Assembly (NCBI RefSeq): GCF_029961185.1
Contig: NZ_JASBQQ010000005.1
Span: 62,001-126,000, forward strand
From: Albidovulum aestuarii
GTDB taxonomy: Bacteria > Pseudomonadota > Alphaproteobacteria > Rhodobacterales > Rhodobacteraceae
Reading direction: 5' to 3'
DNA: 64,000 nucleotides
In this document: one piece after another, positions 1 through 64,000 of the stretch
Layout of the letters: every line of letters starts with the position of its first letter
How positions within the stretch are numbered: the stretch's first letter is position 1
The notes under the pieces: generated by a model
Told to the model about the DNA's origin: nothing
What the model saw: only the letters and a program-made list of their open reading frames with translations
The model's database searches: none
Program-made: the position numbers and the translations under genes

Positions 1-1
1 C

Positions 2-109
2 GTCGAACGCGCGGTGACGATCATCGAGAATATGGGCGCGCGGGTGATCGGACCGGATGAGGTGCGGGTGAAGCTTGGTCTGACAAAGCGGGCGCCAAGG
101 GCGCGTTAA
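2..109 (+). CDS. 3-keto-5-aminohexanoate cleavage family (BKACE) enzyme, C-terminal end only
   Basis: Only the last 35 codons are present; the gene starts outside the window and ends with TAA at 107-109. The tail contains IIENMGARVIGPDEVR, which resembles the C-terminus of BKACE proteins. In carnitine degradation a BKACE enzyme condenses 3-dehydrocarnitine with acetyl-CoA to give betainyl-CoA and acetoacetate. The gene directly downstream is L-carnitine dehydrogenase, which makes 3-dehydrocarnitine, and this context is the main support. The identification rests on a short tail plus neighbours, so it is an inference. Confidence 0.7.
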   Translation, partial: VERAVTIIENMGARVIGPDEVRVKLGLTKRAPRAR

Positions 110-130
110 GCGGACAGTTTGACGGTTCAA

Positions 131-164
131 CTTGCCATACACTTTGCCGACGTTTTGCCGACAG
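131..164. repeat. Phased direct repeats upstream of carnitine dehydrogenase
   Basis: TTTGCCGAC occurs at 143-151 and again at 154-162, an 11-bp period. A weaker copy, CTTGCCATAC, begins at 131. They lie in the 91-bp gap between the BKACE gene and the carnitine dehydrogenase gene. One-turn phasing suits a regulator binding site, but no matching regulator is known here. Confidence 0.3.
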
Positions 165-200
165 ATGGCAGACCGGCCCGAATGAAGGAATGACCATCCC

Positions 201-1664
201 ATGACGCGCAAGGCATGTATCATCGGCGGGGGCGTGATCGGCGGCGGCTGGGCCGCCCGGTTCCTCCTGAATGGCTGGAATGTTTCGGTCTTCGACCCGG
301 ACCCGGAGGCAGAGCGCAAGATCAGTGAAGTGCTGTCCAATGCCCGCCGGTCATTGCCTGCCTTGTCTGACGTGCCGATGCCCGCCGAAGGGCGCTTGAT
401 CTTCGCTGCCAGCATCACCGAGGCCGTGGAAGGCGCTGATTATATTCAGGAATCCGTCTCCGAACGACTTGATCTGAAACACCGCGTCTTCGCCCAGATC
501 CAGCAGGCATCACATGGCGTGCCAATCGGCTCCTCCACCTCCGGCTTCAAGCCGTCGGAACTGCAGGAAGGAGCCGCCGACCCATCGACGATCTTCGTCG
601 CTCACCCCTTCAACCCGGTCTATCTGCTGCCGCTGGCCGAGATCGTACCAAGCGCGAAGTCCGATCAGAAACTCATTGAAAACGCGAAGGAAATCCTGCG
701 CGAGATCGGCATGTTTCCGCTGCATGTCCGCAAGGAAATCGACGCCCATATCGCCGACCGTTTCCTTGAGGCGGTGTGGCGCGAGGCACTGTGGCTGGTC
801 AAGGACGGCATCGCCACGACCGAAGAGATCGACGAGGCGATCCGCATGGGCTTTGGCCTGCGCTGGGGCCAGATGGGCCTCTTTGAGACCTACCGCGTGG
901 CGGGCGGCGAGGCGGGCATGAAGCACTTCATGGCCCAGTTTGGCCCCTGCCTCCAGTGGCCCTGGACGAAACTGACCGATGTACCTGAATTCACGGATGA
1001 ACTGGTCGATCTGATCGCTGGTCAATCTGACGAACAATCGGGGCAATACACGATCCGCGAGTTGGAACGCATCCGCGATTCAAACCTCATCGGCTTCATG
1101 CGGGCGCTCAAGGACCGCAACTGGGGCGCGGGCAAGGTGCTGCTCGATCACGACAAACGCCGCCGCGCCAGCTTCCATGAGACCGGTGAGACGGGTCAGG
1201 GCGCACCGATGGTCATGGCCCACATGCAGGTCCTGCCGGGTTGGATTGACTATAACGGCCATATGACAGAAAGCCGCTATTTGTTCGCTGCTTCAGAGAC
1301 TTCGGATGCGTTCCTGCGGCTCATCGGTGCCGATATGGACTATGTCGCAGCCGGCCACAGCTATTACACCGCCGAAACCCATATCATGCATCTGGGCGAG
1401 GCGAAGCTCGGCGACCGGCTGACCGGGACGATCCAGATCCTGTCCTCGGACGAAAAGCGCATCCACGCCTTCATCCGCATCCAGCGGGGGGGTGAGGTCG
1501 TCGCCAGCCTCGAACAAATGTTCCTGCATGTCGATATGAAGGCCGGCCGCGCCTGTCCGGCGGCCCCCGAGGTGCTGGCAAAACTTGTCCCCATCGCCGA
1601 GGCCCACAAGACGCTGCCACGCCCCGAAGCGGCGGGCCGTTACACAGGCGAGCGCCGGAAATGA
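201..1664 (+). CDS. lcdH: L-carnitine dehydrogenase fused to a betainyl-CoA thioesterase-like domain
   Basis: A 487-aa two-domain protein. Residues 4-185 are a 3-hydroxyacyl-CoA dehydrogenase type NAD domain with the glycine motif GGGVIGGG at 9-16. Residues about 187-260 are its helical C-terminal part. From about residue 334 a hot-dog fold thioesterase follows, with WIDYNGHMTESRY at 348-360. The dehydrogenase oxidises L-carnitine to 3-dehydrocarnitine with NAD+. The thioesterase half is expected to hydrolyse betainyl-CoA made by BKACE, releasing glycine betaine. The fused form is known in some alphaproteobacteria, whereas pseudomonads carry the thioesterase as a separate gene. It follows BKACE by 91 bp and overlaps the next gene by 4 bp, indicating one operon. 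Substrate is assigned from fusion and context. Confidence 0.9.
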   Translation: MTRKACIIGGGVIGGGWAARFLLNGWNVSVFDPDPEAERKISEVLSNARRSLPALSDVPMPAEGRLIFAASITEAVEGADYIQESVSERLDLKHRVFAQIQQASHGVPIGSSTSGFKPSELQEGAADPSTIFVAHPFNPVYLLPLAEIVPSAKSDQKLIENAKEILREIGMFPLHVRKEIDAHIADRFLEAVWREALWLVKDGIATTEEIDEAIRMGFGLRWGQMGLFETYRVAGGEAGMKHFMAQFGPCLQWPWTKLTDVPEFTDELVDLIAGQSDEQSGQYTIRELERIRDSNLIGFMRALKDRNWGAGKVLLDHDKRRRASFHETGETGQGAPMVMAHMQVLPGWIDYNGHMTESRYLFAASETSDAFLRLIGADMDYVAAGHSYYTAETHIMHLGEAKLGDRLTGTIQILSSDEKRIHAFIRIQRGGEVVASLEQMFLHVDMKAGRACPAAPEVLAKLVPIAEAHKTLPRPEAAGRYTGERRK

Positions 1665-2422
1665 GCCGGCGCGTCCTTATCACCGCCGGTGCGAATGGTA
1701 TCGGCCTCGTCATGGCGAAGGCTTTCGCCGAGACGGGGGCGGAAGTTTGGGTGACGGATGTTGACCCTGCCGCAATCAAGGCCGTGCCAGAAGGTATCCG
1801 TGCCTCTCGCATCAATGCCTCGGATGAACAGGAGATGGCTGCTTTCTTCAACGAAGTAAATAAAGTATGGGGCGGAATTGACGTGCTCTGCGCCAATGCC
1901 GGAATCAAGGGGCCGACCGCTTCGGTCGAGGACATGCCGCTCCGCGAATGGCGAGACTGCATCGCGGTCAATCTTGACGGTGCGATGCTGGCCGCGAAAT
2001 ATTCCGCTCCCCTGATGAAAACGCAGGGCAATGGCGTGATGCTGTTCACGTCTTCTACCGCCGGGCTCTACGGCTTTCCCTACCGCGCGCCCTATGCGGC
2101 GGCAAAATGGGCCGTCATTGGCCTGATGAAAACCGTGGCGATGGAGCTTGGCCCCCACGGCATCCGCGCCAACGCCATAGCTCCCGGCTCGGTCACCGGA
2201 CCCCGCATTGACCGCGTTTTCGAAGCCGAGGCGGAGGCCAAGGGCATGACTTACGAACAGGTCCGCGACGGCTATGCGTCGGGCACCGCCCTTGGTCAGC
2301 TCTCTGACCCCGAAGACATCGCCAATATGGCCGTCTTCCTGGCCTCCGACGCCGCCCGCATGGTCTCGGGCCAGGTCCTGACCGTGGATGGCTTCACCAT
2401 CAACCCCGACCCGAAGGTGTGA
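1661..2422 (+). CDS. SDR family oxidoreductase in the carnitine cluster
   Basis: A 253-aa classical short-chain dehydrogenase. The cofactor motif TAGANGIG is at 8-15, the NAG-type segment CANAGIKG follows, Ser131/132 is in the catalytic position, and Tyr145/Lys149 form YxxxK. Its ATG overlaps the stop of the carnitine dehydrogenase gene (ATGA). It may oxidise a hydroxy intermediate or a stereoisomer of carnitine or carnitinyl-CoA, but the sequence does not fix the substrate. The C-terminal VDGFTINP segment is usual for the family. Confidence 0.85.
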   Translation: MSRRVLITAGANGIGLVMAKAFAETGAEVWVTDVDPAAIKAVPEGIRASRINASDEQEMAAFFNEVNKVWGGIDVLCANAGIKGPTASVEDMPLREWRDCIAVNLDGAMLAAKYSAPLMKTQGNGVMLFTSSTAGLYGFPYRAPYAAAKWAVIGLMKTVAMELGPHGIRANAIAPGSVTGPRIDRVFEAEAEAKGMTYEQVRDGYASGTALGQLSDPEDIANMAVFLASDAARMVSGQVLTVDGFTINPDPKV

Positions 2423-2425
2423 GAC

Positions 2426-3589
2426 ATGGATTTCGGACTGACGGACGAACAGAGGATGATCGTCGAAACGACGCGCGCCTTCGTCGAGAATGAGCTTTAC
2501 CCGCATGAGCTGGAGGTCGAACGTACCGGCCACCTTTCCCTTGACCTGATTAAAGATATACAGGCCAAGGCAATAGAGGCCGGTCTTTATGCAGCGAACA
2601 TGCCGGAAGAGGTCGGTGGCGCGGGGCTCGATACGCTCACATGGCTGCTTTACGAAAAGGAACTGGGCCGCGCCAATTATGCACTCCATTGGACCTGCGT
2701 CGCGCGACCGTCGAACATCCTTCTGGCAGGCAACGCGGAACAGCGCGAGAAATACCTGTATCCCTGTATCCGGGGCGAGACTTGGGATTGCCTCGCCATG
2801 ACCGAACCCGGCGCAGGGTCCGATCTGCGCGGCATGAAGGCCTCGGCGAAAGAAGATGGCGATGACTGGATACTGAACGGCACCAAGCATTTCATCAGCC
2901 ACGCCGATATCGCGGGTTTCACCATCGCCTTCATGGCGACGGGCGAGGAGATGACGCCGCGTGGGCCGAAGAAGAAGATCACCGCATTCTTCGTCGACAA
3001 GGGCATGAAGGGTTTCACGGTCCGCGACGGCTACCGTAATGTCAGCCATCGCGGCTACACCAACGCCGTCTTGGAATTCGACGATTGCCGGGTGAACAAG
3101 CGCCAGATTCTCGGCGAGGTCCACAAGGGGTTCGAGGTTGCAAATTCTTGGCTCGGCGCCACACGGCTTCAGGTCGCCTCGACCTGCCTCGGCCGCGCCG
3201 AACGGGCGCTTGGCCATGCGGTCGAATATGCCGCCGAGCGCGAACAGTTCGGCCAGAAGATCGGAAAGTTTCAGGGAATTTCCTTTAAACTCGCGGATAT
3301 GGCAATGGAACTTAAGGCCGCTGAACTTCTCACTCGGGAGGCGGCGTGGAAATACGATCAGGGCACGGTGACGGAAACCGACATGTCGATGGCAAAGCTG
3401 AAGGCGACCGAAACGCTCGCTTTCATCGCCGACGAGGCGATCCAGATTCATGGCGGCATGGGGCTGATGGACGAACTGCCCCTGGAACGCATCTGGCGTG
3501 ATGCGCGCGTCGAACGCATCTGGGAAGGCACCTCTGAGATCCAGCGCCACATCATCAGCCGAGAGCTTTTGCGACCGCTTGGTGCCTGA
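2426..3589 (+). CDS. Acyl-CoA dehydrogenase (CaiA / butyrobetainyl-CoA dehydrogenase-like)
   Basis: A 387-aa FAD acyl-CoA dehydrogenase with the start MDFGLTDEQRM, the flavin-site segment AMTEPGAGSDL, and the C-terminal catalytic Glu367 in WEGTSEIQR. It starts 3 bp after the SDR gene. Beside a CaiD-like hydratase and a CoA ligase, the natural role is oxidation of gamma-butyrobetainyl-CoA to crotonobetainyl-CoA, or the reverse if it acts like E. coli CaiA. Electrons would go to ETF. The specific substrate is inferred from neighbours; the family is certain. Confidence 0.85.
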   Translation: MDFGLTDEQRMIVETTRAFVENELYPHELEVERTGHLSLDLIKDIQAKAIEAGLYAANMPEEVGGAGLDTLTWLLYEKELGRANYALHWTCVARPSNILLAGNAEQREKYLYPCIRGETWDCLAMTEPGAGSDLRGMKASAKEDGDDWILNGTKHFISHADIAGFTIAFMATGEEMTPRGPKKKITAFFVDKGMKGFTVRDGYRNVSHRGYTNAVLEFDDCRVNKRQILGEVHKGFEVANSWLGATRLQVASTCLGRAERALGHAVEYAAEREQFGQKIGKFQGISFKLADMAMELKAAELLTREAAWKYDQGTVTETDMSMAKLKATETLAFIADEAIQIHGGMGLMDELPLERIWRDARVERIWEGTSEIQRHIISRELLRPLGA

Positions 3590-3594
3590 CCATA

Positions 3595-3836
3595 CTCCCC
3601 GGGGGGCTGTCTGCCCCCCGGACCCCCTGAGGATATTTTCGAACAGGTGAAGCAAGGAAATGTTAACCCTGATGGTCAAGAGTGGCTTTGCGGTACAGGC
3701 TGGGAAGCCGATGACCGCAACAGGTGAAGGCCTCCGGCTGCGGTCCGCCGCCTTCGGGGGTCTTCTTTTCCCCTTCACCTGTTTCCAAGTATCCTCGGGG
3801 GGCCGGGGGCAGACAGCCCCCGGATGCTGCCGCAGG
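3595..3836. repeat. Composite of two inverted GC-rich repeat elements
   Basis: The gap between the acyl-CoA dehydrogenase and the CoA synthetase is filled by two inverted copies of one element. The left copy (about 3600-3652) has GGGGGGCTGTCTGCCCCC, then TGAGGATATTTTCGAACAGG. The right copy (about 3772-3836) is its reverse complement with a few differences. A perfect 12-bp inverted repeat, AACAGGTGAAGG at 3719-3730 and CCTTCACCTGTT at 3772-3783, lies inside, and a third AACAGGTGAAG is at 3642-3652. It resembles an extragenic palindromic repeat and may act as terminator or mRNA stabiliser. Confidence 0.65.
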
Positions 3837-3850
3837 CGCGGAGGTCGGGC

Positions 3851-5848
3851 ATGAGCCGCGATCTTTCCCGCTTGCTCAGACCGCGGTCCATCGCGGTTAT
3901 GGGGTCGGTCTGGGCCGGGAACGTCATCGAACAGTGCCGCAAGATGGGGTTCGAAGGACCGGTCTGGCCGGTTCACCCTTCGAAACCCGAGATTGGCGGG
4001 CTCAAAGCCTATCCGGCGCTGTCCGACCTGCCGGCGGCGCCCGATGCCACCTTCATTGGCGTCAATCGCCATGCGACGGTACAAGTCGTGCGGCACCTTG
4101 CCGAAATGCGGGCGGGTGGTGCGATCTGCTTCGCGTCGGGCTGGACCGAGGCGGGGGAGGCCGGCCTGCAGGCCGATCTCGTCCGGGCGGCGGGCGATAT
4201 GGCGATCCTTGGGCCCAACTGCTACGGCGTCATCAACTACCTCGACGGTGCCCTCCTCTGGCCTGACCAGCATGGCGGGCGGCGGGTGAAAAAGGGGGTG
4301 GCGCTCCTCTCGCAGTCCTCGAACATCGTCATCAACCTGACGATGCAGGCGCGCGGCCTGCCCGTGGCCTATGTCGCCTGCCTGGGCAATGCCGCCCAGA
4401 TCGGGCTTGCGGAACTGGCGGGCGCTCTTCTGGCCGATGACCGCGTGACCGCAATCGGAATGTATGTCGAGGGGATCGACGATGCGCCGGCTTTCGCGGG
4501 CCTTGCTGAAGCGGCGCGGGCGGCGGGCAAGGGCGTGGTTTGCGTAAAGTCAGGCAAGACCGAGGCCTCGCAAACGGCGGCCGCCTCGCATACTGCCTCG
4601 CTTGCGGGTGGCGGCGCGGCATCGTCGGCTTTCCTCAGGCAGGCGGGCGTGGCTGAAGTGAATACCCTCCCTGAACTGATTGAAACACTTAAGATTTTTC
4701 ACGTTCATGGACCGCAGATCGGTGCCCGTCTTTGTTCGCTGTCCTGCTCAGGCGGTGAGGCGGGACTTGTCTCCGACCTCGCGGCACCGCTTGCGATCGA
4801 CTTCCCGCCGCCGACCGATGCGCAGCGCACGGCGCTCGGCGACATCCTTGGACCCATTGTCACGATTGCCAATCCGCTCGACTATCACACCTTCATCTGG
4901 GGCGATGGTCCGCGAACCGAGGCGGTCTTTACCGAGATGCTGAAAGGATATGATGCGGGGATGTTCATCATCGACCCGCCACGGCCCGACCGCTGCGATC
5001 CGTCCTCGTTCCAGCCCGCGCTCGACGCGATTGTCGCGGCGGGAAAGAACACGGGCAAACCCGCCTTTCCTGTCGCATCGCTGCCGGAAAATTTTGACGA
5101 GGAACGGGCGATCGGAATGATTGATGTCGGCATCGCGCCTTTAATGGGGCTCGAGACGGCACTTGGGGCGATCAGGGCGGCGCAGACCGCGCCGGGACGA
5201 CCGGGCTGGCGGCCTGCAACCGTACTCGCCCCGCGCGCGACGCGCATGCTCGATGAGGCCGATGGTAAGGCGCTTCTCGATGCTGCTGCCGTGCCGATAC
5301 CGAAGGGCGTCATCGGCAAAACGCTCTCTGAGGCGCAGAGCAAGTCGCAGGCACTGACGCCACCTTTGGTCCTCAAGGGACTGGGCTTTGCCCACAAGAC
5401 CGAGGCGGGGGCAGTCCGATTGGGTTTGTCGACGCTCGACGGTCAGGCTGAGACGCCGGGCGCGACCGGGTATCTGGTGGAAGAGATGGTTGGGGCACCC
5501 ATAGCGGAAGTCCTCCTCGGCCTTCGGCGTGATCCGGTCTACGGGGTCACCCTCACGCTCGGGCTCGGCGGGGTGACGGCCGAGCTTCTGGCCGATACGG
5601 TTACGCTCGTTTTGCCAGTTGGCGAGGACGAGGTGCTGGATGCGATGCGGCGGCTGAAGCTCTGGCCCTTGCTTGACGGCTATCGCGGGCGGTCAAAGGC
5701 CGACATGGCAGCAGTGGCGGGCATAGCGGTCCGGCTTGGCGCGCTGATGCTCGCGAAACCGGAACTGGAAGAGATCGAAATCAACCCCATCCTTGTCCGG
5801 GAAGAGGGCGCGGTGGCGGTGGATGCATTGATACGGGAGGCAGTGTGA
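3851..5848 (+). CDS. Acyl-CoA synthetase (NDP-forming type)
   Basis: A 665-aa single-chain member of the NDP-forming acyl-CoA synthetase family. An N-terminal CoA-binding Rossmann domain (about 8-135) is followed by a succinyl-CoA ligase-like middle (about 145-430) and an ATP-grasp domain to the end. The motif SHTASLAGG carries the expected phospho-histidine, His247. The ATG at 3851 is chosen because GGAGG at 3840-3844 sits 6 nt upstream; an in-frame ATG at 3824 lacks this. In this cluster it is the candidate ligase charging gamma-butyrobetaine or carnitine with CoA, replacing an AMP-forming CaiC. Its stop overlaps the next start (TGATG). Confidence 0.85.
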   Translation: MSRDLSRLLRPRSIAVMGSVWAGNVIEQCRKMGFEGPVWPVHPSKPEIGGLKAYPALSDLPAAPDATFIGVNRHATVQVVRHLAEMRAGGAICFASGWTEAGEAGLQADLVRAAGDMAILGPNCYGVINYLDGALLWPDQHGGRRVKKGVALLSQSSNIVINLTMQARGLPVAYVACLGNAAQIGLAELAGALLADDRVTAIGMYVEGIDDAPAFAGLAEAARAAGKGVVCVKSGKTEASQTAAASHTASLAGGGAASSAFLRQAGVAEVNTLPELIETLKIFHVHGPQIGARLCSLSCSGGEAGLVSDLAAPLAIDFPPPTDAQRTALGDILGPIVTIANPLDYHTFIWGDGPRTEAVFTEMLKGYDAGMFIIDPPRPDRCDPSSFQPALDAIVAAGKNTGKPAFPVASLPENFDEERAIGMIDVGIAPLMGLETALGAIRAAQTAPGRPGWRPATVLAPRATRMLDEADGKALLDAAAVPIPKGVIGKTLSEAQSKSQALTPPLVLKGLGFAHKTEAGAVRLGLSTLDGQAETPGATGYLVEEMVGAPIAEVLLGLRRDPVYGVTLTLGLGGVTAELLADTVTLVLPVGEDEVLDAMRRLKLWPLLDGYRGRSKADMAAVAGIAVRLGALMLAKPELEEIEINPILVREEGAVAVDALIREAV

Positions 5849-6651
5849 TGGCTGAGATGCAGATGAGGACCGGGGGACCGATCCGGACCCGCCGCGAGGG
5901 CGGTATTCTGGAGGTGACACTCGACCGGCCCAAGGCCAATGCAATCGACCTCGTCACCAGCCGGATCATGGGGCTCACCTTCCGTGATTTCCGCGACGAC
6001 GACAGCTTGCGTGTCGCTATCATCCGGGCCGAGGGCGAAAAGTTCTTCTGCCCCGGATGGGACCTGAAGGCCGCCAATGACGGTGACGCGGTCGATGGCG
6101 ACTACGGCGTAGGGGGGTTCGGCGGTTTGCAGGAACTGCCGAACCTAAACAAGCCAGTGATCGCGGCAGTCAACGGCATCTGTTGTGGCGGAGGTCTGGA
6201 GCTTGCGCTTTCTGCTGACCTGATTCTTGCCTCGGACAACGCCACATTCGCGCTGCCCGAAATCCGGTCGGGCACGGTGGCCGATGCCGCCTCGATCAAG
6301 TTGCCAAAGCGCATTCCCTATCATGTGGCCATGGACCTTCTGTTGACCGGGCGCTGGTTTGATGCCGAGGAAGCTTTGCGTTGGGGGATCCTGAAGGAGA
6401 TCACGACCCAGGCGGACCTTCTGTCCAAGGCATGGGACCTTGCGCGGCTTCTCGAAAGCGGTCCGCCACTGGTCTATGCCGCGATCAAGGAAGTGGTGCG
6501 CGAGGCCGAGAACATGCGGTTCCAGGACGCGCTGAACCGCATCACCAAGCGACAGATGGCGACCGTAGACCGGCTTTATTCGTCCGAGGACCAGCTCGAG
6601 GGCGCGCGGGCGTTCGCTGAAAAACGTGACCCGGTCTGGAAGGGGCGCTGA
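5848..6651 (+). CDS. caiD: Enoyl-CoA hydratase, crotonobetainyl-CoA hydratase (CaiD)-like
   Basis: A 267-aa crotonase-fold protein. The segments LEVTLDRPKANAID, FFCPGWDLKAAN and ALRWGILKEI are very close to my memory of E. coli CaiD, and GGGLELALSADLI supplies the oxyanion-hole glycines and an active-site Glu. It would hydrate crotonobetainyl-CoA to L-carnitinyl-CoA. ATG 5848 is preferred over the GTG three bases earlier: GGGAGG at 5835-5840 lies 7 nt upstream and the start overlaps the preceding stop. Together with the ligase and acyl-CoA dehydrogenase it completes a short beta-oxidation-like route to carnitine. Confidence 0.85.
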   Translation: MAEMQMRTGGPIRTRREGGILEVTLDRPKANAIDLVTSRIMGLTFRDFRDDDSLRVAIIRAEGEKFFCPGWDLKAANDGDAVDGDYGVGGFGGLQELPNLNKPVIAAVNGICCGGGLELALSADLILASDNATFALPEIRSGTVADAASIKLPKRIPYHVAMDLLLTGRWFDAEEALRWGILKEITTQADLLSKAWDLARLLESGPPLVYAAIKEVVREAENMRFQDALNRITKRQMATVDRLYSSEDQLEGARAFAEKRDPVWKGR

Positions 6652-6657
6652 TCGCGT

Positions 6658-7104
6658 TCAGACCGGCGTTGCCGTGTTAGTCCGGGCAAAGGTCTCGATT
6701 TCGGCAGCGGGGCGGGCGCCCGGAAGGCGGGCCAGTTCGCGGCCCCGGTGCCAGAGGATCAGAAGCGGGATGCCGCGGATACCGAGCCGTTGGGAAACGG
6801 CGGGAAAATCCTGTGTGTTGATCTTGGCGAACCGCACGCGACCTTTCAGCGACTGGGCCGCCTTGGCGAATTCCGGCGCCATCATGCGGCAGGGTCCGCA
6901 CCACGGTGCCCAGTAATCGATCAGGATCGGCAGATCGTCGCCGCGCGTGGCCTTGTCATGCATCGCAAGATCAAGCTCTGCCACCTTGCCGGAGACAAGT
7001 CCGGCACCGCAAACCGCGCATTTGGGCGCTTCGTTCAGCCGCCCGGTGGGAAAGCGGTTCATCTGCCCGCAGGCAGCGCAGGTCAGTTTCAGGCTCTCGG
7101 ACAT
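6658..7104 (-). CDS. trxC: Thioredoxin 2 (TrxC) with N-terminal zinc-binding cysteines
   Basis: A 148-aa cytoplasmic thioredoxin of the TrxC type. Cysteines 9/12 and 29/32 form two CxxC pairs that bind zinc in this family. The redox site WCGPC has Cys69 and Cys72, and IRGIPLLIL contains the cis-proline. It reduces protein disulfides and is usually linked to oxidative stress. It is convergent with the caiD-like gene, the two stops being 6 bp apart, so it is not part of the carnitine operon. Confidence 0.95.
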   Translation of the reverse strand: MSESLKLTCAACGQMNRFPTGRLNEAPKCAVCGAGLVSGKVAELDLAMHDKATRGDDLPILIDYWAPWCGPCRMMAPEFAKAAQSLKGRVRFAKINTQDFPAVSQRLGIRGIPLLILWHRGRELARLPGARPAAEIETFARTNTATPV

Positions 7105-7162
7105 TTCGGCCTCTCATTCCGGTTTCGGAATATATCGGGTGCGTCCGGGCGTTTCACAAGGG

Positions 7163-7480
7163 TCAGAGCAGGTCCTCTTCCTCGCCGGTGACATCGATAT
7201 CCAAAGCCTCCAGTCCCGCTTCAAGGTTCTCCGCCAGATGGGGCATGCCCATCAGGTAGTCCTCGGTTGGGATTGTGGCTTCGGCGCGCGCCGTTTCGAC
7301 GGCCTCAGAAATGTCCTCTGCCTCGAAACTGCCACGCCCGATCCAGGCGATCGCCGTAAGCTCCGCCTTGTCGTCCTCGTTCAGTCCCGCGATGAAGTCG
7401 CGAAGCTGCGCCTCGGCAATCGCCCCTTCGCGGGCCAGAAAGATGACCTGAACCACCGATGCAGGTGTGATTTCCAACAT
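7163..7480 (-). CDS. DUF3775 family protein
   Basis: A 105-aa acidic protein without signal peptide or membrane segment. The pattern AREGAIAEAQLRDFIAGLNE followed by an acidic C-terminus matches my memory of DUF3775 proteins of alphaproteobacteria, which have no known function. It lies 58 bp upstream of trxC on the same strand and may be co-transcribed with it. The tail ends in TGEEEDLL. Confidence 0.7.
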   Translation of the reverse strand: MLEITPASVVQVIFLAREGAIAEAQLRDFIAGLNEDDKAELTAIAWIGRGSFEAEDISEAVETARAEATIPTEDYLMGMPHLAENLEAGLEALDIDVTGEEEDLL

Positions 7481-7556
7481 GTCGCGCCCTTTCCTGTTGA
7501 ATGGGTGCAGGAAAGCACGCAGACGGTCAGCGAACCTTGTCCAAGATCAAATAGGC

Positions 7557-9092
7557 TTATTCCCCACGCGGGAAGCGTTTGCTATCTTCCAGAACATTCA
7601 GATCCATGTGATTGCGCATGTAGCGTTCGGAAGCCTTCTGCAGCGGCTGGTAGTCCCAGGGAAAATAGTCGCCGTTGCGAAGCGCTTCATAGACCACCCA
7701 GCGCCGCGCCTGACTTTTCCTCACTTCGGCGTCAAAACGAGCAAGGTCCCAGCGGGCTTCGGATTTGGCGCGCAAAAAATTGAGCGTGCCCGCATGGGCC
7801 GGATCCGGGGCGAGGTTTGTCAGTTCGTGCGGATCAGCCTCAAGGTCGAAAAGCTGATCGGGGTCGAGCGCGCATCGGTTGTATTTCCACTTGCCGTAAC
7901 GCAGCGAGACCAAGGGCGCATAGGACGCCTCGGCGGCGTATTCGATCATAACCGGCGCGGTGCGCTCGGTGCCCTTGGCCGTCGGTACAAGGCTTTCGCC
8001 GTCGGTCCAGGGCATAACCTCCTCCATGCTGACACCCGCCAGATCGCAGAGCGTTGGCGTCACGTCGATCGTCGAGACGGGCGTGTCGATACGGTGCGGC
8101 TCCAACCCCGGCGCGGAGATCATCAAGGGGACCCGGGCCGAACCTTCGTAGAAGTTCATCTTGAACCACAGCCCGCGTTCCCCAAGCATGTCGCCATGGT
8201 CGGAGACGAAGAGGATCACCGCCTCCTGCCCCGTCGTCTCCAGCGCCTCCAATATCCCCGCGATCTTGTCATCGAGATAGGAGATATTGGCGAAGTAAGC
8301 CCGGCGGGACCGGCGGATATTCTCTTCAGTGATATTGAAGTTGCGCCAGTCATTCGCGTCGAAGATGCGTTTGGCATGGGGGTCGTGGTCCTCGTACGCC
8401 ATAGCGGGGATTTCTGGCAGCAGGTGCTCGCAATCCTCATAAAGGTCCCAATACTTCTTCCGCGCGACGTAGGGGTCGTGGGGATGGGTGAAGCTGACAG
8501 TCAGGCACCAGGGGCGCGCGTCGTTGCCCCGTGCCAGGTCATAGACTTTGGCGGTCGCGTTATAGGCGACCTCATCGTCATATTCCATCTGGTTGGAAAT
8601 CTCGGCCACGCCTGCGCCGGTGACCGATCCCATGTTGTGGTACCACCAGTCGATCCGTTCGCCCGGTTTGCGATAGTCCGGCGTCCAGCCGAAGTCGGCA
8701 GGGTAGATGTCGGTCGTCAGCCGTTCCTCAAAGCCATGAAGCTGGTCAGGGCCAACGAAATGCATCTTGCCAGAAAGACAGGTTTGGTAGCCCGCGCGGC
8801 GCAGGTGATGGGCATAGGTCGGGATATCGGAGGCAAATTCCGCCGCATTGTCGTAGACCCCGGTGCGCGAGGGCAGTTGCCCGGACATGAACGAGGCGCG
8901 TCCGGGAGCGCAGAGGGGCGAGCCGGTATAGGCGTTGCGGAACCGCACCGAACGTGCAGCGAGCGCCTTCAGCGTCGGTGCATGAAGCCAATCGGCCGGG
9001 CCGTCTGGAAACAGGGTTCCGTTCAACTGATCGACCATGAGGATGAGAATGTTCGGCTGATTGCCGGTCGCCCGTTCGCGGTCTGCCGTCAT
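7557..9092 (-). CDS. betC: Choline-sulfatase BetC
   Basis: A 511-aa type I sulfatase. Cys61 in CAPGR is the residue converted to formylglycine. The start ILILMVDQLNGTLFPDGPAD, the segment RRAGYQTCLSGKMHFVGPDQ and the run around DWWYHNMGSVTGAG are typical of choline sulfatases such as S. meliloti BetC. It hydrolyses choline-O-sulfate to choline and sulfate in the cytoplasm, and the choline can then be oxidised to glycine betaine. No betA, betB or betI lies beside it. A divergent LysR gene (start 9177) is its probable regulator. Confidence 0.93.
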   Translation of the reverse strand: MTADRERATGNQPNILILMVDQLNGTLFPDGPADWLHAPTLKALAARSVRFRNAYTGSPLCAPGRASFMSGQLPSRTGVYDNAAEFASDIPTYAHHLRRAGYQTCLSGKMHFVGPDQLHGFEERLTTDIYPADFGWTPDYRKPGERIDWWYHNMGSVTGAGVAEISNQMEYDDEVAYNATAKVYDLARGNDARPWCLTVSFTHPHDPYVARKKYWDLYEDCEHLLPEIPAMAYEDHDPHAKRIFDANDWRNFNITEENIRRSRRAYFANISYLDDKIAGILEALETTGQEAVILFVSDHGDMLGERGLWFKMNFYEGSARVPLMISAPGLEPHRIDTPVSTIDVTPTLCDLAGVSMEEVMPWTDGESLVPTAKGTERTAPVMIEYAAEASYAPLVSLRYGKWKYNRCALDPDQLFDLEADPHELTNLAPDPAHAGTLNFLRAKSEARWDLARFDAEVRKSQARRWVVYEALRNGDYFPWDYQPLQKASERYMRNHMDLNVLEDSKRFPRGE

Positions 9093-9176
9093 GGCTTGTC
9101 CATTCCTTGTTGAGTCGTCTTAATGATTCTGAATATCGTGACGTTCCACGTAACTGGTTTCCAGAGAAAACATGCA

Positions 9177-10082
9177 ATGGCGGACATAAGTAAAAATTAT
9201 AGCTATCTACGTCGTCATGCAGGCGGGATCATCGCCTTCGCGATGGTTGCGCGCCATGGCCAGGTCAGTTCAGCCGCGGATGCGCTCCATATGTCGCAGC
9301 CGGGTCTAAGCCAGCGTGTCCGGCTTCTGGAAGAAGCCCTTGGTACTCAGCTTTTCGAACGCGGTCCGCGTGGGGTGCGGCTGTCGCCGTCGGGCGCCGA
9401 CCTCATGGCCCGGATCGAACCGCATCTGGGCGCACTTGCAGGGGCTTTCGCCGATTTCACCCTACGTGACCACGCGCCCAAGGTATTGATCGCCGTCGAT
9501 TATGCCTTTGCGTCATTCTGGTTGATGCCGCGGCTGGCCAAGCTGCGGGAAACGATAGAGGCGGCCGACATCTCGGTGCTCGCCTCACAGAATCCGGGTG
9601 CGATGGCCGGTGTTACTCCCGACCTTGTCGTCAGGATGGGACGGCCGGGGCAGGGCGGTGAGACCAAGCTCATTGGCGAAAAGGTCTGTGCGGTCTGCAG
9701 TCCGAGGTTCCTCCGGAACCATCCCGCGATAACAGGGCCGTCAGACTTGTCAGCGATGCCGCTTCTCAGCCTTTCTGGGGTGGGTAACTGGTTCGACTGG
9801 GATGGGTGGTTCCGGCATTTCGGAATCGTACCACCTGATCGGCTGATGAAAACCAGCTTCAATACCTATGATCTTGTCATGCAGGCAGCGGTTGACGGTC
9901 ACGGCGTTGCGCTCGGCTGGCATGGGTTGGTGGACCCGATGCTCGACCGGGGCGATCTCGTCCGCGCGGTGCCGGACATGGCCGAGAGCGACCGAGGCTA
10001 CTTCCTGCGGCTTGGAAATGCCCAGGCGAGCGAGGCGGCCCGCAGCGTTCATGACTGGATGGCCCAAGCGGCGCAAATTTGA
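9177..10082 (+). CDS. LysR-type regulator, probable choline-sulfate utilisation regulator
   Basis: A 301-aa LysR-family activator. The N-terminal winged helix contains VSSAADALHMSQPGLSQRV and the effector domain begins near residue 90. The ATG at 9177 gives a family-typical length; an in-frame ATG at 9123 would add 18 residues. It is divergent from betC with an 84-bp gap, and LysR proteins commonly control the divergent neighbour, so choline sulfate or choline is the likely inducer. The operator would lie in 9093-9176, but I could not define a clean T-N11-A dyad. Confidence 0.85.
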   Translation: MADISKNYSYLRRHAGGIIAFAMVARHGQVSSAADALHMSQPGLSQRVRLLEEALGTQLFERGPRGVRLSPSGADLMARIEPHLGALAGAFADFTLRDHAPKVLIAVDYAFASFWLMPRLAKLRETIEAADISVLASQNPGAMAGVTPDLVVRMGRPGQGGETKLIGEKVCAVCSPRFLRNHPAITGPSDLSAMPLLSLSGVGNWFDWDGWFRHFGIVPPDRLMKTSFNTYDLVMQAAVDGHGVALGWHGLVDPMLDRGDLVRAVPDMAESDRGYFLRLGNAQASEAARSVHDWMAQAAQI

Positions 10083-10156
10083 CCAACGGGTTCTTGCGTT
10101 CCTCTGCTGCCTCGCAGACCGTGCGAAGCGTGATTCTGATGCGCGGCAAGGGACCC

Positions 10157-10993
10157 ATGCAGAACAAGCTTCTTCTCATCATCATCGACGGTGTGCCCTA
10201 TGCCAACTGGCGCGGTTTCTTTGGTAATCTTGAAGGCTGGGTGGAGGAGGGAGAGGCACGGGTCTGGCGCATGCGTTCGGTCTTGCCATCGACCTCGGCC
10301 TCTTGCTATGCCTCAATCCACACCGGGGTGACGCCGCAAGTTCACCGTGTCACGTCGAATGAGTCTATCTTCCGCGTGGCCGAACCGGACGTCTTTTCCG
10401 AGGTCACGAAGGCCGGCGGCAAGACCGGTGCGGTCGCCCACAGCTTCTGGTCGGAGTTTTTCAACCGGTCCCCGTTCGACCCCGTGCGCGACATCGAATA
10501 CGATGAGCAGGGCCAGAGCCCGATCAGCCATGGCCGCTTTCATACGATGACCGGTTACGGCCACGACAACCAGATGACGCCTTGCGATGCGGACCTTTTC
10601 GCCACGCTGACCATGCTGGCCGAGCGGCATGGGATCGATTACGGCATGCTCCATACCTGCACGCTCGACAGCATGGGCCACCGCTTCACCCATGACTGTA
10701 TCCAGATGGATCTGGCCTGCTTCAAACTTGATGGGCAGCTTGCACCGTACATCACGCGTTGGCGGAACGCTGGATACGAGGTTGTCGTCACCGCGGATCA
10801 CGGCCAATCCAAACGCGGCCACCATGGTGGGGCAGAAGACATGCAACGCGACTTTGCGCTTTACTATTTCGGCCCTGCAGATGGTCCGGCTCCGGATGCC
10901 CTTCTGGATCAGTGCCAGCTTGCCCCGACAGTTCTTAAACGCTTGGGCGTTCCGGTGCCGGGCACCATGCTGGCCGCACCATTCCTTGACTGA
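10157..10993 (+). CDS. Alkaline phosphatase superfamily protein (type I phosphodiesterase / nucleotide pyrophosphatase-like)
   Basis: A 278-aa protein. LLLIIIDGVPYANW gives the first metal-binding Asp, LPSTSASCYASIHTG the Ser/Thr nucleophile region, and VTADHGQSKRGHHGG the C-terminal Asp-His metal ligands. It has no signal peptide, so it should act in the cytoplasm. The ATG at 10157 has AAGGGA just upstream and puts the metal site near the N-terminus. It follows the LysR gene by 74 bp on the same strand. A phosphoester or sulfoester substrate linked to choline sulfate use is possible but unproven. Confidence 0.7.
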   Translation: MQNKLLLIIIDGVPYANWRGFFGNLEGWVEEGEARVWRMRSVLPSTSASCYASIHTGVTPQVHRVTSNESIFRVAEPDVFSEVTKAGGKTGAVAHSFWSEFFNRSPFDPVRDIEYDEQGQSPISHGRFHTMTGYGHDNQMTPCDADLFATLTMLAERHGIDYGMLHTCTLDSMGHRFTHDCIQMDLACFKLDGQLAPYITRWRNAGYEVVVTADHGQSKRGHHGGAEDMQRDFALYYFGPADGPAPDALLDQCQLAPTVLKRLGVPVPGTMLAAPFLD

Positions 10994-11026
10994 TCGGGAC
11001 GTGTCGGCAGCCGGGGTAGCCCTATG

Positions 11027-12619
11027 TCACAACGCACATCGGAACAGGAACTGGCGGTGTTCGCTCGGTTCCTTCCAAGTGCTGTCCGAGATCACCAGTT
11101 TTTCGCGAAAAACTTCTTCGCACCCGGCATCGGTCAGCGCATCGAGGAGGTTCCAGTTTCCAAAGTCGAGGTCGAACACATAGTCAATAGGAGCGCCGAT
11201 ACAATCCTGCAGGGCCTTCAGTTTGTCGTACGGAGTGGCTGTATCCGTGAGTGAGCGTATGTCGTAGGAACCGTATGCCTTGAGTTGACCGGCGCATTCG
11301 TCGGTATGGCGCGTGGACAATCCCAAAAGATCGACAAATTCGATGCTCTTGTGTGTATTCTGGATCAGATAATAGGGCACCATTCCCGCCTGACCCGAAG
11401 CAATCGTCAGGTGGTCCCGGGGGGCGGCCTCGATTTCCTTGATCATTCTGTCCGTGAAACTGAGGTCGCGGATGTGGATGACGTTGAACCGGTCTGCCAA
11501 GGCGGCACGGAAGGATTTCGTCTCTACTTCGGCGCGCACCCACAGGGGTAACCCACCCGATGGAAGTCTTGAGGTGAAGACCAGTTCCGCGGTCGAGAGA
11601 CTGACCGTGGCGAAGATGACCCAGGTCGTATAACCCGCTGGCAGAAAGATCAGTGCGGACAGGATCACAAATGCAAAGACCGGCACAAGGAACCGCCCCA
11701 TTTCCATCCAGTCACCCCCGGCGGTGAATGCAAAACAAGCCACCACGAACCCGAGGAGGAAGAACAGGGATGCGGCCCTGGTCTTTCGGTCTTGCTGGTC
11801 CCCAGTGGCAATTTTGTAGACGCAAAATACTGACGCCGCGATCAACAGGGCCGATGTTGCCGGCATCTGTCGCATGGTATTCACAAAATACATCATGCCA
11901 GCGAAAAAGCGCTGCCTGAGGCCAAGATCCTGCTTTGCGTGGACGGGATTGGGAAAGAAATCGAGGCCGATGGCCAGGCGGAACCCGATCGCGGCAACAA
12001 CGGCAAGGACCAACACGGTCAGAATCGGCAGGTTCCTGGCGGGGCCACGGTCCAGGATCGCGATCCCGACCGCGAAACAGAGGATGACAAGAAGCGCCTC
12101 GGGGCGGGTCAGGACAGCCGCGACCGCAACACCGAACAACGGGATGAGGCCGGGCAACCTTGGCCTATGCTCGCTCGACAGCGTGAACAGCACAACAAAC
12201 GTAAGCGTGAGAAGATACAGCGAGTTCTCCATCCCCGACAGGGACCAGTAGAGAACCGGCGGCAAAAGACAAATGGCCATGAGTCCATAGCGCGGGAGTT
12301 GCCACGAGCGGAACACGGGCAGAAGGACAAGGCCAATTGCGATCAGAATGATAAAGCTGACGAATGGTCCGGTATCGGCGGCACTCAGTCCTGTCACGGT
12401 CGAAATCGCAGCCAGAAGGGCGGTGAACGCCAGACTGCTCGATTGTTCCAGATCTCGGCCGTTGTAATTGACTATTCCGTCGCCCTTGGCCAACGCATCG
12501 GCAACGAAGTAGGTGATGTGGCTGTCATCACGGCCAGTATAGCCGAGCAGCATAACAAGTACGACTGCCGTAGCCAGGACAACCAACCAAATCGAAATCG
12601 AACCTTGAAACTGGCGCAA
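11027..12619 (-). CDS. Polytopic membrane protein, GT-C glycosyltransferase-like
   Basis: A 530-aa protein with about ten hydrophobic helices over residues 1-350 and a soluble C-terminal part (about 365-530). The first loop has RDDSHITYFVADALAKGDG, the acidic DDS/T...G.G pattern of GT-C enzymes that use polyprenyl-phosphate sugars, such as AftB-like arabinosyltransferases. No other glycan gene lies nearby, so donor and acceptor are unknown. The stop is convergent with the phosphodiesterase gene. Function is inferred from topology and one motif. Confidence 0.6.
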   Translation of the reverse strand: MRQFQGSISIWLVVLATAVVLVMLLGYTGRDDSHITYFVADALAKGDGIVNYNGRDLEQSSSLAFTALLAAISTVTGLSAADTGPFVSFIILIAIGLVLLPVFRSWQLPRYGLMAICLLPPVLYWSLSGMENSLYLLTLTFVVLFTLSSEHRPRLPGLIPLFGVAVAAVLTRPEALLVILCFAVGIAILDRGPARNLPILTVLVLAVVAAIGFRLAIGLDFFPNPVHAKQDLGLRQRFFAGMMYFVNTMRQMPATSALLIAASVFCVYKIATGDQQDRKTRAASLFFLLGFVVACFAFTAGGDWMEMGRFLVPVFAFVILSALIFLPAGYTTWVIFATVSLSTAELVFTSRLPSGGLPLWVRAEVETKSFRAALADRFNVIHIRDLSFTDRMIKEIEAAPRDHLTIASGQAGMVPYYLIQNTHKSIEFVDLLGLSTRHTDECAGQLKAYGSYDIRSLTDTATPYDKLKALQDCIGAPIDYVFDLDFGNWNLLDALTDAGCEEVFREKLVISDSTWKEPSEHRQFLFRCAL

Positions 12620-12763
12620 ACGAAATTCCTTTCAGGCGTTCAGGCCTGACTTTAGGTCTCGTGACAACGCACTGGCAACGTCAATTCGCCCACGGTGGCT
12701 GGTGCGGTGCGCCCCATGAAACAAATGCGCAGACCAGATCGAAGTTGTTTCGCACGATCTGTA

Positions 12764-14068
12764 TCACAGCGGACGGATCTTCAACCGTGTGATGCGGTTC
12801 TCTTTGCGGGTCAGAACCTCAAAGCGGAAGCCGTGGAAGGAAAAGACCTGACCTTCGGCGGGGATCATCTGCGCTTCGTGGATGACAAGGCCGGCGATCG
12901 TATTGGCTTCGTCATCGGGCAGCGACCAGTCCGTCGCGCGATTGAGGTCGCGGATCGTCATCGCGCCATCGATGATGCAGTCACCCGCTTCGGTCATTTT
13001 CAGCGGATGCTCGGCATCGATGTCGAACTCGTCGGTGATCTCGCCGACAATCTCCTCGATGATGTCCTCAAGCGTAAGCAACCCGCGCAGGTCTCCGTAT
13101 TCGTCCACCACCAGCGCGAAATGAGTGCGGCGTTTCAGGAACTCGCGCATCTGCTCGTCGAGCGGCGTCGTCTCGGGCACGAAATAGGCAGGTTTAGCCA
13201 CCGACATGATGTCTAGGTCCCGGACCGAGGACAGGTTGCCATCCTCGCCGCGCACCGTCTTCTCGACGGCGCGAAGCAGGTCTTTTGAATGGATAACGCC
13301 AACGATGTTCTCTCGTTCGCCCTTGTAAAGCGGCAGGCGGGTGTGGGGTGAGGCAAGTACGGTCGAAAGGATGCGTTCGGACCCGGCATCCGCGTCGATC
13401 ATCATGATCTGGCTGCGGTGGAGCATGATCTCTTCGACGGTACGGTCATTGAGGTCGAGCGCACCGAGCAGCCGGTCACGTGCCTCTTTGTGCACGGCCC
13501 CTTCGGAATGACCGATCGCCAGCGCACCGACAATCTCGTCGCGGAAGGACAGGATGTGGCTGTCAGGGTCCGTGCGGACGCCAAAGAGCATCAAAAGGCC
13601 CCGGACGATAAAACGCACAAGCGTAACGACCGGGCTGAGGACAAGGATGAGCAATCGGATCGGCCGTGCAACACGGGATGCGGCGGTTTCAGGCGCGGTG
13701 ATCGCGTAGGTTTTTGGCAAGACCTCGGCGAAGACAAGGACGAGCGCTGTCATCACCAGCGTCGCGACCGCAACGCCGTTCGCGCCGAAGAGCCGCGAAA
13801 AAAGCGCGGTCGCAAGTGCGGCCGACAGGATGTTGGCGACATTGTTGCCCAGCAGGATCGCGCCGATCAGCTTCTCACTGTCCTCCTTGACGTCAAGCGC
13901 GGTCTCGGCGCCAAGATTGCCCTTGTCGGCCTGCGCCCGAAGCTTGCCGCGCGATGCCGCAGTCAACGCGGTCTCGGAGCCGGAGAAGAAGGCAGACAGC
14001 AGCAACAGGACGAGGATTGCCCCGGCTGTCAGCCAGAAACTGCTATCGAGGATCACGTCGGAGGTCAT
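12764..14068 (-). CDS. HlyC/CorC family (CNNM + CBS) membrane protein
   Basis: A 434-aa protein. The CNNM/DUF21 membrane domain occupies about 1-190 and includes LLLSAFFSGSETALTAASRG. A CBS pair follows (about 205-330, with HTRLPLYKGERENIVGVIHS) and a CorC_HlyC domain closes the protein (about 345-430). Members export Mg2+ or Co2+ or affect membrane ion resistance. It lies 111 bp downstream of xerD on the same strand. The exact ion is not predictable. Confidence 0.88.
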   Translation of the reverse strand: MTSDVILDSSFWLTAGAILVLLLLSAFFSGSETALTAASRGKLRAQADKGNLGAETALDVKEDSEKLIGAILLGNNVANILSAALATALFSRLFGANGVAVATLVMTALVLVFAEVLPKTYAITAPETAASRVARPIRLLILVLSPVVTLVRFIVRGLLMLFGVRTDPDSHILSFRDEIVGALAIGHSEGAVHKEARDRLLGALDLNDRTVEEIMLHRSQIMMIDADAGSERILSTVLASPHTRLPLYKGERENIVGVIHSKDLLRAVEKTVRGEDGNLSSVRDLDIMSVAKPAYFVPETTPLDEQMREFLKRRTHFALVVDEYGDLRGLLTLEDIIEEIVGEITDEFDIDAEHPLKMTEAGDCIIDGAMTIRDLNRATDWSLPDDEANTIAGLVIHEAQMIPAEGQVFSFHGFRFEVLTRKENRITRLKIRPL

Positions 14069-14179
14069 TTTGTAGATTTCCCTTTGATTGCACCCGTTAT
14101 GGGGGCGCGACGGTCAGGCTGCAAGATGTGCGGCAAGGGACGCAAAGCTTGCGGGCCCGAATCCAGCCCGGTCACCCAC

Positions 14180-15118
14180 TCACTCGGCGTTGCGGGCAAG
14201 CGGGTGATGGTCCAGAACAAGCTTCTTCAGGCGTTCATCCAGCACGTGGGTATAGATCTCGGTCGTTGAGATATCGGCATGGCCGAGCATCGTCTGGATT
14301 GCGCGCAGGTCGGCTCCTCCGGCAAGAAGATGCGTCGCGAAAGCGTGGCGTAGTACATGCGGCGTCACTCGCGCGGGCGCGATGCCCGCTGTCAACGAGA
14401 TATCCTTCAAGAGCCCGTGGAAGGCCTGCCGAGTCATGTGACCAGCACGACCCCGCGCCGGAAATAGGTGCTTTCCCGGTGGCGTACCCGCCTCGCAGCG
14501 CGCCAAGTCCTCAGCCTCGTCGCGAAGCTTGAGCCACGCCGCAAGCGTTTCGCGCGCGGGGGTCGAAAGCGGCACCATACGCTCCTTTCCACCCTTGCCC
14601 TTAACCAGCAGCATGCGGGGATCGCCACGTGCGGCCGAGACGGGCAGGCTCACAAGTTCGCTTACCCGCATGCCGGTCGCATATAGCAGTTCCATCAGAC
14701 AGGTATTGCGCACCCGCTCGACCGGATTGCGACCGGATTGCCGCGTGGCCTCCAGCAGTGCCTCGACTTCGGCTTCGGTCAGAATCTTCGGCAGGCTCTT
14801 GGCACGGCCAGGGCCGGTGATCTGGATAGCTGGGTTGTCGACGCGTCTGCCTTCTTCATATGCAAAGCGGAAGAGCTGGCGGATAGAAGACAGACGGCGC
14901 GCGCGGGTTGCCCGCGAAAGGCCTTCGGCATCGCAGAAAACCAGATAAGCTTCGATGTCGGCGCGTTCGGCGTTTTCAAAACTCTTCCCACGTCGCGCCA
15001 ACCAACCTGAGAAATCCTTAAGGTCACGGCCATAGCCGAGAAGCGTGTTCTGCGCTGCACCCAACTCGGCCGCCTGCGCATCGAGAAAGGCGGAAATCCA
15101 TCGTTCCATTCCGGCCAT
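14180..15118 (-). CDS. xerD: Site-specific tyrosine recombinase XerD
   Basis: A 312-aa tyrosine recombinase with a SAM-like N-terminal domain (about 5-95) and a catalytic domain. ATGMRVSELVSLP carries the first Arg, HVLRHAFATHLLAGG the HxxR box, LGHADISTTEIYTHV the His and the nucleophile Tyr289. With XerC it resolves chromosome dimers at dif. The housekeeping context argues against a phage integrase. It begins 2 bp after the stop of the upstream secreted-protein gene, suggesting co-transcription. Confidence 0.9.
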   Translation of the reverse strand: MAGMERWISAFLDAQAAELGAAQNTLLGYGRDLKDFSGWLARRGKSFENAERADIEAYLVFCDAEGLSRATRARRLSSIRQLFRFAYEEGRRVDNPAIQITGPGRAKSLPKILTEAEVEALLEATRQSGRNPVERVRNTCLMELLYATGMRVSELVSLPVSAARGDPRMLLVKGKGGKERMVPLSTPARETLAAWLKLRDEAEDLARCEAGTPPGKHLFPARGRAGHMTRQAFHGLLKDISLTAGIAPARVTPHVLRHAFATHLLAGGADLRAIQTMLGHADISTTEIYTHVLDERLKKLVLDHHPLARNAE

Positions 15119-15120
15119 TG

Positions 15121-16674
15121 CTAGCCTCGCCGATCCAAAAGCATGAGTTCGATCGCGGCCCGCCGCGCCGTGCTTTCCAATCCGACATGGCGCAAAAGAA
15201 CGAGACCGTCGGTGACATCCCTCAGATCGCCGCGCGCCCCCTCGGTGATCTGATCGATGGCGAGGATCAGTGCCTCGCCCAACCGCTTTTCGGTAAGCAA
15301 TGCCGAGTAACCTGCCGAGGGCCCGACACCTTGACTGAAGGCAAGCTTGACCGCGGAGCCCATCTGGTCAGGCGCGTTGAGACCGGCAACCGACCCTGTT
15401 GCAAGACCGACCAGAAAACGGTCGAGCGGGTGGTTCGAGTTCCGCCGACGCGCGATGTTTTCGTAATTTTCGGACAGGAGGCCGATGTGAAAGGCAAGCG
15501 TTCCCGCCTCGCCGTCGAGTTCCAGTTCTGTGAGTTTTTGCCCATATTCTGAGGCGAATGGCACTTCAATTTCCATCGCCTGTATGTGACGCCAGACGAC
15601 GGGAAGAATTCCGGCCACCGCTGCGCTGTCCTGACGGTCCAGTGCACGGGTAAGGTCCTGAACCGCCCTGACCCGTTCCCAGACGCCACCGGAGGCTGCG
15701 GGTTTGCGTTCGCTGTACAACTCCCAAAGCAGTGCGGGGGAGATTGCACCATTTTTCGCAAGCCGCTCGGCGGCCTCAAGCCGGGTCTTCCAGCCGGTAT
15801 TTGAGCGGAGGTCGGATTGCGCGAAGGCCACCGGAAGGGTGGTCGTCGACAGGGGCTGGCCGATGGCCTCCATCAGCCTCAGAACCAGTGGCGAAGGTCG
15901 CGTCGGCAGCGGAAGGTCGGGCTCTCCTTCACTAAGTTCCGGGTCCAGAAACCGTTCCAGCAACCGTGCCGTGTCGTCATCGACATAACCAAGCGTTTCC
16001 CCGGTCCGAAGCGACAGTGCCGCCGCATTCCAGTCGCCACCCCGTGCAAGGCAGAAGACCCGTGCCGGGAAAGTCGGTGCAATCTGCGGGTTCTCTCGCA
16101 TCATGTCGCACGCTCGGTCCTCTTCACCGGTCAAGAGTGCCACGTCGAACCAGCGCCGAAAGGGTTCCGGCTGCGGGTTCTCAATCATCTCCAGCAGCGC
16201 CAGCGCCGGGTCGAGCGCGCCGAGATCAAGGAGTTTGTCAACACGGGCGAGAAATATCGCACCCTGGCCGTCTGAATCGGCCGGCGGCGCGACCTCGGCC
16301 AGCAGCAGTGTATACAACAGCGACTGAATTGCTGGCAGCGTGTCGATCCGTTCGGCCCGGATCATGCGGGCCAGCTCGATTGAGGATGTCGTGCCCCAGA
16401 GATCGCGTGGCAGACCGGTCTTCGATACCGAAAGTAGACCGAGACCATCGAGCGACAATCCGTCGATCGGTGCAACCGTGATCGGACGCGGAGCTGCGCC
16501 GATGGCAACCGCAGGTTCGTTGGTCGTGGATGGCAATGAAGCCGCGGGTCCAGTCACCGACTTCGACAACCAATCAATCGCCGACAATGGCGGATCGTCT
16601 TGGGTTTCGGCGCCAAGCGCCGATGCACCACTCAAAAGCAGCAGCGCGAGAAGTCCGGCTCTACTTGACCACAT
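15121..16674 (-). CDS. Secreted protein of unknown function, 517 aa
   Basis: The N-terminus (MWSSRAGLLALLLLSGASAL) is a signal peptide with a probable cut after ALGA. The rest is rich in short amphipathic helices with no motif I recognise; the helix-repeat look (for example ALALLEMIENPQPEPFRRW) suggests a TPR-like solenoid. It overlaps the 45-aa gene upstream by 14 bp and is followed by xerD after 2 bp, so the three probably form one transcript. I recall similar proteins beside aroK in other Rhodobacteraceae, but no function. Confidence 0.75.
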   Translation of the reverse strand: MWSSRAGLLALLLLSGASALGAETQDDPPLSAIDWLSKSVTGPAASLPSTTNEPAVAIGAAPRPITVAPIDGLSLDGLGLLSVSKTGLPRDLWGTTSSIELARMIRAERIDTLPAIQSLLYTLLLAEVAPPADSDGQGAIFLARVDKLLDLGALDPALALLEMIENPQPEPFRRWFDVALLTGEEDRACDMMRENPQIAPTFPARVFCLARGGDWNAAALSLRTGETLGYVDDDTARLLERFLDPELSEGEPDLPLPTRPSPLVLRLMEAIGQPLSTTTLPVAFAQSDLRSNTGWKTRLEAAERLAKNGAISPALLWELYSERKPAASGGVWERVRAVQDLTRALDRQDSAAVAGILPVVWRHIQAMEIEVPFASEYGQKLTELELDGEAGTLAFHIGLLSENYENIARRRNSNHPLDRFLVGLATGSVAGLNAPDQMGSAVKLAFSQGVGPSAGYSALLTEKRLGEALILAIDQITEGARGDLRDVTDGLVLLRHVGLESTARRAAIELMLLDRRG

Positions 16675-16798
16675 TCAACTCAACCGGTTCGCTGATCTCG
16701 GCGCGGTCGGGTGTCATATCGCCAAGATAGGCGTATCCCGTCAGGCCAATGAAGGCGACGAGTGCCAAAAAGATGATCAGCTTCAGAAGTCGGAGCAT
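16661..16798 (-). CDS. Small single-helix membrane protein, 45 aa
   Basis: It encodes MLRLLKLIIFLALVAFIGLT followed by GYAYLGDMTPDRAEISEPVE and ending in LNVVK. A single transmembrane helix (about 4-22) precedes a short acidic periplasmic tail. The stop TAG (16661-16663) lies inside the next gene, giving a 14-bp overlap with the 517-aa protein and likely translational coupling. An AGGA lies upstream of the ATG. Codon use is like its neighbours, supporting a real gene. Function unknown; it could act with the secreted partner. Confidence 0.7.
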   Translation of the reverse strand: MLRLLKLIIFLALVAFIGLTGYAYLGDMTPDRAEISEPVELNVVK

Positions 16799-17040
16799 TT
16801 GGTCCTGCCGTCGTTTGTTTACTGTCGTTGTCCGAAGTTGATCACGCGCCTGTTTTCGCTCCGGTTCGTCCCGCCCATCCGGTGTGCTTTACGCTTACCG
16901 GCACGGATGCGCGGATTATATATGGCATTTTCGGCGAGTTCACGCCATTCAGGGCAGAAAGTTTTACACTGGGCAGAAGCATGCCACTGGTGCATCTGGT
17001 GGTAACGGTGCCCGTCCTGGGGCAGGAATGGAATCGGAAC

Positions 17041-17586
17041 GTGACGGGAAGTCTGAAGAAGACGGTAGTTCTGATCGGCATGATGGGGGCCGGTAAGACC
17101 GCCGTGGGAAATGCCCTCGCACGGCTGCTTGGCGTTCCCTTTCTTGATTCCGACGAGGAAATTGAACGCGCTGCGAATATGACCGTGGCCGAGATATTCG
17201 CGCGCGACGGCGAGCCGTTTTTCCGGGCTCGCGAATCCGAAGTTCTAAGCCGGCTGCTGTCCGGCGACCCCTGTATCCTGTCCACCGGGGGCGGAGCTTT
17301 TCTGGCCCAAGGCAATCGCGTAGCTATTGCAAAACGTGGCGTTGCGGTCTGGCTGAAGGCCGATCTTGAGCTGCTCTGGCAAAGGGTTCGGCACAAAAAT
17401 ACCCGCCCACTCCTGCGGACGGCCGACCCGAAGAAAACGCTCGCCACGTTGCTGGAGGCGCGCAGTCCGGTTTATGCCGAGGCCGGAATTGTGGTCGAGG
17501 CGCATGCTGACTATTCGGTCGAGGATATGGCGCGCAAGGTTATCGACGCACTGGCCGCACGGCAGGACGTATTGGAGTTGGAATGA
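17041..17586 (+). CDS. aroK: Shikimate kinase AroK
   Basis: A 181-aa P-loop kinase phosphorylating shikimate at the 3-OH with ATP. Walker A is GMMGAGKT at 13-20. LDSDEEIERA carries the shikimate-binding Asp, FFRARE an Arg, STGGGAF the glycine-rich Walker B region, and RPLL the lid Arg. The frame stays open upstream to 16828, but family length and the alignment of LKKTVVLIG support the GTG at 17041; an ATG at 16981 is the main alternative. Its TGA overlaps the aroB ATG. Confidence 0.9.
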   Translation: MTGSLKKTVVLIGMMGAGKTAVGNALARLLGVPFLDSDEEIERAANMTVAEIFARDGEPFFRARESEVLSRLLSGDPCILSTGGGAFLAQGNRVAIAKRGVAVWLKADLELLWQRVRHKNTRPLLRTADPKKTLATLLEARSPVYAEAGIVVEAHADYSVEDMARKVIDALAARQDVLELE

Positions 17587-18692
17587 CGGAACGGGAAACG
17601 GTGCATGTGGCTCTTGGAAGCCGCAGCTATGACGTTCGCATTGGCGCCGGCCTTCTGGCGCGCGCGGGGGAGGAGATTGCGCCCTTACTTGCGCGCCGTC
17701 GGGTAGCCGTCCTGACCGATGAAACGGTTTCCGCCATGCATCTGGACAGCCTGCGCGCCGGTCTCGGCGACGTGGCGATGACCGCGCTCGCGCTACCTGC
17801 CGGTGAGGCGACGAAGGGATGGGAGCAGTTTTCCCGCGCGGTTGACTGGCTTCTGGCCGAAAAGGTCGAGCGGCGCGACATCGTCATCGCCCTTGGCGGC
17901 GGCGTGATTGGCGATCTGGCGGGTTTTGCGGCGGCGGTCCTGCGCCGGGGGGTCCGTTTCGTGCAGATCCCCACGTCACTTCTGGCGCAGGTCGACAGTT
18001 CGGTGGGCGGCAAGACCGGCATCAACTCCACCCATGGCAAGAACCTGATCGGCGCGTTTCATCAGCCCTCGCTCGTTCTGGCCGACATTGATGTACTAGG
18101 CACGCTTCCGGCCCGCGATTTCCTGTCGGGCTACGGCGAAGTGGTAAAGTACGGCCTTCTGGGTGATGCCGACTTTTTCGACTGGTTGGAGGTGAATGGC
18201 CCGGCATTGGCGGCGGGGGATTCCGTCGCGCGGCAATATGCCGTCCGCCGGTCGGTCGAGATGAAGGCGCGGATCGTCGAACGGGACGAGACCGAACAGG
18301 GCGACCGCGCACTTCTGAACCTTGGCCATACTTTCTGCCACGCGCTGGAAAAGGCTACGGGCTATTCCGACCGCCTTTTACATGGCGAAGGGGTGGCGAT
18401 CGGCTGTGCCCTTGCCTTTGAACTCAGCCAGCGGCTTGGCCTGTGCAGTCAGGAAGCGCCGAGCCGGGTCCGGGCGCATCTGAAGGCGATGGGAATGAAG
18501 GTCGACCTGTCCGACATTCCGGGCGATCTGCCGGGGGCCGAGGCGCTGGTCGCGCTCATGGGGCAGGACAAGAAAGTCGTCGACGGCAAGCTGCGCTTCA
18601 TTCTTGCGCGCGGGATCGGCGAGGCATTTGTCACCTCGGATGTGCCGTCTGATGCGGTTCTCGGCCTGCTGTCAGATGCTTTGCGCGGTTGA
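17583..18692 (+). CDS. aroB: 3-dehydroquinate synthase AroB
   Basis: A 369-aa NAD- and metal-dependent enzyme converting DAHP to 3-dehydroquinate. Recognisable parts are GGGVIGDLAGFAAAVLRRGV (NAD and substrate site), PTSLLAQVDSSVGGKTGIN, and the metal ligands in LNLGHTFCHALE and LLHGEGVAIG. It overlaps aroK by 4 bp, the usual aroK-aroB pair. The class II DAHP synthase that supplies its substrate is at 46483 in this window. Confidence 0.97.
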   Translation: MTERETVHVALGSRSYDVRIGAGLLARAGEEIAPLLARRRVAVLTDETVSAMHLDSLRAGLGDVAMTALALPAGEATKGWEQFSRAVDWLLAEKVERRDIVIALGGGVIGDLAGFAAAVLRRGVRFVQIPTSLLAQVDSSVGGKTGINSTHGKNLIGAFHQPSLVLADIDVLGTLPARDFLSGYGEVVKYGLLGDADFFDWLEVNGPALAAGDSVARQYAVRRSVEMKARIVERDETEQGDRALLNLGHTFCHALEKATGYSDRLLHGEGVAIGCALAFELSQRLGLCSQEAPSRVRAHLKAMGMKVDLSDIPGDLPGAEALVALMGQDKKVVDGKLRFILARGIGEAFVTSDVPSDAVLGLLSDALRG

Positions 18693-18737
18693 GATATCTG
18701 CAATGGCGTGATCGCCGACCTGACGGTCTGAAAAGCG

Positions 18738-19184
18738 TCAAGGAAACCGGATCGTTAGACCGAACTTGTCATCTTCACGAAACCCGACCTTCTTGTAAAA
18801 TCCGATTGCGCCTCTGGCCTGCCCCGTCAGAAGCATAATCTTGTAGGCGCCGCCGTCGCGGGAAACCTGAATGCAGGTTTCCAATACGGCGCGTGCAAAC
18901 CCGCGCCTGCGATGCGCGGTCGCCGTCACGACATTTTCGATCAGCGCATAGGGACGTGCATTCCGCGTGACGTTTGGCAGTAGGTGTAAGGTTGCCATGG
19001 CGCGCAATTCGTCCCCTTCAAACATGCCATAGACATCTGTGCCGGGATGATTGAGGACGGCCAAGAACGCATCCGGATCACCCGGCTCGCTCACTTCCTC
19101 AAGAACTGCGTAGAGATTCAGAGCCGCCGTGATGTCCTCCGGCGCCAGGCGGCGAACACATCCGGTCTGGATTGCCGCCGCCAC
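18738..19184 (-). CDS. GNAT family N-acetyltransferase
   Basis: A 148-aa GCN5-related acetyltransferase with the acetyl-CoA loop ATAHRRRGFARAVLE and the C-terminal pattern RGAIGFYKKVGFREDDKFGL. The GTG at 19184 is the start used here. It begins 6 bp after the ssb stop on the same strand and may be read through from ssb. The acceptor cannot be predicted. It converges with aroB. Confidence 0.8.
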   Translation of the reverse strand: MAAAIQTGCVRRLAPEDITAALNLYAVLEEVSEPGDPDAFLAVLNHPGTDVYGMFEGDELRAMATLHLLPNVTRNARPYALIENVVTATAHRRRGFARAVLETCIQVSRDGGAYKIMLLTGQARGAIGFYKKVGFREDDKFGLTIRFP

Positions 19185-19190
19185 GCCGGA

Positions 19191-19697
19191 TCAGAACGGT
19201 ATTTCGTCGTCGAGATCGGCCCGGCTGCCACCGCCGCCGCCTGACGATCCGCCACCCTGACCGCCACCGCCGAAGCCGCCGGACGATCCGCCACTATAAC
19301 CGCCGCGGTCATCATCGTAGCCGCCACCGCCGCCGCCACCCTCGCCACGCCCGTCGAGCATGACCAGCGTCGAGGAGAAGTTTCTCAGCACAACCTCGGT
19401 CGTATAGCGGTCAGCCCCGGACTGGTCCTGCCATTTGCGGGTTTCCAGCTGGCCCTCGATGTAGACCTTGGAGCCTTTGCGCAGATACTGCTCGGCCACC
19501 TTTACAAGACCCTCGGAAAAGATCGCGACCGAATGCCACTCAGTACGTTCCCGACGTTCGCCTGTATTGCGGTCGCGCCAGTTTTCCGAGGTCGCGATTC
19601 TGAGATTGCAGACCTTGCCGCCATTCTGGAACGACCGGACTTCCGGATCGCGCCCGAGATTTCCGATCAGAATGACCTTGTTCACCGATCCCGACAT
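19191..19697 (-). CDS. ssb: Single-stranded DNA-binding protein SSB
   Basis: A 168-aa protein. An OB fold (about 1-112) starts [20 protein letters not shown], a glycine-rich linker spans about 115-155, and the acidic tip DDEIPF recruits partner proteins. It coats single-stranded DNA as a tetramer in replication and repair. I looked upstream (19698-19780) for an alphaproteobacterial SOS box (GTTC-N7-GTTC) and saw none. Confidence 0.97.
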
Positions 19698-19947
19698 TCC
19701 GGGTTCCTCCTCCGCGATTCTTGTTTGCCCCGTTAGACCATCCGGTGCCCGACAAGAAAAGCACTCATGGTTAAGAAACCATTATTTAGCGCACGGCTTC
19801 TTCGGCAAAAGACCGCGTATAACTCCGGTTAGAGAAGCGGTGGGGACCGGTCTCTATGTCTTCAGGACAATGGTTATGCAAAGCCTCCCGTTCCAGATCA
19901 GCGTTACAAGTCGCGGTACACCGCTGCGTCTGAGACAGGAGATGACC

Positions 19948-20202
19948 ATGTCCAAACTCACCACCACAGCCCTTGCCGCGCTGATCGGCCTCGGGCTCGC
20001 GCTCCCCTCCTTTGCAAGCGACGCGCCCGATGCGGCGACGCAGGCGAAGATCACCGAACAACTCACTGCTGACGGCTATGAAGTCCGCAAGATCGACTCC
20101 GAGGACGGCATGATCGAGGTCTATGCGGTGAAGGATGGCAAGATGTACGAAATCTATCTCGATGCGGATCTGAAAGTGGTGAAAACCAAGGAAGAAAGCT
20201 GA
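19948..20202 (+). CDS. Secreted PepSY-domain protein
   Basis: An 84-aa protein with a signal peptide (cut near LPSFAS) and one PepSY-like domain: ITEQLTADGYEVRKIDSEDG, then IEVYAVKDGKMYEIYLDADL. AGGAG at 19937-19941 favours the ATG at 19948 over the one at 19942. PepSY domains occur in periplasmic inhibitors and in heme/redox membrane proteins. It is followed by cytochrome b561 and a membrane LuxR gene on the same strand, so a role in periplasmic redox sensing or b561 modulation is plausible. Confidence 0.85.
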   Translation: MSKLTTTALAALIGLGLALPSFASDAPDAATQAKITEQLTADGYEVRKIDSEDGMIEVYAVKDGKMYEIYLDADLKVVKTKEES

Positions 20203-20213
20203 TCGAAAGTGAT

Positions 20214-20239
20214 CCGGGCGGCGTATTGCCGCCGCCCGG
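20214..20239 (+). other. GC-rich hairpin between PepSY and b561 genes
   Basis: Perfect 10-bp arms, CCGGGCGGCG at 20214-20223 and CGCCGCCCGG at 20230-20239, with a 6-nt loop and no T-tract. It is more likely an mRNA-stabilising or attenuating stem between co-transcribed genes than a full terminator. Confidence 0.55.
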
Positions 20240-20261
20240 CGCAATAGCAGGAGGGATAAGG

Positions 20262-20780
20262 ATGACGGCAGTTCGTGTCTGGGATCCGCTGGTGCGGATA
20301 TTCCACTGGTCTCTGGTGGCAGGTTTCACCGCCAATGCGCTGTTCAATGACCCGGAGGGCAAAGCACACGAGGTGATTGGCCTGTTCGTGCTGGGGCTCG
20401 TCGCGGTCCGCATACTCTGGGGCTTCGTCGGAACACGACACGCACGGTTTGCAGATTTCCCACCCTCGGTCCCGGCGTCTCTCGGCCAACTCGGCGAAAT
20501 GGCGACCGGGCGCAAACACATCCATAAAGGTCATTCACCACTCGGCGCGTTGATGATCTACAACTTGCTGGCCACGATGATCGTCATCGGCGCGACGGGC
20601 TACATGATGACCACACTCGCCTTTTTTGGCGTGGGCTGGGTGGAGGAAGCCCACGAAGTCGCGGTCAGTTGGGCAGAGTTTTTGGTGGTCGCGCATATCG
20701 CAGCAGTATTCCTTGAAAGCCGCAGGCTCGGGATCAACCTTCCGAAATCCATGCTGACCGGATACAAGCACATTCCGTAA
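20262..20780 (+). CDS. Cytochrome b561 family membrane protein
   Basis: A 172-aa di-heme membrane cytochrome with four predicted helices. VRVWDPLVRIFHWSLVAGF contains the first heme His, HEVIGLFVLGLVAVRILWG the second helix, and HEVAVSWAEFLVVAHIAAVF the last helix with His ligands. GGAGGGATAAGG precedes the ATG at 20262. It would carry electrons from quinol or a reductant to a periplasmic acceptor. It sits 59 bp after the PepSY gene and 14 bp before the LuxR gene. Confidence 0.9.
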   Translation: MTAVRVWDPLVRIFHWSLVAGFTANALFNDPEGKAHEVIGLFVLGLVAVRILWGFVGTRHARFADFPPSVPASLGQLGEMATGRKHIHKGHSPLGALMIYNLLATMIVIGATGYMMTTLAFFGVGWVEEAHEVAVSWAEFLVVAHIAAVFLESRRLGINLPKSMLTGYKHIP

Positions 20781-20794
20781 GCAAGGGAGAACGG

Positions 20795-21331
20795 ATGACC
20801 AAGACAGCGGCACCGGCGCGGACCAAGGGCGCGGCTATCGTTCTCTTGATGCTTGTCCAGGGGTTTTGCGCCGCCTTCTTTCTGGGCGACCTGATCATCG
20901 ATTTCTACGAGGAGCCGAAGGCAGAGCTTTTGCGTCCCCATTTCGCGATGGAGGTATTGGCCAATCTGGGTCTTGTCGCCGGCGTTGTCTTTGAAGGCGC
21001 GTATCTGATGCGCCTTCTGCGTCGCCAGGCCCATGCGGACAGGGCGCTTTCGGTGGCTTCGGGGGCCCTTCACGAGGTGATGGAGGGGTATTTCGAGGAG
21101 TGGCGCCTGACCCCGGCCGAAGCCGATGTGGCCAGCTTTACCATCAAGGGCTGTTCCATTGCCGAGATAGCGCAATTGCGCGGATCAGCCGAAGGTACGG
21201 TCAAGACCCATCTCAATGCGATTTACCGCAAGGCAGGGGTGAGCGGTCGGGGCGATCTTATCAACCTACTCATAGACGAAATCTTGGGTGGAGAACTGCT
21301 TGCTGAGGGGGCAAGAACACAGCGGGCCTGA
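20795..21331 (+). CDS. Membrane-anchored LuxR-type transcription factor
   Basis: A 178-aa protein. Two hydrophobic helices (about 13-33 and 50-70) are followed by a short linker and a GerE/LuxR helix-turn-helix: LTPAEADVASFTIKGCSIAE, then EGTVKTHLNAIYRKAGVSGR. No receiver domain is present. Being the third gene after PepSY and cytochrome b561, it may be a one-component regulator that senses membrane redox state through its partners. That role is an inference; the domain layout is directly visible. Confidence 0.85.
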   Translation: MTKTAAPARTKGAAIVLLMLVQGFCAAFFLGDLIIDFYEEPKAELLRPHFAMEVLANLGLVAGVVFEGAYLMRLLRRQAHADRALSVASGALHEVMEGYFEEWRLTPAEADVASFTIKGCSIAEIAQLRGSAEGTVKTHLNAIYRKAGVSGRGDLINLLIDEILGGELLAEGARTQRA

Positions 21332-21410
21332 CAGACCGAACACCGTAAGGACTGGCCACAGGCGGTTTTTTCGGTATAGTCGCGGCGGCTAAAAGGTGGA
21401 CGAGGGGCTG

Positions 21411-22022
21411 ATGCGGAAGATCACGCTGGCAGTGGTGGCCGTCGCGGGTCTGTGTGCGGAGGGCAATATCGCGCGGGCCGAGGGTCTGACCTTTGTCAAA
21501 CCCGGCACGCCGACGACCTCGCGTCTCGCCATGTTCCGCAAGCAAACTCAGATTCTCGACACAAGGGCCGCGTCGCAATATTCGTCTTCCGGACGGTTGT
21601 CACCGAACGGGAAAGCTGTCGAGGTTGCCACCGCGATTCCCAATTATTCCGGCCGATACCGCGGGCTTTATCTCGACGCGGCCAAAGCGGCCGCTCAGCG
21701 CCATGGCGTGCCAGAGGATTTGTTCCTGCGGCTTGTCCAGCAGGAATCCGGCTGGAACCCGAAAGCGGTCTCACACAAAGGGGCAACCGGTTTGGCACAG
21801 CTCATGCCGGCGACTGCGCGACGGATGGGTGTCAACATGAATGACCCTCATGACAATCTGAACGGCGGCGCACGCTATCTGCGGATGATGTATGACCGGT
21901 TCGGCGACTGGAAACTGGCACTGGCGGCCTATAATGCCGGGCCGGAAGCGGTGGAGAAATACGGCGGTGTGCCGCCCTACCGCGAAACCAAGGGGTATGT
22001 TCGGGCGATCCTCGGCAGCTAA
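21411..22022 (+). CDS. Lytic transglycosylase, SLT domain
   Basis: A 203-aa exported muramidase-like enzyme with signal peptide ([18 protein letters not shown]) and a C-terminal SLT domain. Catalytic Glu112 is in QQESGWNP, followed by [19 protein letters not shown] and [18 protein letters not shown]. It cleaves peptidoglycan to 1,6-anhydromuropeptides. The ATG at 21411 puts the signal peptide at the N-terminus; a GTG at 21396 is in frame. Its stop overlaps the convergent monooxygenase stop by 4 bp. Confidence 0.9.
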
Positions 22023-22306
22023 CCTTTATCTTCGGTGATCTCGTATTCGCGCGGAATGCCCTTGGTCACCCTGGCCCATACCGTACCCGCCGCACGGGAT
22101 TGGTGCGCCTCGAACGCGGTACGGTCCACATAACTTTCGCTCACAGCAAACCTGACCGGATCTGCGTGCGAGCGTAGGACCTCAAAGCGCAGGCAACCGG
22201 GTTCTGCCCTTGTCAGGCGGATGTGTTCATCAAGATAGGGCGCAATCCGCTCCGCCTCATCAAGGCTGCGGCAGATCAGGAACCCTGTGAGATGGACGCG
22301 TGACAT
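22019..22306 (-). CDS. Antibiotic biosynthesis monooxygenase (ABM) fold protein
   Basis: A 95-aa protein of the dimeric ferredoxin-like ABM/YgiN fold: [20 protein letters not shown], then [16 protein letters not shown]. Members include quinol monooxygenases, but many have no known substrate. It is a single gene convergent with the transglycosylase. Confidence 0.8.
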
Positions 22307-22370
22307 GACGCGACCCTAATTGGTGAAATTCACCCTGACAATGCATCGCGCATCGGGCAAGTCCGCCAGA

Positions 22371-23930
22371 TCACTCCATCTCAATCGTGCCGGGCGGCTT
22401 GGAGGTCACGTCGTACATGACCCGGTTGACACCCTGCACCTCATTGATGATCCGCGTTGCGGTTTCGCCGAGGAAATCGTGGGTGAAGGGGTAGTAGTCG
22501 GCGGTCATGCCGTCGACTGACGTCACTGCGCGCAGGGAAAGCGCGTAGTCATAGGTTCGCCCGTCACCCATCACGCCCACGGTCTTCAAGGGCAGGATAG
22601 CGGCAAAGGCCTGCCAGATCTCGTCGTAAAGCCCGTGCTTGCGGATCTGGTCGATATAGACCGCATCGGCCTGGCGCAGGATGTCGAGCTTTTCGCGGGT
22701 GATCTCGCCCGGGCAACGGATGGCCAGGCCGGGGCCGGGGAAGGGGTGGCGGCCGATGAACTTGTCGGGCAGGCCCAGTTCGCGGCCAAGCGCGCGGACC
22801 TCGTCCTTGAAAAGCTCGCGCAGGGGTTCGACGAGCTTCAGCCCCATCTTTTCCGGCAGGCCGCCGACATTGTGATGGCTCTTGATCGTAACAGAGGGTC
22901 CGCCTGAGAAGCTGACGCTTTCGATCACGTCGGGGTAAAGCGTGCCCTGCGCCAGGAACTCCGCGCCTTCGATCTTGTTCGCCTCGCGCTGGAAAACGTC
23001 GATGAAGAGCTTGCCGATGGTCTTGCGCTTGACCTCGGGGTCCGACACGCCTTCGAGTGCGCCGAGGAAAAGATCGGCCTCATCGGCATGAACGAGCGGG
23101 ATATTGTAGTTGTCGCGGAACATGGTCACTACTTCTTCGGCCTCGTTGAGCCGCAGAAGTCCGTGATCGACGAAAACACAGGTCAGCTGGTCGCCGATCG
23201 CCTCATGAATAAGGATCGCGGCGACCGAGGAGTCGACCCCGCCGGAGAGCCCGCAGATGACGCGCTTGTCGCCGACCTGCGCGCGGATCTTCTCGATGGC
23301 GTCGTCCTTGTAAGAGGCCATCGTCCAGTCGCCGATGAAGCCGGCCAGGCGCACAAAGTTTTCGTAAAGCTTCGCGCCTTTCGGCGTGTGGTGCACTTCG
23401 GGGTGGAACTGCACGGCGTAAAAACTGCGCGACACGTCGGCGGTAATGGCAAAGGGCGCGTTGGGCGAGGTGCCGTAGACCTCAAAGCCCGGCGCGATCT
23501 TTGACACATGATCGCCGTGGCTCATCCAGACTTGCTCGCGGCCCTCATCGAACCAGCCGTCGAGCAGTGGCAGCTTGGCGTCCTTCGGCGTGACATAGGC
23601 GCGGCCGAACTCGGCGGTGCCGTGGCCGCGTTCAACCTTGCCGCCAAGGCAATGCATCATCACCTGCTGGCCGTAACAGATGCCGAGGATCGGCACGCCG
23701 AGGTCGAAAACGCCCGTAGGCGGCATCGGCGCGCCTGTCGCGAAGACCGAGGAAGGACCGCCGGAGAAGATCACGGCCTTCGGCGCGAAGTTCTTGAGGA
23801 AAGCCTCATCCACCCGGTTGTAGGGATGGATTTCGCAATAGACGCTCAACTCGCGCAGGCGGCGGGCAATAAGCTGCGTGACCTGAGAGCCGAAGTCGAT
23901 GATCAGAAGACGTTGATGCGCATGTGTCAT
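22371..23930 (-). CDS. guaA: GMP synthase (glutamine-hydrolysing) GuaA
   Basis: A 519-aa enzyme converting XMP to GMP with ATP and glutamine. The class I amidotransferase domain has Cys85 in GICYGQQVM and the His/Glu pair in FHPEVHHT. The synthetase domain has the PP-loop [11 protein letters not shown] and the C-terminal dimerisation part ends in [11 protein letters not shown]. Length and motifs are standard. It stands alone on the minus strand. Confidence 0.98.
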
Positions 23931-24030
23931 GGCCGGGAATTATCGCCAGTTCCGGCAGGGTGCAAGGGCAGGAGCGGGGGCCAGCCCCGTCATTCTCCAA
24001 TTCTTGAACCAATGGCGGACTGAAGAATGA

Positions 24031-24061
24031 CCCCCGGAGTATTTTCGGACAGAAAGTGAGA
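24031..24061. repeat. Stop-codon-adjacent repeat element
   Basis: Read from the minus strand, CTCACTTTCTGTCCGAAAAT and then ACTCCGGGGG begin 1 nt after the ornithine cyclodeaminase TGA. The same sequence with one change follows the stop of the dehydrogenase gene at 62022. It appears to be a dispersed 3'-UTR element. Confidence 0.6.
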
Positions 24062-25105
24062 TCAGGCGGCTTTTGCCTGCGCCCTGAGCAGCATTCCGTA
24101 TAGATCGCGCGGGTCGTCGGGGTCTGCGATCATGTCCAGCGGCTCGCTGTAGGGCAGGGTCTGCAACTGGTCGTGGATGTAGCGAAGCGCCGAGAAATCC
24201 TCGATCGCGAAGCCGACCGAGTCGAAGAGCGTGATCTGGCGCGGATCGGTGCGGCCGGCGGCAGCGCCGGTCATCACCTGCCAGAGCTCTGTCACCGGAT
24301 GATCGGGGTCCAGTTGCTGAATCTCGCCTTCGATCCTCGTCTGGGGCGGATATTCGACGAAGATCTGCGAGCGCAGCAGAATATCCTTGTGCAGTTCAGT
24401 CTTGCCGGGGCAATCTCCCCCGACCGCGTTAATGTGAACACCGCTGCCCACCATGTTGTCGGTCAGGATCGTGGCGAGTTGCTTGTCGGCGGTGCAGGTG
24501 GTGATGATGCCCGCGCCTTCCATCGACTCTTCCGCACTTGTGCAGGCGGTAATTGTCAGGCCAGACCCCGCAAGGTTTCGGCCGCATTTGGCGGTGGCGG
24601 CGGGGTCGAGGTCATAAAGCCGGACATGGCCAACGCCGCAAATCGCCTTGAACGCAAGCGCCTGAAACTCGGCTTGCGCGCCGTTGCCGATCATCGCCAT
24701 CGTTGTCGCACCCTTTGGAGCAAGATGCTTTGCCGCGAGCGCAGACATGGCCGCTGTACGAAGCGCCGTCAGGATCGTCATCTCGGTCAGAAGGATCGGA
24801 TAACCGGTATTGACCTCGGCCAGAAGGCCGAAGGCGGTGACGGTTTGAAGGCCTTCCTTGGTGTTCTTCGGGTGGCCGTTGACATATTTGAACCCGTACA
24901 TCTCGCCATCCGAGGTGGGCATGAGCTCGATGACGCCGACATCGCTGTGCGAGGCCACGCGCGGGGTCTTGTCGAAGCTTTCCCAACGTTTGAAATCAGC
25001 CTCGATATAGGCGGCAATCTCGGTCATCACGCGTTCGGGGCCAAGATGAAGAACCAGCTTCATCATATTGTCAACGCTGACAAAAGGTACGATGTTGAGG
25101 GACAT
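24062..25105 (-). CDS. Ornithine cyclodeaminase
   Basis: A 347-aa NAD-dependent ornithine cyclodeaminase/mu-crystallin family protein converting L-ornithine to L-proline and ammonia. Visible are LVLHLGPERVMTEIAAYIEA near the start, the substrate region KYVNGHPKNTKEGL, and the dinucleotide-binding MIGNGAQAEFQ. Its ATG overlaps the arginase TAA by one base (TAATG), so the pair is coupled: arginase makes the ornithine this enzyme uses. Confidence 0.95.
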   Translation of the reverse strand: MSLNIVPFVSVDNMMKLVLHLGPERVMTEIAAYIEADFKRWESFDKTPRVASHSDVGVIELMPTSDGEMYGFKYVNGHPKNTKEGLQTVTAFGLLAEVNTGYPILLTEMTILTALRTAAMSALAAKHLAPKGATTMAMIGNGAQAEFQALAFKAICGVGHVRLYDLDPAATAKCGRNLAGSGLTITACTSAEESMEGAGIITTCTADKQLATILTDNMVGSGVHINAVGGDCPGKTELHKDILLRSQIFVEYPPQTRIEGEIQQLDPDHPVTELWQVMTGAAAGRTDPRQITLFDSVGFAIEDFSALRYIHDQLQTLPYSEPLDMIADPDDPRDLYGMLLRAQAKAA

Positions 25106-26031
25106 TATCCAAAGCTCCGTGTCGGGCGGTCGAAGACCTTGCGCCCCATGAGAGAACCCACAAGCTCCACCATGAGTTTCGCGGTCCGCCCGCGTTCATC
25201 GAGGAAGGGGTTGAGTTCGACGAGGTCGAGCGAGGTGACGAGCCCGCTTTCATGCAGATGCTCCATCACCAGATGCGCCTCGCGGAAGGTGGTGCCACCC
25301 GGAACGGTGGTGCCTACGGCTGGCGCGATATCGGGATCGAGGAAATCAACATCGAGCGAGACATGCAGCAGGCCATTTTCCGCGCGTACCTTGTCGAGAA
25401 ATTCGCGCAGGGGGGCGACGATTCCGCACTCATCCAGCACGCGCATGTCGCAGACGGTCATATCGGTTTCAAGAAGACCGGCATGTTCAGCGCGGTCAAC
25501 CGATCGGATGCCATAAAGGCAGATGCGTTCGGCCGGGACCGGGGACGGGAAGGGCGGGAAGGCGTCGAACCCTTCGCGCCCGGCGATATAGGCCACGGGC
25601 GTGCCGTGCAGGTTGCCGGACTGGGTCGTGAGCGGCGTGTGATAGTCGCTGTGCGCATCAAGCCAGAGAACGAAAAGCGGTCGTCCGGCCTTTTCCGCAT
25701 AGGTGGCGGCACCGGCGACAGAGCCAAGGGATAGAGAATGGTCGCCGCCAAGGAAGATCGGAATTCCCTCGGCCATGGCGGTTTCGGCAGCTTCGGCAAG
25801 CGACATGGTCCAGCCGATCGTTTCGGCGAGATGATGGACGGCGGGATTGGCACAGCTGGCGGGGGCAAGTGCGGGCAACGCGACATCGCCCCGGTCGATG
25901 ACGGGATGGCCAAGCTCCTCGAGGCTGCGGGCAAGCCCGGCCACTCGATAGGCGGAAGGCCCCATCAGGCAGCCTTCGCGTTTCTGGCCGGTATCAATCG
26001 GAGCGCCGATCAGGATGCAGGTCGATTTCAT
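25105..26031 (-). CDS. Arginase
   Basis: A 308-aa Mn-dependent ureohydrolase, arginine to ornithine plus urea. Metal motifs are GGDHSLSLG, LDAHSDYHT and SLDVDFLDPD. The ATG at 26031 (MKSTCILIGAPIDTG) is preferred to the TTG 12 bases upstream because it matches the usual family start. It is followed by ornithine cyclodeaminase and divergent from an Lrp/AsnC gene, the standard arginine catabolic layout. Confidence 0.95.
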   Translation of the reverse strand: MKSTCILIGAPIDTGQKREGCLMGPSAYRVAGLARSLEELGHPVIDRGDVALPALAPASCANPAVHHLAETIGWTMSLAEAAETAMAEGIPIFLGGDHSLSLGSVAGAATYAEKAGRPLFVLWLDAHSDYHTPLTTQSGNLHGTPVAYIAGREGFDAFPPFPSPVPAERICLYGIRSVDRAEHAGLLETDMTVCDMRVLDECGIVAPLREFLDKVRAENGLLHVSLDVDFLDPDIAPAVGTTVPGGTTFREAHLVMEHLHESGLVTSLDLVELNPFLDERGRTAKLMVELVGSLMGRKVFDRPTRSFG

Positions 26032-26102
26032 GGGCAGGTCCAAATGTCAGGAATCGGTTGCCGACAGTTTTCTGCCAGATTGCGTCAGTGAAAAGAGATG
26101 TT

Positions 26103-26585
26103 ATGATCGCTTTGCACATACATCTGTACAAAGTGATCACACAATTGAACGATCTGGATGACACTGATCAGGCCCTGATTGCCGCGCTGAGGCGAGATGG
26201 CCGGGCGTCGCTTTCAGACCTTGCCGCGCAGCTCGGATTGGCGCGCGGTACGGTAACAACGCGAATGGAGCGTCTGCAGCGGCGCGGTGAGATTCAGGGC
26301 TTTACCGTGGTCACCCGTGGCGACGTCAGCGCGATGCCGGTGCGGGGCCTGATGATGATCTCCATCGAGGGTAGGGGTACAGAAAGGATCACCGCCCGGC
26401 TGGTTGGCCAACCTGAGGTTGCGGCCGTTCATTCCACGAACGGTCGCTGGGACCTGATTGCCGAGATCTGCACCCGGACGCTGGAGGAGCTTGATGCCGT
26501 GCTGGCCAAGGTTCGCAACTACGAAGGCGTGACCGGCAGCGAGACGAGCCTGCTGCTTACAACGAGAAGGGCGGGGCGAAGGTAG
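26103..26585 (+). CDS. Lrp/AsnC family regulator, probable arginase regulator
   Basis: A 160-aa protein as annotated. The helix-turn-helix is in LDDTDQALIAALRRDGRASL and LAAQLGLARGTVTTRMERLQ, and the RAM ligand-binding domain covers about 85-155. The start is uncertain: ATG 26103 gives a 30-residue lead, and a later GTG/TTG would give the more usual 145-150 aa. It is divergent from arginase with a gap of about 70 bp, so it probably controls that operon in response to arginine or ornithine. Confidence 0.88.
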   Translation: MIALHIHLYKVITQLNDLDDTDQALIAALRRDGRASLSDLAAQLGLARGTVTTRMERLQRRGEIQGFTVVTRGDVSAMPVRGLMMISIEGRGTERITARLVGQPEVAAVHSTNGRWDLIAEICTRTLEELDAVLAKVRNYEGVTGSETSLLLTTRRAGRR

Positions 26586-26626
26586 AACCGGTTGGATTGC
26601 GCGACGAAGTCTGGAACGATTTACTA

Positions 26627-27088
26627 TTAAGCGTTCGCCCTGCGGGCAGCCGCAATCCATATTGCTGCCAGTGCGAAGGAAAGGATTGCATTCCATGTCG
26701 CCATTGACAGACCTGCAAAAGCCCAGGCGACCTCATCGCAGCGTATAAGCGGGGCCTCCATGATTTGGTTGAGCAGGTCATCAGCGGAACCCGACAAGTC
26801 ACCGCCCGACGTACAGGTGGTCGGTCCCTGCCACCAACGCATCTCGACACCGGTATGATAGACGCCGATCACACCTGTCAGTGCGGCCGCTGCAGCACCG
26901 GTGAAGGGGAGCCACCGCCATCCGGCGACCAGCGCGATTCCACCGATGGCAATCGCGGCGCCATGTGGCCAGCGCTGCCAGAGGCACAATTTACAAGGTG
27001 CATATCCAAGCCACTGGAAAAAGAACGCTCCAAGCAGGAGAGCGGCTGAGCCAGCGGCGGCTAAGAGGCAAAGTCGGGTCCGGGTCAC
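26627..27088 (-). CDS. dsbB: Disulfide bond formation protein DsbB
   Basis: A 153-aa four-helix inner-membrane protein. Cys32/Cys35 form the first redox pair in YAPCKLCLWQRWPH, and the periplasmic loop holds the second pair in TTCTSGG and LIRCDEVAW. It reoxidises DsbA and passes electrons to quinone. Its start overlaps the stop of the YqaA-type gene by 4 bp. Confidence 0.92.
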   Translation of the reverse strand: MTRTRLCLLAAAGSAALLLGAFFFQWLGYAPCKLCLWQRWPHGAAIAIGGIALVAGWRWLPFTGAAAAALTGVIGVYHTGVEMRWWQGPTTCTSGGDLSGSADDLLNQIMEAPLIRCDEVAWAFAGLSMATWNAILSFALAAIWIAAARRANA

Positions 27089-27663
27089 AGGTATTTCACC
27101 AAAGCAAAGCCGCCGATCAGCAGCAACATGAACACCGTGAACATAAGGCCGAGACGACGTTCGATGAAATCACGGATTGGTGCGCCGAATTTCCACAGAA
27201 GCCCTGCGACGATGAAGAACCGGAACCCGCGGGCGACGATGGCCGAGATGATAAAGACTGGCAGCGAAAGCCCGGTCCAGCCGGAGACGATCGTGATGAC
27301 CTTGAAGGGGAAAGGCGTGATGCCCGCTATCAGCACCGCCCAGGCACCGTAATGATTGAAGCGTTCGGAAAATACTCCGGCGGCATCGGTCTTGCCATAA
27401 AATTCCAGGATTGGCTGGCCCACCGCGTCCCAAAGGACCGCACCAATGAAATAGCCGAAAAGCCCACCGAGAACCGATGTAACAAGAGCAACGGTCGCAA
27501 TCAGCCATGCCCGCGACGGGCGCGCGATAATCATCGGGATCATCAAGACATCGGGCGGGATCGGAAAGAACGAGCTTTCGACGAAAGACACCGCACCCAG
27601 CGCCCAGAGCGCCCTCGGATGATCCGCAAGACGGATCGTCCAGTCGTACAAAGCTCGGATCAT
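27085..27663 (-). CDS. YqaA/DedA-like membrane protein
   Basis: A 192-aa SNARE-associated/DedA-type protein with the YqaA-like core: FVESSFFPIPPDVLMIPMI, GGLFGYFIGAVLWDAVGQP and AGITPFPFKVITIVSGW. The frame is open further upstream, but GGGGCAGGCAGA precedes the ATG at 27663 and the extra N-terminus is proline/arginine-rich and non-family. DedA proteins act in lipid recycling and membrane homeostasis. It forms a two-gene unit with dsbB. Confidence 0.88.
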   Translation of the reverse strand: MIRALYDWTIRLADHPRALWALGAVSFVESSFFPIPPDVLMIPMIIARPSRAWLIATVALVTSVLGGLFGYFIGAVLWDAVGQPILEFYGKTDAAGVFSERFNHYGAWAVLIAGITPFPFKVITIVSGWTGLSLPVFIISAIVARGFRFFIVAGLLWKFGAPIRDFIERRLGLMFTVFMLLLIGGFALVKYL

Positions 27664-27802
27664 TCTGCCTGCCCCGGAACTGCCTGCGCACCTTAGGCCA
27701 TGGCAAGAACGTGTCGTCAAGCAAGACGCATGCTTTCGGAACCGCTTGCACCGCGTTATCGTTGGTCGCATCGGTAGTATGGTTTCAAGCGGGGTAGTGG
27801 CG

Positions 27803-28648
27803 ATGAAATGGCGTGGACGGCGCGGCAGCAGCAATATCGAGGACCGGCGGCGCATGAGCGGTGGCCGCGCGGCAGGTGGGCTTGGGCTTGGTGGTCTCAT
27901 TGCGGTTCTGGCCATTGGATATTTTCTCGGCATTGACGTAACGCCGCTCCTGAATGATCCGGGCGCATCTGGCGGAGGCGGTGGCGAGATCACGGAGGCG
28001 GATCGTCAGGCTGGCGAATTCGTCTCTGTGACCCTGGCCGACACTGAAGAAATCTGGGCCGACATCTTCCGGCAGGAACTGGGTCAGAGTTACGAACCTG
28101 CGACTCTCGTACTCTTCAAGGGGTCGACGCGGTCGCCCTGCGGTGGCGCATCGGGCGCGACCGGGCCGTTCTACTGTCCGCTCGACAAGAAGGCTTACCT
28201 CGACACTGATTTTTTTGTGACCCTGTCACGAAAGATGGGCGCAAAAGGCGACTTCGCCGCTGCCTACGTTGTCGCCCATGAAATCGCGCATCACGTGCAG
28301 AACGAACTGGGTGTGCTGGGTCAGGCCAATAAAATCCGCCAGCAGGCAAGCCAGGAACAGTCCAATGCGATCTCTGTCCGTATCGAATTGCAGGCTGATT
28401 GCCTGTCGGGCGTCTGGGCCCGTCATGCGGGTGCTCGTTTCGGCAGTCTTGAACAGGGCGACATTGCCGAGGCGATGAATGCGGCCAAGCAAATCGGGGA
28501 CGACACGCTGCAGCGCAATGCGGGGCAACGCCCTATGCCGCACACCTTTACGCATGGCACATCGGAACAGCGCCAGCGCTGGTTCGCGACCGGGTACAAG
28601 GCCGGCAGCATAGATGCCTGTGACACCTTCTCCAGCAACCGGCTTTGA
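27803..28648 (+). CDS. Neutral zinc metallopeptidase (YpfJ family)
   Basis: A 281-aa membrane-anchored peptidase. After MKWRGRRGSSNIEDRR comes one helix (about 20-45), then a catalytic domain with HEIAHH (His159, Glu160, His163), the family segment PFYCPLDKKAYLDTDFF, and the helper motif ELQADCLSGVWA. The ATG at 27803 matches the usual family N-terminus. The substrate is unknown. Confidence 0.92.
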   Translation: MKWRGRRGSSNIEDRRRMSGGRAAGGLGLGGLIAVLAIGYFLGIDVTPLLNDPGASGGGGGEITEADRQAGEFVSVTLADTEEIWADIFRQELGQSYEPATLVLFKGSTRSPCGGASGATGPFYCPLDKKAYLDTDFFVTLSRKMGAKGDFAAAYVVAHEIAHHVQNELGVLGQANKIRQQASQEQSNAISVRIELQADCLSGVWARHAGARFGSLEQGDIAEAMNAAKQIGDDTLQRNAGQRPMPHTFTHGTSEQRQRWFATGYKAGSIDACDTFSSNRL

Positions 28649-28703
28649 ACGCGCGCAAAGCGCTTGAAAGCGGCACGGCGGCAGGTTAGACCGCATCCTG
28701 CGT

Positions 28704-28787
28704 GCCCGAGTGGCGGAATGGTAGACGCAGCGGATTCAAAATCCGCCGCCGCAAGGCGTGCGAGTTCGAGTCTCGCCTCGGGCACCA
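28704..28787 (+). tRNA. tRNA-Leu (anticodon CAA)
   Basis: The acceptor stem is GCCCGAG (28704-28710) with CTCGGGC (28777-28783), discriminator A, and an encoded CCA (28785-28787). The anticodon arm GCGGA-TTCAAAA-TCCGC gives CAA, decoding UUG. A variable stem GCC-GCAA-GGC marks a class II tRNA, and the T-loop is GTTCGAGTC. No integrase lies downstream and no repeat of the tRNA 3' end was seen nearby. Confidence 0.97.
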
Positions 28788-29397
28788 TCCCAATCCCTAT
28801 CCGAATCGTCCTGTGGCGGCGTGGACACTCCGTGTGCCGGCGACAATTACCGTACAATTGCCGGGATTGATTGCCGAGTGATGCATCACTGCCGTTCGCC
28901 ACAATTTTGTCGCATTTATGAAATTCCCGCATTCGCGCTTGTCGGAATTGTTTCCATAAACGGGCCGATAGTTCATCCGATTTTTGCTCTCAGGGACGTT
29001 ACGAGCTTTAGTTTAGGAGGATTATGTAACCATAACAATATTATATGAAAATTGTCGACTTCACCAAACGTTTCCATTTTGGAAACATAAATGGATCAGC
29101 GGCCTTGCCAGCATGCGATGCGACAATCGCTAACCGGCGTGGTGGCAAGGCCGTCTTGCCTCAATTCTGACATTTATTCTTTTGCTGAGCTCGTTGCGGA
29201 AATAGGCTTATCCCAGCGCAAAAGGCGTGATGGTGGTGGCAAAGCAAGTGTTGTCCGTCGGTCGCAATGGGGGAACGCGGTCGGCGGACGACACTTCAAT
29301 ACGGTTTCGACAAGAGGCCGGTGAATGCCCTTCATCTGTTATGTGGTCGGTGTGTCGCAAGCAAAGCGCGGCACATGTTCGAAAGGAAGCTGGGGCG
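28788..29397. other. AT-rich intergenic region with several inverted repeats, no convincing gene
   Basis: About 610 bp between the tRNA and a 63-aa ORF, visibly lower in GC than its surroundings. It holds GTTTCCA-TTT-TGGAAAC at 29070-29086, a single GTTTCCA at 28950-28956, a strong AGGAGG (29015-29020) in front of an ATG followed at once by TAA (29024-29029), and overlapping hairpin arms at 29100-29160. Open frames here have poor codon use. It may be a regulatory leader or encode a small RNA. Confidence 0.5.
29100..29160 (+). ncRNA. Candidate structured RNA with alternative hairpins
   Basis: CGGCCTTGCCA (29100-29110) pairs perfectly with TGGCAAGGCCG (29143-29153). The second arm can instead form GGCAAG (29144-29149) with CTTGCC (29155-29160) across a 5-nt loop. 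The two structures exclude each other, as in attenuators. There is no U-tract directly after, and no transcription evidence. Confidence 0.25.
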
Positions 29398-29589
29398 ATG
29401 GTAAATGGTGCAGTGGTTTCGTTCCTTGAGGCCTGTCTCAGCCCGGTGTTGCTTCTGTCATTCCTGTTCTCAATTCAAATGATCCTCGAATTGACAAAGG
29501 CTCGAAGACCCGTCGGCCGGCTTGCGGAGGCGCGCAGGCCTTCCTGCATCGTCTCAAGGGGGCTGCTCGGGCAGGGGCGGCGTCACTGA
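29398..29589 (+). CDS. Possible small membrane protein, 63 aa
   Basis: The ORF starts MVNGAVVSFLEACLSP and carries one hydrophobic helix (VLLLSFLFSIQMILEL) followed by an arginine-rich tail. AAGGAAG lies 9 nt before the ATG. Its TGA falls in the middle of a strong palindrome at 29575-29597. No family is recognised and codon use is only moderately convincing, so it may be spurious. Confidence 0.35.
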   Translation: MVNGAVVSFLEACLSPVLLLSFLFSIQMILELTKARRPVGRLAEARRPSCIVSRGLLGQGRRH

Positions 29590-29597
29590 CGCCGCCC
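29575..29597 (+). terminator. Palindrome at the end of the 63-aa ORF, possible terminator
   Basis: Perfect 11-bp arms GGGCGGCGTCA and TGACGCCGCCC around one base. As RNA this folds with a 7-nt loop and a GC-rich 8-bp stem. There is no T-tract, so it could also be a protein-binding dyad upstream of the first Hint gene. Confidence 0.4.
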
Positions 29598-29676
29598 TGA
29601 CGACCGGATCCAACGAAGTCATGTAGCCGTCCCGCGAGGGGCAAAAGACAGTACAAGAAGACAACAAGAGTAACGA

Positions 29677-30258
29677 ATGCCAAGTTTTACACCCGGTACA
29701 TTTATTGCCACGCCGACCGGTGAGCGCGCGATTGAGGATATGCGGCCGGGCGACCGGGTCATCACGCGGGATAGGGGCGTGCAGGAAGTCAAATGGGCCG
29801 GACGCCGACGGTTCAATCACACCGAACTCGCCTCTGCAGAGCATCTTGGGCCGGTGCTGATCAGCAAGGGCAGCCTGGGCAATGGTTTGCCGGAACGTGA
29901 CATGATGGTCAGCCCCAATCACCGGCTTCTGGTGCCCGGTGATCGTACAGTCCTGAAGCTCGAGCAGCATGAAGCACTGGTCGCGGCAAAGCACCTTATC
30001 AACTCCCGGACGATCCGTCGGGTAGACGCCCTGGGCGGTGCCTATGTCCATGTCGTGTGTTCTCAGGGAACGATGATGATGGCAAACGGCTGCTGGTCGG
30101 AGAGCTTTCAGCCAGCCGACAACAACCCCAACGGCCTCGGCAATGCCCAGCGCAACGAAGTTCTGGAGATCTTTCCCGAACTCGCGGCCAAGGCCGCGCG
30201 TCGTCCCGGTACCTTTCCAAGCCCGACACCGAGACGGGGACCGCAATTTCTGAACTGA
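29677..30258 (+). CDS. Hint-domain protein (Hedgehog/intein fold), copy 1
   Basis: A 193-aa protein that is almost only a Hint domain. It starts MPSFTPGTFIATPTGERAIE, where Ser3 sits at the nucleophile position usually held by Cys. GDRVITRDRGVQEVKWAGRR, VSPNHRLL (block B-like His) and ANGCWSESFQP follow, with a basic proline-rich tail. Hint domains catalyse N-S(O) acyl shift for splicing or autocleavage. Here no extein or large partner is fused. A homologous gene lies 230 bp downstream. The role is unknown. Confidence 0.85.
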   Translation: MPSFTPGTFIATPTGERAIEDMRPGDRVITRDRGVQEVKWAGRRRFNHTELASAEHLGPVLISKGSLGNGLPERDMMVSPNHRLLVPGDRTVLKLEQHEALVAAKHLINSRTIRRVDALGGAYVHVVCSQGTMMMANGCWSESFQPADNNPNGLGNAQRNEVLEIFPELAAKAARRPGTFPSPTPRRGPQFLN

Positions 30259-30488
30259 CCACGAGCGAGATTGACCCAGTTGGATTTAGCTGGAACGGGC
30301 GCTGAAGGACCCGACGGGCAAGGCCATTTGCGGTGTTCAGCACAGAGCTATTAAGCGGCTAGATCTCCCCTCCGCGTTCGGGTGTGAAAATGCCCAGCCA
30401 ACGCCGTAATCGCGTCCAATTTAATCTCTATCCCAATTCGCGAAAGCCGTATATCGGCGGACCGGATAGCATGAATCGGGGCTTAGAG

Positions 30489-31184
30489 ATGTGTGTCATG
30501 ACCGATGTATCTGTTGACGACAGAGCAGCGGATTCCTTGGCTCCCTCTGCCATTTGCTGTGTTGCAGAAAGGGGGGCAGCGACAAAAGTCCCCCATACGC
30601 CCTGCTTTACTGGCGACACCGAAATCGCAACTGATCGCGGTGCTGTTCCGATTGAGCACCTTCGGGTCGGTGACCGGGTTCTGACGCGGGACAACGGATA
30701 TCGTGAGGTTCGCTGGATCGGGGGCCGCCGCTTCGATTCGGCGGACCTCGCGCGTTTCCCTGAGCTTCGGCCGATCCGTATTGCCGCGAATTCCTTCGCG
30801 CGGGGTATCCCGCAGCGAGACCTCACGGTTAGTCCCCAGCATCGGCTGCTCCTGAGCGGCGCAGATGCGGTTGAACTCGGTGGCGAGACCGAAATCCTTG
30901 CCGCGGCGGTTGACCTGATGTCGGTGCTGAAAGCCGAACCGGCTGATGTCGACGGCGTGATCTACTACCACATCATGTTCGATGCGCACGAAATCATATG
31001 GGCCAACGGGTGCTGGTCAGAAAGTTTTCTGCCAGAGTCGGTGGCGCTGGAGGGACTGCATTCAGTGCAGCGTGAAGAAATTCTCAGGATATTCCCTGAA
31101 CTTGATACCGATTCTGGTCAGGTTGCCTATCCTGCGGCCCGTGGTGGGCTGACGATCCGACCACAACTGACACTGGTCGCCTGA
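30489..31184 (+). CDS. Hint-domain protein (Hedgehog/intein fold), copy 2
   Basis: A 231-aa protein as annotated, with about 35-40 residues before the Hint domain. The domain begins PCFTGDTEIATDRGAVPIEH with a canonical Cys and continues GDRVLTRDNGYREVRWIGGR, VSPQHRLLLSG and ANGCWSESFLP. Paralogy to the upstream gene extends to the C-terminal QREEILRIFPEL. The start is uncertain: ATGs at 30384, 30471, 30489 and 30498 are all in frame, none with a strong ribosome site. Confidence 0.8.
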   Translation: MCVMTDVSVDDRAADSLAPSAICCVAERGAATKVPHTPCFTGDTEIATDRGAVPIEHLRVGDRVLTRDNGYREVRWIGGRRFDSADLARFPELRPIRIAANSFARGIPQRDLTVSPQHRLLLSGADAVELGGETEILAAAVDLMSVLKAEPADVDGVIYYHIMFDAHEIIWANGCWSESFLPESVALEGLHSVQREEILRIFPELDTDSGQVAYPAARGGLTIRPQLTLVA

Positions 31185-31187
31185 CCG

Positions 31188-31790
31188 TCACCGACCGGTC
31201 CGCTGGCGCCAGTTCGCCCAGTCTTCCGGTGTGTCCAGATCCTCGATGGCACGGTTTCCGGGAAGCGGATGGGCCCTTATCGCTTCCCCCTCAAGAACAA
31301 TCTGCGCCCCCCGATCTCCGGTCAGAACTGTCAGTTCCTGAATCAGATGGCGTGGGAAGATGACCGGATGTCCCGCCGCTTGACCACCTTGCGTTGTCGC
31401 GCGCAGTGGGCGGGACGGAGCGGTCGCAAAATCCGCGATCATGCCGTCGAGATCGTCGCGGGTAATGCCGGGCATGTCGGGCAGAAGAACCATGAGTCCC
31501 TCAACCAATCCGGCCTGACCGGCCCCGGCGCGCAGGCTCGCCGCCATACCGTCATGCCAGTCATCGACCATAATCTGTGTGACACGTAGCCCGGACAGCG
31601 CGGACTGACGCGCCAAAAGCAGTGGGCCGCTTCCAGGTAGCGTCACAAGAACCTTGGCACCGGTATCCATCGCCATCCTGGTGACACGGCGCAGCTGCGG
31701 CTGGCCATCGACCACTTCAAGAAGTTTGTCTGACCCTCTCATCCGGCGCGAAGCACCGGCCGCCGGAATGAGAATTGCAAGGTCGGGCAT
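31188..31790 (-). CDS. MobA/MocA-like nucleotidyltransferase
   Basis: A 200-aa NTP transferase. LAILIPAAGASRRMRGSDKL is the nucleotide-binding signature, LPDMPGITRDDLDGMIADF carries the metal-binding Asp, and GHPVIFPRHLIQEL is typical of molybdenum cofactor cytidylyl- or guanylyltransferases. It would add a nucleotide to Mo-cofactor for a xanthine/CO dehydrogenase-type or DMSO reductase-type enzyme. The ATG at 31790 places the motif at the N-terminus, with AGGGGCG upstream. No molybdoenzyme is adjacent. Confidence 0.8.
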   Translation of the reverse strand: MPDLAILIPAAGASRRMRGSDKLLEVVDGQPQLRRVTRMAMDTGAKVLVTLPGSGPLLLARQSALSGLRVTQIMVDDWHDGMAASLRAGAGQAGLVEGLMVLLPDMPGITRDDLDGMIADFATAPSRPLRATTQGGQAAGHPVIFPRHLIQELTVLTGDRGAQIVLEGEAIRAHPLPGNRAIEDLDTPEDWANWRQRTGR

Positions 31791-31857
31791 GGCGTCGCCC
31801 CTAAACTCGAAAAACACTTGATCCAATCAAGCGCATAACCGGTTTTACGAGTGGAGG

Positions 31858-31890
31858 ACCGGTTAACGCAAGGTCAATGCGTTAACCGGT
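31858..31890. other. Perfect 13-bp inverted repeat between dimethylglycine dehydrogenase and the MobA-like gene
   Basis: ACCGGTTAACGCA (31858-31870) and TGCGTTAACCGGT (31878-31890) flank a 7-nt spacer; another AACCGGTT is at 31838. It starts 9 nt beyond the stop of the minus-strand gene at 31899, so it may terminate that transcript, but there is no clear T-run. An operator for the MobA-like gene (start 31790) is the alternative. Confidence 0.5.
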
Positions 31891-31898
31891 TGGGGCCG

Positions 31899-34325
31899 TC
31901 AGCCCCGCATTCTCGCGCCATCCGCATCCCAAAGCGGGCCGTCGATCAGCCGCGCCTTACGGTTTTCGCCGAGGATTTCGATCTCAACTTCCAGCCCGGC
32001 GCGGATCATTTCTGTCGGCACGAACCCTTGCGCTACGGATTGCCCGGTCCAATGCGAATAGCCGCCCGATGTACAGAAACCCAAGACCTTGTCGCCGATC
32101 CAGATCGGCTCGTAGGCCACGACATCAGCATCCGTCGCATCGACGATGAAGGCGCAGAGTTTGCGCTTGGGCCCTTCGGCCTTTTCCTTGGTCGCGGGGG
32201 CCTTGCCGATCCAGTCGGCTTCCTTGTTCCAGCGGATGAAGCGGTCAATGCCCGTCTCGCCCGGAAAGTAATCGGGGCTGAATTCGCGTGCCCAGGACCC
32301 GAAGAGCTTGTCGAGGCGCAGCGACATCATCGCCCGCATCCCGAAGGGGCGCAGCCCGAGGTCCTGTCCTGCGGCCCAGAGCGTGTGCCAGAGGCTACGT
32401 TCACTCATGAAATCGGTGAAGATTTCATAGCCAAGGTCGCCGGTATAACTCACGCGCTGGACAAGGCAGTCCGCCATGCCGATCGTCATGCGCTTGGCAT
32501 CCATGAACTTGAACGCGTCGGCCGAAACGTCCGATCGGGTGACACGGGACAGAAGCTCCCGTGCATTCGGACCCGCGATCTGGAAGCCGGTCACACGGTC
32601 CGAGACGTTTTCGACCGTGACCCCATCTTCAAGGTTCTTTTCGAACCAGCGGAGATGCTGGTCCTGCGCGCCATAGCTGCCGGTGATCTGGAATTCGGTT
32701 TCGTTAAGGCACGTTACGGTGAAGTCGCCGATGATCTTGCCCTTGTGGCTGAGCATCGGGGTCAGGGACAGTCGGCCCTGTTTCGGGATCGCGCCCGCCA
32801 TGATCCGGTCGAGCCATTTGCGCGCATTCGGACCCTTCACGCGGAACTTGCCGAAGTTCTGCACCTCGTTGATGCCAACCGCCTCACGCACCGCGCGGAC
32901 TTCCGCCGCCGTTGCCTCCCATGCGTTGGACCGCTTAAACGATGGCGTCTCGTAACGCGGCTCGCCGGGCAGGGCGAAGTAGTTTACGACCTCAAGACCG
33001 TATTGCTGGCCCCAGACCGCGCCCATGCCGTCGAAGATGTCGTACATCGGCGTGGTGCGGAAGGGGCGGGCAGCGGGGCGTTCCTCGTTCGGATAGCTGA
33101 CCGAGAACCGCATCTGGTAGTTCTCGATCACCTTCGGAACGGTGTAGCCGGGTGTCGTCCATTTGCCGAAGCGGGCCACGTCAAAGCCGCGCGGGTCGAC
33201 CTCGGTCTCGCCGTGGATCATCCATTCGGCGAGAGATTTGCCCATGCCGCCGCCTTGGCTGAAGCCCGCCATGACCGCACAGGCAGACCAGTAATTCCTG
33301 AGACCCGGCACTGGTCCAATGAGGGGGTTGCCGTCCGGGGCGAAGGTGAAGGGGCCATGGATGACATTTTTGACGCCGGCCTTCTCAAGCACGGGGAACC
33401 GCTTGTACGCGAAGGCCACGGAATCCTCGATCTTGTCGAGGTTGTCGGGCAGAAGCTCGTGCCCGAAAGTCCAGGGTGTGCCATCCAACGACCAACCTTC
33501 ACAGGGCTTTTCATAAAAGCCGATGCAGAGGCCGCGGCCTTCCTGACGCAGATAGCTTTCGCCGCCGGGGTCCATGACATGCGGAAATTCGCGGCCCGAA
33601 TTCAGGATGTCCATGATTTCGGGGATCTCGTCGGTGACGAGATACTGGTGCGCCATCGGCAGAAGCGGGAAGTAAACGCCCGCCATCGCGCCCACTTCAC
33701 GCGCCCAAAGGCCACCGGCGTTAACGACATGTTCAGCGTGGACGGTGCCTTTTTCGGTTACCAAGTCCCACGTGCTATCCGAGCGGGGATTGGTCTCCAG
33801 CACGCGGTTGTGTTCAACGATCTCCGCACCGCCCATCTTCGCCGCGCGGGCATAGGCATGCGTGGTGCCGGACGGGTCAAGATGGCCGTCAAGGGGATCA
33901 TAAAGAGCACCGACAATACCCTTGGTATTTACAAGGCCATCAGTGTATTTTTCTATCTCTTCGGGGCCGAAAAGTTCGGTATGAAGTCCCATATAGCGAT
34001 GCTTTGCGCGTTCCGCCTTCAGCATCTCGAACCGCGCCTGATTGTCGGCCAGCGTGATACCGCCGACATGGTGAAGACCGCAGGACATGCCGGTGATCTT
34101 CTCAAGTTCTTTGTAAAGTTGGATCGTATAACCCTGCAGGGCGGCCATATTGGTGTCGCCGTTCAATGTGTGGAAACCACCGGCTGCGTGCCAGGTGGAA
34201 CCAGAGGTGAGTGTCGATCTTTCGATCAGCATCACATCCTTCCAGCCGTATTTCGTCAGGTGATAGAGCACCGAGCAACCGACGACGCCGCCGCCGATGA
34301 CCACAACCTGTGCCTGGGTCTTCAT
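31899..34325 (-). CDS. FAD-dependent dimethylglycine dehydrogenase / GcvT-type aminomethyltransferase
   Basis: An 808-aa two-part enzyme. The DAO-type FAD domain (about 5-370) has GGGVVG at 11-16 and SGSTWHAAGG with His46, the residue that carries covalent flavin in dimethylglycine dehydrogenases. A linker follows, then a GcvT/aminomethyltransferase folate domain to the end (VQNFGKFRVKGPNARKWLDR, SYTGDLGYEIF, RLDKLFGSWAREFSPDYFPG). It would oxidatively demethylate dimethylglycine (or sarcosine) and pass the methyl as methylene-THF. GGGAGG precedes the ATG. It links to glycine betaine made by the carnitine and choline sulfate genes. Exact substrate among methylglycines is inferred. Confidence 0.85.
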   Translation of the reverse strand: MKTQAQVVVIGGGVVGCSVLYHLTKYGWKDVMLIERSTLTSGSTWHAAGGFHTLNGDTNMAALQGYTIQLYKELEKITGMSCGLHHVGGITLADNQARFEMLKAERAKHRYMGLHTELFGPEEIEKYTDGLVNTKGIVGALYDPLDGHLDPSGTTHAYARAAKMGGAEIVEHNRVLETNPRSDSTWDLVTEKGTVHAEHVVNAGGLWAREVGAMAGVYFPLLPMAHQYLVTDEIPEIMDILNSGREFPHVMDPGGESYLRQEGRGLCIGFYEKPCEGWSLDGTPWTFGHELLPDNLDKIEDSVAFAYKRFPVLEKAGVKNVIHGPFTFAPDGNPLIGPVPGLRNYWSACAVMAGFSQGGGMGKSLAEWMIHGETEVDPRGFDVARFGKWTTPGYTVPKVIENYQMRFSVSYPNEERPAARPFRTTPMYDIFDGMGAVWGQQYGLEVVNYFALPGEPRYETPSFKRSNAWEATAAEVRAVREAVGINEVQNFGKFRVKGPNARKWLDRIMAGAIPKQGRLSLTPMLSHKGKIIGDFTVTCLNETEFQITGSYGAQDQHLRWFEKNLEDGVTVENVSDRVTGFQIAGPNARELLSRVTRSDVSADAFKFMDAKRMTIGMADCLVQRVSYTGDLGYEIFTDFMSERSLWHTLWAAGQDLGLRPFGMRAMMSLRLDKLFGSWAREFSPDYFPGETGIDRFIRWNKEADWIGKAPATKEKAEGPKRKLCAFIVDATDADVVAYEPIWIGDKVLGFCTSGGYSHWTGQSVAQGFVPTEMIRAGLEVEIEILGENRKARLIDGPLWDADGARMRG

Positions 34326-34356
34326 CGTTTTCCTCCCGAGGAATTTTCACCACTCA

Positions 34357-34388
34357 ATTTCGGAATCCGTCGCGTGGCATGCCGAAAT
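34357..34388. promoter_or_regulatory. Possible operator upstream of dimethylglycine dehydrogenase
   Basis: ATTTCGG (34357-34363) and CCGAAAT (34382-34388) form a perfect 7-bp dyad 32-63 nt upstream of the minus-strand start at 34325. Placement fits a regulator site. The cognate regulator is unknown. Confidence 0.3.
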
Positions 34389-34512
34389 GCGACAGAAATC
34401 GTCGTAAACGAAAACAGCGTACGTGAGCGTGTTCCCTTGTATTCATTGGTTGGTGTCGTCGTGCCCATCCGAAAAGGCACACCGAAAGCCAGGGAAATGA
34501 AGGAACGGGTAT

Positions 34513-34934
34513 ATGAGGAACCTGGCCGCATTGATTTTCACACCGGCACTTGCAGCAGGGGGCGCTGCGGCCCAGAACCGGGACGGTTTGTTTGCAACCG
34601 ATGCAGGACTGATCGCTTTCATCGAGGAGCATGCCAAGAAAAGGGACATTGGCCCGCTTTTGCGCGAACTGGGCGGCGCGGATGATACCCGGATGCGCAG
34701 ATAGATACCGTTCAGCGCCAAGTATTTGGTGTATTTGGCAATGACTTTGCCGAGTTTTCACTCGTCAAATCGCGTCAGTTGAAAAGCGGTTTTTCACAGC
34801 GTGTTTTTGTGGCGTGGCGCGGGGACGGCTACCTCTGGCTCTACCTGCTGACTCATGAACGAAATGACGGCGTGCAAGTAATTCAATCTGCCTTCAACTC
34901 GGATGTAGAAGAGATCATTGGACGGTATTTCTAG
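34513..34934 (+). pseudogene. Frameshifted gene for a small secreted protein
   Basis: The first frame encodes a signal peptide (MRNLAALIFTPALAAGGAAA) and about 42 further residues, then stops at 34702-34704. A second frame, open from 34686 to TAG at 34932-34934, continues with good coding character (RQVFGVFGNDFAEFSLVKSR and FVAWRGDGYLWLYLLTHE). Joining them near 34681-34701 gives one protein of about 140 aa. A single-base deletion, sequencing error or programmed shift could explain this. Family not recognised. Confidence 0.6.
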
Positions 34935-34967
34935 CGTCGAAACTGCGGCCGAAAGACCGTCATCCAT

Positions 34968-37583
34968 TCAATTGCGATAGGTCAGATCGGAATTCGACCG
35001 TTGGAACAACGCCTCGAACCTTGCAAACGCGTACCGAGTGGCCAATCCGATGGCAAATGCGCCGGGCACAACGATCAGGGCAGAGAGAACTGGTCCGGCC
35101 AACTGGTAAAGACCGGTGTAAAATTTCCAGAAGTGGATGACCGTGGTGTGCGTGAGATAGACGAACATGGTGGCGGTCCCGAGGTGCCGTGCAGCGCGAG
35201 CGAACGAGAAGGGCAGTTGCGGTGTCAGAGGAAGCAACAATGTTAATGCAGCGCCGACGATCATCACCCGCTCATGCAACGTCCAGACTGGCAAGACGAT
35301 ACATGTCAGCACCAGTGCCCCAATGCACCAAAGCTTGCGCCGGGCATCGTGGGCAAGTGAAATAGACCAGCCGAGGAACACCAGTGGCAATAGCGTGAAG
35401 AGAGTACGTGCCAGCGGCAACCCCAAGCCGCCTTCCAGCATGTTGCCCAAGAGGGAAGTATGCGCACCGAAAAGCTGCACGACGACAGAAAGGCCGGAGG
35501 AAATCAACGTCGCCAGAATACCAAATTTGAAGGGGGATGTGGCGATTGCGCGTCGCACTACTGCCATACGGGTCAGTAGTACAAGGGAGAGGACAATCTG
35601 AGCATAGAGGCTGATGAACCAGAACGGTTCGAACAGATCATGATCAAGACGTTGCGGTATGTTTCCGAGAAGCAAATACATCTCGACGGGGATGTAACCC
35701 CGAACAACGTCGTACACGGCGAGCAGCAGATAATAGATCGGTAAGATCGGGATCAACAATGATCGCGCGAGCAGTACTGCTTTACCCTCTGCCATCGCGT
35801 TCTTCTGATAGCGGGCAAGGGAATAGCCCATGAGCAGAAGCAGCACGAAAGTTCCACCGCTAACCGGCCAGAGTGTTAGGTGATAAAGAACCACACAGCC
35901 GATTGCGAAGATACGTAGACAAGTTGCCAGCTCAACATGTGCCGTTGGCGCGGGCAGGCGTGGCTCAATCGCTTCGAGATTGGCAAGAGACATGTGTTCC
36001 CATCCGTCGGGAACAAATCCCAGGCGTTCCTCAATCGCGAGTTGCGCGTGAAGGTAGCCAAGCGAGTCCCCGCCCAGATCGACGAAACTATGCTCATGAG
36101 AGATATCGCGGGCACGGGTCGCCTCACGATACGCGGTAACGAGCCCGGGTCCGGTGTGTTGCCTTTCACGGTTTAAATTTGCGGCCGCGCGCGCCAGGGC
36201 AAACAGGTGGCGCCGGTCTAGTTTGCCATTGTCCAAAACGGGGGCGTCGGCCAGTGGGGCTACCAGGATCGCTTCCTGCGGCAGGGTCAGGTGGTCCGAG
36301 AGAATGGACCGGACATCGTCCGGATCGCCATTGGCGTTCAATACGACAATCTGGTCGTCGACCGCCTCGGCCCATGCCGTTATCCCGGATTCGGCCAGAA
36401 AATACTCTGCCTCGTCCAGACTGATACGCAGGCCGAACAGCTTTGCGAAGCGCGAAGCGCGCCCGACGATCCGGTAATATCCCTGCTCAGTCCTCTCGGC
36501 AAAGTCACCTGTCTTCAGGTTCGGTGTCACATCGCCAAGCGAAAGGTCGGCGCGACTCGTCGCGTATCCCATCATCACGTTGGGTCCGGAATAGACAAGT
36601 TCTCCCGGTATTCCGGTACCAATGATCTCATGACCGGCATCGTTGGTCAGCCAGAACTTGCCACCGGGAATAGCGGTGCCAACCGTGTCAGAGGCGTGAA
36701 GTGCTTCTTCAGGGGGCAGGTAGGCCATACGAGGGCTCGCCTCGGTCTGACCGTACATGACGAAGAATTTCCATCCTCCGGCTTCCGCGATTGACGCCAT
36801 CCGCCGTACTGTTGCGGGCGCTAATCTCCCGCCCGCCTGAGTAACGCGGCGAAGTGCGGGGAGCGTCGCGAAGTCGAATCCACGACCCAGAAGCAGATCA
36901 ACCTGATGGGGTACAAGCGCGAGGCTCGTCACCCCCATACGCCGGGCCTGTGGACCAAAGTCCGGATCGACGACCGACATTTCCATCAAGACCAGTGAAG
37001 CGCCGGCATCAAGATGCGAGTTCAACACCGACAGTCCGTAGGAATAGTGCAGCGGCAATGTGGTCGCACCGCGATCATCACTGTTCAGGTCAAGATAGGT
37101 GCGGATCGCCGCGGCGTTGCTGAAAACATTGGTTGCCGACAGCCGCACAAGCTTGGGGTCACCTGTGGTGCCCGATGTCGAAAGCAGAATACGAAGATCG
37201 TTGTGCAATTCCGACGGAGAGTCTGACCGTCGATCAATGCCGAAGCCTCCACCGCTCCCTGAAAGCACAAGGTTCGGTTGATGAATTGTGTCGATTCTCC
37301 GACCGGCGACCAGAGTTTCGGCGGCAGCAATCACGATGGCATGGCCATCTTGCAGCGCAGCCAGATAGGCGGCAATCGGCTCAGGCTCCGCCGTTAGCGC
37401 CAGTCCTAACAACAGCCGTTCCGTTCCAATTCGATCGGCTTCCGCGCGCAACAGGGCTCGCCAGGCAGAGCAGCGTTCACGCAACCCGCCATAGGTAATG
37501 CTACGGCCATCGGGTTGGATCAACGCCGTCGCGTCGGCAGGCACATTGTTGAAGGATTCCGGGAAATCGGAGAATTCAAACAT
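34968..37583 (-). CDS. Adenylation domain - carrier protein - acyltransferase 3 fusion
   Basis: An 871-aa protein with three modules. Residues about 15-455 are an AMP-forming adenylation domain: LLSTSGTTGDPK at 133-144, YGQTEA at 277-282, TGD at 358-360 and the C-terminal catalytic Lys454 in NGKLDRR. A carrier domain follows, with DLGGDSL at 502-508 and Ser507 as phosphopantetheine site. Residues about 552-865 are an acyltransferase-3 (OafA-type) membrane domain with the R-X10-H motif (Arg557...His568). It looks like one polypeptide that activates a carboxylic or amino acid, loads it on a carrier arm and transfers it across the membrane. The acceptor is unknown. The ATG at 37583 is preferred over an upstream TTG. 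Confidence 0.8.
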   Translation of the reverse strand: MFEFSDFPESFNNVPADATALIQPDGRSITYGGLRERCSAWRALLRAEADRIGTERLLLGLALTAEPEPIAAYLAALQDGHAIVIAAAETLVAGRRIDTIHQPNLVLSGSGGGFGIDRRSDSPSELHNDLRILLSTSGTTGDPKLVRLSATNVFSNAAAIRTYLDLNSDDRGATTLPLHYSYGLSVLNSHLDAGASLVLMEMSVVDPDFGPQARRMGVTSLALVPHQVDLLLGRGFDFATLPALRRVTQAGGRLAPATVRRMASIAEAGGWKFFVMYGQTEASPRMAYLPPEEALHASDTVGTAIPGGKFWLTNDAGHEIIGTGIPGELVYSGPNVMMGYATSRADLSLGDVTPNLKTGDFAERTEQGYYRIVGRASRFAKLFGLRISLDEAEYFLAESGITAWAEAVDDQIVVLNANGDPDDVRSILSDHLTLPQEAILVAPLADAPVLDNGKLDRRHLFALARAAANLNRERQHTGPGLVTAYREATRARDISHEHSFVDLGGDSLGYLHAQLAIEERLGFVPDGWEHMSLANLEAIEPRLPAPTAHVELATCLRIFAIGCVVLYHLTLWPVSGGTFVLLLLMGYSLARYQKNAMAEGKAVLLARSLLIPILPIYYLLLAVYDVVRGYIPVEMYLLLGNIPQRLDHDLFEPFWFISLYAQIVLSLVLLTRMAVVRRAIATSPFKFGILATLISSGLSVVVQLFGAHTSLLGNMLEGGLGLPLARTLFTLLPLVFLGWSISLAHDARRKLWCIGALVLTCIVLPVWTLHERVMIVGAALTLLLPLTPQLPFSFARAARHLGTATMFVYLTHTTVIHFWKFYTGLYQLAGPVLSALIVVPGAFAIGLATRYAFARFEALFQRSNSDLTYRN

Positions 37584-37601
37584 ATAAGAGTATCCGCAAA
37601 C

Positions 37602-37634
37602 AACCCGGCCCAAACTATTCGATCAGGCCGGGTT
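37602..37634 (-). terminator. Terminator-like hairpin after livM
   Basis: AACCCGGCC and GGCCGGGTT (9-bp perfect arms) flank a 15-nt loop, followed on the minus strand by TTGTTTG. It lies between the livM stop (37662) and the start of the adenylation fusion gene (37583), so it probably separates the two transcripts. Confidence 0.5.
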
Positions 37635-37661
37635 ACGACAAACAATAGATCCTACTGTCTC

Positions 37662-38957
37662 CTAACGTTCGGGAATGAGACCCCTCGGGCTGAATCGTAG
37701 GACCAGAAGCAACACCAGACCCATGGTCAGAAGCCGCATATGGGCGGCGCTGTCCTGAAGGTGGCTCTTGATCACACCGTCGGCCATGCCTGAGGTGATG
37801 AAGTCCATCAGCCCGTTGCCCCAGGGTTCGACCTTGATCCAGAGGAACCAGATCAGGAAGCCACCAAGGACAGCGCCCCAGTTGTTGCCCGAGCCCCCCA
37901 CGATCACCATGACCCAGATGAGGAAGGTGAAGCGCAAGGGGTTGTAGGTGCCGGGTGTCAGCTGGCTGTCCAGTGTCACGATCATTGCGCCCGCAAGGCC
38001 GCAGATGGCCGAGCCCAGGATGAATATCTGCAAATGGCGGCGGGTCACGTCCTTGCCCATCGCCTCGGCCGCAACCTCATTGTCGCGGATCGCCCGCATC
38101 ATCCGGCCCCATGGCGAGTTCAGCGCCTTTTCGGACGCCCAAATGAGCGCGAGCAGGATGACGGTGAAGAGCGCGGCATAAAGCAGCTTCACCACGATGG
38201 TCGAGGCCGTCACCGGGTCGGTGCCGAAGCTTGCGGCGCGTTCAACGAAGCTCGTGCTGTTCTGAAGATCGACCTCGTATGGCACGGGACGGGGAATGGA
38301 GATGACGTTCTTGACCCCACGGGCCAGCCAGTCCTCGTTCTTCATAACGGCAATAATAATCTCGCCGATGCCAAGCGTCGCGATGGCGAGATAGTCGGAG
38401 CGAAGGCCAAGCGCGGTTTTGCCGATCACCCAGGCAGCCCCTGCGGCCAGAAGCCCGCCGACCGGCCAGGCAACAAGGACCGGCAAACCAAGCCCGCCAA
38501 GGTTGGAATAGGTCGCGGGTTTAAATGCTTCGACCACCTCGACGGCCGGATCGAAAACCGCACGGAATAGAAAGAACCCTCCGATCAGGGTCACCAGAAG
38601 CGCCAAGACCCGCTGACGGCCCTTGAGCCGGTGATTGAGCGCGATGGCAAGCGCAATGATCGCAACGCCCATCAGCAGCGCAAGGATCAGACGGAACCCG
38701 CCACCGGCGGTCCAAACCTCGGTCACCGGCGGAGTGGCGATCAGCACAGGCGCAAGACCGCCAAGCGCCACGAAGCCGACGATGCCGACGTTGAAGAGCC
38801 CCGCATAACCCCATTGCATGTTCACGCCGAGCGCCAGAATCGCCGAAATCAGCCCCATATTGAGGATGCCGAGCGCAGTGTTCCAACTGGCCGTCATGCC
38901 TTCGAAGATGATGAGGAAGGCGACGAAAGCGAAGAGTAGGATGTTGCGCGTGTTCAT
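37662..38957 (-). CDS. livM: Branched-chain amino acid type ABC transporter permease (LivM-like)
   Basis: A 431-aa membrane permease. The family core is recognisable in LNMGLISAILALGVNMQWGY, ALGLRSDYLAIATLGIGEII and GRMMRAIRDNEVAAEAMGKD. It is longer than E. coli LivM-size proteins are in my memory, with extra hydrophobic segments near residues 85-170. It overlaps livH by 4 bp. Substrate is not fixed by sequence: amino acids, amides or urea are transported by this family. Confidence 0.88.
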   Translation of the reverse strand: MNTRNILLFAFVAFLIIFEGMTASWNTALGILNMGLISAILALGVNMQWGYAGLFNVGIVGFVALGGLAPVLIATPPVTEVWTAGGGFRLILALLMGVAIIALAIALNHRLKGRQRVLALLVTLIGGFFLFRAVFDPAVEVVEAFKPATYSNLGGLGLPVLVAWPVGGLLAAGAAWVIGKTALGLRSDYLAIATLGIGEIIIAVMKNEDWLARGVKNVISIPRPVPYEVDLQNSTSFVERAASFGTDPVTASTIVVKLLYAALFTVILLALIWASEKALNSPWGRMMRAIRDNEVAAEAMGKDVTRRHLQIFILGSAICGLAGAMIVTLDSQLTPGTYNPLRFTFLIWVMVIVGGSGNNWGAVLGGFLIWFLWIKVEPWGNGLMDFITSGMADGVIKSHLQDSAAHMRLLTMGLVLLLVLRFSPRGLIPER

Positions 38958-39964
38958 ACCGATTTCCCCTTGAAGAGGCCGGTGGGCTTGAAGAGCAGGA
39001 CCACGATCAGGATCGCAAATGAAACCGCGAACTTGTAGTCGGTCGAGAGAAGCTGGGCGAGCCCGTCAGGCGCGAGGCTTTCTGGCAGGACATAGGTCGC
39101 GACCTTCTTCCAGGCATAAGTGAAGCCGACCTCGGAAAACGCGATCAGAAACCCGCCTGCGATGGCGCCGATGGGGCTGCCGAGACCGCCGACAATTGCA
39201 GAGGCAAAGATCGGAAGAAGAAGCTGGAAGTAGTTGAAAGCCTTGAAGGATTTATCAAGGCCGTAAAGCGTGCCCGCGATGGTCGCGAGGCCTGCCGCAA
39301 TGATCCACGTGACCTTCACCACCCGTTCGGGGTTGATGCCCGACAACAGAGCCAGATCCTCGTTGTCGGAATAGGCCCGCATCGACTTTCCGGTCCGGGT
39401 TTTGTTGAGAAACCAGAAGAGAAGTGCCACAACGATCACCGCCGCCACGATGGTCAGCGCCTGCGTTGACTTGAACGCAAGCCCCTCTGCAAGACCGGTC
39501 GACTTCTTGAAATCGTTCGCATTCACCAGGAAACGACCGCCATCCGCAAAGCGGATCTCATCGACGCCGATGATGAAGCGGGTGATCCCGTTCATCACGA
39601 ACATCACACCCATAGAGACAATCACGAGGATCACCGGGGCCGCCTTTTGCTTGCGGTAGAATTGGTAGACCGCCTTGTCGGTCGCCAGCACGAGCCCGGC
39701 TGTCAGGGCGATGCCGAAGGGCAGGGCGAGAAGGGCGGTTGGAAGGGGCCCGAAATGGATGCCCATCGACTGGAACCACCAGGTGAAGAGGATCACCATG
39801 CCTGTGCCAAAGGCCATCGTGTCGCCATGGGCGAAGTTTGAAAACCGAAGAATTCCGTAGATCAGCGTAACCCCGAGGGCACCGAGCGCAAGCTGTGCGC
39901 CGTAAGATGTCGCCGGGATGACGACAAAATTCAAAAGCGCAACGAGCGCATTGAGAATGTCCAT
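38954..39964 (-). CDS. livH: Branched-chain amino acid type ABC transporter permease (LivH-like)
   Basis: A 336-aa permease starting MDILNALVALLNFVVIPATS, with the family motifs LGALGVTLIYGILRFSNFAH and IVGGLGSPIGAIAGG. GAGGGGAG precedes the ATG at 39964; a longer upstream frame has no ribosome site. It pairs with LivM as the membrane channel. The ATPase and binding-protein genes of the same system lie beyond three unrelated small genes (40152-41730). Confidence 0.9.
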   Translation of the reverse strand: MDILNALVALLNFVVIPATSYGAQLALGALGVTLIYGILRFSNFAHGDTMAFGTGMVILFTWWFQSMGIHFGPLPTALLALPFGIALTAGLVLATDKAVYQFYRKQKAAPVILVIVSMGVMFVMNGITRFIIGVDEIRFADGGRFLVNANDFKKSTGLAEGLAFKSTQALTIVAAVIVVALLFWFLNKTRTGKSMRAYSDNEDLALLSGINPERVVKVTWIIAAGLATIAGTLYGLDKSFKAFNYFQLLLPIFASAIVGGLGSPIGAIAGGFLIAFSEVGFTYAWKKVATYVLPESLAPDGLAQLLSTDYKFAVSFAILIVVLLFKPTGLFKGKSV

Positions 39965-40151
39965 GAATCTCCCCTCGCCGGGCGATGGGTTCGCCCTATT
40001 CTTTCTTTGATACCGGAATACCACAACCGCCGGTCTCTGCAACCCACCGCAAACGGCGAGCACAGGCAAATAGGTCAGTCATAAAAGGCATTCCCCGCGT
40101 CGGGATGTGTCTATGGCCAAGGGAGAGAAACGCGCTGAACGTGCGGGCGGA

Positions 40152-40529
40152 TCAGCTGCCCGCTGAAGAACCGTCAGCGCCAAGGATCGGTTCACTTACC
40201 ACGACGCAGATACCCGTTCCTTCCGCCGCGCGGCTGCCATCTGCAAAGAACTCATAAACGCCTGTTGAGGTATTGACCGTATAGTTCAGCGAATAGTCGT
40301 CACCGAGGAAGAGAAACGTCTTGCTCCCTTCGCCGTCATAAATAAGCGCTTCGACTTGCTGATCCCCGAAGGAAATCATCCCAACCGACGCCTCGTCCGG
40401 CTGTGTCAACGTCGCGCTCATTTCCGGGGTTGCGGCATTTTCGATCTGGCATTCATAGGCAAACTCTTTCGCGCCAACGCTGGCCGGAAGTGCGATAGCA
40501 ATCGCCAAGATACCACTGAAGACCTTCAT
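40152..40529 (-). CDS. Small secreted protein, paralogous triplet member 1
   Basis: A 125-aa protein with signal peptide (MKVFSGILAIAIALPASVGA). The mature part has two cysteines, in YECQIENAATPEMSATL and GTGICVVVSE, and the shared segments FLFLGDDYSLNYTV and GVYEFFADGS. It is the most divergent of three tandem homologues. A disulfide between the two Cys is likely in the periplasm. Layout is faintly like MliC-type lysozyme inhibitors, but I cannot support that assignment. Confidence 0.75.
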   Translation of the reverse strand: MKVFSGILAIAIALPASVGAKEFAYECQIENAATPEMSATLTQPDEASVGMISFGDQQVEALIYDGEGSKTFLFLGDDYSLNYTVNTSTGVYEFFADGSRAAEGTGICVVVSEPILGADGSSAGS

Positions 40530-40692
40530 AACCTGATCACTCCTGCCGAATCCACTCAATCGCAGCTAGCCATCCAATAGGGCTGTAGTTTGTTCAGAAT
40601 CCGGGTGAGGTTGGGTATTGGGCGACTTCTCTGAACAACCGAAAAGCCGCCACCGCATTGTTTCAATACCGAGCTTAATACCGACCCTGTTT

Positions 40693-41025
40693 TCACCCTG
40701 CCGTTTTCACGCAGTCTCCGCGCTTGTCACCGCGCATGGTGCCCGAGGCCGAGTAATCGTAAAATCCTTCTTCGGTGTGGACCGCATATTGCATGGTGAA
40801 GCCTTTACCAACATGCAGAAAGGTCAGCGTATCGAGGCCGCGTAGAACCATCGCCTCTTTCTCGCTGCCGCCGATCCGGATTGTTCCCTTGTCCTGGCCA
40901 TCAAACTGGATGAGCTGCGCGCCCATTTCCGGCGCCGCTTCATCAGGAGTGCCGCAGTCGAAGACGAGGTCGGCAGCAAAACCGATGGAAGGCAGCATCA
41001 AAAAGGCGATGGCCAGGAATTTCAT
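40693..41025 (-). CDS. Small secreted protein, paralogous triplet member 2
   Basis: A 110-aa protein. After the signal peptide (MKFLAIAFLMLPSIGFA) the mature protein has VFDCGTPDEAAPEMGAQL, LDTLTFLHVGKGFTMQYAV, YDYSASGTMRG and a C-terminal GDCVKTAG. GGAG sits 6 nt before ATG 41025. It is closely related to member 3 and clearly homologous to member 1. Function unknown. Confidence 0.78.
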   Translation of the reverse strand: MKFLAIAFLMLPSIGFAADLVFDCGTPDEAAPEMGAQLIQFDGQDKGTIRIGGSEKEAMVLRGLDTLTFLHVGKGFTMQYAVHTEEGFYDYSASGTMRGDKRGDCVKTAG

Positions 41026-41394
41026 GAGAGGCTCCATAGATGTGTTTCGCGGCGGCTCTAGAAGGTTATTGAGGCCGGACTTTGTCGGGATCGTGAGAGA
41101 GTTGCGCTGCCGTTTCCAAAACGCGAACCGTTAGGGTTATGCCGTCTTCATTGTTGCGAAACCGATTAGGCTAATGAAAAGGTAAATCTGCTTAGGCCCC
41201 CATCATTCAGGGGACACGCCAAACTCAAGACTTTGACCGGGATATGACGAATCGAGAATCCCGATCCGCAGGCCATGTCGTTTGGTCCGGCGGAAAGAAA
41301 TCGAACCCGCCGCCGGGCTAAGCCCGGGGCGGGTCCAACACTGTGCCACCACCATTCTTTTCACCCCGCCAGATGGCGGAGCCTTACGACAGAC
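41026..41394. other. Intergenic region containing an extragenic palindrome
   Basis: No gene is seen. At 41303-41336 an imperfect palindrome (GAACCCGCC...GGCGGGTCC with inner GCCGGGCT/AGCCCGG) resembles an extragenic repeat or terminator for the minus-strand gene ending at 41395. The remainder is unremarkable and presumably holds the promoter of triplet member 2. Confidence 0.5.
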
Positions 41395-41730
41395 CTAACC
41401 TGAGATCTGTTCGCAGGTCCCGTGACCATAACCACTCATGCTGCCCGAGAGCGAGTAATCGTAGGTGCCTTTTTGGGGATGAACGCTATAGTGCAGTGCA
41501 TAGCCCTCACCAATATACAAGAAAGTCAGCGTCCCAAGGCCGGAATAGACCTCGGCAGGGATCACATCATCACCGGTGATGATGTGACCCCGTTTTTCAC
41601 CATAGTACTTGGTCAGTTGGGCAACCATTTCGGGATGGGCGGCGTCGGGCGCGCCGCAGTTGAACACCAGATCTCCTGCCAAAGCGGGTATTGGCATAAG
41701 CAGGGCAATCGTCGAAACCAGAACTCTCAT
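41395..41730 (-). CDS. Small secreted protein, paralogous triplet member 3
   Basis: A 111-aa protein with signal peptide MRVLVSTIALLMPIPALA. The mature part shows VFNCGAPDAAHPEMVAQL, LGTLTFLYIGEGYALHYSV, YDYSLSGSMSG and GTCEQISG, the same two-cysteine framework as members 1 and 2. GGAG lies 8 nt before the ATG at 41730. It is the most upstream of the triplet on this strand. Confidence 0.78.
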   Translation of the reverse strand: MRVLVSTIALLMPIPALAGDLVFNCGAPDAAHPEMVAQLTKYYGEKRGHIITGDDVIPAEVYSGLGTLTFLYIGEGYALHYSVHPQKGTYDYSLSGSMSGYGHGTCEQISG

Positions 41731-42192
41731 TACACACACTCCACGACCGAACATGGTCAGGTATGAATATGATCATGAATTTCGTCGGGATTCTGTCGCG
41801 AACATGGGATTCATGGGTAGTTAATCATGAACTGAGAACGTTTCCTCCACGTGAAATCAGATTGTTCGCATTCAAACATCATTGGTCAGGAGAGCCCCCA
41901 AAGGGTGGCGCAACCATGAGAAGATTCCCTTAAAATTTAGCGCAAATGAGAATCGCCTCTCCCCCTTGAATCGTCGACGCTCTCAAAGATCACTCGCGAC
42001 TGGCGCTCGTAATACTTTGACATAGCCAGGCTCAGAAAGCCGCCAAATGATTACGCCTGGGATTCAAGCAGCAGACAATATCGCCTTCGGCCACCTATTT
42101 GATCAATTTTCAAACAGACGGACGCTAAACTCACGATACGACGGGTCAGACAAATCTGAAATTCGGGTGAACTACTTGCGTCGGGTTGACAC
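41731..42192. other. Intergenic region with no gene seen
   Basis: About 460 bp between the livF stop and the small-protein triplet, visibly richer in AT. No open frame has convincing codon use, and no terminator with a T-tract was found. It splits the transporter locus and probably carries the promoter for the triplet and perhaps livHM. Confidence 0.5.
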
Positions 42193-43020
42193 TCACCCTC
42201 CCAAGAAGGTCCGCCGCACCTCTGGATCGGCCAGCAGCGCCTCGCCGGTATCGGTGTAGCGGTTGGCGCCCTGTACCAGCACATAGCCCATATCGGCGAT
42301 CTCCAACGCCTGACGGGCGTTTTGTTCGACCATGAGGATCGAAATGCCGGTGCGGGCGACTTCGATGATCCTGTCGAAAAGTTCGTCCATGACGATCGGG
42401 GAGACACCAGCGGTCGGCTCGTCGAGCATCAGAAGCTTCGGCTTCGTCATGAGCGCCCGGCCGACGGCGACTTGCTGGCGCTGGCCACCGGACAGTTCCC
42501 CGGCAGGTTGGCGGCGCTTGTCCTTCAGGATCGGGAACAGGTCAAAGACCTGCTCCATCGTACCCTTGAAGTCGTCTTTGCGGATGAAAGCGCCCATTTC
42601 GAGGTTTTCCTCGACGCTCATCGACGGGAAGACGTTGTTGACCTGCGGCACGAAACCCATGCCCTTGGCAACCCGGTCCTGCGGGGACAGGGCGGTAATG
42701 TCCTCGCCGTCCAGCTTCACATGGCCGCTGCGCAGGTTGAGCATTCCGAAGACCGCCTTCATCGCGGTCGATTTGCCCGCGCCGTTAGGGCCGACGATGA
42801 CCGCGATCTGGCCCTTTTCGACGGTCAGCGTGCAGTCATGCAGGATATCGGCTGCACCATAGCCGCCGGTCATGTTCTCGGCCGCGAGGAACGGGCCGCC
42901 GGGGGCAGGGCGCGCGGCGCCTTTGGACTTGGGCATTTCCAGCGTGCCACCACCTTCCTTGGTGATGGAGCGGTCCTTGTTGCCGCGGTCATCCTGATAA
43001 GGGTTGGAGGTCTTGCTCAT
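42193..43020 (-). CDS. livF: ABC transporter ATP-binding protein (LivF-like)
   Basis: A 275-aa ATPase. Walker A GPNGAGKST starts at residue 77, with signature LSGGQRQQVAVGRAL and Walker B LLMLDEPTAG. An N-terminal extension of about 40 hydrophilic residues is longer than usual for LivF, whose Walker A normally lies near residue 40. It overlaps livG by 4 bp. It energises the LivHM channel. Confidence 0.9.
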   Translation of the reverse strand: MSKTSNPYQDDRGNKDRSITKEGGGTLEMPKSKGAARPAPGGPFLAAENMTGGYGAADILHDCTLTVEKGQIAVIVGPNGAGKSTAMKAVFGMLNLRSGHVKLDGEDITALSPQDRVAKGMGFVPQVNNVFPSMSVEENLEMGAFIRKDDFKGTMEQVFDLFPILKDKRRQPAGELSGGQRQQVAVGRALMTKPKLLMLDEPTAGVSPIVMDELFDRIIEVARTGISILMVEQNARQALEIADMGYVLVQGANRYTDTGEALLADPEVRRTFLGG

Positions 43021-43805
43021 GCTCCGGCCTCCGCCTTGACCTTGTTCTTCAGACCGCGGCCCAGATAGGCCTCAATCACTGCTTCGTTCTGCATGATGCT
43101 GTCTGCCGAGCCCTTGGCCAGCACCTTGCCCTCGGCCATGACGATGACCGGGTCGCAGAGGCGACCGATGAAGTCCATGTCGTGTTCGATCACGCAGAAC
43201 GTATAGCCGCGTTCCTTGTTCAAACGGACGATCGCGTCGCCGATCGTATTCAGGAGCGTACGGTTCACGCCTGCGCCAACCTCGTCCAGAAATACGATCT
43301 TGGCTTCGACCATCATCGTGCGGCCAAGTTCAAGAAGTTTTTTCTGACCGCCCGACAGATTGCCGGCACGTTCATCGGCCAAATGAGAAATCGTGAGAAA
43401 GTCGAGGACATCATCGGCCTTCTTCGCAAGTTCGGCCTCTTCCTCGCGGATTCGGCCGCGATGGAACCAGGTATTCCACAAAGTCTCGCCCGATTGTGCG
43501 GCGGGAACCATCATCAGGTTCTCGCGCACCGTCATCGACGAAAACTCATGCGCAATCTGGAAGGTGCGTAGAAGCCCCTTGTGAAAGAGATCATGCGGCG
43601 GCAGGCCGGTGATGTCCTCGCCATCCATGATTACCTTGCCGGAGGTCGGCTGGTAAACACCCGCGATAACGTTGAAAAGCGTGGATTTCCCGGCTCCGTT
43701 CGGTCCGATCAGTCCGGTGATCGAGCCCTTGGCGATCTCCATGGATGCACCGCTGACGGCCTGAAAGCCGCCGAAATGCTTGTGCAGATCCTCGACGATG
43801 ATCAT
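43017..43805 (-). CDS. livG: ABC transporter ATP-binding protein (LivG-like)
   Basis: A 262-aa ATPase with Walker A GPNGAGKSTLFNVIAG, the LivG-type segment GLLRTFQIAHEFSSMTVREN, signature NLSGGQKKLLELGRTM and Walker B VFLDEVGAGVN. It is preceded by the binding-protein gene and a probable leaky terminator. It forms the ATPase pair with LivF. Confidence 0.92.
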   Translation of the reverse strand: MIIVEDLHKHFGGFQAVSGASMEIAKGSITGLIGPNGAGKSTLFNVIAGVYQPTSGKVIMDGEDITGLPPHDLFHKGLLRTFQIAHEFSSMTVRENLMMVPAAQSGETLWNTWFHRGRIREEEAELAKKADDVLDFLTISHLADERAGNLSGGQKKLLELGRTMMVEAKIVFLDEVGAGVNRTLLNTIGDAIVRLNKERGYTFCVIEHDMDFIGRLCDPVIVMAEGKVLAKGSADSIMQNEAVIEAYLGRGLKNKVKAEAGA

Positions 43806-43866
43806 GCGTTTCCCCTATCTTCGCCTGACCGTCGTTGCGGTCGGGAAGTTGTTGTTCTTTATATGG

Positions 43867-43893
43867 AAAAGCAGCCCGGACGTGCCGGGCTGC
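43867..43893 (-). terminator. Intra-operon terminator-like hairpin after the binding-protein gene
   Basis: On the minus strand GCAGCCCGG and CCGGGCTGC (9-bp perfect arms) with a 5-nt loop are followed by TTTT. It lies just after the solute-binding protein stop (43912) and before livG. Such partial terminators often let the binding protein be made in excess over the permease. Confidence 0.65.
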
Positions 43894-43911
43894 CTGTTCG
43901 TGTCACTGATA

Positions 43912-45096
43912 TCAGCGGAACTTGACGGTTTCGTACTTGCCGTCCTTGAACTCGATCTCGCGGTAGTTGCCAGCCGATTCACCCGGTCCGATCAGTTCCA
44001 CCGCCGAGGCGCCGACATAGTCAATGTCCTCACCGGCAGCGATCAGGTCGAGCGCCTTGCCCAGTTCACCCGGGAAGATCTCGGTACCCGGTGCGTTGGC
44101 GATGTCCATGACCTTGCCGGCGAAATCAGCCGAGTTGGACGAATTTGCTGCCGCCATCGACAACATGATCAGTGCTGCCGCGTCGTAGCTTTCCGGTGCA
44201 AAGGGGCCTGTACCCTCGAACCCAGCGGCCGCCGCCATTTCCTGGAAGATGCCGGCACCGGCGCTGTCGGTGCCCGGATAGGCGCCATAGGAGCCGTTGA
44301 TCTCGGCGCCGAAGTTCTCGTTGAGTTTCTCACCAACCATCCCGTCGGGGAAATAGAAGGTCGAGAATGCGCCGGTATCGAGCGCCGCGCGGGTAATGCC
44401 AGAGCCGCCCTGATCGACATAGCCCGCAACCACCAGCACGTCACCGCCAGCAGAGGCCAGCGCGCCGACTTCAGCCGAGTAATCCGCCTTGCCGTCCTCA
44501 TGCGCAGACGAAATGGTCACCGTGCCTCCGGCCTCTTCCCAGTTGCGCTGGATCGCTTCGGCCAGACCTTTGCCATAGTCGTTGTTGGTGTACGTGATGG
44601 CAATCGACGAAACACCCTTCTCCTTCAGGATGTCACGAACAATTTCACCCTGACGCGCATCGGACGGCGCTGTGCGGAAGAACAGACCGTTGTCCTCGGC
44701 CGTCGAAAGGCCGGGCGAAGTGGCCGAAGGCGAAATCATCACGATACCGTTCGGCACGGCGACGTTTGCAAGGATCGCGCCGGTCACGCCCGAACAGTCG
44801 GCCCCCATGATCGCAGAGACCTTGTCGGTCGTCACCAGACGCTCGGCGGCGGCAGTTGCAGCAGCGGCGTCGACACAGGTCGAGTCACCACGGATCGAGG
44901 TCACGGTGGACCCGCCCAGCAGCTTGCCCGAGTCGGATACTTCCTTCATCGCCAGTTCAGCACCGGCACCCATCGCCGGGGTGATCGATTCCAGCGGGCC
45001 GGTGAAACCAAGGATCGTGCCGATCTTGATGTCTTCGGCACCGGCGGCACCGGCGGTCAACGCGGCAATCGCGGTGGCGGTCAGGATTTTTTTCAT
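43912..45096 (-). CDS. Periplasmic substrate-binding protein (LivK-like)
   Basis: A 394-aa protein with signal peptide (MKKILTATAIAALTAGAAGA) and a peripla_BP_6 fold: IKIGTILGFTGPLESITPAM, IMGADCSGVTGAILANVAVP and ISPSATSPGLSTAEDNGLFF. GGGAG precedes the ATG at 45096. It delivers the substrate to LivHMGF. The ligand pocket cannot be read with confidence, so amino acid versus amide or other solute remains open. Confidence 0.9.
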   Translation of the reverse strand: MKKILTATAIAALTAGAAGAEDIKIGTILGFTGPLESITPAMGAGAELAMKEVSDSGKLLGGSTVTSIRGDSTCVDAAAATAAAERLVTTDKVSAIMGADCSGVTGAILANVAVPNGIVMISPSATSPGLSTAEDNGLFFRTAPSDARQGEIVRDILKEKGVSSIAITYTNNDYGKGLAEAIQRNWEEAGGTVTISSAHEDGKADYSAEVGALASAGGDVLVVAGYVDQGGSGITRAALDTGAFSTFYFPDGMVGEKLNENFGAEINGSYGAYPGTDSAGAGIFQEMAAAAGFEGTGPFAPESYDAAALIMLSMAAANSSNSADFAGKVMDIANAPGTEIFPGELGKALDLIAAGEDIDYVGASAVELIGPGESAGNYREIEFKDGKYETVKFR

Positions 45097-45309
45097 TTCA
45101 TTACTCCCATTGTTGGACCTTTGTCCTGACGGCACGTTAGTTTGGGCTGTCGGAAAAGAAAAGCCACTCCCGGCATCAGGTTGGCATCGGTTTACGCGGC
45201 GTTTTAGTGCGAAATCAACGATTCTGAACCGACATTAACAAAGCTCCGTATCGGGCCGGCAAAGTGCCGCCCAAACCGGTGATTTGTCACATTTTACCGA
45301 ACGGATCGG

Positions 45310-46335
45310 TCAGAACGACAGGCGCGGCGTGATGATGGCCGAGGTGCCATGCGACCCGCGCTCGCGATACGGCGTGGTCTGATAGTGGGCCCGGTAGCAT
45401 TTCGAGAAATGCGAAGGGCTGGCAAAGCCGCAGGCCAGCGCAACGTTGATCACGCTCATATCGGTCTGCATCAGCAGGTTGCGCGCCTTTTGCAGCCTCA
45501 GTTCCATGTAATAGCGCTTGGGGCTGCGGTTCAGGTAGCGGCGGAACAGTCGTTCAAGCTGTCGCGTCGACATGCCGACATCTTCGGCAAGGTCGGCGGG
45601 GCTGATCGGGTCCTCGATGTTCTGCTCCATCATCTGGATGACCTGCGAAAGCTTCGGATGCCGGACGCCGATCCGGGTCGGGATCGACAGGCGCTGAGTG
45701 TCCTGGTCGGTGCGGATAGAGGAGTAGATGAGCTGGTCGGCCACGGCGTTGGCTACATCCTCACCATGATCATCGGCGATGAGTTTCAGCATGAGGTCGA
45801 TGGAGGCTGTGCCCCCGGCGGTGGAGATGCGGTTGCCATCCACGACGAATACCGACTTGGTCAGTTTCACCTCGTCAAACTCTTCAAGGAAACTGTCCTG
45901 GTTCTCCCAGTGAATGGTCGCGCGCTTTCCGTCGAGGAGTCCGGCTTTGGCCAGTGAATAGGCCGCTGTACAAAGTCCGCCGATGGCGACGCCACGCCGC
46001 GCCTCGCGTCTCAGCCAGTTGACCACGGCCTTGGTGGTGGCAAGTTGCACGTCGATGCCGCCACAGACGAGGACTGTATCCTCGCGGTTGACCTCCTCGA
46101 GTCCCATGTCGAGCTTGAAGGCGGCGCCATTCGAACAGCGCACTTCTGAGCCGTTCTCGCCAGCCAGAAGCCACGTATAGGCGGTCTTGCCCATGACCCG
46201 GTTCGCGATGCGCAGAGGTTCAATGGCACAGGCGAAGCAAAGCATGGTGAACTGGTCAAGAAGGACGAATACAAACCTTCTCTGTTTCGGTGTTCCACCG
46301 GCGTCTTTTGTACCTTTAGTGGGACCGACCACCAT
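45310..46335 (-). CDS. GlxA/GbdR-type AraC-family regulator with DJ-1/PfpI-like domain
   Basis: A 341-aa regulator. An N-terminal amidotransferase-like domain (about 20-185, with [20 protein letters not shown] and [20 protein letters not shown]) is followed by a C-terminal AraC helix-turn-helix pair ([20 protein letters not shown] and [20 protein letters not shown]). This is the layout of GbdR (glycine betaine), CdhR (carnitine) and ArgR in pseudomonads. It stands just upstream of the transporter on the same strand. Quaternary amine or amino-acid control is inferred. ATG 46335 is taken; the frame is open upstream. Confidence 0.85.
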
Positions 46336-46362
46336 TATCCGACCCCATTCTGTCGTTTTACG

Positions 46363-46384
46363 GACAAAAGCACTATTTTTTGTC
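46363..46384. promoter_or_regulatory. Possible operator between the GlxA-type regulator and DAHP synthase
   Basis: GACAAAA (46363-46369) and TTTTGTC (46378-46384) form a perfect 7-bp dyad in the divergent promoter region, 28-49 nt upstream of the regulator start. Autoregulation is plausible; there is no direct evidence. Confidence 0.3.
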
Positions 46385-46482
46385 TGCCCGCAAGTTGCAT
46401 TTGCGGGGATATCGGTTTGCAAGGGCCGGGGCGCTTCGCGTATAAGCCGCCCGTTATCGCTAAAGCCTGCGAGGAGGTTGAG

Positions 46483-47853
46483 ATGTCGAAGGGCTGGAAA
46501 AAATCCGATTGGCGCGTAAAGCCGCGGGTGCAGATGCCCGATTATCCGGACACTTCGGCTGTGCAGGCCGTCGAGGCTCAGCTTGCCAAGATGCCACCCC
46601 TGGTTTTTGCAGGCGAGACGCGAAAGCTCAAGCGGACGTTGGGTGAGGTGGCCGAGGGCAGGGCGTTCCTTCTGCAGGGCGGCGACTGTGCGGAAAGCTT
46701 CGCGGAATTCTCCGCTGACAATATCCGCGACACGTTCAAGGTCATTCTTCAGATGGCCATCGTACTGACCTGGGGCGCCAAGCTTCCGGTTGTAAAAATC
46801 GGCCGGGTGGCCGGTCAGTTCGCCAAACCGCGCTCGGCCCCGATGGAGACGATCGGCGGCGTTGAATTGCCCTCCTACAGGGGCGACATCATCAACGGCT
46901 TCGACTTTACCGCGGATGCCCGCGTGCCCGACCCGGCGCGGATGCTGCAGGCCTACACGCAGGCGGCGGCCTCACTGAACCTGTTGCGGGCGTTCTCGAC
47001 CGGTGGTTTCGCGGACATGCACCGGGTCCAAAGCTGGATCGCCGGGTTCACCGATGAAGACGAGGCCAAGAAATACCGCGAAGTCGCGACCCGCATTCAG
47101 GATGCGATGGATTTCATGGCCGCAGCCGGTGTCACCTCGGACACTGTCCATGCGATGGCGACGGTTGATTTCTACACCAGCCACGAAGCGCTGCTTCTAG
47201 AATACGAAGAGGCGCTCTGCCGCATCGATTCGACAACGGGCCTGCCCGTCGCTGGCTCTGGTCACATGATCTGGATCGGCGACCGCACCCGGCAGCCGGA
47301 CGGAGCGCACGTCGAATTCGCGCGCGGTGTGCAGAACCCGGTTGGCCTGAAATGCGGACCGTCGATGACCACCGACGACCTGAAGATCCTGCTGAACAAG
47401 CTCAACCCGGATAACGAGGCCGGGCGGCTGACGCTTATCGCACGTTTCGGCGCGGGCAAGGTCGGAGATCATCTGCCGCGCCTGATCCGCACTGTCGAGG
47501 AAGAAGGGGCGAAGGTTGTCTGGACCTGCGATCCGATGCACGGCAACACGATCAAGGCGGCCTCGGGTTACAAGACCCGGCCCTTTGACAGCGTTCTGCG
47601 CGAGGTGCATGAGTTCTTTGGCGTTCACAAAGCCGAAGGCACGATCCCCGGTGGCGTGCATTTCGAAATGACCGGCAAGGACGTGACGGAATGCACCGGC
47701 GGTGTGCGCGCTGTGACGGATGAGGATCTGTCCGACCGGTATCACACGGCCTGCGATCCGCGCCTGAACGCCTCGCAATCGCTGGAACTGGCGTTTCTCG
47801 TGGCTGAAGAACTTCAGGGCCGGCGGGCAATGCAAAAAGCGGCGGGCATGTAG
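46483..47853 (+). CDS. Class II 3-deoxy-7-phosphoheptulonate (DAHP) synthase
   Basis: A 456-aa plant-type DAHP synthase. It starts [40 protein letters not shown] contains the metal-binding Cys, and [25 protein letters not shown] and [18 protein letters not shown] are family landmarks. GGAGG lies 7 nt before the ATG. It condenses PEP and erythrose-4-P as the first shikimate step, feeding aroB/aroK at 17041-18692. A good terminator follows. Confidence 0.95.
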
Positions 47854-47887
47854 CCCGCCGCAGTCACTCGTTACAGATCCAGTATCA

Positions 47888-47913
47888 GGCGGCCCAATGG
47901 GGCCGCCTTTTTT
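47888..47913 (+). terminator. Rho-independent terminator of the DAHP synthase gene
   Basis: GGCGGCCC, a short loop and GGGCCGCC are followed by TTTTTT. It starts 35 nt after the stop of the DAHP synthase gene and is the clearest intrinsic terminator in the window. Confidence 0.88.
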
Positions 47914-47920
47914 CTCAGGT

Positions 47921-48541
47921 CTAGTGCGACACGACGAGTTTCAGGTGTCCCCGGCTGCGGATCACCGTCGACATGCTGCCGGAATAGGGCGTCGGCGGTT
48001 CGGCGAATCCATCGGGAAACGGATGACGAAGCGGCCGCCGTTGTGTTTGCGGCGCGATTTCGATCGGGTTGACCACGCAATCCATCAAGTCAAACCGGCG
48101 AGGTGCCCGGCCAATCGGCCCCTCGGCCATGAAACAGCCCAGTGCGCGGCTGATATCTCCTAGGTCGCTTTTCAGCGGCAGGATCAGAAGCTTCGCCAGC
48201 ATTTCAGGTTTGCCAAAACCGGTTTCTGCCCTGAGCGTAAGTTCGACCGTCTTCGGCCCCGAAAAAACCACCTGAAGGATATCTGAAACCTCGGTTCTGG
48301 ACTTCGGTGTAAACAGCGCAGTGAGCGGCATGCCGCGCACCTCCATACCCATCAGGTCGTTCAGATGCATACCCGCCAGACGGAACCGGGCCACCTGTGG
48401 CGCTATGCGTTCAAGAACGAATGCGTATTCCAGCGCGTGTTCAATGCCACGCGGATCTATCTCTGACCGGAACGGAACCTCACGTCCGTCCCGCAAGGCT
48501 TCCCAATAGGCGCGAATTTCCGAGATGTACTGAAATCTCAT
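47921..48541 (-). CDS. PAS-domain protein (PAS_5 / DUF1488-like group)
   Basis: A 206-aa cytoplasmic protein. The pattern EIRAYWEALRDGREVPFRSE, then VLERIAPQVARFRLAGMHLN and GMEVRGMPLTALFTPKSR fits the alphaproteobacterial PAS_5 family. No output domain is attached. Such proteins may sense signals for unknown partners. ATG 48541 directly follows an in-frame GTG. It converges with the DAHP synthase gene. Confidence 0.75.
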   Translation of the reverse strand: MRFQYISEIRAYWEALRDGREVPFRSEIDPRGIEHALEYAFVLERIAPQVARFRLAGMHLNDLMGMEVRGMPLTALFTPKSRTEVSDILQVVFSGPKTVELTLRAETGFGKPEMLAKLLILPLKSDLGDISRALGCFMAEGPIGRAPRRFDLMDCVVNPIEIAPQTQRRPLRHPFPDGFAEPPTPYSGSMSTVIRSRGHLKLVVSH

Positions 48542-48748
48542 CACCGACAGCTTTCACAAAGCCGGAGACGCCCTATCCGACAAACGATTTCACCCCTCGA
48601 CCGCGGCGACCGGTCGTCTGCGCACAAAGTCCCCCGACCCACCATCGCGTTGTCGCCATGGTCAGCTTTTGTTAACTCTACGAGCAGAATGATTACTCAA
48701 TTCTTAATATACCCGCTCCGGCGGCAAACGGAGGCGCAAAAGTATTAA

Positions 48749-49651
48749 ATGGTAAACGCATGTCTGGTCTCGATGACGGGTTTCGCTACGCGCCGCGGAG
48801 AGGGTGAAGGATTCGGTTGGACTTGGGACGTCCGGTCGGTGAACGGCAAGGGGTTCGACCTGCGGCTGCGTCTTCCCGACTGGATCGACGGGCTGGAGCC
48901 CGCCGTGCGTGCCGCCGTCGCCAAAGTGGCCGGACGCGGCAACATCACGCTGACACTGAAGCTGGCGCGCGATACGGGCAGCGAGGCGCTGCGCGTCAAC
49001 GCTGCAGGACTCGACGCCGTTCTGACCGCGCTGACCACGGTTCGGGCCCGGGCAGAGGCGGCCGGATTGGAACTGGCAACGCCGAGCACCGCAGAAATTC
49101 TGGCGCTGCGCGGCGTCACCGATCAGGGGGGCGACACGGAAGAAACGGGGCCTCTTCTCAAAGCCCTGCTCAACGACCTGACCCCACTCCTGTCGGATTT
49201 CGCGGCCATGCGCGCAGCGGAGGGCAGGGCGCTGGGAGAGGTGATCAGCGGCCAGATCGCCCGTATTGAGACCTTGACGACCGAGGCAAAGGCCGCTGCC
49301 GATGCGCGCCGGCCAGAAATGGAGCGGACTTTGCGCGAGAACCTCGCCCAGGTGCTCGCCGGTGCGGCAGAAGCCGACCCGGCAAGGGTCGCACAGGAAC
49401 TCGCGCTCTTGGCTGTTAAGGCTGATGTGACCGAAGAACTTGACCGGTTGTCCGCCCATATCGACGCCGCCCGTGAGCTTCTCGCAGAGCCGGGCGCGGT
49501 CGGCCGCAAGCTCGATTTTCTGATGCAGGAATTCATGCGCGAGGCGAATACTCTTTGCTCGAAGTCGGGCAATGCGGTGCTGACCCGGATCGGGCTTGAC
49601 CTCAAGACCGTCATCGACCAGATGCGCGAGCAGGTTCAGAACGTGGAGTGA
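48749..49651 (+). CDS. YicC family endoribonuclease-like protein
   Basis: A 300-aa protein with the YicC start [20 protein letters not shown] and the conserved [14 protein letters not shown], and the C-terminal DUF1732 signature [21 protein letters not shown]. coli YicC is reported to be an RNase acting on small RNAs. It is followed by gmk after 2 bp, a pairing common in bacteria. The ATG at 48749 has GGAGG upstream at a long distance; an ATG at 48773 is possible. Confidence 0.92.
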
Positions 49652-49653
49652 CA

Positions 49654-50289
49654 ATGAAACGCAAGGGTTTGCTAATCATCCTCTCTTCGCCCTCTGGGGC
49701 GGGTAAATCGTCACTGGCGAAAAGGCTGATGCAATGGGACCCGACGCTGCGATTTTCCGTCTCGGCCACGACCCGCAAACCCCGCAATGGGGAGGTGGAC
49801 GGGAAGGACTATTATTTCCGGTCGCGCGAAGAGTTTGAAGCGATGGTCGCCGCGGGCGAGATGCTTGAACATGCCGAGGTCTTCGGCAATTTCTACGGTT
49901 CGCCAAAGGGACCGGTCGAACAGGCCATGAAAGAGGGGCGAGACACGCTCTTTGACATTGACTGGCAGGGTGGCCAGCAGATCCGCCGGTCGTCGCTCGC
50001 CAAGGATGTGGTGTCCATCTTCATCCTGCCGCCCTCTATCGCCGATCTTGAGGCGCGCCTACGCAATCGCGCGCAGGACAGCGATGAGGTCATCGCGGGC
50101 CGCATGGCAAAAAGCCGGGATGAGATCAGCCACTGGGGCGAATATGACTATGTGATCATCAATCGCGATCTGGACGTAGCTGAAGATGAGTTGAAAACCA
50201 TCCTCAAGGCCGAACGCGCCAAGGCAGACCGGCAACCGGGCCTGACGGAATTCGTGCGCAGCCTCAATTCGGAGTTCGACAACAGATGA
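49654..50289 (+). CDS. gmk: Guanylate kinase
   Basis: A 211-aa P-loop kinase converting GMP to [14 protein letters not shown] is at 11-21, the GMP-binding part includes [19 protein letters not shown], and the lid [15 protein letters not shown] follows. GGAG is 6 nt before ATG 49654, preferred over the GTG at 49648. It overlaps the carbonic anhydrase gene by 4 bp. Confidence 0.97.
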
Positions 50290-50804
50290 TCTATGAACTG
50301 GAAGGGATCGCCCCCGAAATAGCCGAGGACGCCTGGGTTGCCCCCGATGCCAACGTAATCGGCAAAGTGGTGCTGGAGGCGGGGGCGAATGTCTGGTTCG
50401 GCTCGACGTTGCGCGGCGACAATGAGGAAATCCGCGTGGGGCGCGGCTCCAATATTCAGGAAAACTGCGTTCTGCATACCGATATGGGGTTTCCTCTGAC
50501 CATCGGTGCGGATTGCACCATCGGCCACAAGGCAATGCTCCACGGCTGCACGATTGGCGACGGCAGCCTGATCGGCATGGGGGCGACCGTTCTGAACGGC
50601 GCAAAGATCGGCAAGGGCTGCCTGATCGGGGCGAACGCGCTCATTACTGAGGGCAAAGAAATTCCCGACGGCAGCCTCGTCATGGGTGCGCCGGGCAAGG
50701 TAGTGAGGGAACTCGATGATAGTGCACGCGCGCGGCTCTTGGCCTCAGCCGCGCATTACCGCGCCAATGCGGCCCGGTTCCGCACCGGGCTGAAACCCGT
50801 CTGA
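50286..50804 (+). CDS. Gamma-carbonic anhydrase-like hexapeptide protein
   Basis: A 172-aa left-handed beta-helix protein. The zinc His ligands appear in [11 protein letters not shown] and [12 protein letters not shown], and [12 protein letters not shown] and [20 protein letters not shown] are hexapeptide repeats. It may hydrate CO2 or be a catalytically silent gamma-CA. It is coupled to gmk through an ATGA overlap. Confidence 0.9.
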
Positions 50805-50809
50805 AACGG

Positions 50810-51214
50810 TCAGTCAGTCTCGTCTAGCACGATCAGATCAATCGTGATTTCAAGGTTTTGACGGCGGATTTCTGCAATGACCTCCCCGGCGTCGGGAAGG
50901 GGCGGTGTCACGGCGTAAAGACGTCCGCCGAATCCCAGCCGGATCAGTCTTGCGGCAAGGTCGAGCACGTCCCACTGGCGTTCGAAAAGCGGACCAATGA
51001 CGATGTCGGGGGTGGCGCGGGCCAGGAAAACCAGATCGAGTTCACCGAACTTTATGGTTTCCACACTGGCATTTGCGCGGTCACGGATCACGTCGGCCAC
51101 TCGTGGCGGAAGATCAACAGCGACCACCCGGAGTATTCGACCGCTGTCATTCTCAAACGACGACAAGACTTCCGCGCAGGCGGGCTGCATCGGATCGCTC
51201 TTGGCGCGCGACAT
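50810..51214 (-). CDS. Conserved hypothetical protein divergent from phoR
   Basis: A 134-aa cytoplasmic protein starting MSRAKSDPMQPACAEVLSSF. The core RVVAVDLPPRVADVIRDRAN, VETIKFGELDLVFLARATPD and DVLDLAARLIRLGFGGRLYA alternates strands and helices in a receiver-like pattern, but the phospho-acceptor Asp is not evident. AAGAAGG lies 6 nt before ATG 51214. It is convergent with the carbonic anhydrase gene and divergent from phoR. Function unknown. Confidence 0.7.
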   Translation of the reverse strand: MSRAKSDPMQPACAEVLSSFENDSGRILRVVAVDLPPRVADVIRDRANASVETIKFGELDLVFLARATPDIVIGPLFERQWDVLDLAARLIRLGFGGRLYAVTPPLPDAGEVIAEIRRQNLEITIDLIVLDETD

Positions 51215-51405
51215 GTTCGGCCTTCTTTGTGGAACTATGGCCGTCAACGCCGTTGCGTTGGGTGGTGCCATGGTATGATCTTCGGTCCTACTAAAAGTTT
51301 AGCACATCGGCCGGGCCGAGAAAAGTCGCACAACCGACGGATTTACTTTTAATATTTGCTGTCGCAGGTTTGGCTGTATTGGCAGACGATTAACGGAGCA
51401 CTGGC

Positions 51406-52446
51406 ATGCAGGCGGGTCTTGCACGGGATTTTCTGGAAGCGGTCCCGATGCCGTTGATGCTTGTCGGCACCGATCAGAGGGTACTGGCCGCCAATCGGGC
51501 CGTGTCCGATCTGTTTGGCGTTGCAATTGAGGGCCGCAGTTGCAGTGCCTTTCTTCGGCACCCGGCCTTTCTGACTGGTCTGGAGGAATGCCTGAGCGGG
51601 CAGGGCAAACGCAGTGCGAGGATCACCCTGTCGGGCAACACGCAGGATACCCACCTGTCAGTGACCTATGCGCCGGTCGAACACGAAGGTGGCCCCAGCG
51701 TTCTTGTCGCCCTGGAGGATCTGACCGCGTTGGAACAGGCCGTCGCCATGCGCCGCGATTTCGTCGCCAATGTCAGCCACGAATTGCGCACCCCCCTGAC
51801 TGCGCTTGTCGGCTTCATAGAAACGTTGCGTGGCGCAGCCCGCGACGACCCCAACGCCCGCGACCGGTTTCTTGGTATCATGGAGCGGGAAGCGGGCCGG
51901 ATGATCCGGCTGGTCAACGATCTACTTTCCCTGAGCCGGGTGGAGGCGGAGGAGCGTCGACGCCCTGCCAAGGCGGTGGACATCCTTGCCCTTCTGCGCA
52001 CGGCTCTGGTGACGCAACAGGAAGCGGCAAAGGCCGGTGGCATCGCGCTGACGCTGACCGCAGATTCAGACGTGGTGAACCTGCCGGGTGATGCCGATCA
52101 GTTGACGCAGGTCTTCCACAACCTTCTTGAGAACGCGATGAAATACGGCGGCTCCGGCAAAGATGTCACCGTTCGTGTGTCGGAGATTGAACGCGAGCCG
52201 GTTCTGAAGGGACCAGCAGTGCAGGTGGAAGTCATCGACCGCGGCGAGGGAATCGACCCGCTGCATCTGCCGCGACTCACTGAACGGTTCTACCGGGTCG
52301 ATACTCACCGCAGCCGCGAACAGGGGGGAACCGGACTTGGGCTCGCGATTGTAAAACATATCGTCAACCGCCACCGCGGGCGATTGAGGATCGATAGCGA
52401 ATTGGGAAAAGGCAGTAGATTCATCGTTATACTGCCGAAGGGCTGA
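51406..52446 (+). CDS. phoR: Phosphate regulon sensor histidine kinase PhoR, without membrane segments
   Basis: A 346-aa kinase. A PAS-like domain (about 8-110) is followed by HisKA with His125 in ANVSHELRTPL, then the ATPase domain with the N box LLENAMKYGG, G1 DRGEGID and G2 GGTGLGLAI. No hydrophobic helix is present. An in-frame TAA at 51391-51393, 15 nt before the ATG, rules out an N-terminal extension. It phosphorylates PhoB when phosphate is low. GGAG precedes the start. Confidence 0.92.
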   Translation: MQAGLARDFLEAVPMPLMLVGTDQRVLAANRAVSDLFGVAIEGRSCSAFLRHPAFLTGLEECLSGQGKRSARITLSGNTQDTHLSVTYAPVEHEGGPSVLVALEDLTALEQAVAMRRDFVANVSHELRTPLTALVGFIETLRGAARDDPNARDRFLGIMEREAGRMIRLVNDLLSLSRVEAEERRRPAKAVDILALLRTALVTQQEAAKAGGIALTLTADSDVVNLPGDADQLTQVFHNLLENAMKYGGSGKDVTVRVSEIEREPVLKGPAVQVEVIDRGEGIDPLHLPRLTERFYRVDTHRSREQGGTGLGLAIVKHIVNRHRGRLRIDSELGKGSRFIVILPKG

Positions 52447-52484
52447 ACTGGTTCAGCAACTCGTCCAGCCAAACCACTCGGTCG

Positions 52485-52513
52485 CTGTCATGAAACCGTT
52501 ACGCAAGTGTCAC
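52485..52513 (+). promoter_or_regulatory. Pho box upstream of pstS
   Basis: Three 7-bp PhoB half-sites in 11-bp phase: CTGTCAT (52485-52491), CCGTTAC (52496-52502) and GTGTCAC (52507-52513), each followed by an A-rich 4-bp spacer. This matches the known PhoB-binding arrangement. It lies 79-107 nt upstream of the pstS start, so PhoB should activate pstSCAB-phoU-phoB from here. Confidence 0.85.
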
Positions 52514-52591
52514 AAAAGCATTTCCAGCCGGGTCTAGAGAGCGGCCAAGGTCGCCAGGGGGCGGCCAGAACCCGACTTGCAGGAGTATGCA

Positions 52592-53617
52592 ATGAAAACC
52601 GTGAAGCTCGCCACCTCGGTCCTCGCGCTCGCAGCCGTTGCTGGCGCCGCCCAGGCCCGCGACCAGATTCAGATCGCCGGTTCCTCGACCGTTCTGCCCT
52701 ACGCGACCATCGTCGCCGAAGCCTTCGGCGAAAACTTCGACTTCCCGACGCCGGTCGTGGAATCGGGTGGTTCCTCGGCTGGCCTTAAGAAGTTCTGCGA
52801 AGGCGTGGGCGAGAACACGATCGACATCGCCAACGCCTCGCGCGCGATCAAGGAGAGCGAAGTCGCCGCCTGCGCCGAAAACGGCGTGACCGAGATCATC
52901 GAGGTCCGCATCGGCTATGACGGGATCGTCTTTGCCTCGGACATCAACGGCAACGGTTTCGAATTCACCCCGGAAGACTGGTACAAGGCTTTGGCCGCCG
53001 AGGTCGTCGTGGACGGTGAGGTTGTCGCCAACCCCTATACCAAATGGTCCGAAGTGAACCCGGCTCTGCCCGAGCAGGAGATCATGGCCTTCATCCCGGG
53101 CACCAAGCACGGCACCCGCGAAGTCTTCGAGGAAAAGGTGATCATCGCGGGCTGCGAAGCGACCGGCGCGATGGAAGTCCTGACCGCCGCCAAGGGCGAT
53201 GAGGATGCCGCCGAGAAGGCCTGCATCACGCTGCGCAGCGACAACCGCGCGGTCGATATCGACGGCGACTATACCGAAACGCTGGCGCGCATCTCCTCAA
53301 ACAAGGACGGGATCGGCGTCTTCGGTCTCGCGTTCTTTGAGAACAACACCGACAAGCTTCAGGTCGCGACCATGTCCGGCGTGACGCCTTCGGTAGAGAC
53401 CATCGCCAGCGGTGACTACCCGGTCTCGCGCCCGCTCTTCTTCTACGTGAAGAAGGCGAATATCGAGCTAATCCCAGGCCTCAAGGACTATGCCGAGTTC
53501 TTCGTCTCCGACGACATGGCAGGCCCGGACGGCCCGCTCGCCGAATACGGCCTTGTGTCGGACCCGGAACTGGCCGCGACGCAGGAAGCGGTTGCCGGCG
53601 AAGAGCTGATGAACTGA
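52592..53617 (+). CDS. pstS: Phosphate-binding protein PstS
   Basis: A 341-aa periplasmic protein with signal peptide (MKTVKLATSVLALAAVAGAA). Phosphate-binding loops are IAGSSTVLPYA and VESGGSSAGLKKFCEGVGE, then ANASRAIKESE and PGTKHGTREVFEEKV. AGGAG precedes ATG 52592. It captures phosphate for PstCAB and is the first gene after the Pho box. Confidence 0.95.
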   Translation: MKTVKLATSVLALAAVAGAAQARDQIQIAGSSTVLPYATIVAEAFGENFDFPTPVVESGGSSAGLKKFCEGVGENTIDIANASRAIKESEVAACAENGVTEIIEVRIGYDGIVFASDINGNGFEFTPEDWYKALAAEVVVDGEVVANPYTKWSEVNPALPEQEIMAFIPGTKHGTREVFEEKVIIAGCEATGAMEVLTAAKGDEDAAEKACITLRSDNRAVDIDGDYTETLARISSNKDGIGVFGLAFFENNTDKLQVATMSGVTPSVETIASGDYPVSRPLFFYVKKANIELIPGLKDYAEFFVSDDMAGPDGPLAEYGLVSDPELAATQEAVAGEELMN

Positions 53618-53626
53618 TAACGTACC

Positions 53627-53656
53627 GGTCCGACGCGGGACGTCCCGCGCCGGACC
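53627..53656 (+). other. Hairpin between pstS and pstC
   Basis: Arms of 15 nt, GGTCCGACGCGGGAC and GTCCCGCGCCGGACC, meet directly with one mismatch and no T-tract. A stem here probably protects or limits the pstS end of the transcript so that more PstS than channel protein is made. Confidence 0.55.
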
Positions 53657-53678
53657 ACCCCATGAAGAAAGCTGCCCG

Positions 53679-54866
53679 ATGACACTTGGAATGGTCTTCC
53701 TGATCCTGGCCGCGCTGGCGCTGGCCGGGTTTTTCCTTGGCCGGGGCAGGGCGCTCGCGGTGGCGGGTGGCGATGCCCGGCGGCTGCACTCGCTACCGTC
53801 CTATTTCGGCTGGCAGGCGGTTCTGTTCCTCGCGCTGCCTGCGCTTGGTCTCACGGCGCTCGCCGCCTTCGGAGGCGTCCTGCGCCATCCCGCGACCGGC
53901 TGGGTGGCGCTTGGCCTCGGCGTGATCGGCATGGGGGCTGCACTCTGGAACACCGGCACCGAGGTCCGCGCGCGCAATATTGTCGAGACCTGCGTCAAGG
54001 GGCTCCTGATCCTCTCATCTTTCATCGCCATCGCCACGACGCTGGGCATCGTCCTGTCGATGCTTTTCGAAACCGGGCAATTCTTCCGGCAATACCAGTG
54101 GACCGATTTCTTCTTCGGGACTGTATGGCAGCCGAATTTCCGGGGCGGGTCCGACCTTGGCATCCTGCCGCTTCTCTGGGGGACGCTCTACATTTCGGTC
54201 ATCGCGCTGCTGGTCGCCGTGCCCATCGGGCTTTTCGCCGCGATCTACATGTCCGAATATGCCGGGCCCAAATTCCGCAGCTTTGCCAAACCGGCGATTG
54301 AGATGCTGGCCGGCATTCCGACCATCGTTTACGGCCTTTTCGCCCTGATCACCGTCGGCCCGATGCTGCGCGATTACTTCGCCCAGCCTTTGGGTCTTGG
54401 CACCTCGGCCTCCTCGGTGATGACGGCGGGGCTTGTCATGGGCGTGATGATTATCCCCTTCGTCTCCTCGCTCTCCGACGACATCATCAATGCCGTGCCG
54501 CAGTCCTTACGTGACGGGTCGCTCGGCCTTGGTGCCACGCAATCCGAAACCATCCGTCTGGTCGTCCTTCCGGCCGCCCTGCCGGGGATCGTGGGCGCGG
54601 TGCTGCTGGCCGCGTCCCGTGCCGTCGGTGAAACCATGATCGTGGTTCTGGGGGCAGGCGCGGCGGCGAAGCTCAGCCTCAACCCCTTTGAGGCGATGAC
54701 GACAATGACCGTTAAGATCGTCAGTCAGCTGACCGGCGACACCGATTTCGCGGCACCCGAGACGCTGGTGGCCTTCGCCCTTGGCCTGACGCTCTTCGTC
54801 TTCACGCTGGGGCTGAATGTGCTGGCCCTCTACATCGTGCGCAAATACCGGGAGCAGTACGAATGA
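53679..54866 (+). CDS. pstC: Phosphate ABC transporter permease PstC
   Basis: A 395-aa permease with extra N-terminal helices before the BPD_transp_1 core. GTLYISVIALLVAVPIGLFA, YMSEYAGPKFRSFAKPAIEM and AGIPTIVYGLFALI are family motifs, and LREG-type EAA loop QSLRDGSLGLGATQSETIRL follows. A six-codon ORF (53662-53682, MKKAAR) overlaps its ATG. The stop overlaps the pstA start by 4 bp. Confidence 0.93.
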   Translation: MTLGMVFLILAALALAGFFLGRGRALAVAGGDARRLHSLPSYFGWQAVLFLALPALGLTALAAFGGVLRHPATGWVALGLGVIGMGAALWNTGTEVRARNIVETCVKGLLILSSFIAIATTLGIVLSMLFETGQFFRQYQWTDFFFGTVWQPNFRGGSDLGILPLLWGTLYISVIALLVAVPIGLFAAIYMSEYAGPKFRSFAKPAIEMLAGIPTIVYGLFALITVGPMLRDYFAQPLGLGTSASSVMTAGLVMGVMIIPFVSSLSDDIINAVPQSLRDGSLGLGATQSETIRLVVLPAALPGIVGAVLLAASRAVGETMIVVLGAGAAAKLSLNPFEAMTTMTVKIVSQLTGDTDFAAPETLVAFALGLTLFVFTLGLNVLALYIVRKYREQYE

Positions 54867-56182
54867 CCGCGAAAACCTCGCTCCTGACCCCGGACGCGCG
54901 AACAAAACGCCGCAATGCGGCCGAAGCGCGGTTCCGCCTTTACGGGTTGATCGCCGTTGCCGTCGCAGTCATCGCGCTTGCCGGGCTTCTGGTTTCGATC
55001 TTCGGCAACGGTTCCTCGGCCTTCCGCCAGACGACGCTCCATCTGGAAATCCCGCTGCCGGAAGACAAGCTTGACAAATCCGGCACACGCGATCTCGAGG
55101 TGATGAAGAAGGTCACCACGATCGGCTATGCAAAGGTGCTGGCCAATGCGCTCGAGGCGCAGCTTGACGCGCAGGGGATCTCTGTTGAGGGGTTGAAGTC
55201 CAAGGACATCTCCAAATTCCTCTCTGAAGAAGCCCCGGCGACACTCCGCAATCAGGTGCTGGAAGACCCGAGCCTTGTCGGCCAGAAAATCACGCTGGAA
55301 CTGCTCGTCGGCGGACGGATCGACGGCTACTACAAAGGCCGCGTAACGCGTGAAACCGCGCTTCTGGACAAGAACGTCTCGACCGCACAGCTAGACCTCG
55401 CGGACGCGCTGAAGGAGATGGGCCTTCTCCATACGTCTTTCAACTGGGGCTTTGTCACGGCCCCCGATGCGTCGGAAAAGCGACCCGAGGCAGCCGGTCT
55501 TGGCGTGGCGATCATCGGGTCCTTCTACATGATGATCGTGGTTCTGGCACTCGCGCTGCCCATCGGTGTGGCAACTGCGGTCTATCTTGAGGAATTCGCG
55601 CCGAAGAACCGCTTCACCGATATCATCGAAGTCAATATTTCCAACCTTGCCGCAGTACCCTCCATCGTCTTCGGCATCCTTGGCCTCGCTGCCTTCATCA
55701 ATTTCGCAGGCCTCCCGCAATCGGCGCCAATCGTCGGCGGCCTCGTCCTGACGCTGATGACGCTGCCGCGCATTATCATCCCGGCGCGAGCAGCACTGAA
55801 GGCTGTGCCACCATCGATCCGCGCCGCGGCCCTTGGGGTTGGCGCTTCAAAGATGCAATCGGTCTTCCACCACGTCCTGCCGCTCGCGGCCCCGGGCATC
55901 CTGACCGGCATGATCATCGGGCTTGCACAGGCGCTGGGGGAAACCGCGCCCCTGCTTCTTATCGGCATGGTCGCCTTCGTCCGAGATTATCCCGGCGCGC
56001 CGATGGAGGGGTTCTTCGACCCCGCCACCGCGCTTCCGGTGCAGATCTACAACTGGACCCAGCGCGCCGACCCGGCCTTTGTCGAACGGGCCTCCGGCGC
56101 GATCATCGTCCTTCTCATCTTCCTTCTCGCCATGAATGCCGTCGCGATCCTTCTGCGGCGCAAGTTCGAACGGCGCTGGTAA
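54863..56182 (+). CDS. pstA: Phosphate ABC transporter permease PstA
   Basis: A 439-aa permease. One N-terminal helix (about 27-47) is followed by a periplasmic segment of about 165 residues of the DUF3333 type, then the transporter core with [34 protein letters not shown] and [20 protein letters not shown]. The long periplasmic insert is typical for alphaproteobacterial PstA. It pairs with PstC. Confidence 0.93.
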
Positions 56183-56184
56183 AA

Positions 56185-57000
56185 ATGGCGGAGACTGCCA
56201 CAATGAACGTTATGCGACAGACAGACGACGCCACCGCCACGGCGGAGATCAAGATCGCCGCCAAGGGCGTGCAAGTCTATTACGGTGACAACCACGCCAT
56301 CAAGGATGTGGATGTCGATATCGCCGACCGTACCGTCACGGCCTTCATCGGCCCGTCGGGCTGCGGCAAGTCGACCTTCCTGCGTTGCCTCAACCGGATG
56401 AACGATACGATCGACATCTGCCGGGTGGAGGGCAAGATCACGCTCGATGGCGAGGACATCTACGACAAGCGTGTCGACCCGGTGCAGTTGCGCGCCAAGG
56501 TCGGCATGGTGTTCCAGAAACCGAACCCGTTTCCGAAATCTATCTATGACAACGTCGCCTACGGTCCCCGTATCCATGGCCTCGCGCGCGGCAAGGCAGA
56601 GCTTGACGAGATCGTCGAAAACTCGCTCCGCCGCGCAGCTCTCTGGGGTGAGGTCAAGGACCGCCTGAACGCGCCGGGCACCGGGCTTTCCGGGGGCCAG
56701 CAGCAGCGGCTTTGTATCGCTCGCGCCGTCGCGACCTCACCCGAGGTCCTCTTGATGGACGAACCCTGTTCGGCGCTCGACCCGATCGCAACCGCGCAAG
56801 TGGAGGAACTGATCGACGAACTGCGCTCGCGCTTTGCCGTCGTCATCGTCACCCATTCGATGCAGCAGGCTGCCCGCGTCAGTCAGAAGACCGCGTTCTT
56901 CCATCTCGGCAATCTGGTCGAGTTCGGCGAGACCGGGCAGATCTTCACCAACCCGCGCGACCCGCGCACCGAAAGCTACATTACCGGCCGGATCGGCTGA
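56185..57000 (+). CDS. pstB: Phosphate ABC transporter ATP-binding protein PstB
   Basis: A 271-aa ATPase. Walker [10 protein letters not shown] is at 56-64, the PstB-specific [20 protein letters not shown] follows, then signature [14 protein letters not shown] and Walker [15 protein letters not shown]. It starts 2 bp after pstA and powers phosphate uptake. Confidence 0.97.
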
Positions 57001-57010
57001 GGAGAGCGAG

Positions 57011-57724
57011 ATGAACGAACAACATATCCTGCGCGCTTTCGACCGTGATCTGGAGGCGATCCAGGCGATGGTGATGAAGATGGGCGGCATGGTCGAGGCA
57101 GCGATCCTCGACGCGGCCCAGGCGCTTGAGACGCGGGACGAGGAACTGGCCACCAAGGTGCGGGCCGGGGACAAGGCCATTGACGCGTTGGAGGAGCGGA
57201 TCAACGAAGAGGCGGCGCGCCTGATAGCGCTGCGGGCACCGGCTGCCTCGGACCTTCGCACCGTCCTGTCCGTCCTGAAGATCACGAACAGCCTTGAGCG
57301 CGTCGGTGACTATGCCAAGAACATGGCCAAGCGGTCGAACGTACTGGGTCAGATGACAGCCATCAGCGGGGCGGGCGGATCGCTCCGTCGCATGTCGAAG
57401 GCCGTGGTGCAAATGATCTCGGACGCGCTCGATGCGTACAACACCCGCGACGCGGCACTGGCCGAGGACGTGCGCAATCGTGACCGCGAGGTCGACCAGA
57501 TGTACAATGCGCTCTTCCGTGAGTTTCTGACCCATATGATGGAAGACCCGCGCAATATCACCGCCTGCATGCATCTGCATTTCATCGCCAAGAACATCGA
57601 GCGGATGGGCGATCATGCGACGACGGTTGCGGAACAGGTGATTTATCTTGTGACCGGAGAAATGCCCGGCGAAAAGCGGCCAAAGGCCGACAGCGTAACA
57701 ACAATCGGTGTGGAGGACGCTTGA
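57011..57724 (+). CDS. phoU: Phosphate transport system regulator PhoU
   Basis: A 237-aa helical protein with two PhoU repeats. ILRAFDRDLEAIQAMVMKMG opens the first, and FIAKNIERMGDHATTVAEQV in the second is the metal-binding motif. It links PstB activity to PhoR and keeps the regulon off when phosphate is ample. GGAGAGCGAG precedes ATG 57011. The phoB ATG follows one base after its stop. Confidence 0.95.
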   Translation: MNEQHILRAFDRDLEAIQAMVMKMGGMVEAAILDAAQALETRDEELATKVRAGDKAIDALEERINEEAARLIALRAPAASDLRTVLSVLKITNSLERVGDYAKNMAKRSNVLGQMTAISGAGGSLRRMSKAVVQMISDALDAYNTRDAALAEDVRNRDREVDQMYNALFREFLTHMMEDPRNITACMHLHFIAKNIERMGDHATTVAEQVIYLVTGEMPGEKRPKADSVTTIGVEDA

Positions 57725-57725
57725 G

Positions 57726-58409
57726 ATGCCCGCCCCGAGCGTATTGGTGGTTGAGGATGAACCCGCGCAACGGGAAGTTCTGACCTACAATCTGGAAGCC
57801 GAGGGGTTTCGGGTCGCCCAGGCTGACAACGGCGAAGAGGCGCTGTTGCTGGTGGCCGAAGAAACACCGGATCTGATTGTACTCGACTGGATGTTGCCCA
57901 ACGTTTCGGGGATCGAAGTCTGTCGCCGATTGAAATCCAAGCCCGAAACCAAGGGTGTTCCGATCATCATGCTGTCGGCACGGTCCGAAGAGGTTGATCT
58001 GGTGCGCGGGCTGGAGACCGGGGCGGATGACTACATGGTCAAGCCTTATTCGGTCGTCGAACTGATGGCTCGCGTCCGTACTCAATTGCGCCGGACACGG
58101 CCCTCCAGTGTCGGCGAGGCGTTGGAGTTTGAGGACATTACGCTCGACCCCGAGACGCACAGGGTTATTCGGGCCGGCCATAACCTGAAACTTGGTCCGA
58201 CCGAGTTCCGGCTGTTGACGACTTTCATGGAAAAGCCCGGAAGGGTCTGGCCGCGCGACCAGCTTCTGGACCGCGTTTGGGGGCGCGACATCTATGTCGA
58301 TACCCGCACCGTCGATGTCCATGTCGGCCGGCTTAGAAAGGCACTTTGCGCCTTTGGTGGCGACGATCCGATCCGGACGGTGCGCGGAGCGGGTTACGCG
58401 CTCGGATAA
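57726..58409 (+). CDS. phoB: Phosphate regulon response regulator PhoB
   Basis: A 227-aa OmpR-family regulator. The receiver has Asp54 in LIVLDWMLPNVSG, ADDYMVKPYSVVELMARVR is the PhoB-type end of the receiver, and the winged helix includes LKLGPTEFRLLTTFMEKPGR and YVDTRTVDVHVGRLRKAL. GGAGG lies upstream of ATG 57726. It would bind the Pho box at 52485. Confidence 0.96.
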   Translation: MPAPSVLVVEDEPAQREVLTYNLEAEGFRVAQADNGEEALLLVAEETPDLIVLDWMLPNVSGIEVCRRLKSKPETKGVPIIMLSARSEEVDLVRGLETGADDYMVKPYSVVELMARVRTQLRRTRPSSVGEALEFEDITLDPETHRVIRAGHNLKLGPTEFRLLTTFMEKPGRVWPRDQLLDRVWGRDIYVDTRTVDVHVGRLRKALCAFGGDDPIRTVRGAGYALG

Positions 58410-58555
58410 GGCGTAGCGAGACCGTACGCCGCGAATGTCCCGCGAAACGATGGGAGTTTCGGCATCTCTGTGGCATGTCGAGTTTGCGTTGAATCAGAAG
58501 CTGAAATTTGTCGTTCGAATTCTGCGGCTTACACCTGAAAGACTCTCAACATATC

Positions 58556-61021
58556 CTAAGGTGTGGTCAACGGCGCCAGATTTGTGACGCCTGTGGCGGC
58601 TGCACGGGCCAAGTCCGGGTCGAGCGACATGGGCACGTATTCACCCCGTCGCCAGAGAACGCTCAAATCGTCGTAGTGCCGTGACAGAGGATGACCGGAC
58701 TGACCTGTGGATATGATAAACACTGAACTGTCCGGATCGGCAAAGTCGTAGACTCCGCGATAACCCGCGCCGTTTACGTTCTGGAACGGGTCCGGCCCGG
58801 TGCCTGACGACAAACCCCGGTCAAGCGTATGGTCGCCGCCGCTCGTCGATTGCCGGATATTGACGAACCAGTTCAGGACCGGTGTGCGTCCCAGCACTGG
58901 ATGATCATGCGTTGCCTGATGTGCGTCGCCCCAACGCCAGCTTTCAACGTTTGGCCCATAACGCTCGGACAAATCCAGAAGCGCATCGTCAAGCGACATG
59001 CGTGCAATATCCGTACAGCTTTCCGTAGAGGCGGACTGCATCACGTCGCACCACCGTGCCGCGCCGTCAATATCGCGGAAGACCCGCTCGAGGAACAGGG
59101 GCTCGACATGGGTAAAGGCATCGGCAAGCGGCCCGAGTTCATCCCTGATCAGTCTGTTCTGCAAAGCCCGCACCCAGGCCGCGTAGATCAGCGGTTCGGG
59201 TAGATGCTCGTTCATGTCGCCGTCCCACTCGGCGAGCACTTCCAACGCGCGCTGGCGGAGCCGCTCAGGCGTTCCGGCGGGTGCAGCCTCACCCGTGAAC
59301 CACAGGTCGGCGGCAATGAGCGGCAGGATTGTACGCGCCGCGGGTGACACGGTATCAAGCTGGGCGGCGATGAAGCTTTCGCGGCTATGCACCTCGCGTT
59401 CCTGCATCAGACGGGTCCAGCGCTGCACCCGTTGGGTGTCACCCCAATTAAAACTCACATGGCGCGGGAACGGGCGATCAACGGTCTTGTTGTTGGTATT
59501 GCCAACGATGCCACCTATGGGGTCAACGAAACGGGGATTAAGAGCGTAGGGCAGATAGCCCTGCCATCGGTTCTGCGTCATCCAGCCAAGCGACGGCAGA
59601 CGCCCCTGTCCGTTCATGCCCGCGTCACGTGCCGGCATCTTGCCGAACATCACCATTGCGACGCCGTCCTGATCGGCCATAGTCACATTCATCGCCGGGG
59701 CCACATAGTCCTTTCCGACAGCAATGCCCTCCGCGACCGAACGGGCTTGCATCAGACGGATCGCGGCGCTCATCGTCGTATCGGCGGGATCGAGCGCCGT
59801 CCAGTTCAGCGCCGCGACATGGTTGCGCGGTGTGACTGTATCAAGGTCCATATGGCTGCCGGGCAGGATCGGTCCGTTGTCGCTCCAGCGCAAAGTAACC
59901 GTGATCGGCGCTGCATCCTTGATCTCAATGATCGTCCGCCGGCTTTGAAATGTCTTCCACCCGTCCGGCGTCCGGTATCGTTCGGGATCGGCGGGGTTCA
60001 ACTCCTCCAGATGAATGTCCTGATCATCCATCCAGGCCGCGCTGATGCCCCAGCCAAGACTGGCATTCCGGCCGGTGAGGATCGCGGGAATTCCGGGAAT
60101 GGTCGCGCCGATTACTCCGCCAGATGCCAGATCCAGACGAGCCAGATACCATAGTGAGGGTGCTGTGAAGTCGAAATGAGGATCATTGGCCAGAAGCGAC
60201 CCGCCCGCCGCCGACCGGTCAGGGGCTGCGGCCCAGGCATTCGATGCGCCTGCAAAGACAGGCTCCCTCAGGGGCGACAAGGGGTCGTTTTCGAACGTCA
60301 GCGCTGCATAGGACCGTCTTACTCCGGGCACGAGGCTCGCATATGGGGGCAGAGCAGCGACGCCCTCTCCGGGAACATCTGGCAGCAAATCCTGCGCCCA
60401 ATCGTTGGACAAAAGCGATATCCGTGCACGCAAAATCTCGGCCCGGGCCTGCGCGGTCGTCTTCAGTGCCATCAATTTCAGGATCGCGATGGAATCGGTG
60501 GGTTGCCAATAGGCAATCTCGTTCGAGAACAGGAACAGTTCCGGTGCGCCGCGGCCCTTCGCTTCTTCGTTCACGATACTGATCCAGGCATTGACGCCGC
60601 GCGAATACGCCTCCAACGCCGCGCGCGTCTCATCGTCCTGTGCGCCAAGGGACTGGCTTGCCAGGCCATAAAGATCGAAGCGGCGCATCAGTTCGTCGGT
60701 TTTTGCGGTGCGGGTGCCGAAAACTTCCGACAACCGCCCCTGCACGGTGCGCCTTTGCACGATCATCTGCCAGAGTCGGTCCTGCGCATGGGCGAAACCC
60801 AGGGCAAAATAGACATCCCCGTCGGACGCGCCAAAGATGTGTGGCACGTCGGCAGTATCGCGCACGATCTCGACCGGCGCATCGATGCCATCCAGACGGT
60901 AATCCTCATCATAGTCGGGCAGGGACCGCGTCGCGAAATAATAGGCGAGCGTGATCACGCCCGCGGACAGCAGCAGGAGCCCCGAGAATATCCGCAAGAG
61001 CCAACGAAACGCGGTAAGCAT
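58556..61021 (-). CDS. Penicillin acylase family Ntn hydrolase
   Basis: An 821-aa precursor. An N-terminal hydrophobic helix (about 9-30) anchors or exports it. The alpha part is followed by the autocatalytic site GASNAW with Ser260 as new N-terminal nucleophile, then ANDPHFDFTAPSLWYLARLD and GGVIGATIPGIPAILTGRNA of the beta subunit. Relatives cleave penicillins, acyl-homoserine lactones or other N-acyl compounds; the substrate here is open. GGAG is 5 nt before ATG 61021. It converges with phoB. Confidence 0.92.
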   Translation of the reverse strand: MLTAFRWLLRIFSGLLLLSAGVITLAYYFATRSLPDYDEDYRLDGIDAPVEIVRDTADVPHIFGASDGDVYFALGFAHAQDRLWQMIVQRRTVQGRLSEVFGTRTAKTDELMRRFDLYGLASQSLGAQDDETRAALEAYSRGVNAWISIVNEEAKGRGAPELFLFSNEIAYWQPTDSIAILKLMALKTTAQARAEILRARISLLSNDWAQDLLPDVPGEGVAALPPYASLVPGVRRSYAALTFENDPLSPLREPVFAGASNAWAAAPDRSAAGGSLLANDPHFDFTAPSLWYLARLDLASGGVIGATIPGIPAILTGRNASLGWGISAAWMDDQDIHLEELNPADPERYRTPDGWKTFQSRRTIIEIKDAAPITVTLRWSDNGPILPGSHMDLDTVTPRNHVAALNWTALDPADTTMSAAIRLMQARSVAEGIAVGKDYVAPAMNVTMADQDGVAMVMFGKMPARDAGMNGQGRLPSLGWMTQNRWQGYLPYALNPRFVDPIGGIVGNTNNKTVDRPFPRHVSFNWGDTQRVQRWTRLMQEREVHSRESFIAAQLDTVSPAARTILPLIAADLWFTGEAAPAGTPERLRQRALEVLAEWDGDMNEHLPEPLIYAAWVRALQNRLIRDELGPLADAFTHVEPLFLERVFRDIDGAARWCDVMQSASTESCTDIARMSLDDALLDLSERYGPNVESWRWGDAHQATHDHPVLGRTPVLNWFVNIRQSTSGGDHTLDRGLSSGTGPDPFQNVNGAGYRGVYDFADPDSSVFIISTGQSGHPLSRHYDDLSVLWRRGEYVPMSLDPDLARAAATGVTNLAPLTTP

Positions 61022-61149
61022 GATACTCCGCAACGACAGACCGCACCGGCGCGCCCGCCGACGCCGGAGCTCGCAACCGGTTGACGGCACGGGCAGGGCG
61101 GTTAACTAGGGTAGAATGGTCCGAACCGCAATGATCTTGGGAGGATAGG

Positions 61150-62022
61150 ATGGCGAAGCTGGCATTTCTTGGCTTGGGTGTGATGGGCTTTCCGATGGCC
61201 GGCCATCTGGCGGCGAAAGGCCACGCCGTGACGGTCTACAATCGCACGGCCTCAAAGGCTGCGTCATGGGCGGAAAAACATGGCGGCCAGGCGGCAGCGA
61301 CCCCGGCCGAAGCGGCGCGCAGGGCAGAGTTCGTGATGGCCTGCGTCGGCAATGACGATGACCTACGTTCGGTCTGCCTCGGCCCCGACGGTGCGTTTGC
61401 CGGTATGGATAAGGGATCGGTTTTCGTCGATCACACCACGGTTTCCGCGGCCGTCACCCGCGAACTCGCCGCTGCGGCCGCCGAAGCCGGGATCGGCTAT
61501 GTCGACGCACCTGTCTCCGGCGGTCAGGCCGGTGCGGAAAACGGTGTTCTTTCGGTCATGTGCGGTGGCGAGCAGGCCACTTATGACAGAGCCGAACCCG
61601 TCATCGCAGCCTATTCTCGCATCTGCCGCCGTCTCGGCGAAACGGGCGCGGGGCAACTCGCCAAGATGGTCAACCAGATCTGCATCGCAGGCCTTGTACA
61701 GGGCCTCTCCGAAGGGCTGCATTTTGCCGAGAAGGCAGGTCTCAATATCGAGGAACTGGTCGAGGTGATCAGCCAGGGCGCTGCCGGGTCCTGGCAGATG
61801 GTCAATCGCCACAAGACGATGAAGGACGGCAAGTTCGACTACGGCTTCGCAGTGGACTGGATGCGCAAGGATCTCGGCATCTGCCTCGCGACCGCCGAGG
61901 ACAACGGAGCCAGCCTGCCGGTCACGGCGCTCGTCGATCAGTTCTACAAGGATGTTCAGAAGATGGGCGGTGGCCGCTGGGACACCTCGAGTCTCTTCGC
62001 GCGCCTGCGCAAACTCGGCTGA
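61150..62022 (+). CDS. Beta-hydroxyacid dehydrogenase (3-hydroxyisobutyrate dehydrogenase family)
   Basis: A 290-aa NAD(P)-dependent enzyme. FLGLGVMGFPMAGHLAAKGH is the cofactor motif, DAPVSGGQAGAENGVLSVMC the substrate region, and GAGQLAKMVNQI carries the catalytic Lys. The C-terminal half is all-helical. Relatives oxidise 3-hydroxyisobutyrate, tartronate semialdehyde or related acids; the specific one is not predictable. AGGA lies upstream of the ATG. A dispersed repeat starts 2 nt after its stop. Confidence 0.9.
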   Translation: MAKLAFLGLGVMGFPMAGHLAAKGHAVTVYNRTASKAASWAEKHGGQAAATPAEAARRAEFVMACVGNDDDLRSVCLGPDGAFAGMDKGSVFVDHTTVSAAVTRELAAAAAEAGIGYVDAPVSGGQAGAENGVLSVMCGGEQATYDRAEPVIAAYSRICRRLGETGAGQLAKMVNQICIAGLVQGLSEGLHFAEKAGLNIEELVEVISQGAAGSWQMVNRHKTMKDGKFDYGFAVDWMRKDLGICLATAEDNGASLPVTALVDQFYKDVQKMGGGRWDTSSLFARLRKLG

Positions 62023-62024
62023 CG

Positions 62025-62097
62025 CTCACTTTCTGTCCGTAAATACTCCGGAGGGGTTCGGGGAGGCAGCGCCTCCCCGGCGGGTCGGCCCGCCGAA
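62025..62097. repeat. Stop-codon-adjacent repeat element with GC-rich hairpins
   Basis: CTCACTTTCTGTCCGTAAAT, then ACTCCGG, follows the dehydrogenase TGA by 2 nt. It is the same sequence, with one change, as the one after the ornithine cyclodeaminase stop. It continues into hairpins GGGGAGGC/GCCTCCCC and CGGGTCGGCCCG. It is likely a repeated 3'-end element that terminates or stabilises transcripts. Confidence 0.65.
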
Positions 62098-62113
62098 GTC
62101 GGGACGAAACCGA

Positions 62114-62671
62114 TCAGGGAATGATGCGGCTGTACTTGGTGCCGTTCAGTGTCGCCCCGGCAATGAATCCCGACTGGCCGAAGACATAGGCCACGACAGG
62201 CGACAGGGTCGTCGTAGTCTCGATCCCGGCGGCAGCGCCACCATCGGGCAGGGCATAGACGATATCGGTGCCCGCAGCCCAGCCATCGGCGGCGCGGAAC
62301 TTCGAAAGCGCCTCCTGTGTGCGGAAGACCAGAACATGCGAATATTGCTGTGCGCCGATCTGCAGGCCCCAGCTTGCCTGCGTGGCTGAATAATAGTCCA
62401 CCGTCACATCATTGATCCGGAGCGCGCCGCGCCCGTAGGCCCCGCCAAAGCCGAAACCGGCCTCGGTCACGACAGGCATGTAGAGAACACCGGCCGCATT
62501 TGCGATCTCGGCCGTGGCGCCAGGGAAATTGGCCCGCACATAGTCGCGCGTCGCATCGACCCGCGCGTCAAGGCGCGCACCGCCCTGACCGCCGACGCCG
62601 TTGCCGCAGGCCGCAAGTCCAAGCACCGCGCCGCCCGATAGGATGATGTGCCGACGGGAAAGTCCGTTCAT
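62114..62671 (-). CDS. SYLF (Ysc84) domain lipoprotein
   Basis: A 185-aa protein. MNGLSRRHIILSGGAVLGLA ends in a lipobox (LGLAAC), and the SRRHIIL part is twin-arginine-like, so Tat export is possible. The SYLF domain follows: ANAAGVLYMPVVTEAGFGFG, then YGRGALRINDVTVDYYSATQ and SWGLQIGAQQYSHVLVF. Such proteins are thought to bind lipids at the envelope. Single gene, divergent from nothing close. Confidence 0.88.
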   Translation of the reverse strand: MNGLSRRHIILSGGAVLGLAACGNGVGGQGGARLDARVDATRDYVRANFPGATAEIANAAGVLYMPVVTEAGFGFGGAYGRGALRINDVTVDYYSATQASWGLQIGAQQYSHVLVFRTQEALSKFRAADGWAAGTDIVYALPDGGAAAGIETTTTLSPVVAYVFGQSGFIAGATLNGTKYSRIIP

Positions 62672-62793
62672 GTTACTGCTCCGCTCTCAACTGCCAATGC
62701 CGACCTTTGATGGCCGGTTCAATACCATCTATAGGGCAGAATGCCCGCCCTGTCATTAAGTGTTGTGCCGGACACGAGAAAGTTGAACGCGGT

Positions 62794-63789
62794 TCAGCTG
62801 CCCAGGGCCCGCGCCGCATCGGGGGCGAAATAGGTCAGGATCCCATCGCAACCCGCCCGACGGAAGGCCAGAAGGCTTTCCATCATCACCTCCTCCTTTA
62901 CCCATCCGTTCAGGATCGCGCCTTTCAGCATCGCGTATTCGCCCGAGACCTGGTAGGCGAAGGTCGGCACACCAAAGGCGTCCTTCACATCTCGGCAGAT
63001 GTCGAGATAGGGCATGCCAGGTTTGACCATCACCATATCCGCACCCTCGGCCAGATCGCGGGCGACAAGCCGCAGCGCCTCGTCCCGGTTCGCGGGGTTC
63101 ATCTGGTAGGTCTTCTTGTCGCCCTTGAGCGCACCCGAGGCGCCGACCGCGTCGCGGAACGGACCGTAGAAGGCACTGGCATATTTTGCGGCGTAGGAAA
63201 GGATCGTCACATCCTTGTGGCCCTCGGCTTCCAGAGCGCGGCGCATCGCGCCGATGCGGCCATCCATCATGTCCGAGGGTCCAAGAATATCGGCCCCCGC
63301 CTCGGCTTGTGCCAGCGCCATTTTAACCAGCGCCTCGATCGTCTCGTCATTCAGGATTACGCCGTCTCGCACCAGCCCGTCATGGCCATTGGCATTGTAG
63401 GGATCGAGCGCAACATCCGTCATGACTGCGATTTCCGGCACCGCTGCCTTGATCGCCCTCACGGCGCGGTTCGAGAGGTTTTCCGGGTTCCAGGCCTCTT
63501 CACAGGCCTCGGTCTTTAGCGCTGGATCGGTGTAGGGGAAGAGGCAGATCGCCGGAATACCGAGCTTTGCCGCCTCCTCGGCGGCGCGGACTGTGCCTTC
63601 AACGGTCAGGCGCGATACACCCGGCATCGAGGCAACCGGTGCATCCGCTCCGGCGACATCGGTCACGAAGAGCGGCCAGATCAGGTCCTTTACGCTCAGA
63701 CGTTCTTCGGCCACAAGGTCACGCAAGGCCTGCGTCCGGCGCAGGCGGCGGAAGCGGGCGGCGGGAAAACCGGCATGTACAGGGGTCAT
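62794..63789 (-). CDS. hemB: Delta-aminolevulinic acid dehydratase (porphobilinogen synthase)
   Basis: A 331-aa enzyme condensing two 5-aminolevulinates to porphobilinogen. The Schiff-base Lys is in VMVKPGMPYLDICRDV and a second in YAAKYASAFYGPF. The zinc-site cysteines are replaced: DVALDPYNANGHDGL has Asp/Ala in place of Cys, as in the non-zinc alphaproteobacterial class. The ATG at 63789 (MTPVHAGFPAARFRRLR) fits the family; the frame is open to 63828. Confidence 0.96.
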   Translation of the reverse strand: MTPVHAGFPAARFRRLRRTQALRDLVAEERLSVKDLIWPLFVTDVAGADAPVASMPGVSRLTVEGTVRAAEEAAKLGIPAICLFPYTDPALKTEACEEAWNPENLSNRAVRAIKAAVPEIAVMTDVALDPYNANGHDGLVRDGVILNDETIEALVKMALAQAEAGADILGPSDMMDGRIGAMRRALEAEGHKDVTILSYAAKYASAFYGPFRDAVGASGALKGDKKTYQMNPANRDEALRLVARDLAEGADMVMVKPGMPYLDICRDVKDAFGVPTFAYQVSGEYAMLKGAILNGWVKEEVMMESLLAFRRAGCDGILTYFAPDAARALGS

Positions 63790-63909
63790 GGCAATCGCTC
63801 TTTCTTCGGCTTTACAAGCGGTTCGCACGGATCGGGATACATCTCAAGGGTGGAAACCGTCGCAGGGCGGCGATAGCATCGACCACGGCAAACGGGCGAG
63901 GGACAGGAA

Positions 63910-64000
63910 TTGGATTGGACACGGCTGATTTTCGACCTGATTGACCTGAGGTCGTTCTCCAATCTGTGGTACTGGATCGCACTGGCCGTCACCTGGTCAA
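63910..64000 (+). CDS. Membrane protein of unknown function, N-terminal fragment
   Basis: The fragment reads LDWTRLIFDLIDLRSFSNLW then YWIALAVTW before the window ends. An in-frame TAG at 63874-63876 and no ATG or GTG after it make the TTG at 63910 the likely start, with GAGGGA 6 nt upstream. I recall a Rhodobacteraceae membrane protein with a similar start beside hemB, but no function. Confidence 0.65.
   Translation, partial: MDWTRLIFDLIDLRSFSNLWYWIALAVTWS

Follow-up and report, generated by a model that had tools for sequence, protein, structure and literature searches.

A gene in the window, by which we mean the whole 64,000-nucleotide stretch of Albidovulum aestuarii DNA analysed here, joins an adenylation (A) domain, a carrier (T) domain and an acyltransferase-3 (AT3) membrane domain in one chain. 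It is likely that such A-T-AT3 proteins are one-chain machines for acyl loading and export, and that in the two main clades of the family they form part of the iron-starvation response; an iron role for the window copy is unsupported. That a single chain activates an acid, tethers it and transfers it had been proposed in an earlier note on this DNA, and conservation, structure models and natural exchanges of modules all lend this reading good support.

Gene, domains and immediate neighbourhood

The gene, its parts and its flanking features are as follows.

34968..37583, minus strand: A-T-AT3 gene, one 871-aa frame (ATG at 37583, stop ending at 34968)
36180..37583, minus strand: adenylation (ANL) domain, residues 1-468, with A3, A5, A7, A8 and A10 motifs intact
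35964..36152, minus strand: carrier (T/PP-binding) domain, residues 478-540, with the phosphopantetheine serine S507 in GGDSL
36063..36065, minus strand: codon of the invariant Ser507
34983..35951, minus strand: AT3 membrane domain, residues 545-867, assigned by Pfam and predicted TmAT fold
35880..35915, minus strand: R557-X10-H568 motif at the start of the first membrane helix (motif definition from PMC9833829)
37662..38957, minus strand: LivM, branched-chain amino acid ABC permease, upstream neighbour
31899..34325, minus strand: dimethylglycine/sarcosine dehydrogenase-like gene (DAO+GCV_T), downstream neighbour
37602..37634, minus strand: GC-rich hairpin AACCCGGCC...GGCCGGGTT between the livM stop and the A-T-AT3 start

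The frame is uninterrupted on contig C26 of genome G000, and an alternative in-frame TTG start is possible at 37613. Pfam and motif analyses confirmed the AMP-forming domain, the DLGGDSL carrier serine and the AT3 domain with R-X10-H that the earlier note had read on one chain; its coordinates for the 871-aa frame were correct, and the strand, which it had left unstated, is minus. The window protein matched AMP-binding (PF00501) with an E value of 1.5e-38 and Acyl_transf_3 (PF01757) with 33 bits against a cut-off of 31. The carrier domain scored 16.8 bits for PP-binding, under the Pfam cut-off of 20.8, and 53 of 57 aligned members matched this profile (E<=0.01). The carrier motif VDLGGDSL lies at residues 501-508, and a helix spans residues 507-521 in the full-chain model. 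In A4 of the adenylation domain, the acidic residue is replaced by S181. Pfam scans of the window protein and 57 members revealed no condensation domain, and with A4 lacking Asp the protein does not qualify as an NRPS module.

The hairpin has no strong T-run and gave no match in the terminator scan. It may be a terminator of the liv operon, and the presence of this GC-rich structure between livM and the A-T-AT3 gene makes co-transcription with liv uncertain. A role shared with the liv operon was rejected, since the LivM and dehydrogenase neighbours recur only beside the homolog L013; the neighbours of L014, L034 and L035 are unrelated to those in the window, and the gene upstream of L014 encodes DNA polymerase I. 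There is no glycan-gene neighbour at the window locus.

Three small genes on the minus strand (40152-40559, 40693-41037 and 41395-41754) are located between livF and livH and encode proteins with signal-peptide-like N termini. Two of them were compared and found to be 47% identical, and no Pfam match was obtained. Two tandem genes on the plus strand (29677-30258 and 30384-31184) encode proteins with Hint_2 (Hedgehog/intein-type) domains.

A widespread family of fused proteins

We gathered 106 family proteins with ~31-44% identity from genome searches, plasmids and GTDB contigs. The 80 GTDB loci were the best-scoring 80 of more than 500 and are not an unbiased sample; because of kinship within genera, counts are also given as groups at 65% identity. 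The homologs belong to Alphaproteobacteria and Actinomycetota, plus two gammaproteobacteria. Their distribution is patchy across the searched genus (22 genomes), family (295) and class (385): within the genus, 5 of the other 21 genomes carried full-length relatives with 36-38% identity; at the family level, relatives, some of them not full length, were present in about 13 of 295 genomes. When the three-domain order was searched for in Rhodobacteraceae, as the earlier note had suggested, it was found to recur, in a family that is widespread and has mostly fused members.

Nearly all of the 106 homologs are fused. The exceptions are L022 and L023, which are split with the AT3 gene adjacent, and L100, a frame without an AT3 match. 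An assembly or annotation fusion was ruled out by the fused homologs at more than 100 loci. S507 is invariant (106/106), as are the adenylation residues E281, D360, R375, K381 and K454; R557 was present in 104/104 and H568 in 103/103 of the homologs with a residue at that position, and W655 and G738 of the AT3 part are likewise near invariant. Neither separate frames nor loss of the carrier serine or His568 characterises the family as a whole, and the conservation of architecture and catalytic residues far exceeds chance. The family genes are currently annotated merely as 'AMP-binding protein', and no description of the A-T-AT3 fusion or its iron link was found in the open-access literature.

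In the divergent pair L021 and L026, the carrier motif is GGSS or SGTS, in which the Ser is kept and the Asp is gone. On a Paracoccus plasmid (L027, 8740-12550), the replication initiator gene is followed, at a distance of 20 bases, by the start of the family gene.

Structure models of the ligase and membrane parts

A full-chain model was built from a 57-row alignment and had a pLDDT of 90.1. The adenylation model was closest to PigI, PltF, HitB, CmiS6 and VinN, with Z of about 34.5-36. When the AT3 part was folded alone, the pLDDT was 90.7 and the pTM 0.89. By VIA-align, the AT3 model matched HGSNAT with a Z of 13.0 over 282 residues, which is around the level where helical bundles may match by chance, and GWT1 with a Z of 10.8, the next unrelated row having 5.5; yet the four top rows were all transmembrane acyltransferases. 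Foldseek alone gave no AT3 match and nothing significant for this model, and phmmer found no solved structure of a sequence relative of the AT3 part. HGSNAT/GWT1-type transmembrane acyltransferases and AT3 have been placed in one TmAT superfamily (PMC12423673), and the AT3 part is predicted to have this fold and to group with sugar acyltransferases.

Predicted acid and acyl donor

HMMER alignment to VinN placed S181 of the window protein at the position of the amino-binding Asp. This position was S in 32/34 and C in 2/34 members of the alphaproteobacterial iron clade, and C in 49/50 members of the actinobacterial clade. The adenylation pocket, from which the earlier note had proposed to predict specificity, therefore has Ser or Cys in place of Asp in almost all members. 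As the amino-binding Asp is replaced, the acid is probably not an ordinary alpha-amino acid, and we infer from the pocket residues that a non-amino carboxylic acid would be the substrate.

The RXXR motif on the cytoplasmic face of AT3 helix 3 is highly conserved in AT3 proteins, though not absolutely (PMC9833829). It was intact in 0/102 aligned members, a count that depends on the alignment, and the six window-clade members have neither of its basic residues. The loss of an intact RXXR suggests that the contact with CoA has been lost and that the donor may now be the tethered phosphopantetheine arm. Among phosphopantetheinyl transferases, the genome yielded AcpS alone (133 aa, encoded beside lepB and rnc).

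Iron link of the two largest clades

Sequence evidence links the two largest clades to iron, with the boxes described below as predicted regulation. Among the 40 actinobacterial loci that were well flanked (at least 4.2 kb on both sides), the gene adjoined a complete FbpABC Fe(III) importer in 28. The importer set consists of a FutA/SfuA-type binding protein, a permease (FbpB) and an ATPase (FbpC), in agreement with the RefSeq annotation, and the best PDB match of the binding protein was SfuA (E 9e-134). In mycobacteria, Lentzea and Saccharothrix the set lies upstream and overlaps by 4 bases, in Streptomyces it is divergent, and in Rhodococcus it lies downstream. Such a system in Arthrobacter imports free ferric ions (PMC3534580).

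Nine motif strings were tried. The IdeR/DtxR consensus TTAGGTTAG(G/C)CTAACCTAA (PMC1382209) was fixed in advance, and a box was called when at least 14/19 positions matched within -300..+45 of the gene. IdeR boxes were present at 23/50 actinobacterial loci (14/29 groups at 65% identity), with a shuffle mean of 0.05 and an 82x enrichment over the rest of the loci. In the operon cases, the box lies ~3.6 kb upstream, ahead of the binding-protein gene. Of the 12 well-flanked actinobacterial loci that lack FbpABC, 10 have an iron box a short distance upstream of the A-T-AT3 gene.

A second box, TTGACT-N5-AGTCAA, was present at 19/56 other loci, mostly alphaproteobacterial (7/34 groups), with a shuffle mean of 0.05 and a 76x enrichment; its core was tightened after the first scan, which makes the threshold partly post hoc, and the box is supported by the shuffles and by the actinobacterial control. 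It is one form of the RirA palindrome TGA-N9-TCA (PMC8822346). Irr/ICE and Fur strings gave nothing above the 99th percentile of the background. RirA has been studied in Dinoroseobacter (PMC8007024). As RirA has been reported absent in Rhodobacterales (PMC3413700), another Rrf2-type regulator may read the box there. In the protein itself, all 83 iron-clade members have Glu at position 658.

In Rhizobium (L031, 12668-17593), and also at L058 and L087, genes for an AAA ATPase, a YcaO-like and a TfuA-like protein are located directly downstream of an iron-clade member.

The window copy belongs to a third, small clade

In the tree, the window copy grouped with L013, L014, L015, L034 and L035, outside both iron clades. 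With the motifs tried, no iron box was found at the window copy, and FbpABC does not adjoin it; box and Fbp genes were likewise absent from the rest of its clade, where the flanks of L013, L014 and L015 are short. Position 658 was S, N or C in all six members. With box, Fbp genes and Glu658 all missing, there is no justification for assigning the iron role to the window copy as well. The genome does have a FutA-like gene elsewhere (G000:C12). The presence of FutA was rejected as a discriminator within the genus, since 21/22 genomes have it.

Proposed mechanism and alternative explanations

The intact motifs suggest that the adenylation domain would first form an acyl-AMP from a carboxylic acid. 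The acyl group would then move onto the phosphopantetheine arm at S507 of the same chain, as its invariant Ser implies. The predicted fold and the conserved R557/H568 are consistent with a third step, in which the arm, in place of acyl-CoA, would enter the AT3 pore and His568 would aid acyl transfer to an acceptor beyond the cytoplasmic membrane. For the iron-linked members of both main clades, the acylated product would probably assist in trapping ferric iron on or close to the cell surface. The earlier note had suggested that a general envelope component may be modified; the best-supported clue to function in the family is iron acquisition, and it applies to the two large clades, not to the window copy. 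The chemistry of the window copy is very likely the same, and its acceptor would most plausibly be an envelope glycan or lipid.

A more specific proposal, which we make tentatively, is that the A-T-AT3 family is an unrecognised component of iron acquisition in Actinomycetota and Alphaproteobacteria. A single polypeptide would make an acyl ligand, tether it and attach it to the cell exterior or to a small molecule that is exported; ferric iron would thereby be captured and handed to FbpABC in naked form.

Another possible, though somewhat doubtful, explanation is that the family only O- or N-acylates envelope glycans, and that iron control in some clades is no more than a sign of a changing surface under iron stress. 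Acylation of extracytoplasmic sugars is the known activity of characterised AT3 proteins (PMC9558356, PMC9833829). In addition, the non-iron relatives L022, L036, L038 and L075 adjoin sugar-transferase, glycosyltransferase/GtrA, sugar-nucleotide dehydratase or flippase-type genes; for these members, this speaks in favour of a glycan of the envelope as acceptor. However, acylation of glycans alone leaves the repeated operon with an Fe(III) importer in many actinobacterial genera unexplained. At two of these loci (L036, 12673-14190; L038, 8785-9885), STAND/AAA-type NTPase genes adjoin the non-iron relatives, with the sugar-nucleotide/glycosyltransferase genes beyond.

It is unlikely that the protein alone makes a small secreted, siderophore-like chelator, in which the acyl group is put on a small amine or sugar and FbpABC imports the bound iron. 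The iron boxes and FbpABC operons of the main clades would fit, as would an adenylation fold nearest to natural-product carrier-protein ligases. However, the surroundings of the family gene show no recurring exporter, receptor or further biosynthetic gene, FbpA-type proteins bind naked Fe(III) rather than ferric siderophores (PMC3534580), and the window copy has no iron link.

Lipid remodelling is improbable. Here the A-T part would activate a fatty acid and the membrane part would acylate a phospholipid, as in Aas-type acyl-ACP ligase/O-acyltransferase fusions. The ligase part is weakly similar to the PRK08633 and PRK06814 profiles (91 and 86 bits), but these scores are far under the curated cut-offs of 1221 and 1349 bits. 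PlsC is absent, as Pfam scans of 57 members gave only AMP-binding, PP-binding and Acyl_transf_3, and the predicted AT3 fold groups with sugar acyltransferases.

That the AT3 part is a mere membrane anchor, with the A-T part serving another pathway, is very improbable: its identity to the window copy is 17-34% (A3), below that of the whole protein, but R557, H568, W655 and G738 are nearly invariant, and an A-T part that is not fused to AT3 still has an acyltransferase partner, either AT3 or SGNH plus MBOAT. The latter is seen in Photobacterium sanctipauli (L073, 9965-14038), where an SGNH/GDSL domain follows the A-T part in the same chain and the next gene directly downstream encodes an MBOAT; it is a natural swap in which another membrane acyltransferase replaces AT3. 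That a partner recurs while its type varies argues that loading and membrane transfer act together, as the one-chain activation, tethering and transfer reading proposes.

Comparison with known systems

Like the Dlt system (DltA, DltC, DltB and DltD), the window protein would combine ATP-dependent activation, carrier tethering and a membrane O-acyltransferase directed at an envelope acceptor. Dlt consists of separate proteins with an MBOAT, whereas the window protein is one chain with AT3. This contrast, drawn in the earlier note, stands, and the architecture extends beyond this genome to a widespread family. DltA is also an amino-acid ligase, whereas the window protein has S181 at the amino-binding Asp position.

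The adenylation fold is shared with PigI/PltF, HitB and VinN, and the alignment to VinN also has the MYGQTE...PP style. Unlike the window protein, these are stand-alone ligases acting on separate carrier proteins. They activate amino acids and have an acidic residue in A4, which for VinN was seen in the HMMER alignment. The exosortase-A-associated ligase (TIGR03098) is the best NCBIfam match of the window protein and is matched by all 57 aligned members, but the window protein reached 139.7 bits against a cut-off of 592, and the model has no carrier or AT3 fusion. FbpABC/SfuABC adjoins most well-flanked actinobacterial members and is absent beside the window gene.

With the AT3/TmAT enzymes OafB, OatA, HGSNAT and GWT1, the window protein shares R-X10-H, the predicted fold and a membrane domain; it differs in its N-terminal ligase-carrier partner and in RXXR, which is not intact. 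The AT3 fusions described in two reviews are to SGNH or alanine racemase (PMC9558356, PMC9833829). The family is a well-supported, uncharacterised kind of AT3 enzyme that has the predicted fold and the catalytic motif of the group and probably a different donor supply. The current view of AT3 enzymes is that acyl-CoA is drawn into a pore in the membrane; a loading domain and carrier of their own would be a second donor strategy, and one open to study, since a soluble fragment suffices to assay loading. If true, the use of a covalently tethered carrier rather than acyl-CoA would, to our knowledge, be shown here for an AT3 enzyme for the first time. The iron boxes in two phyla, together with FbpABC in Actinomycetota, bear on how Fe(III) reaches naked-Fe(III) importers that have no known siderophore partner.
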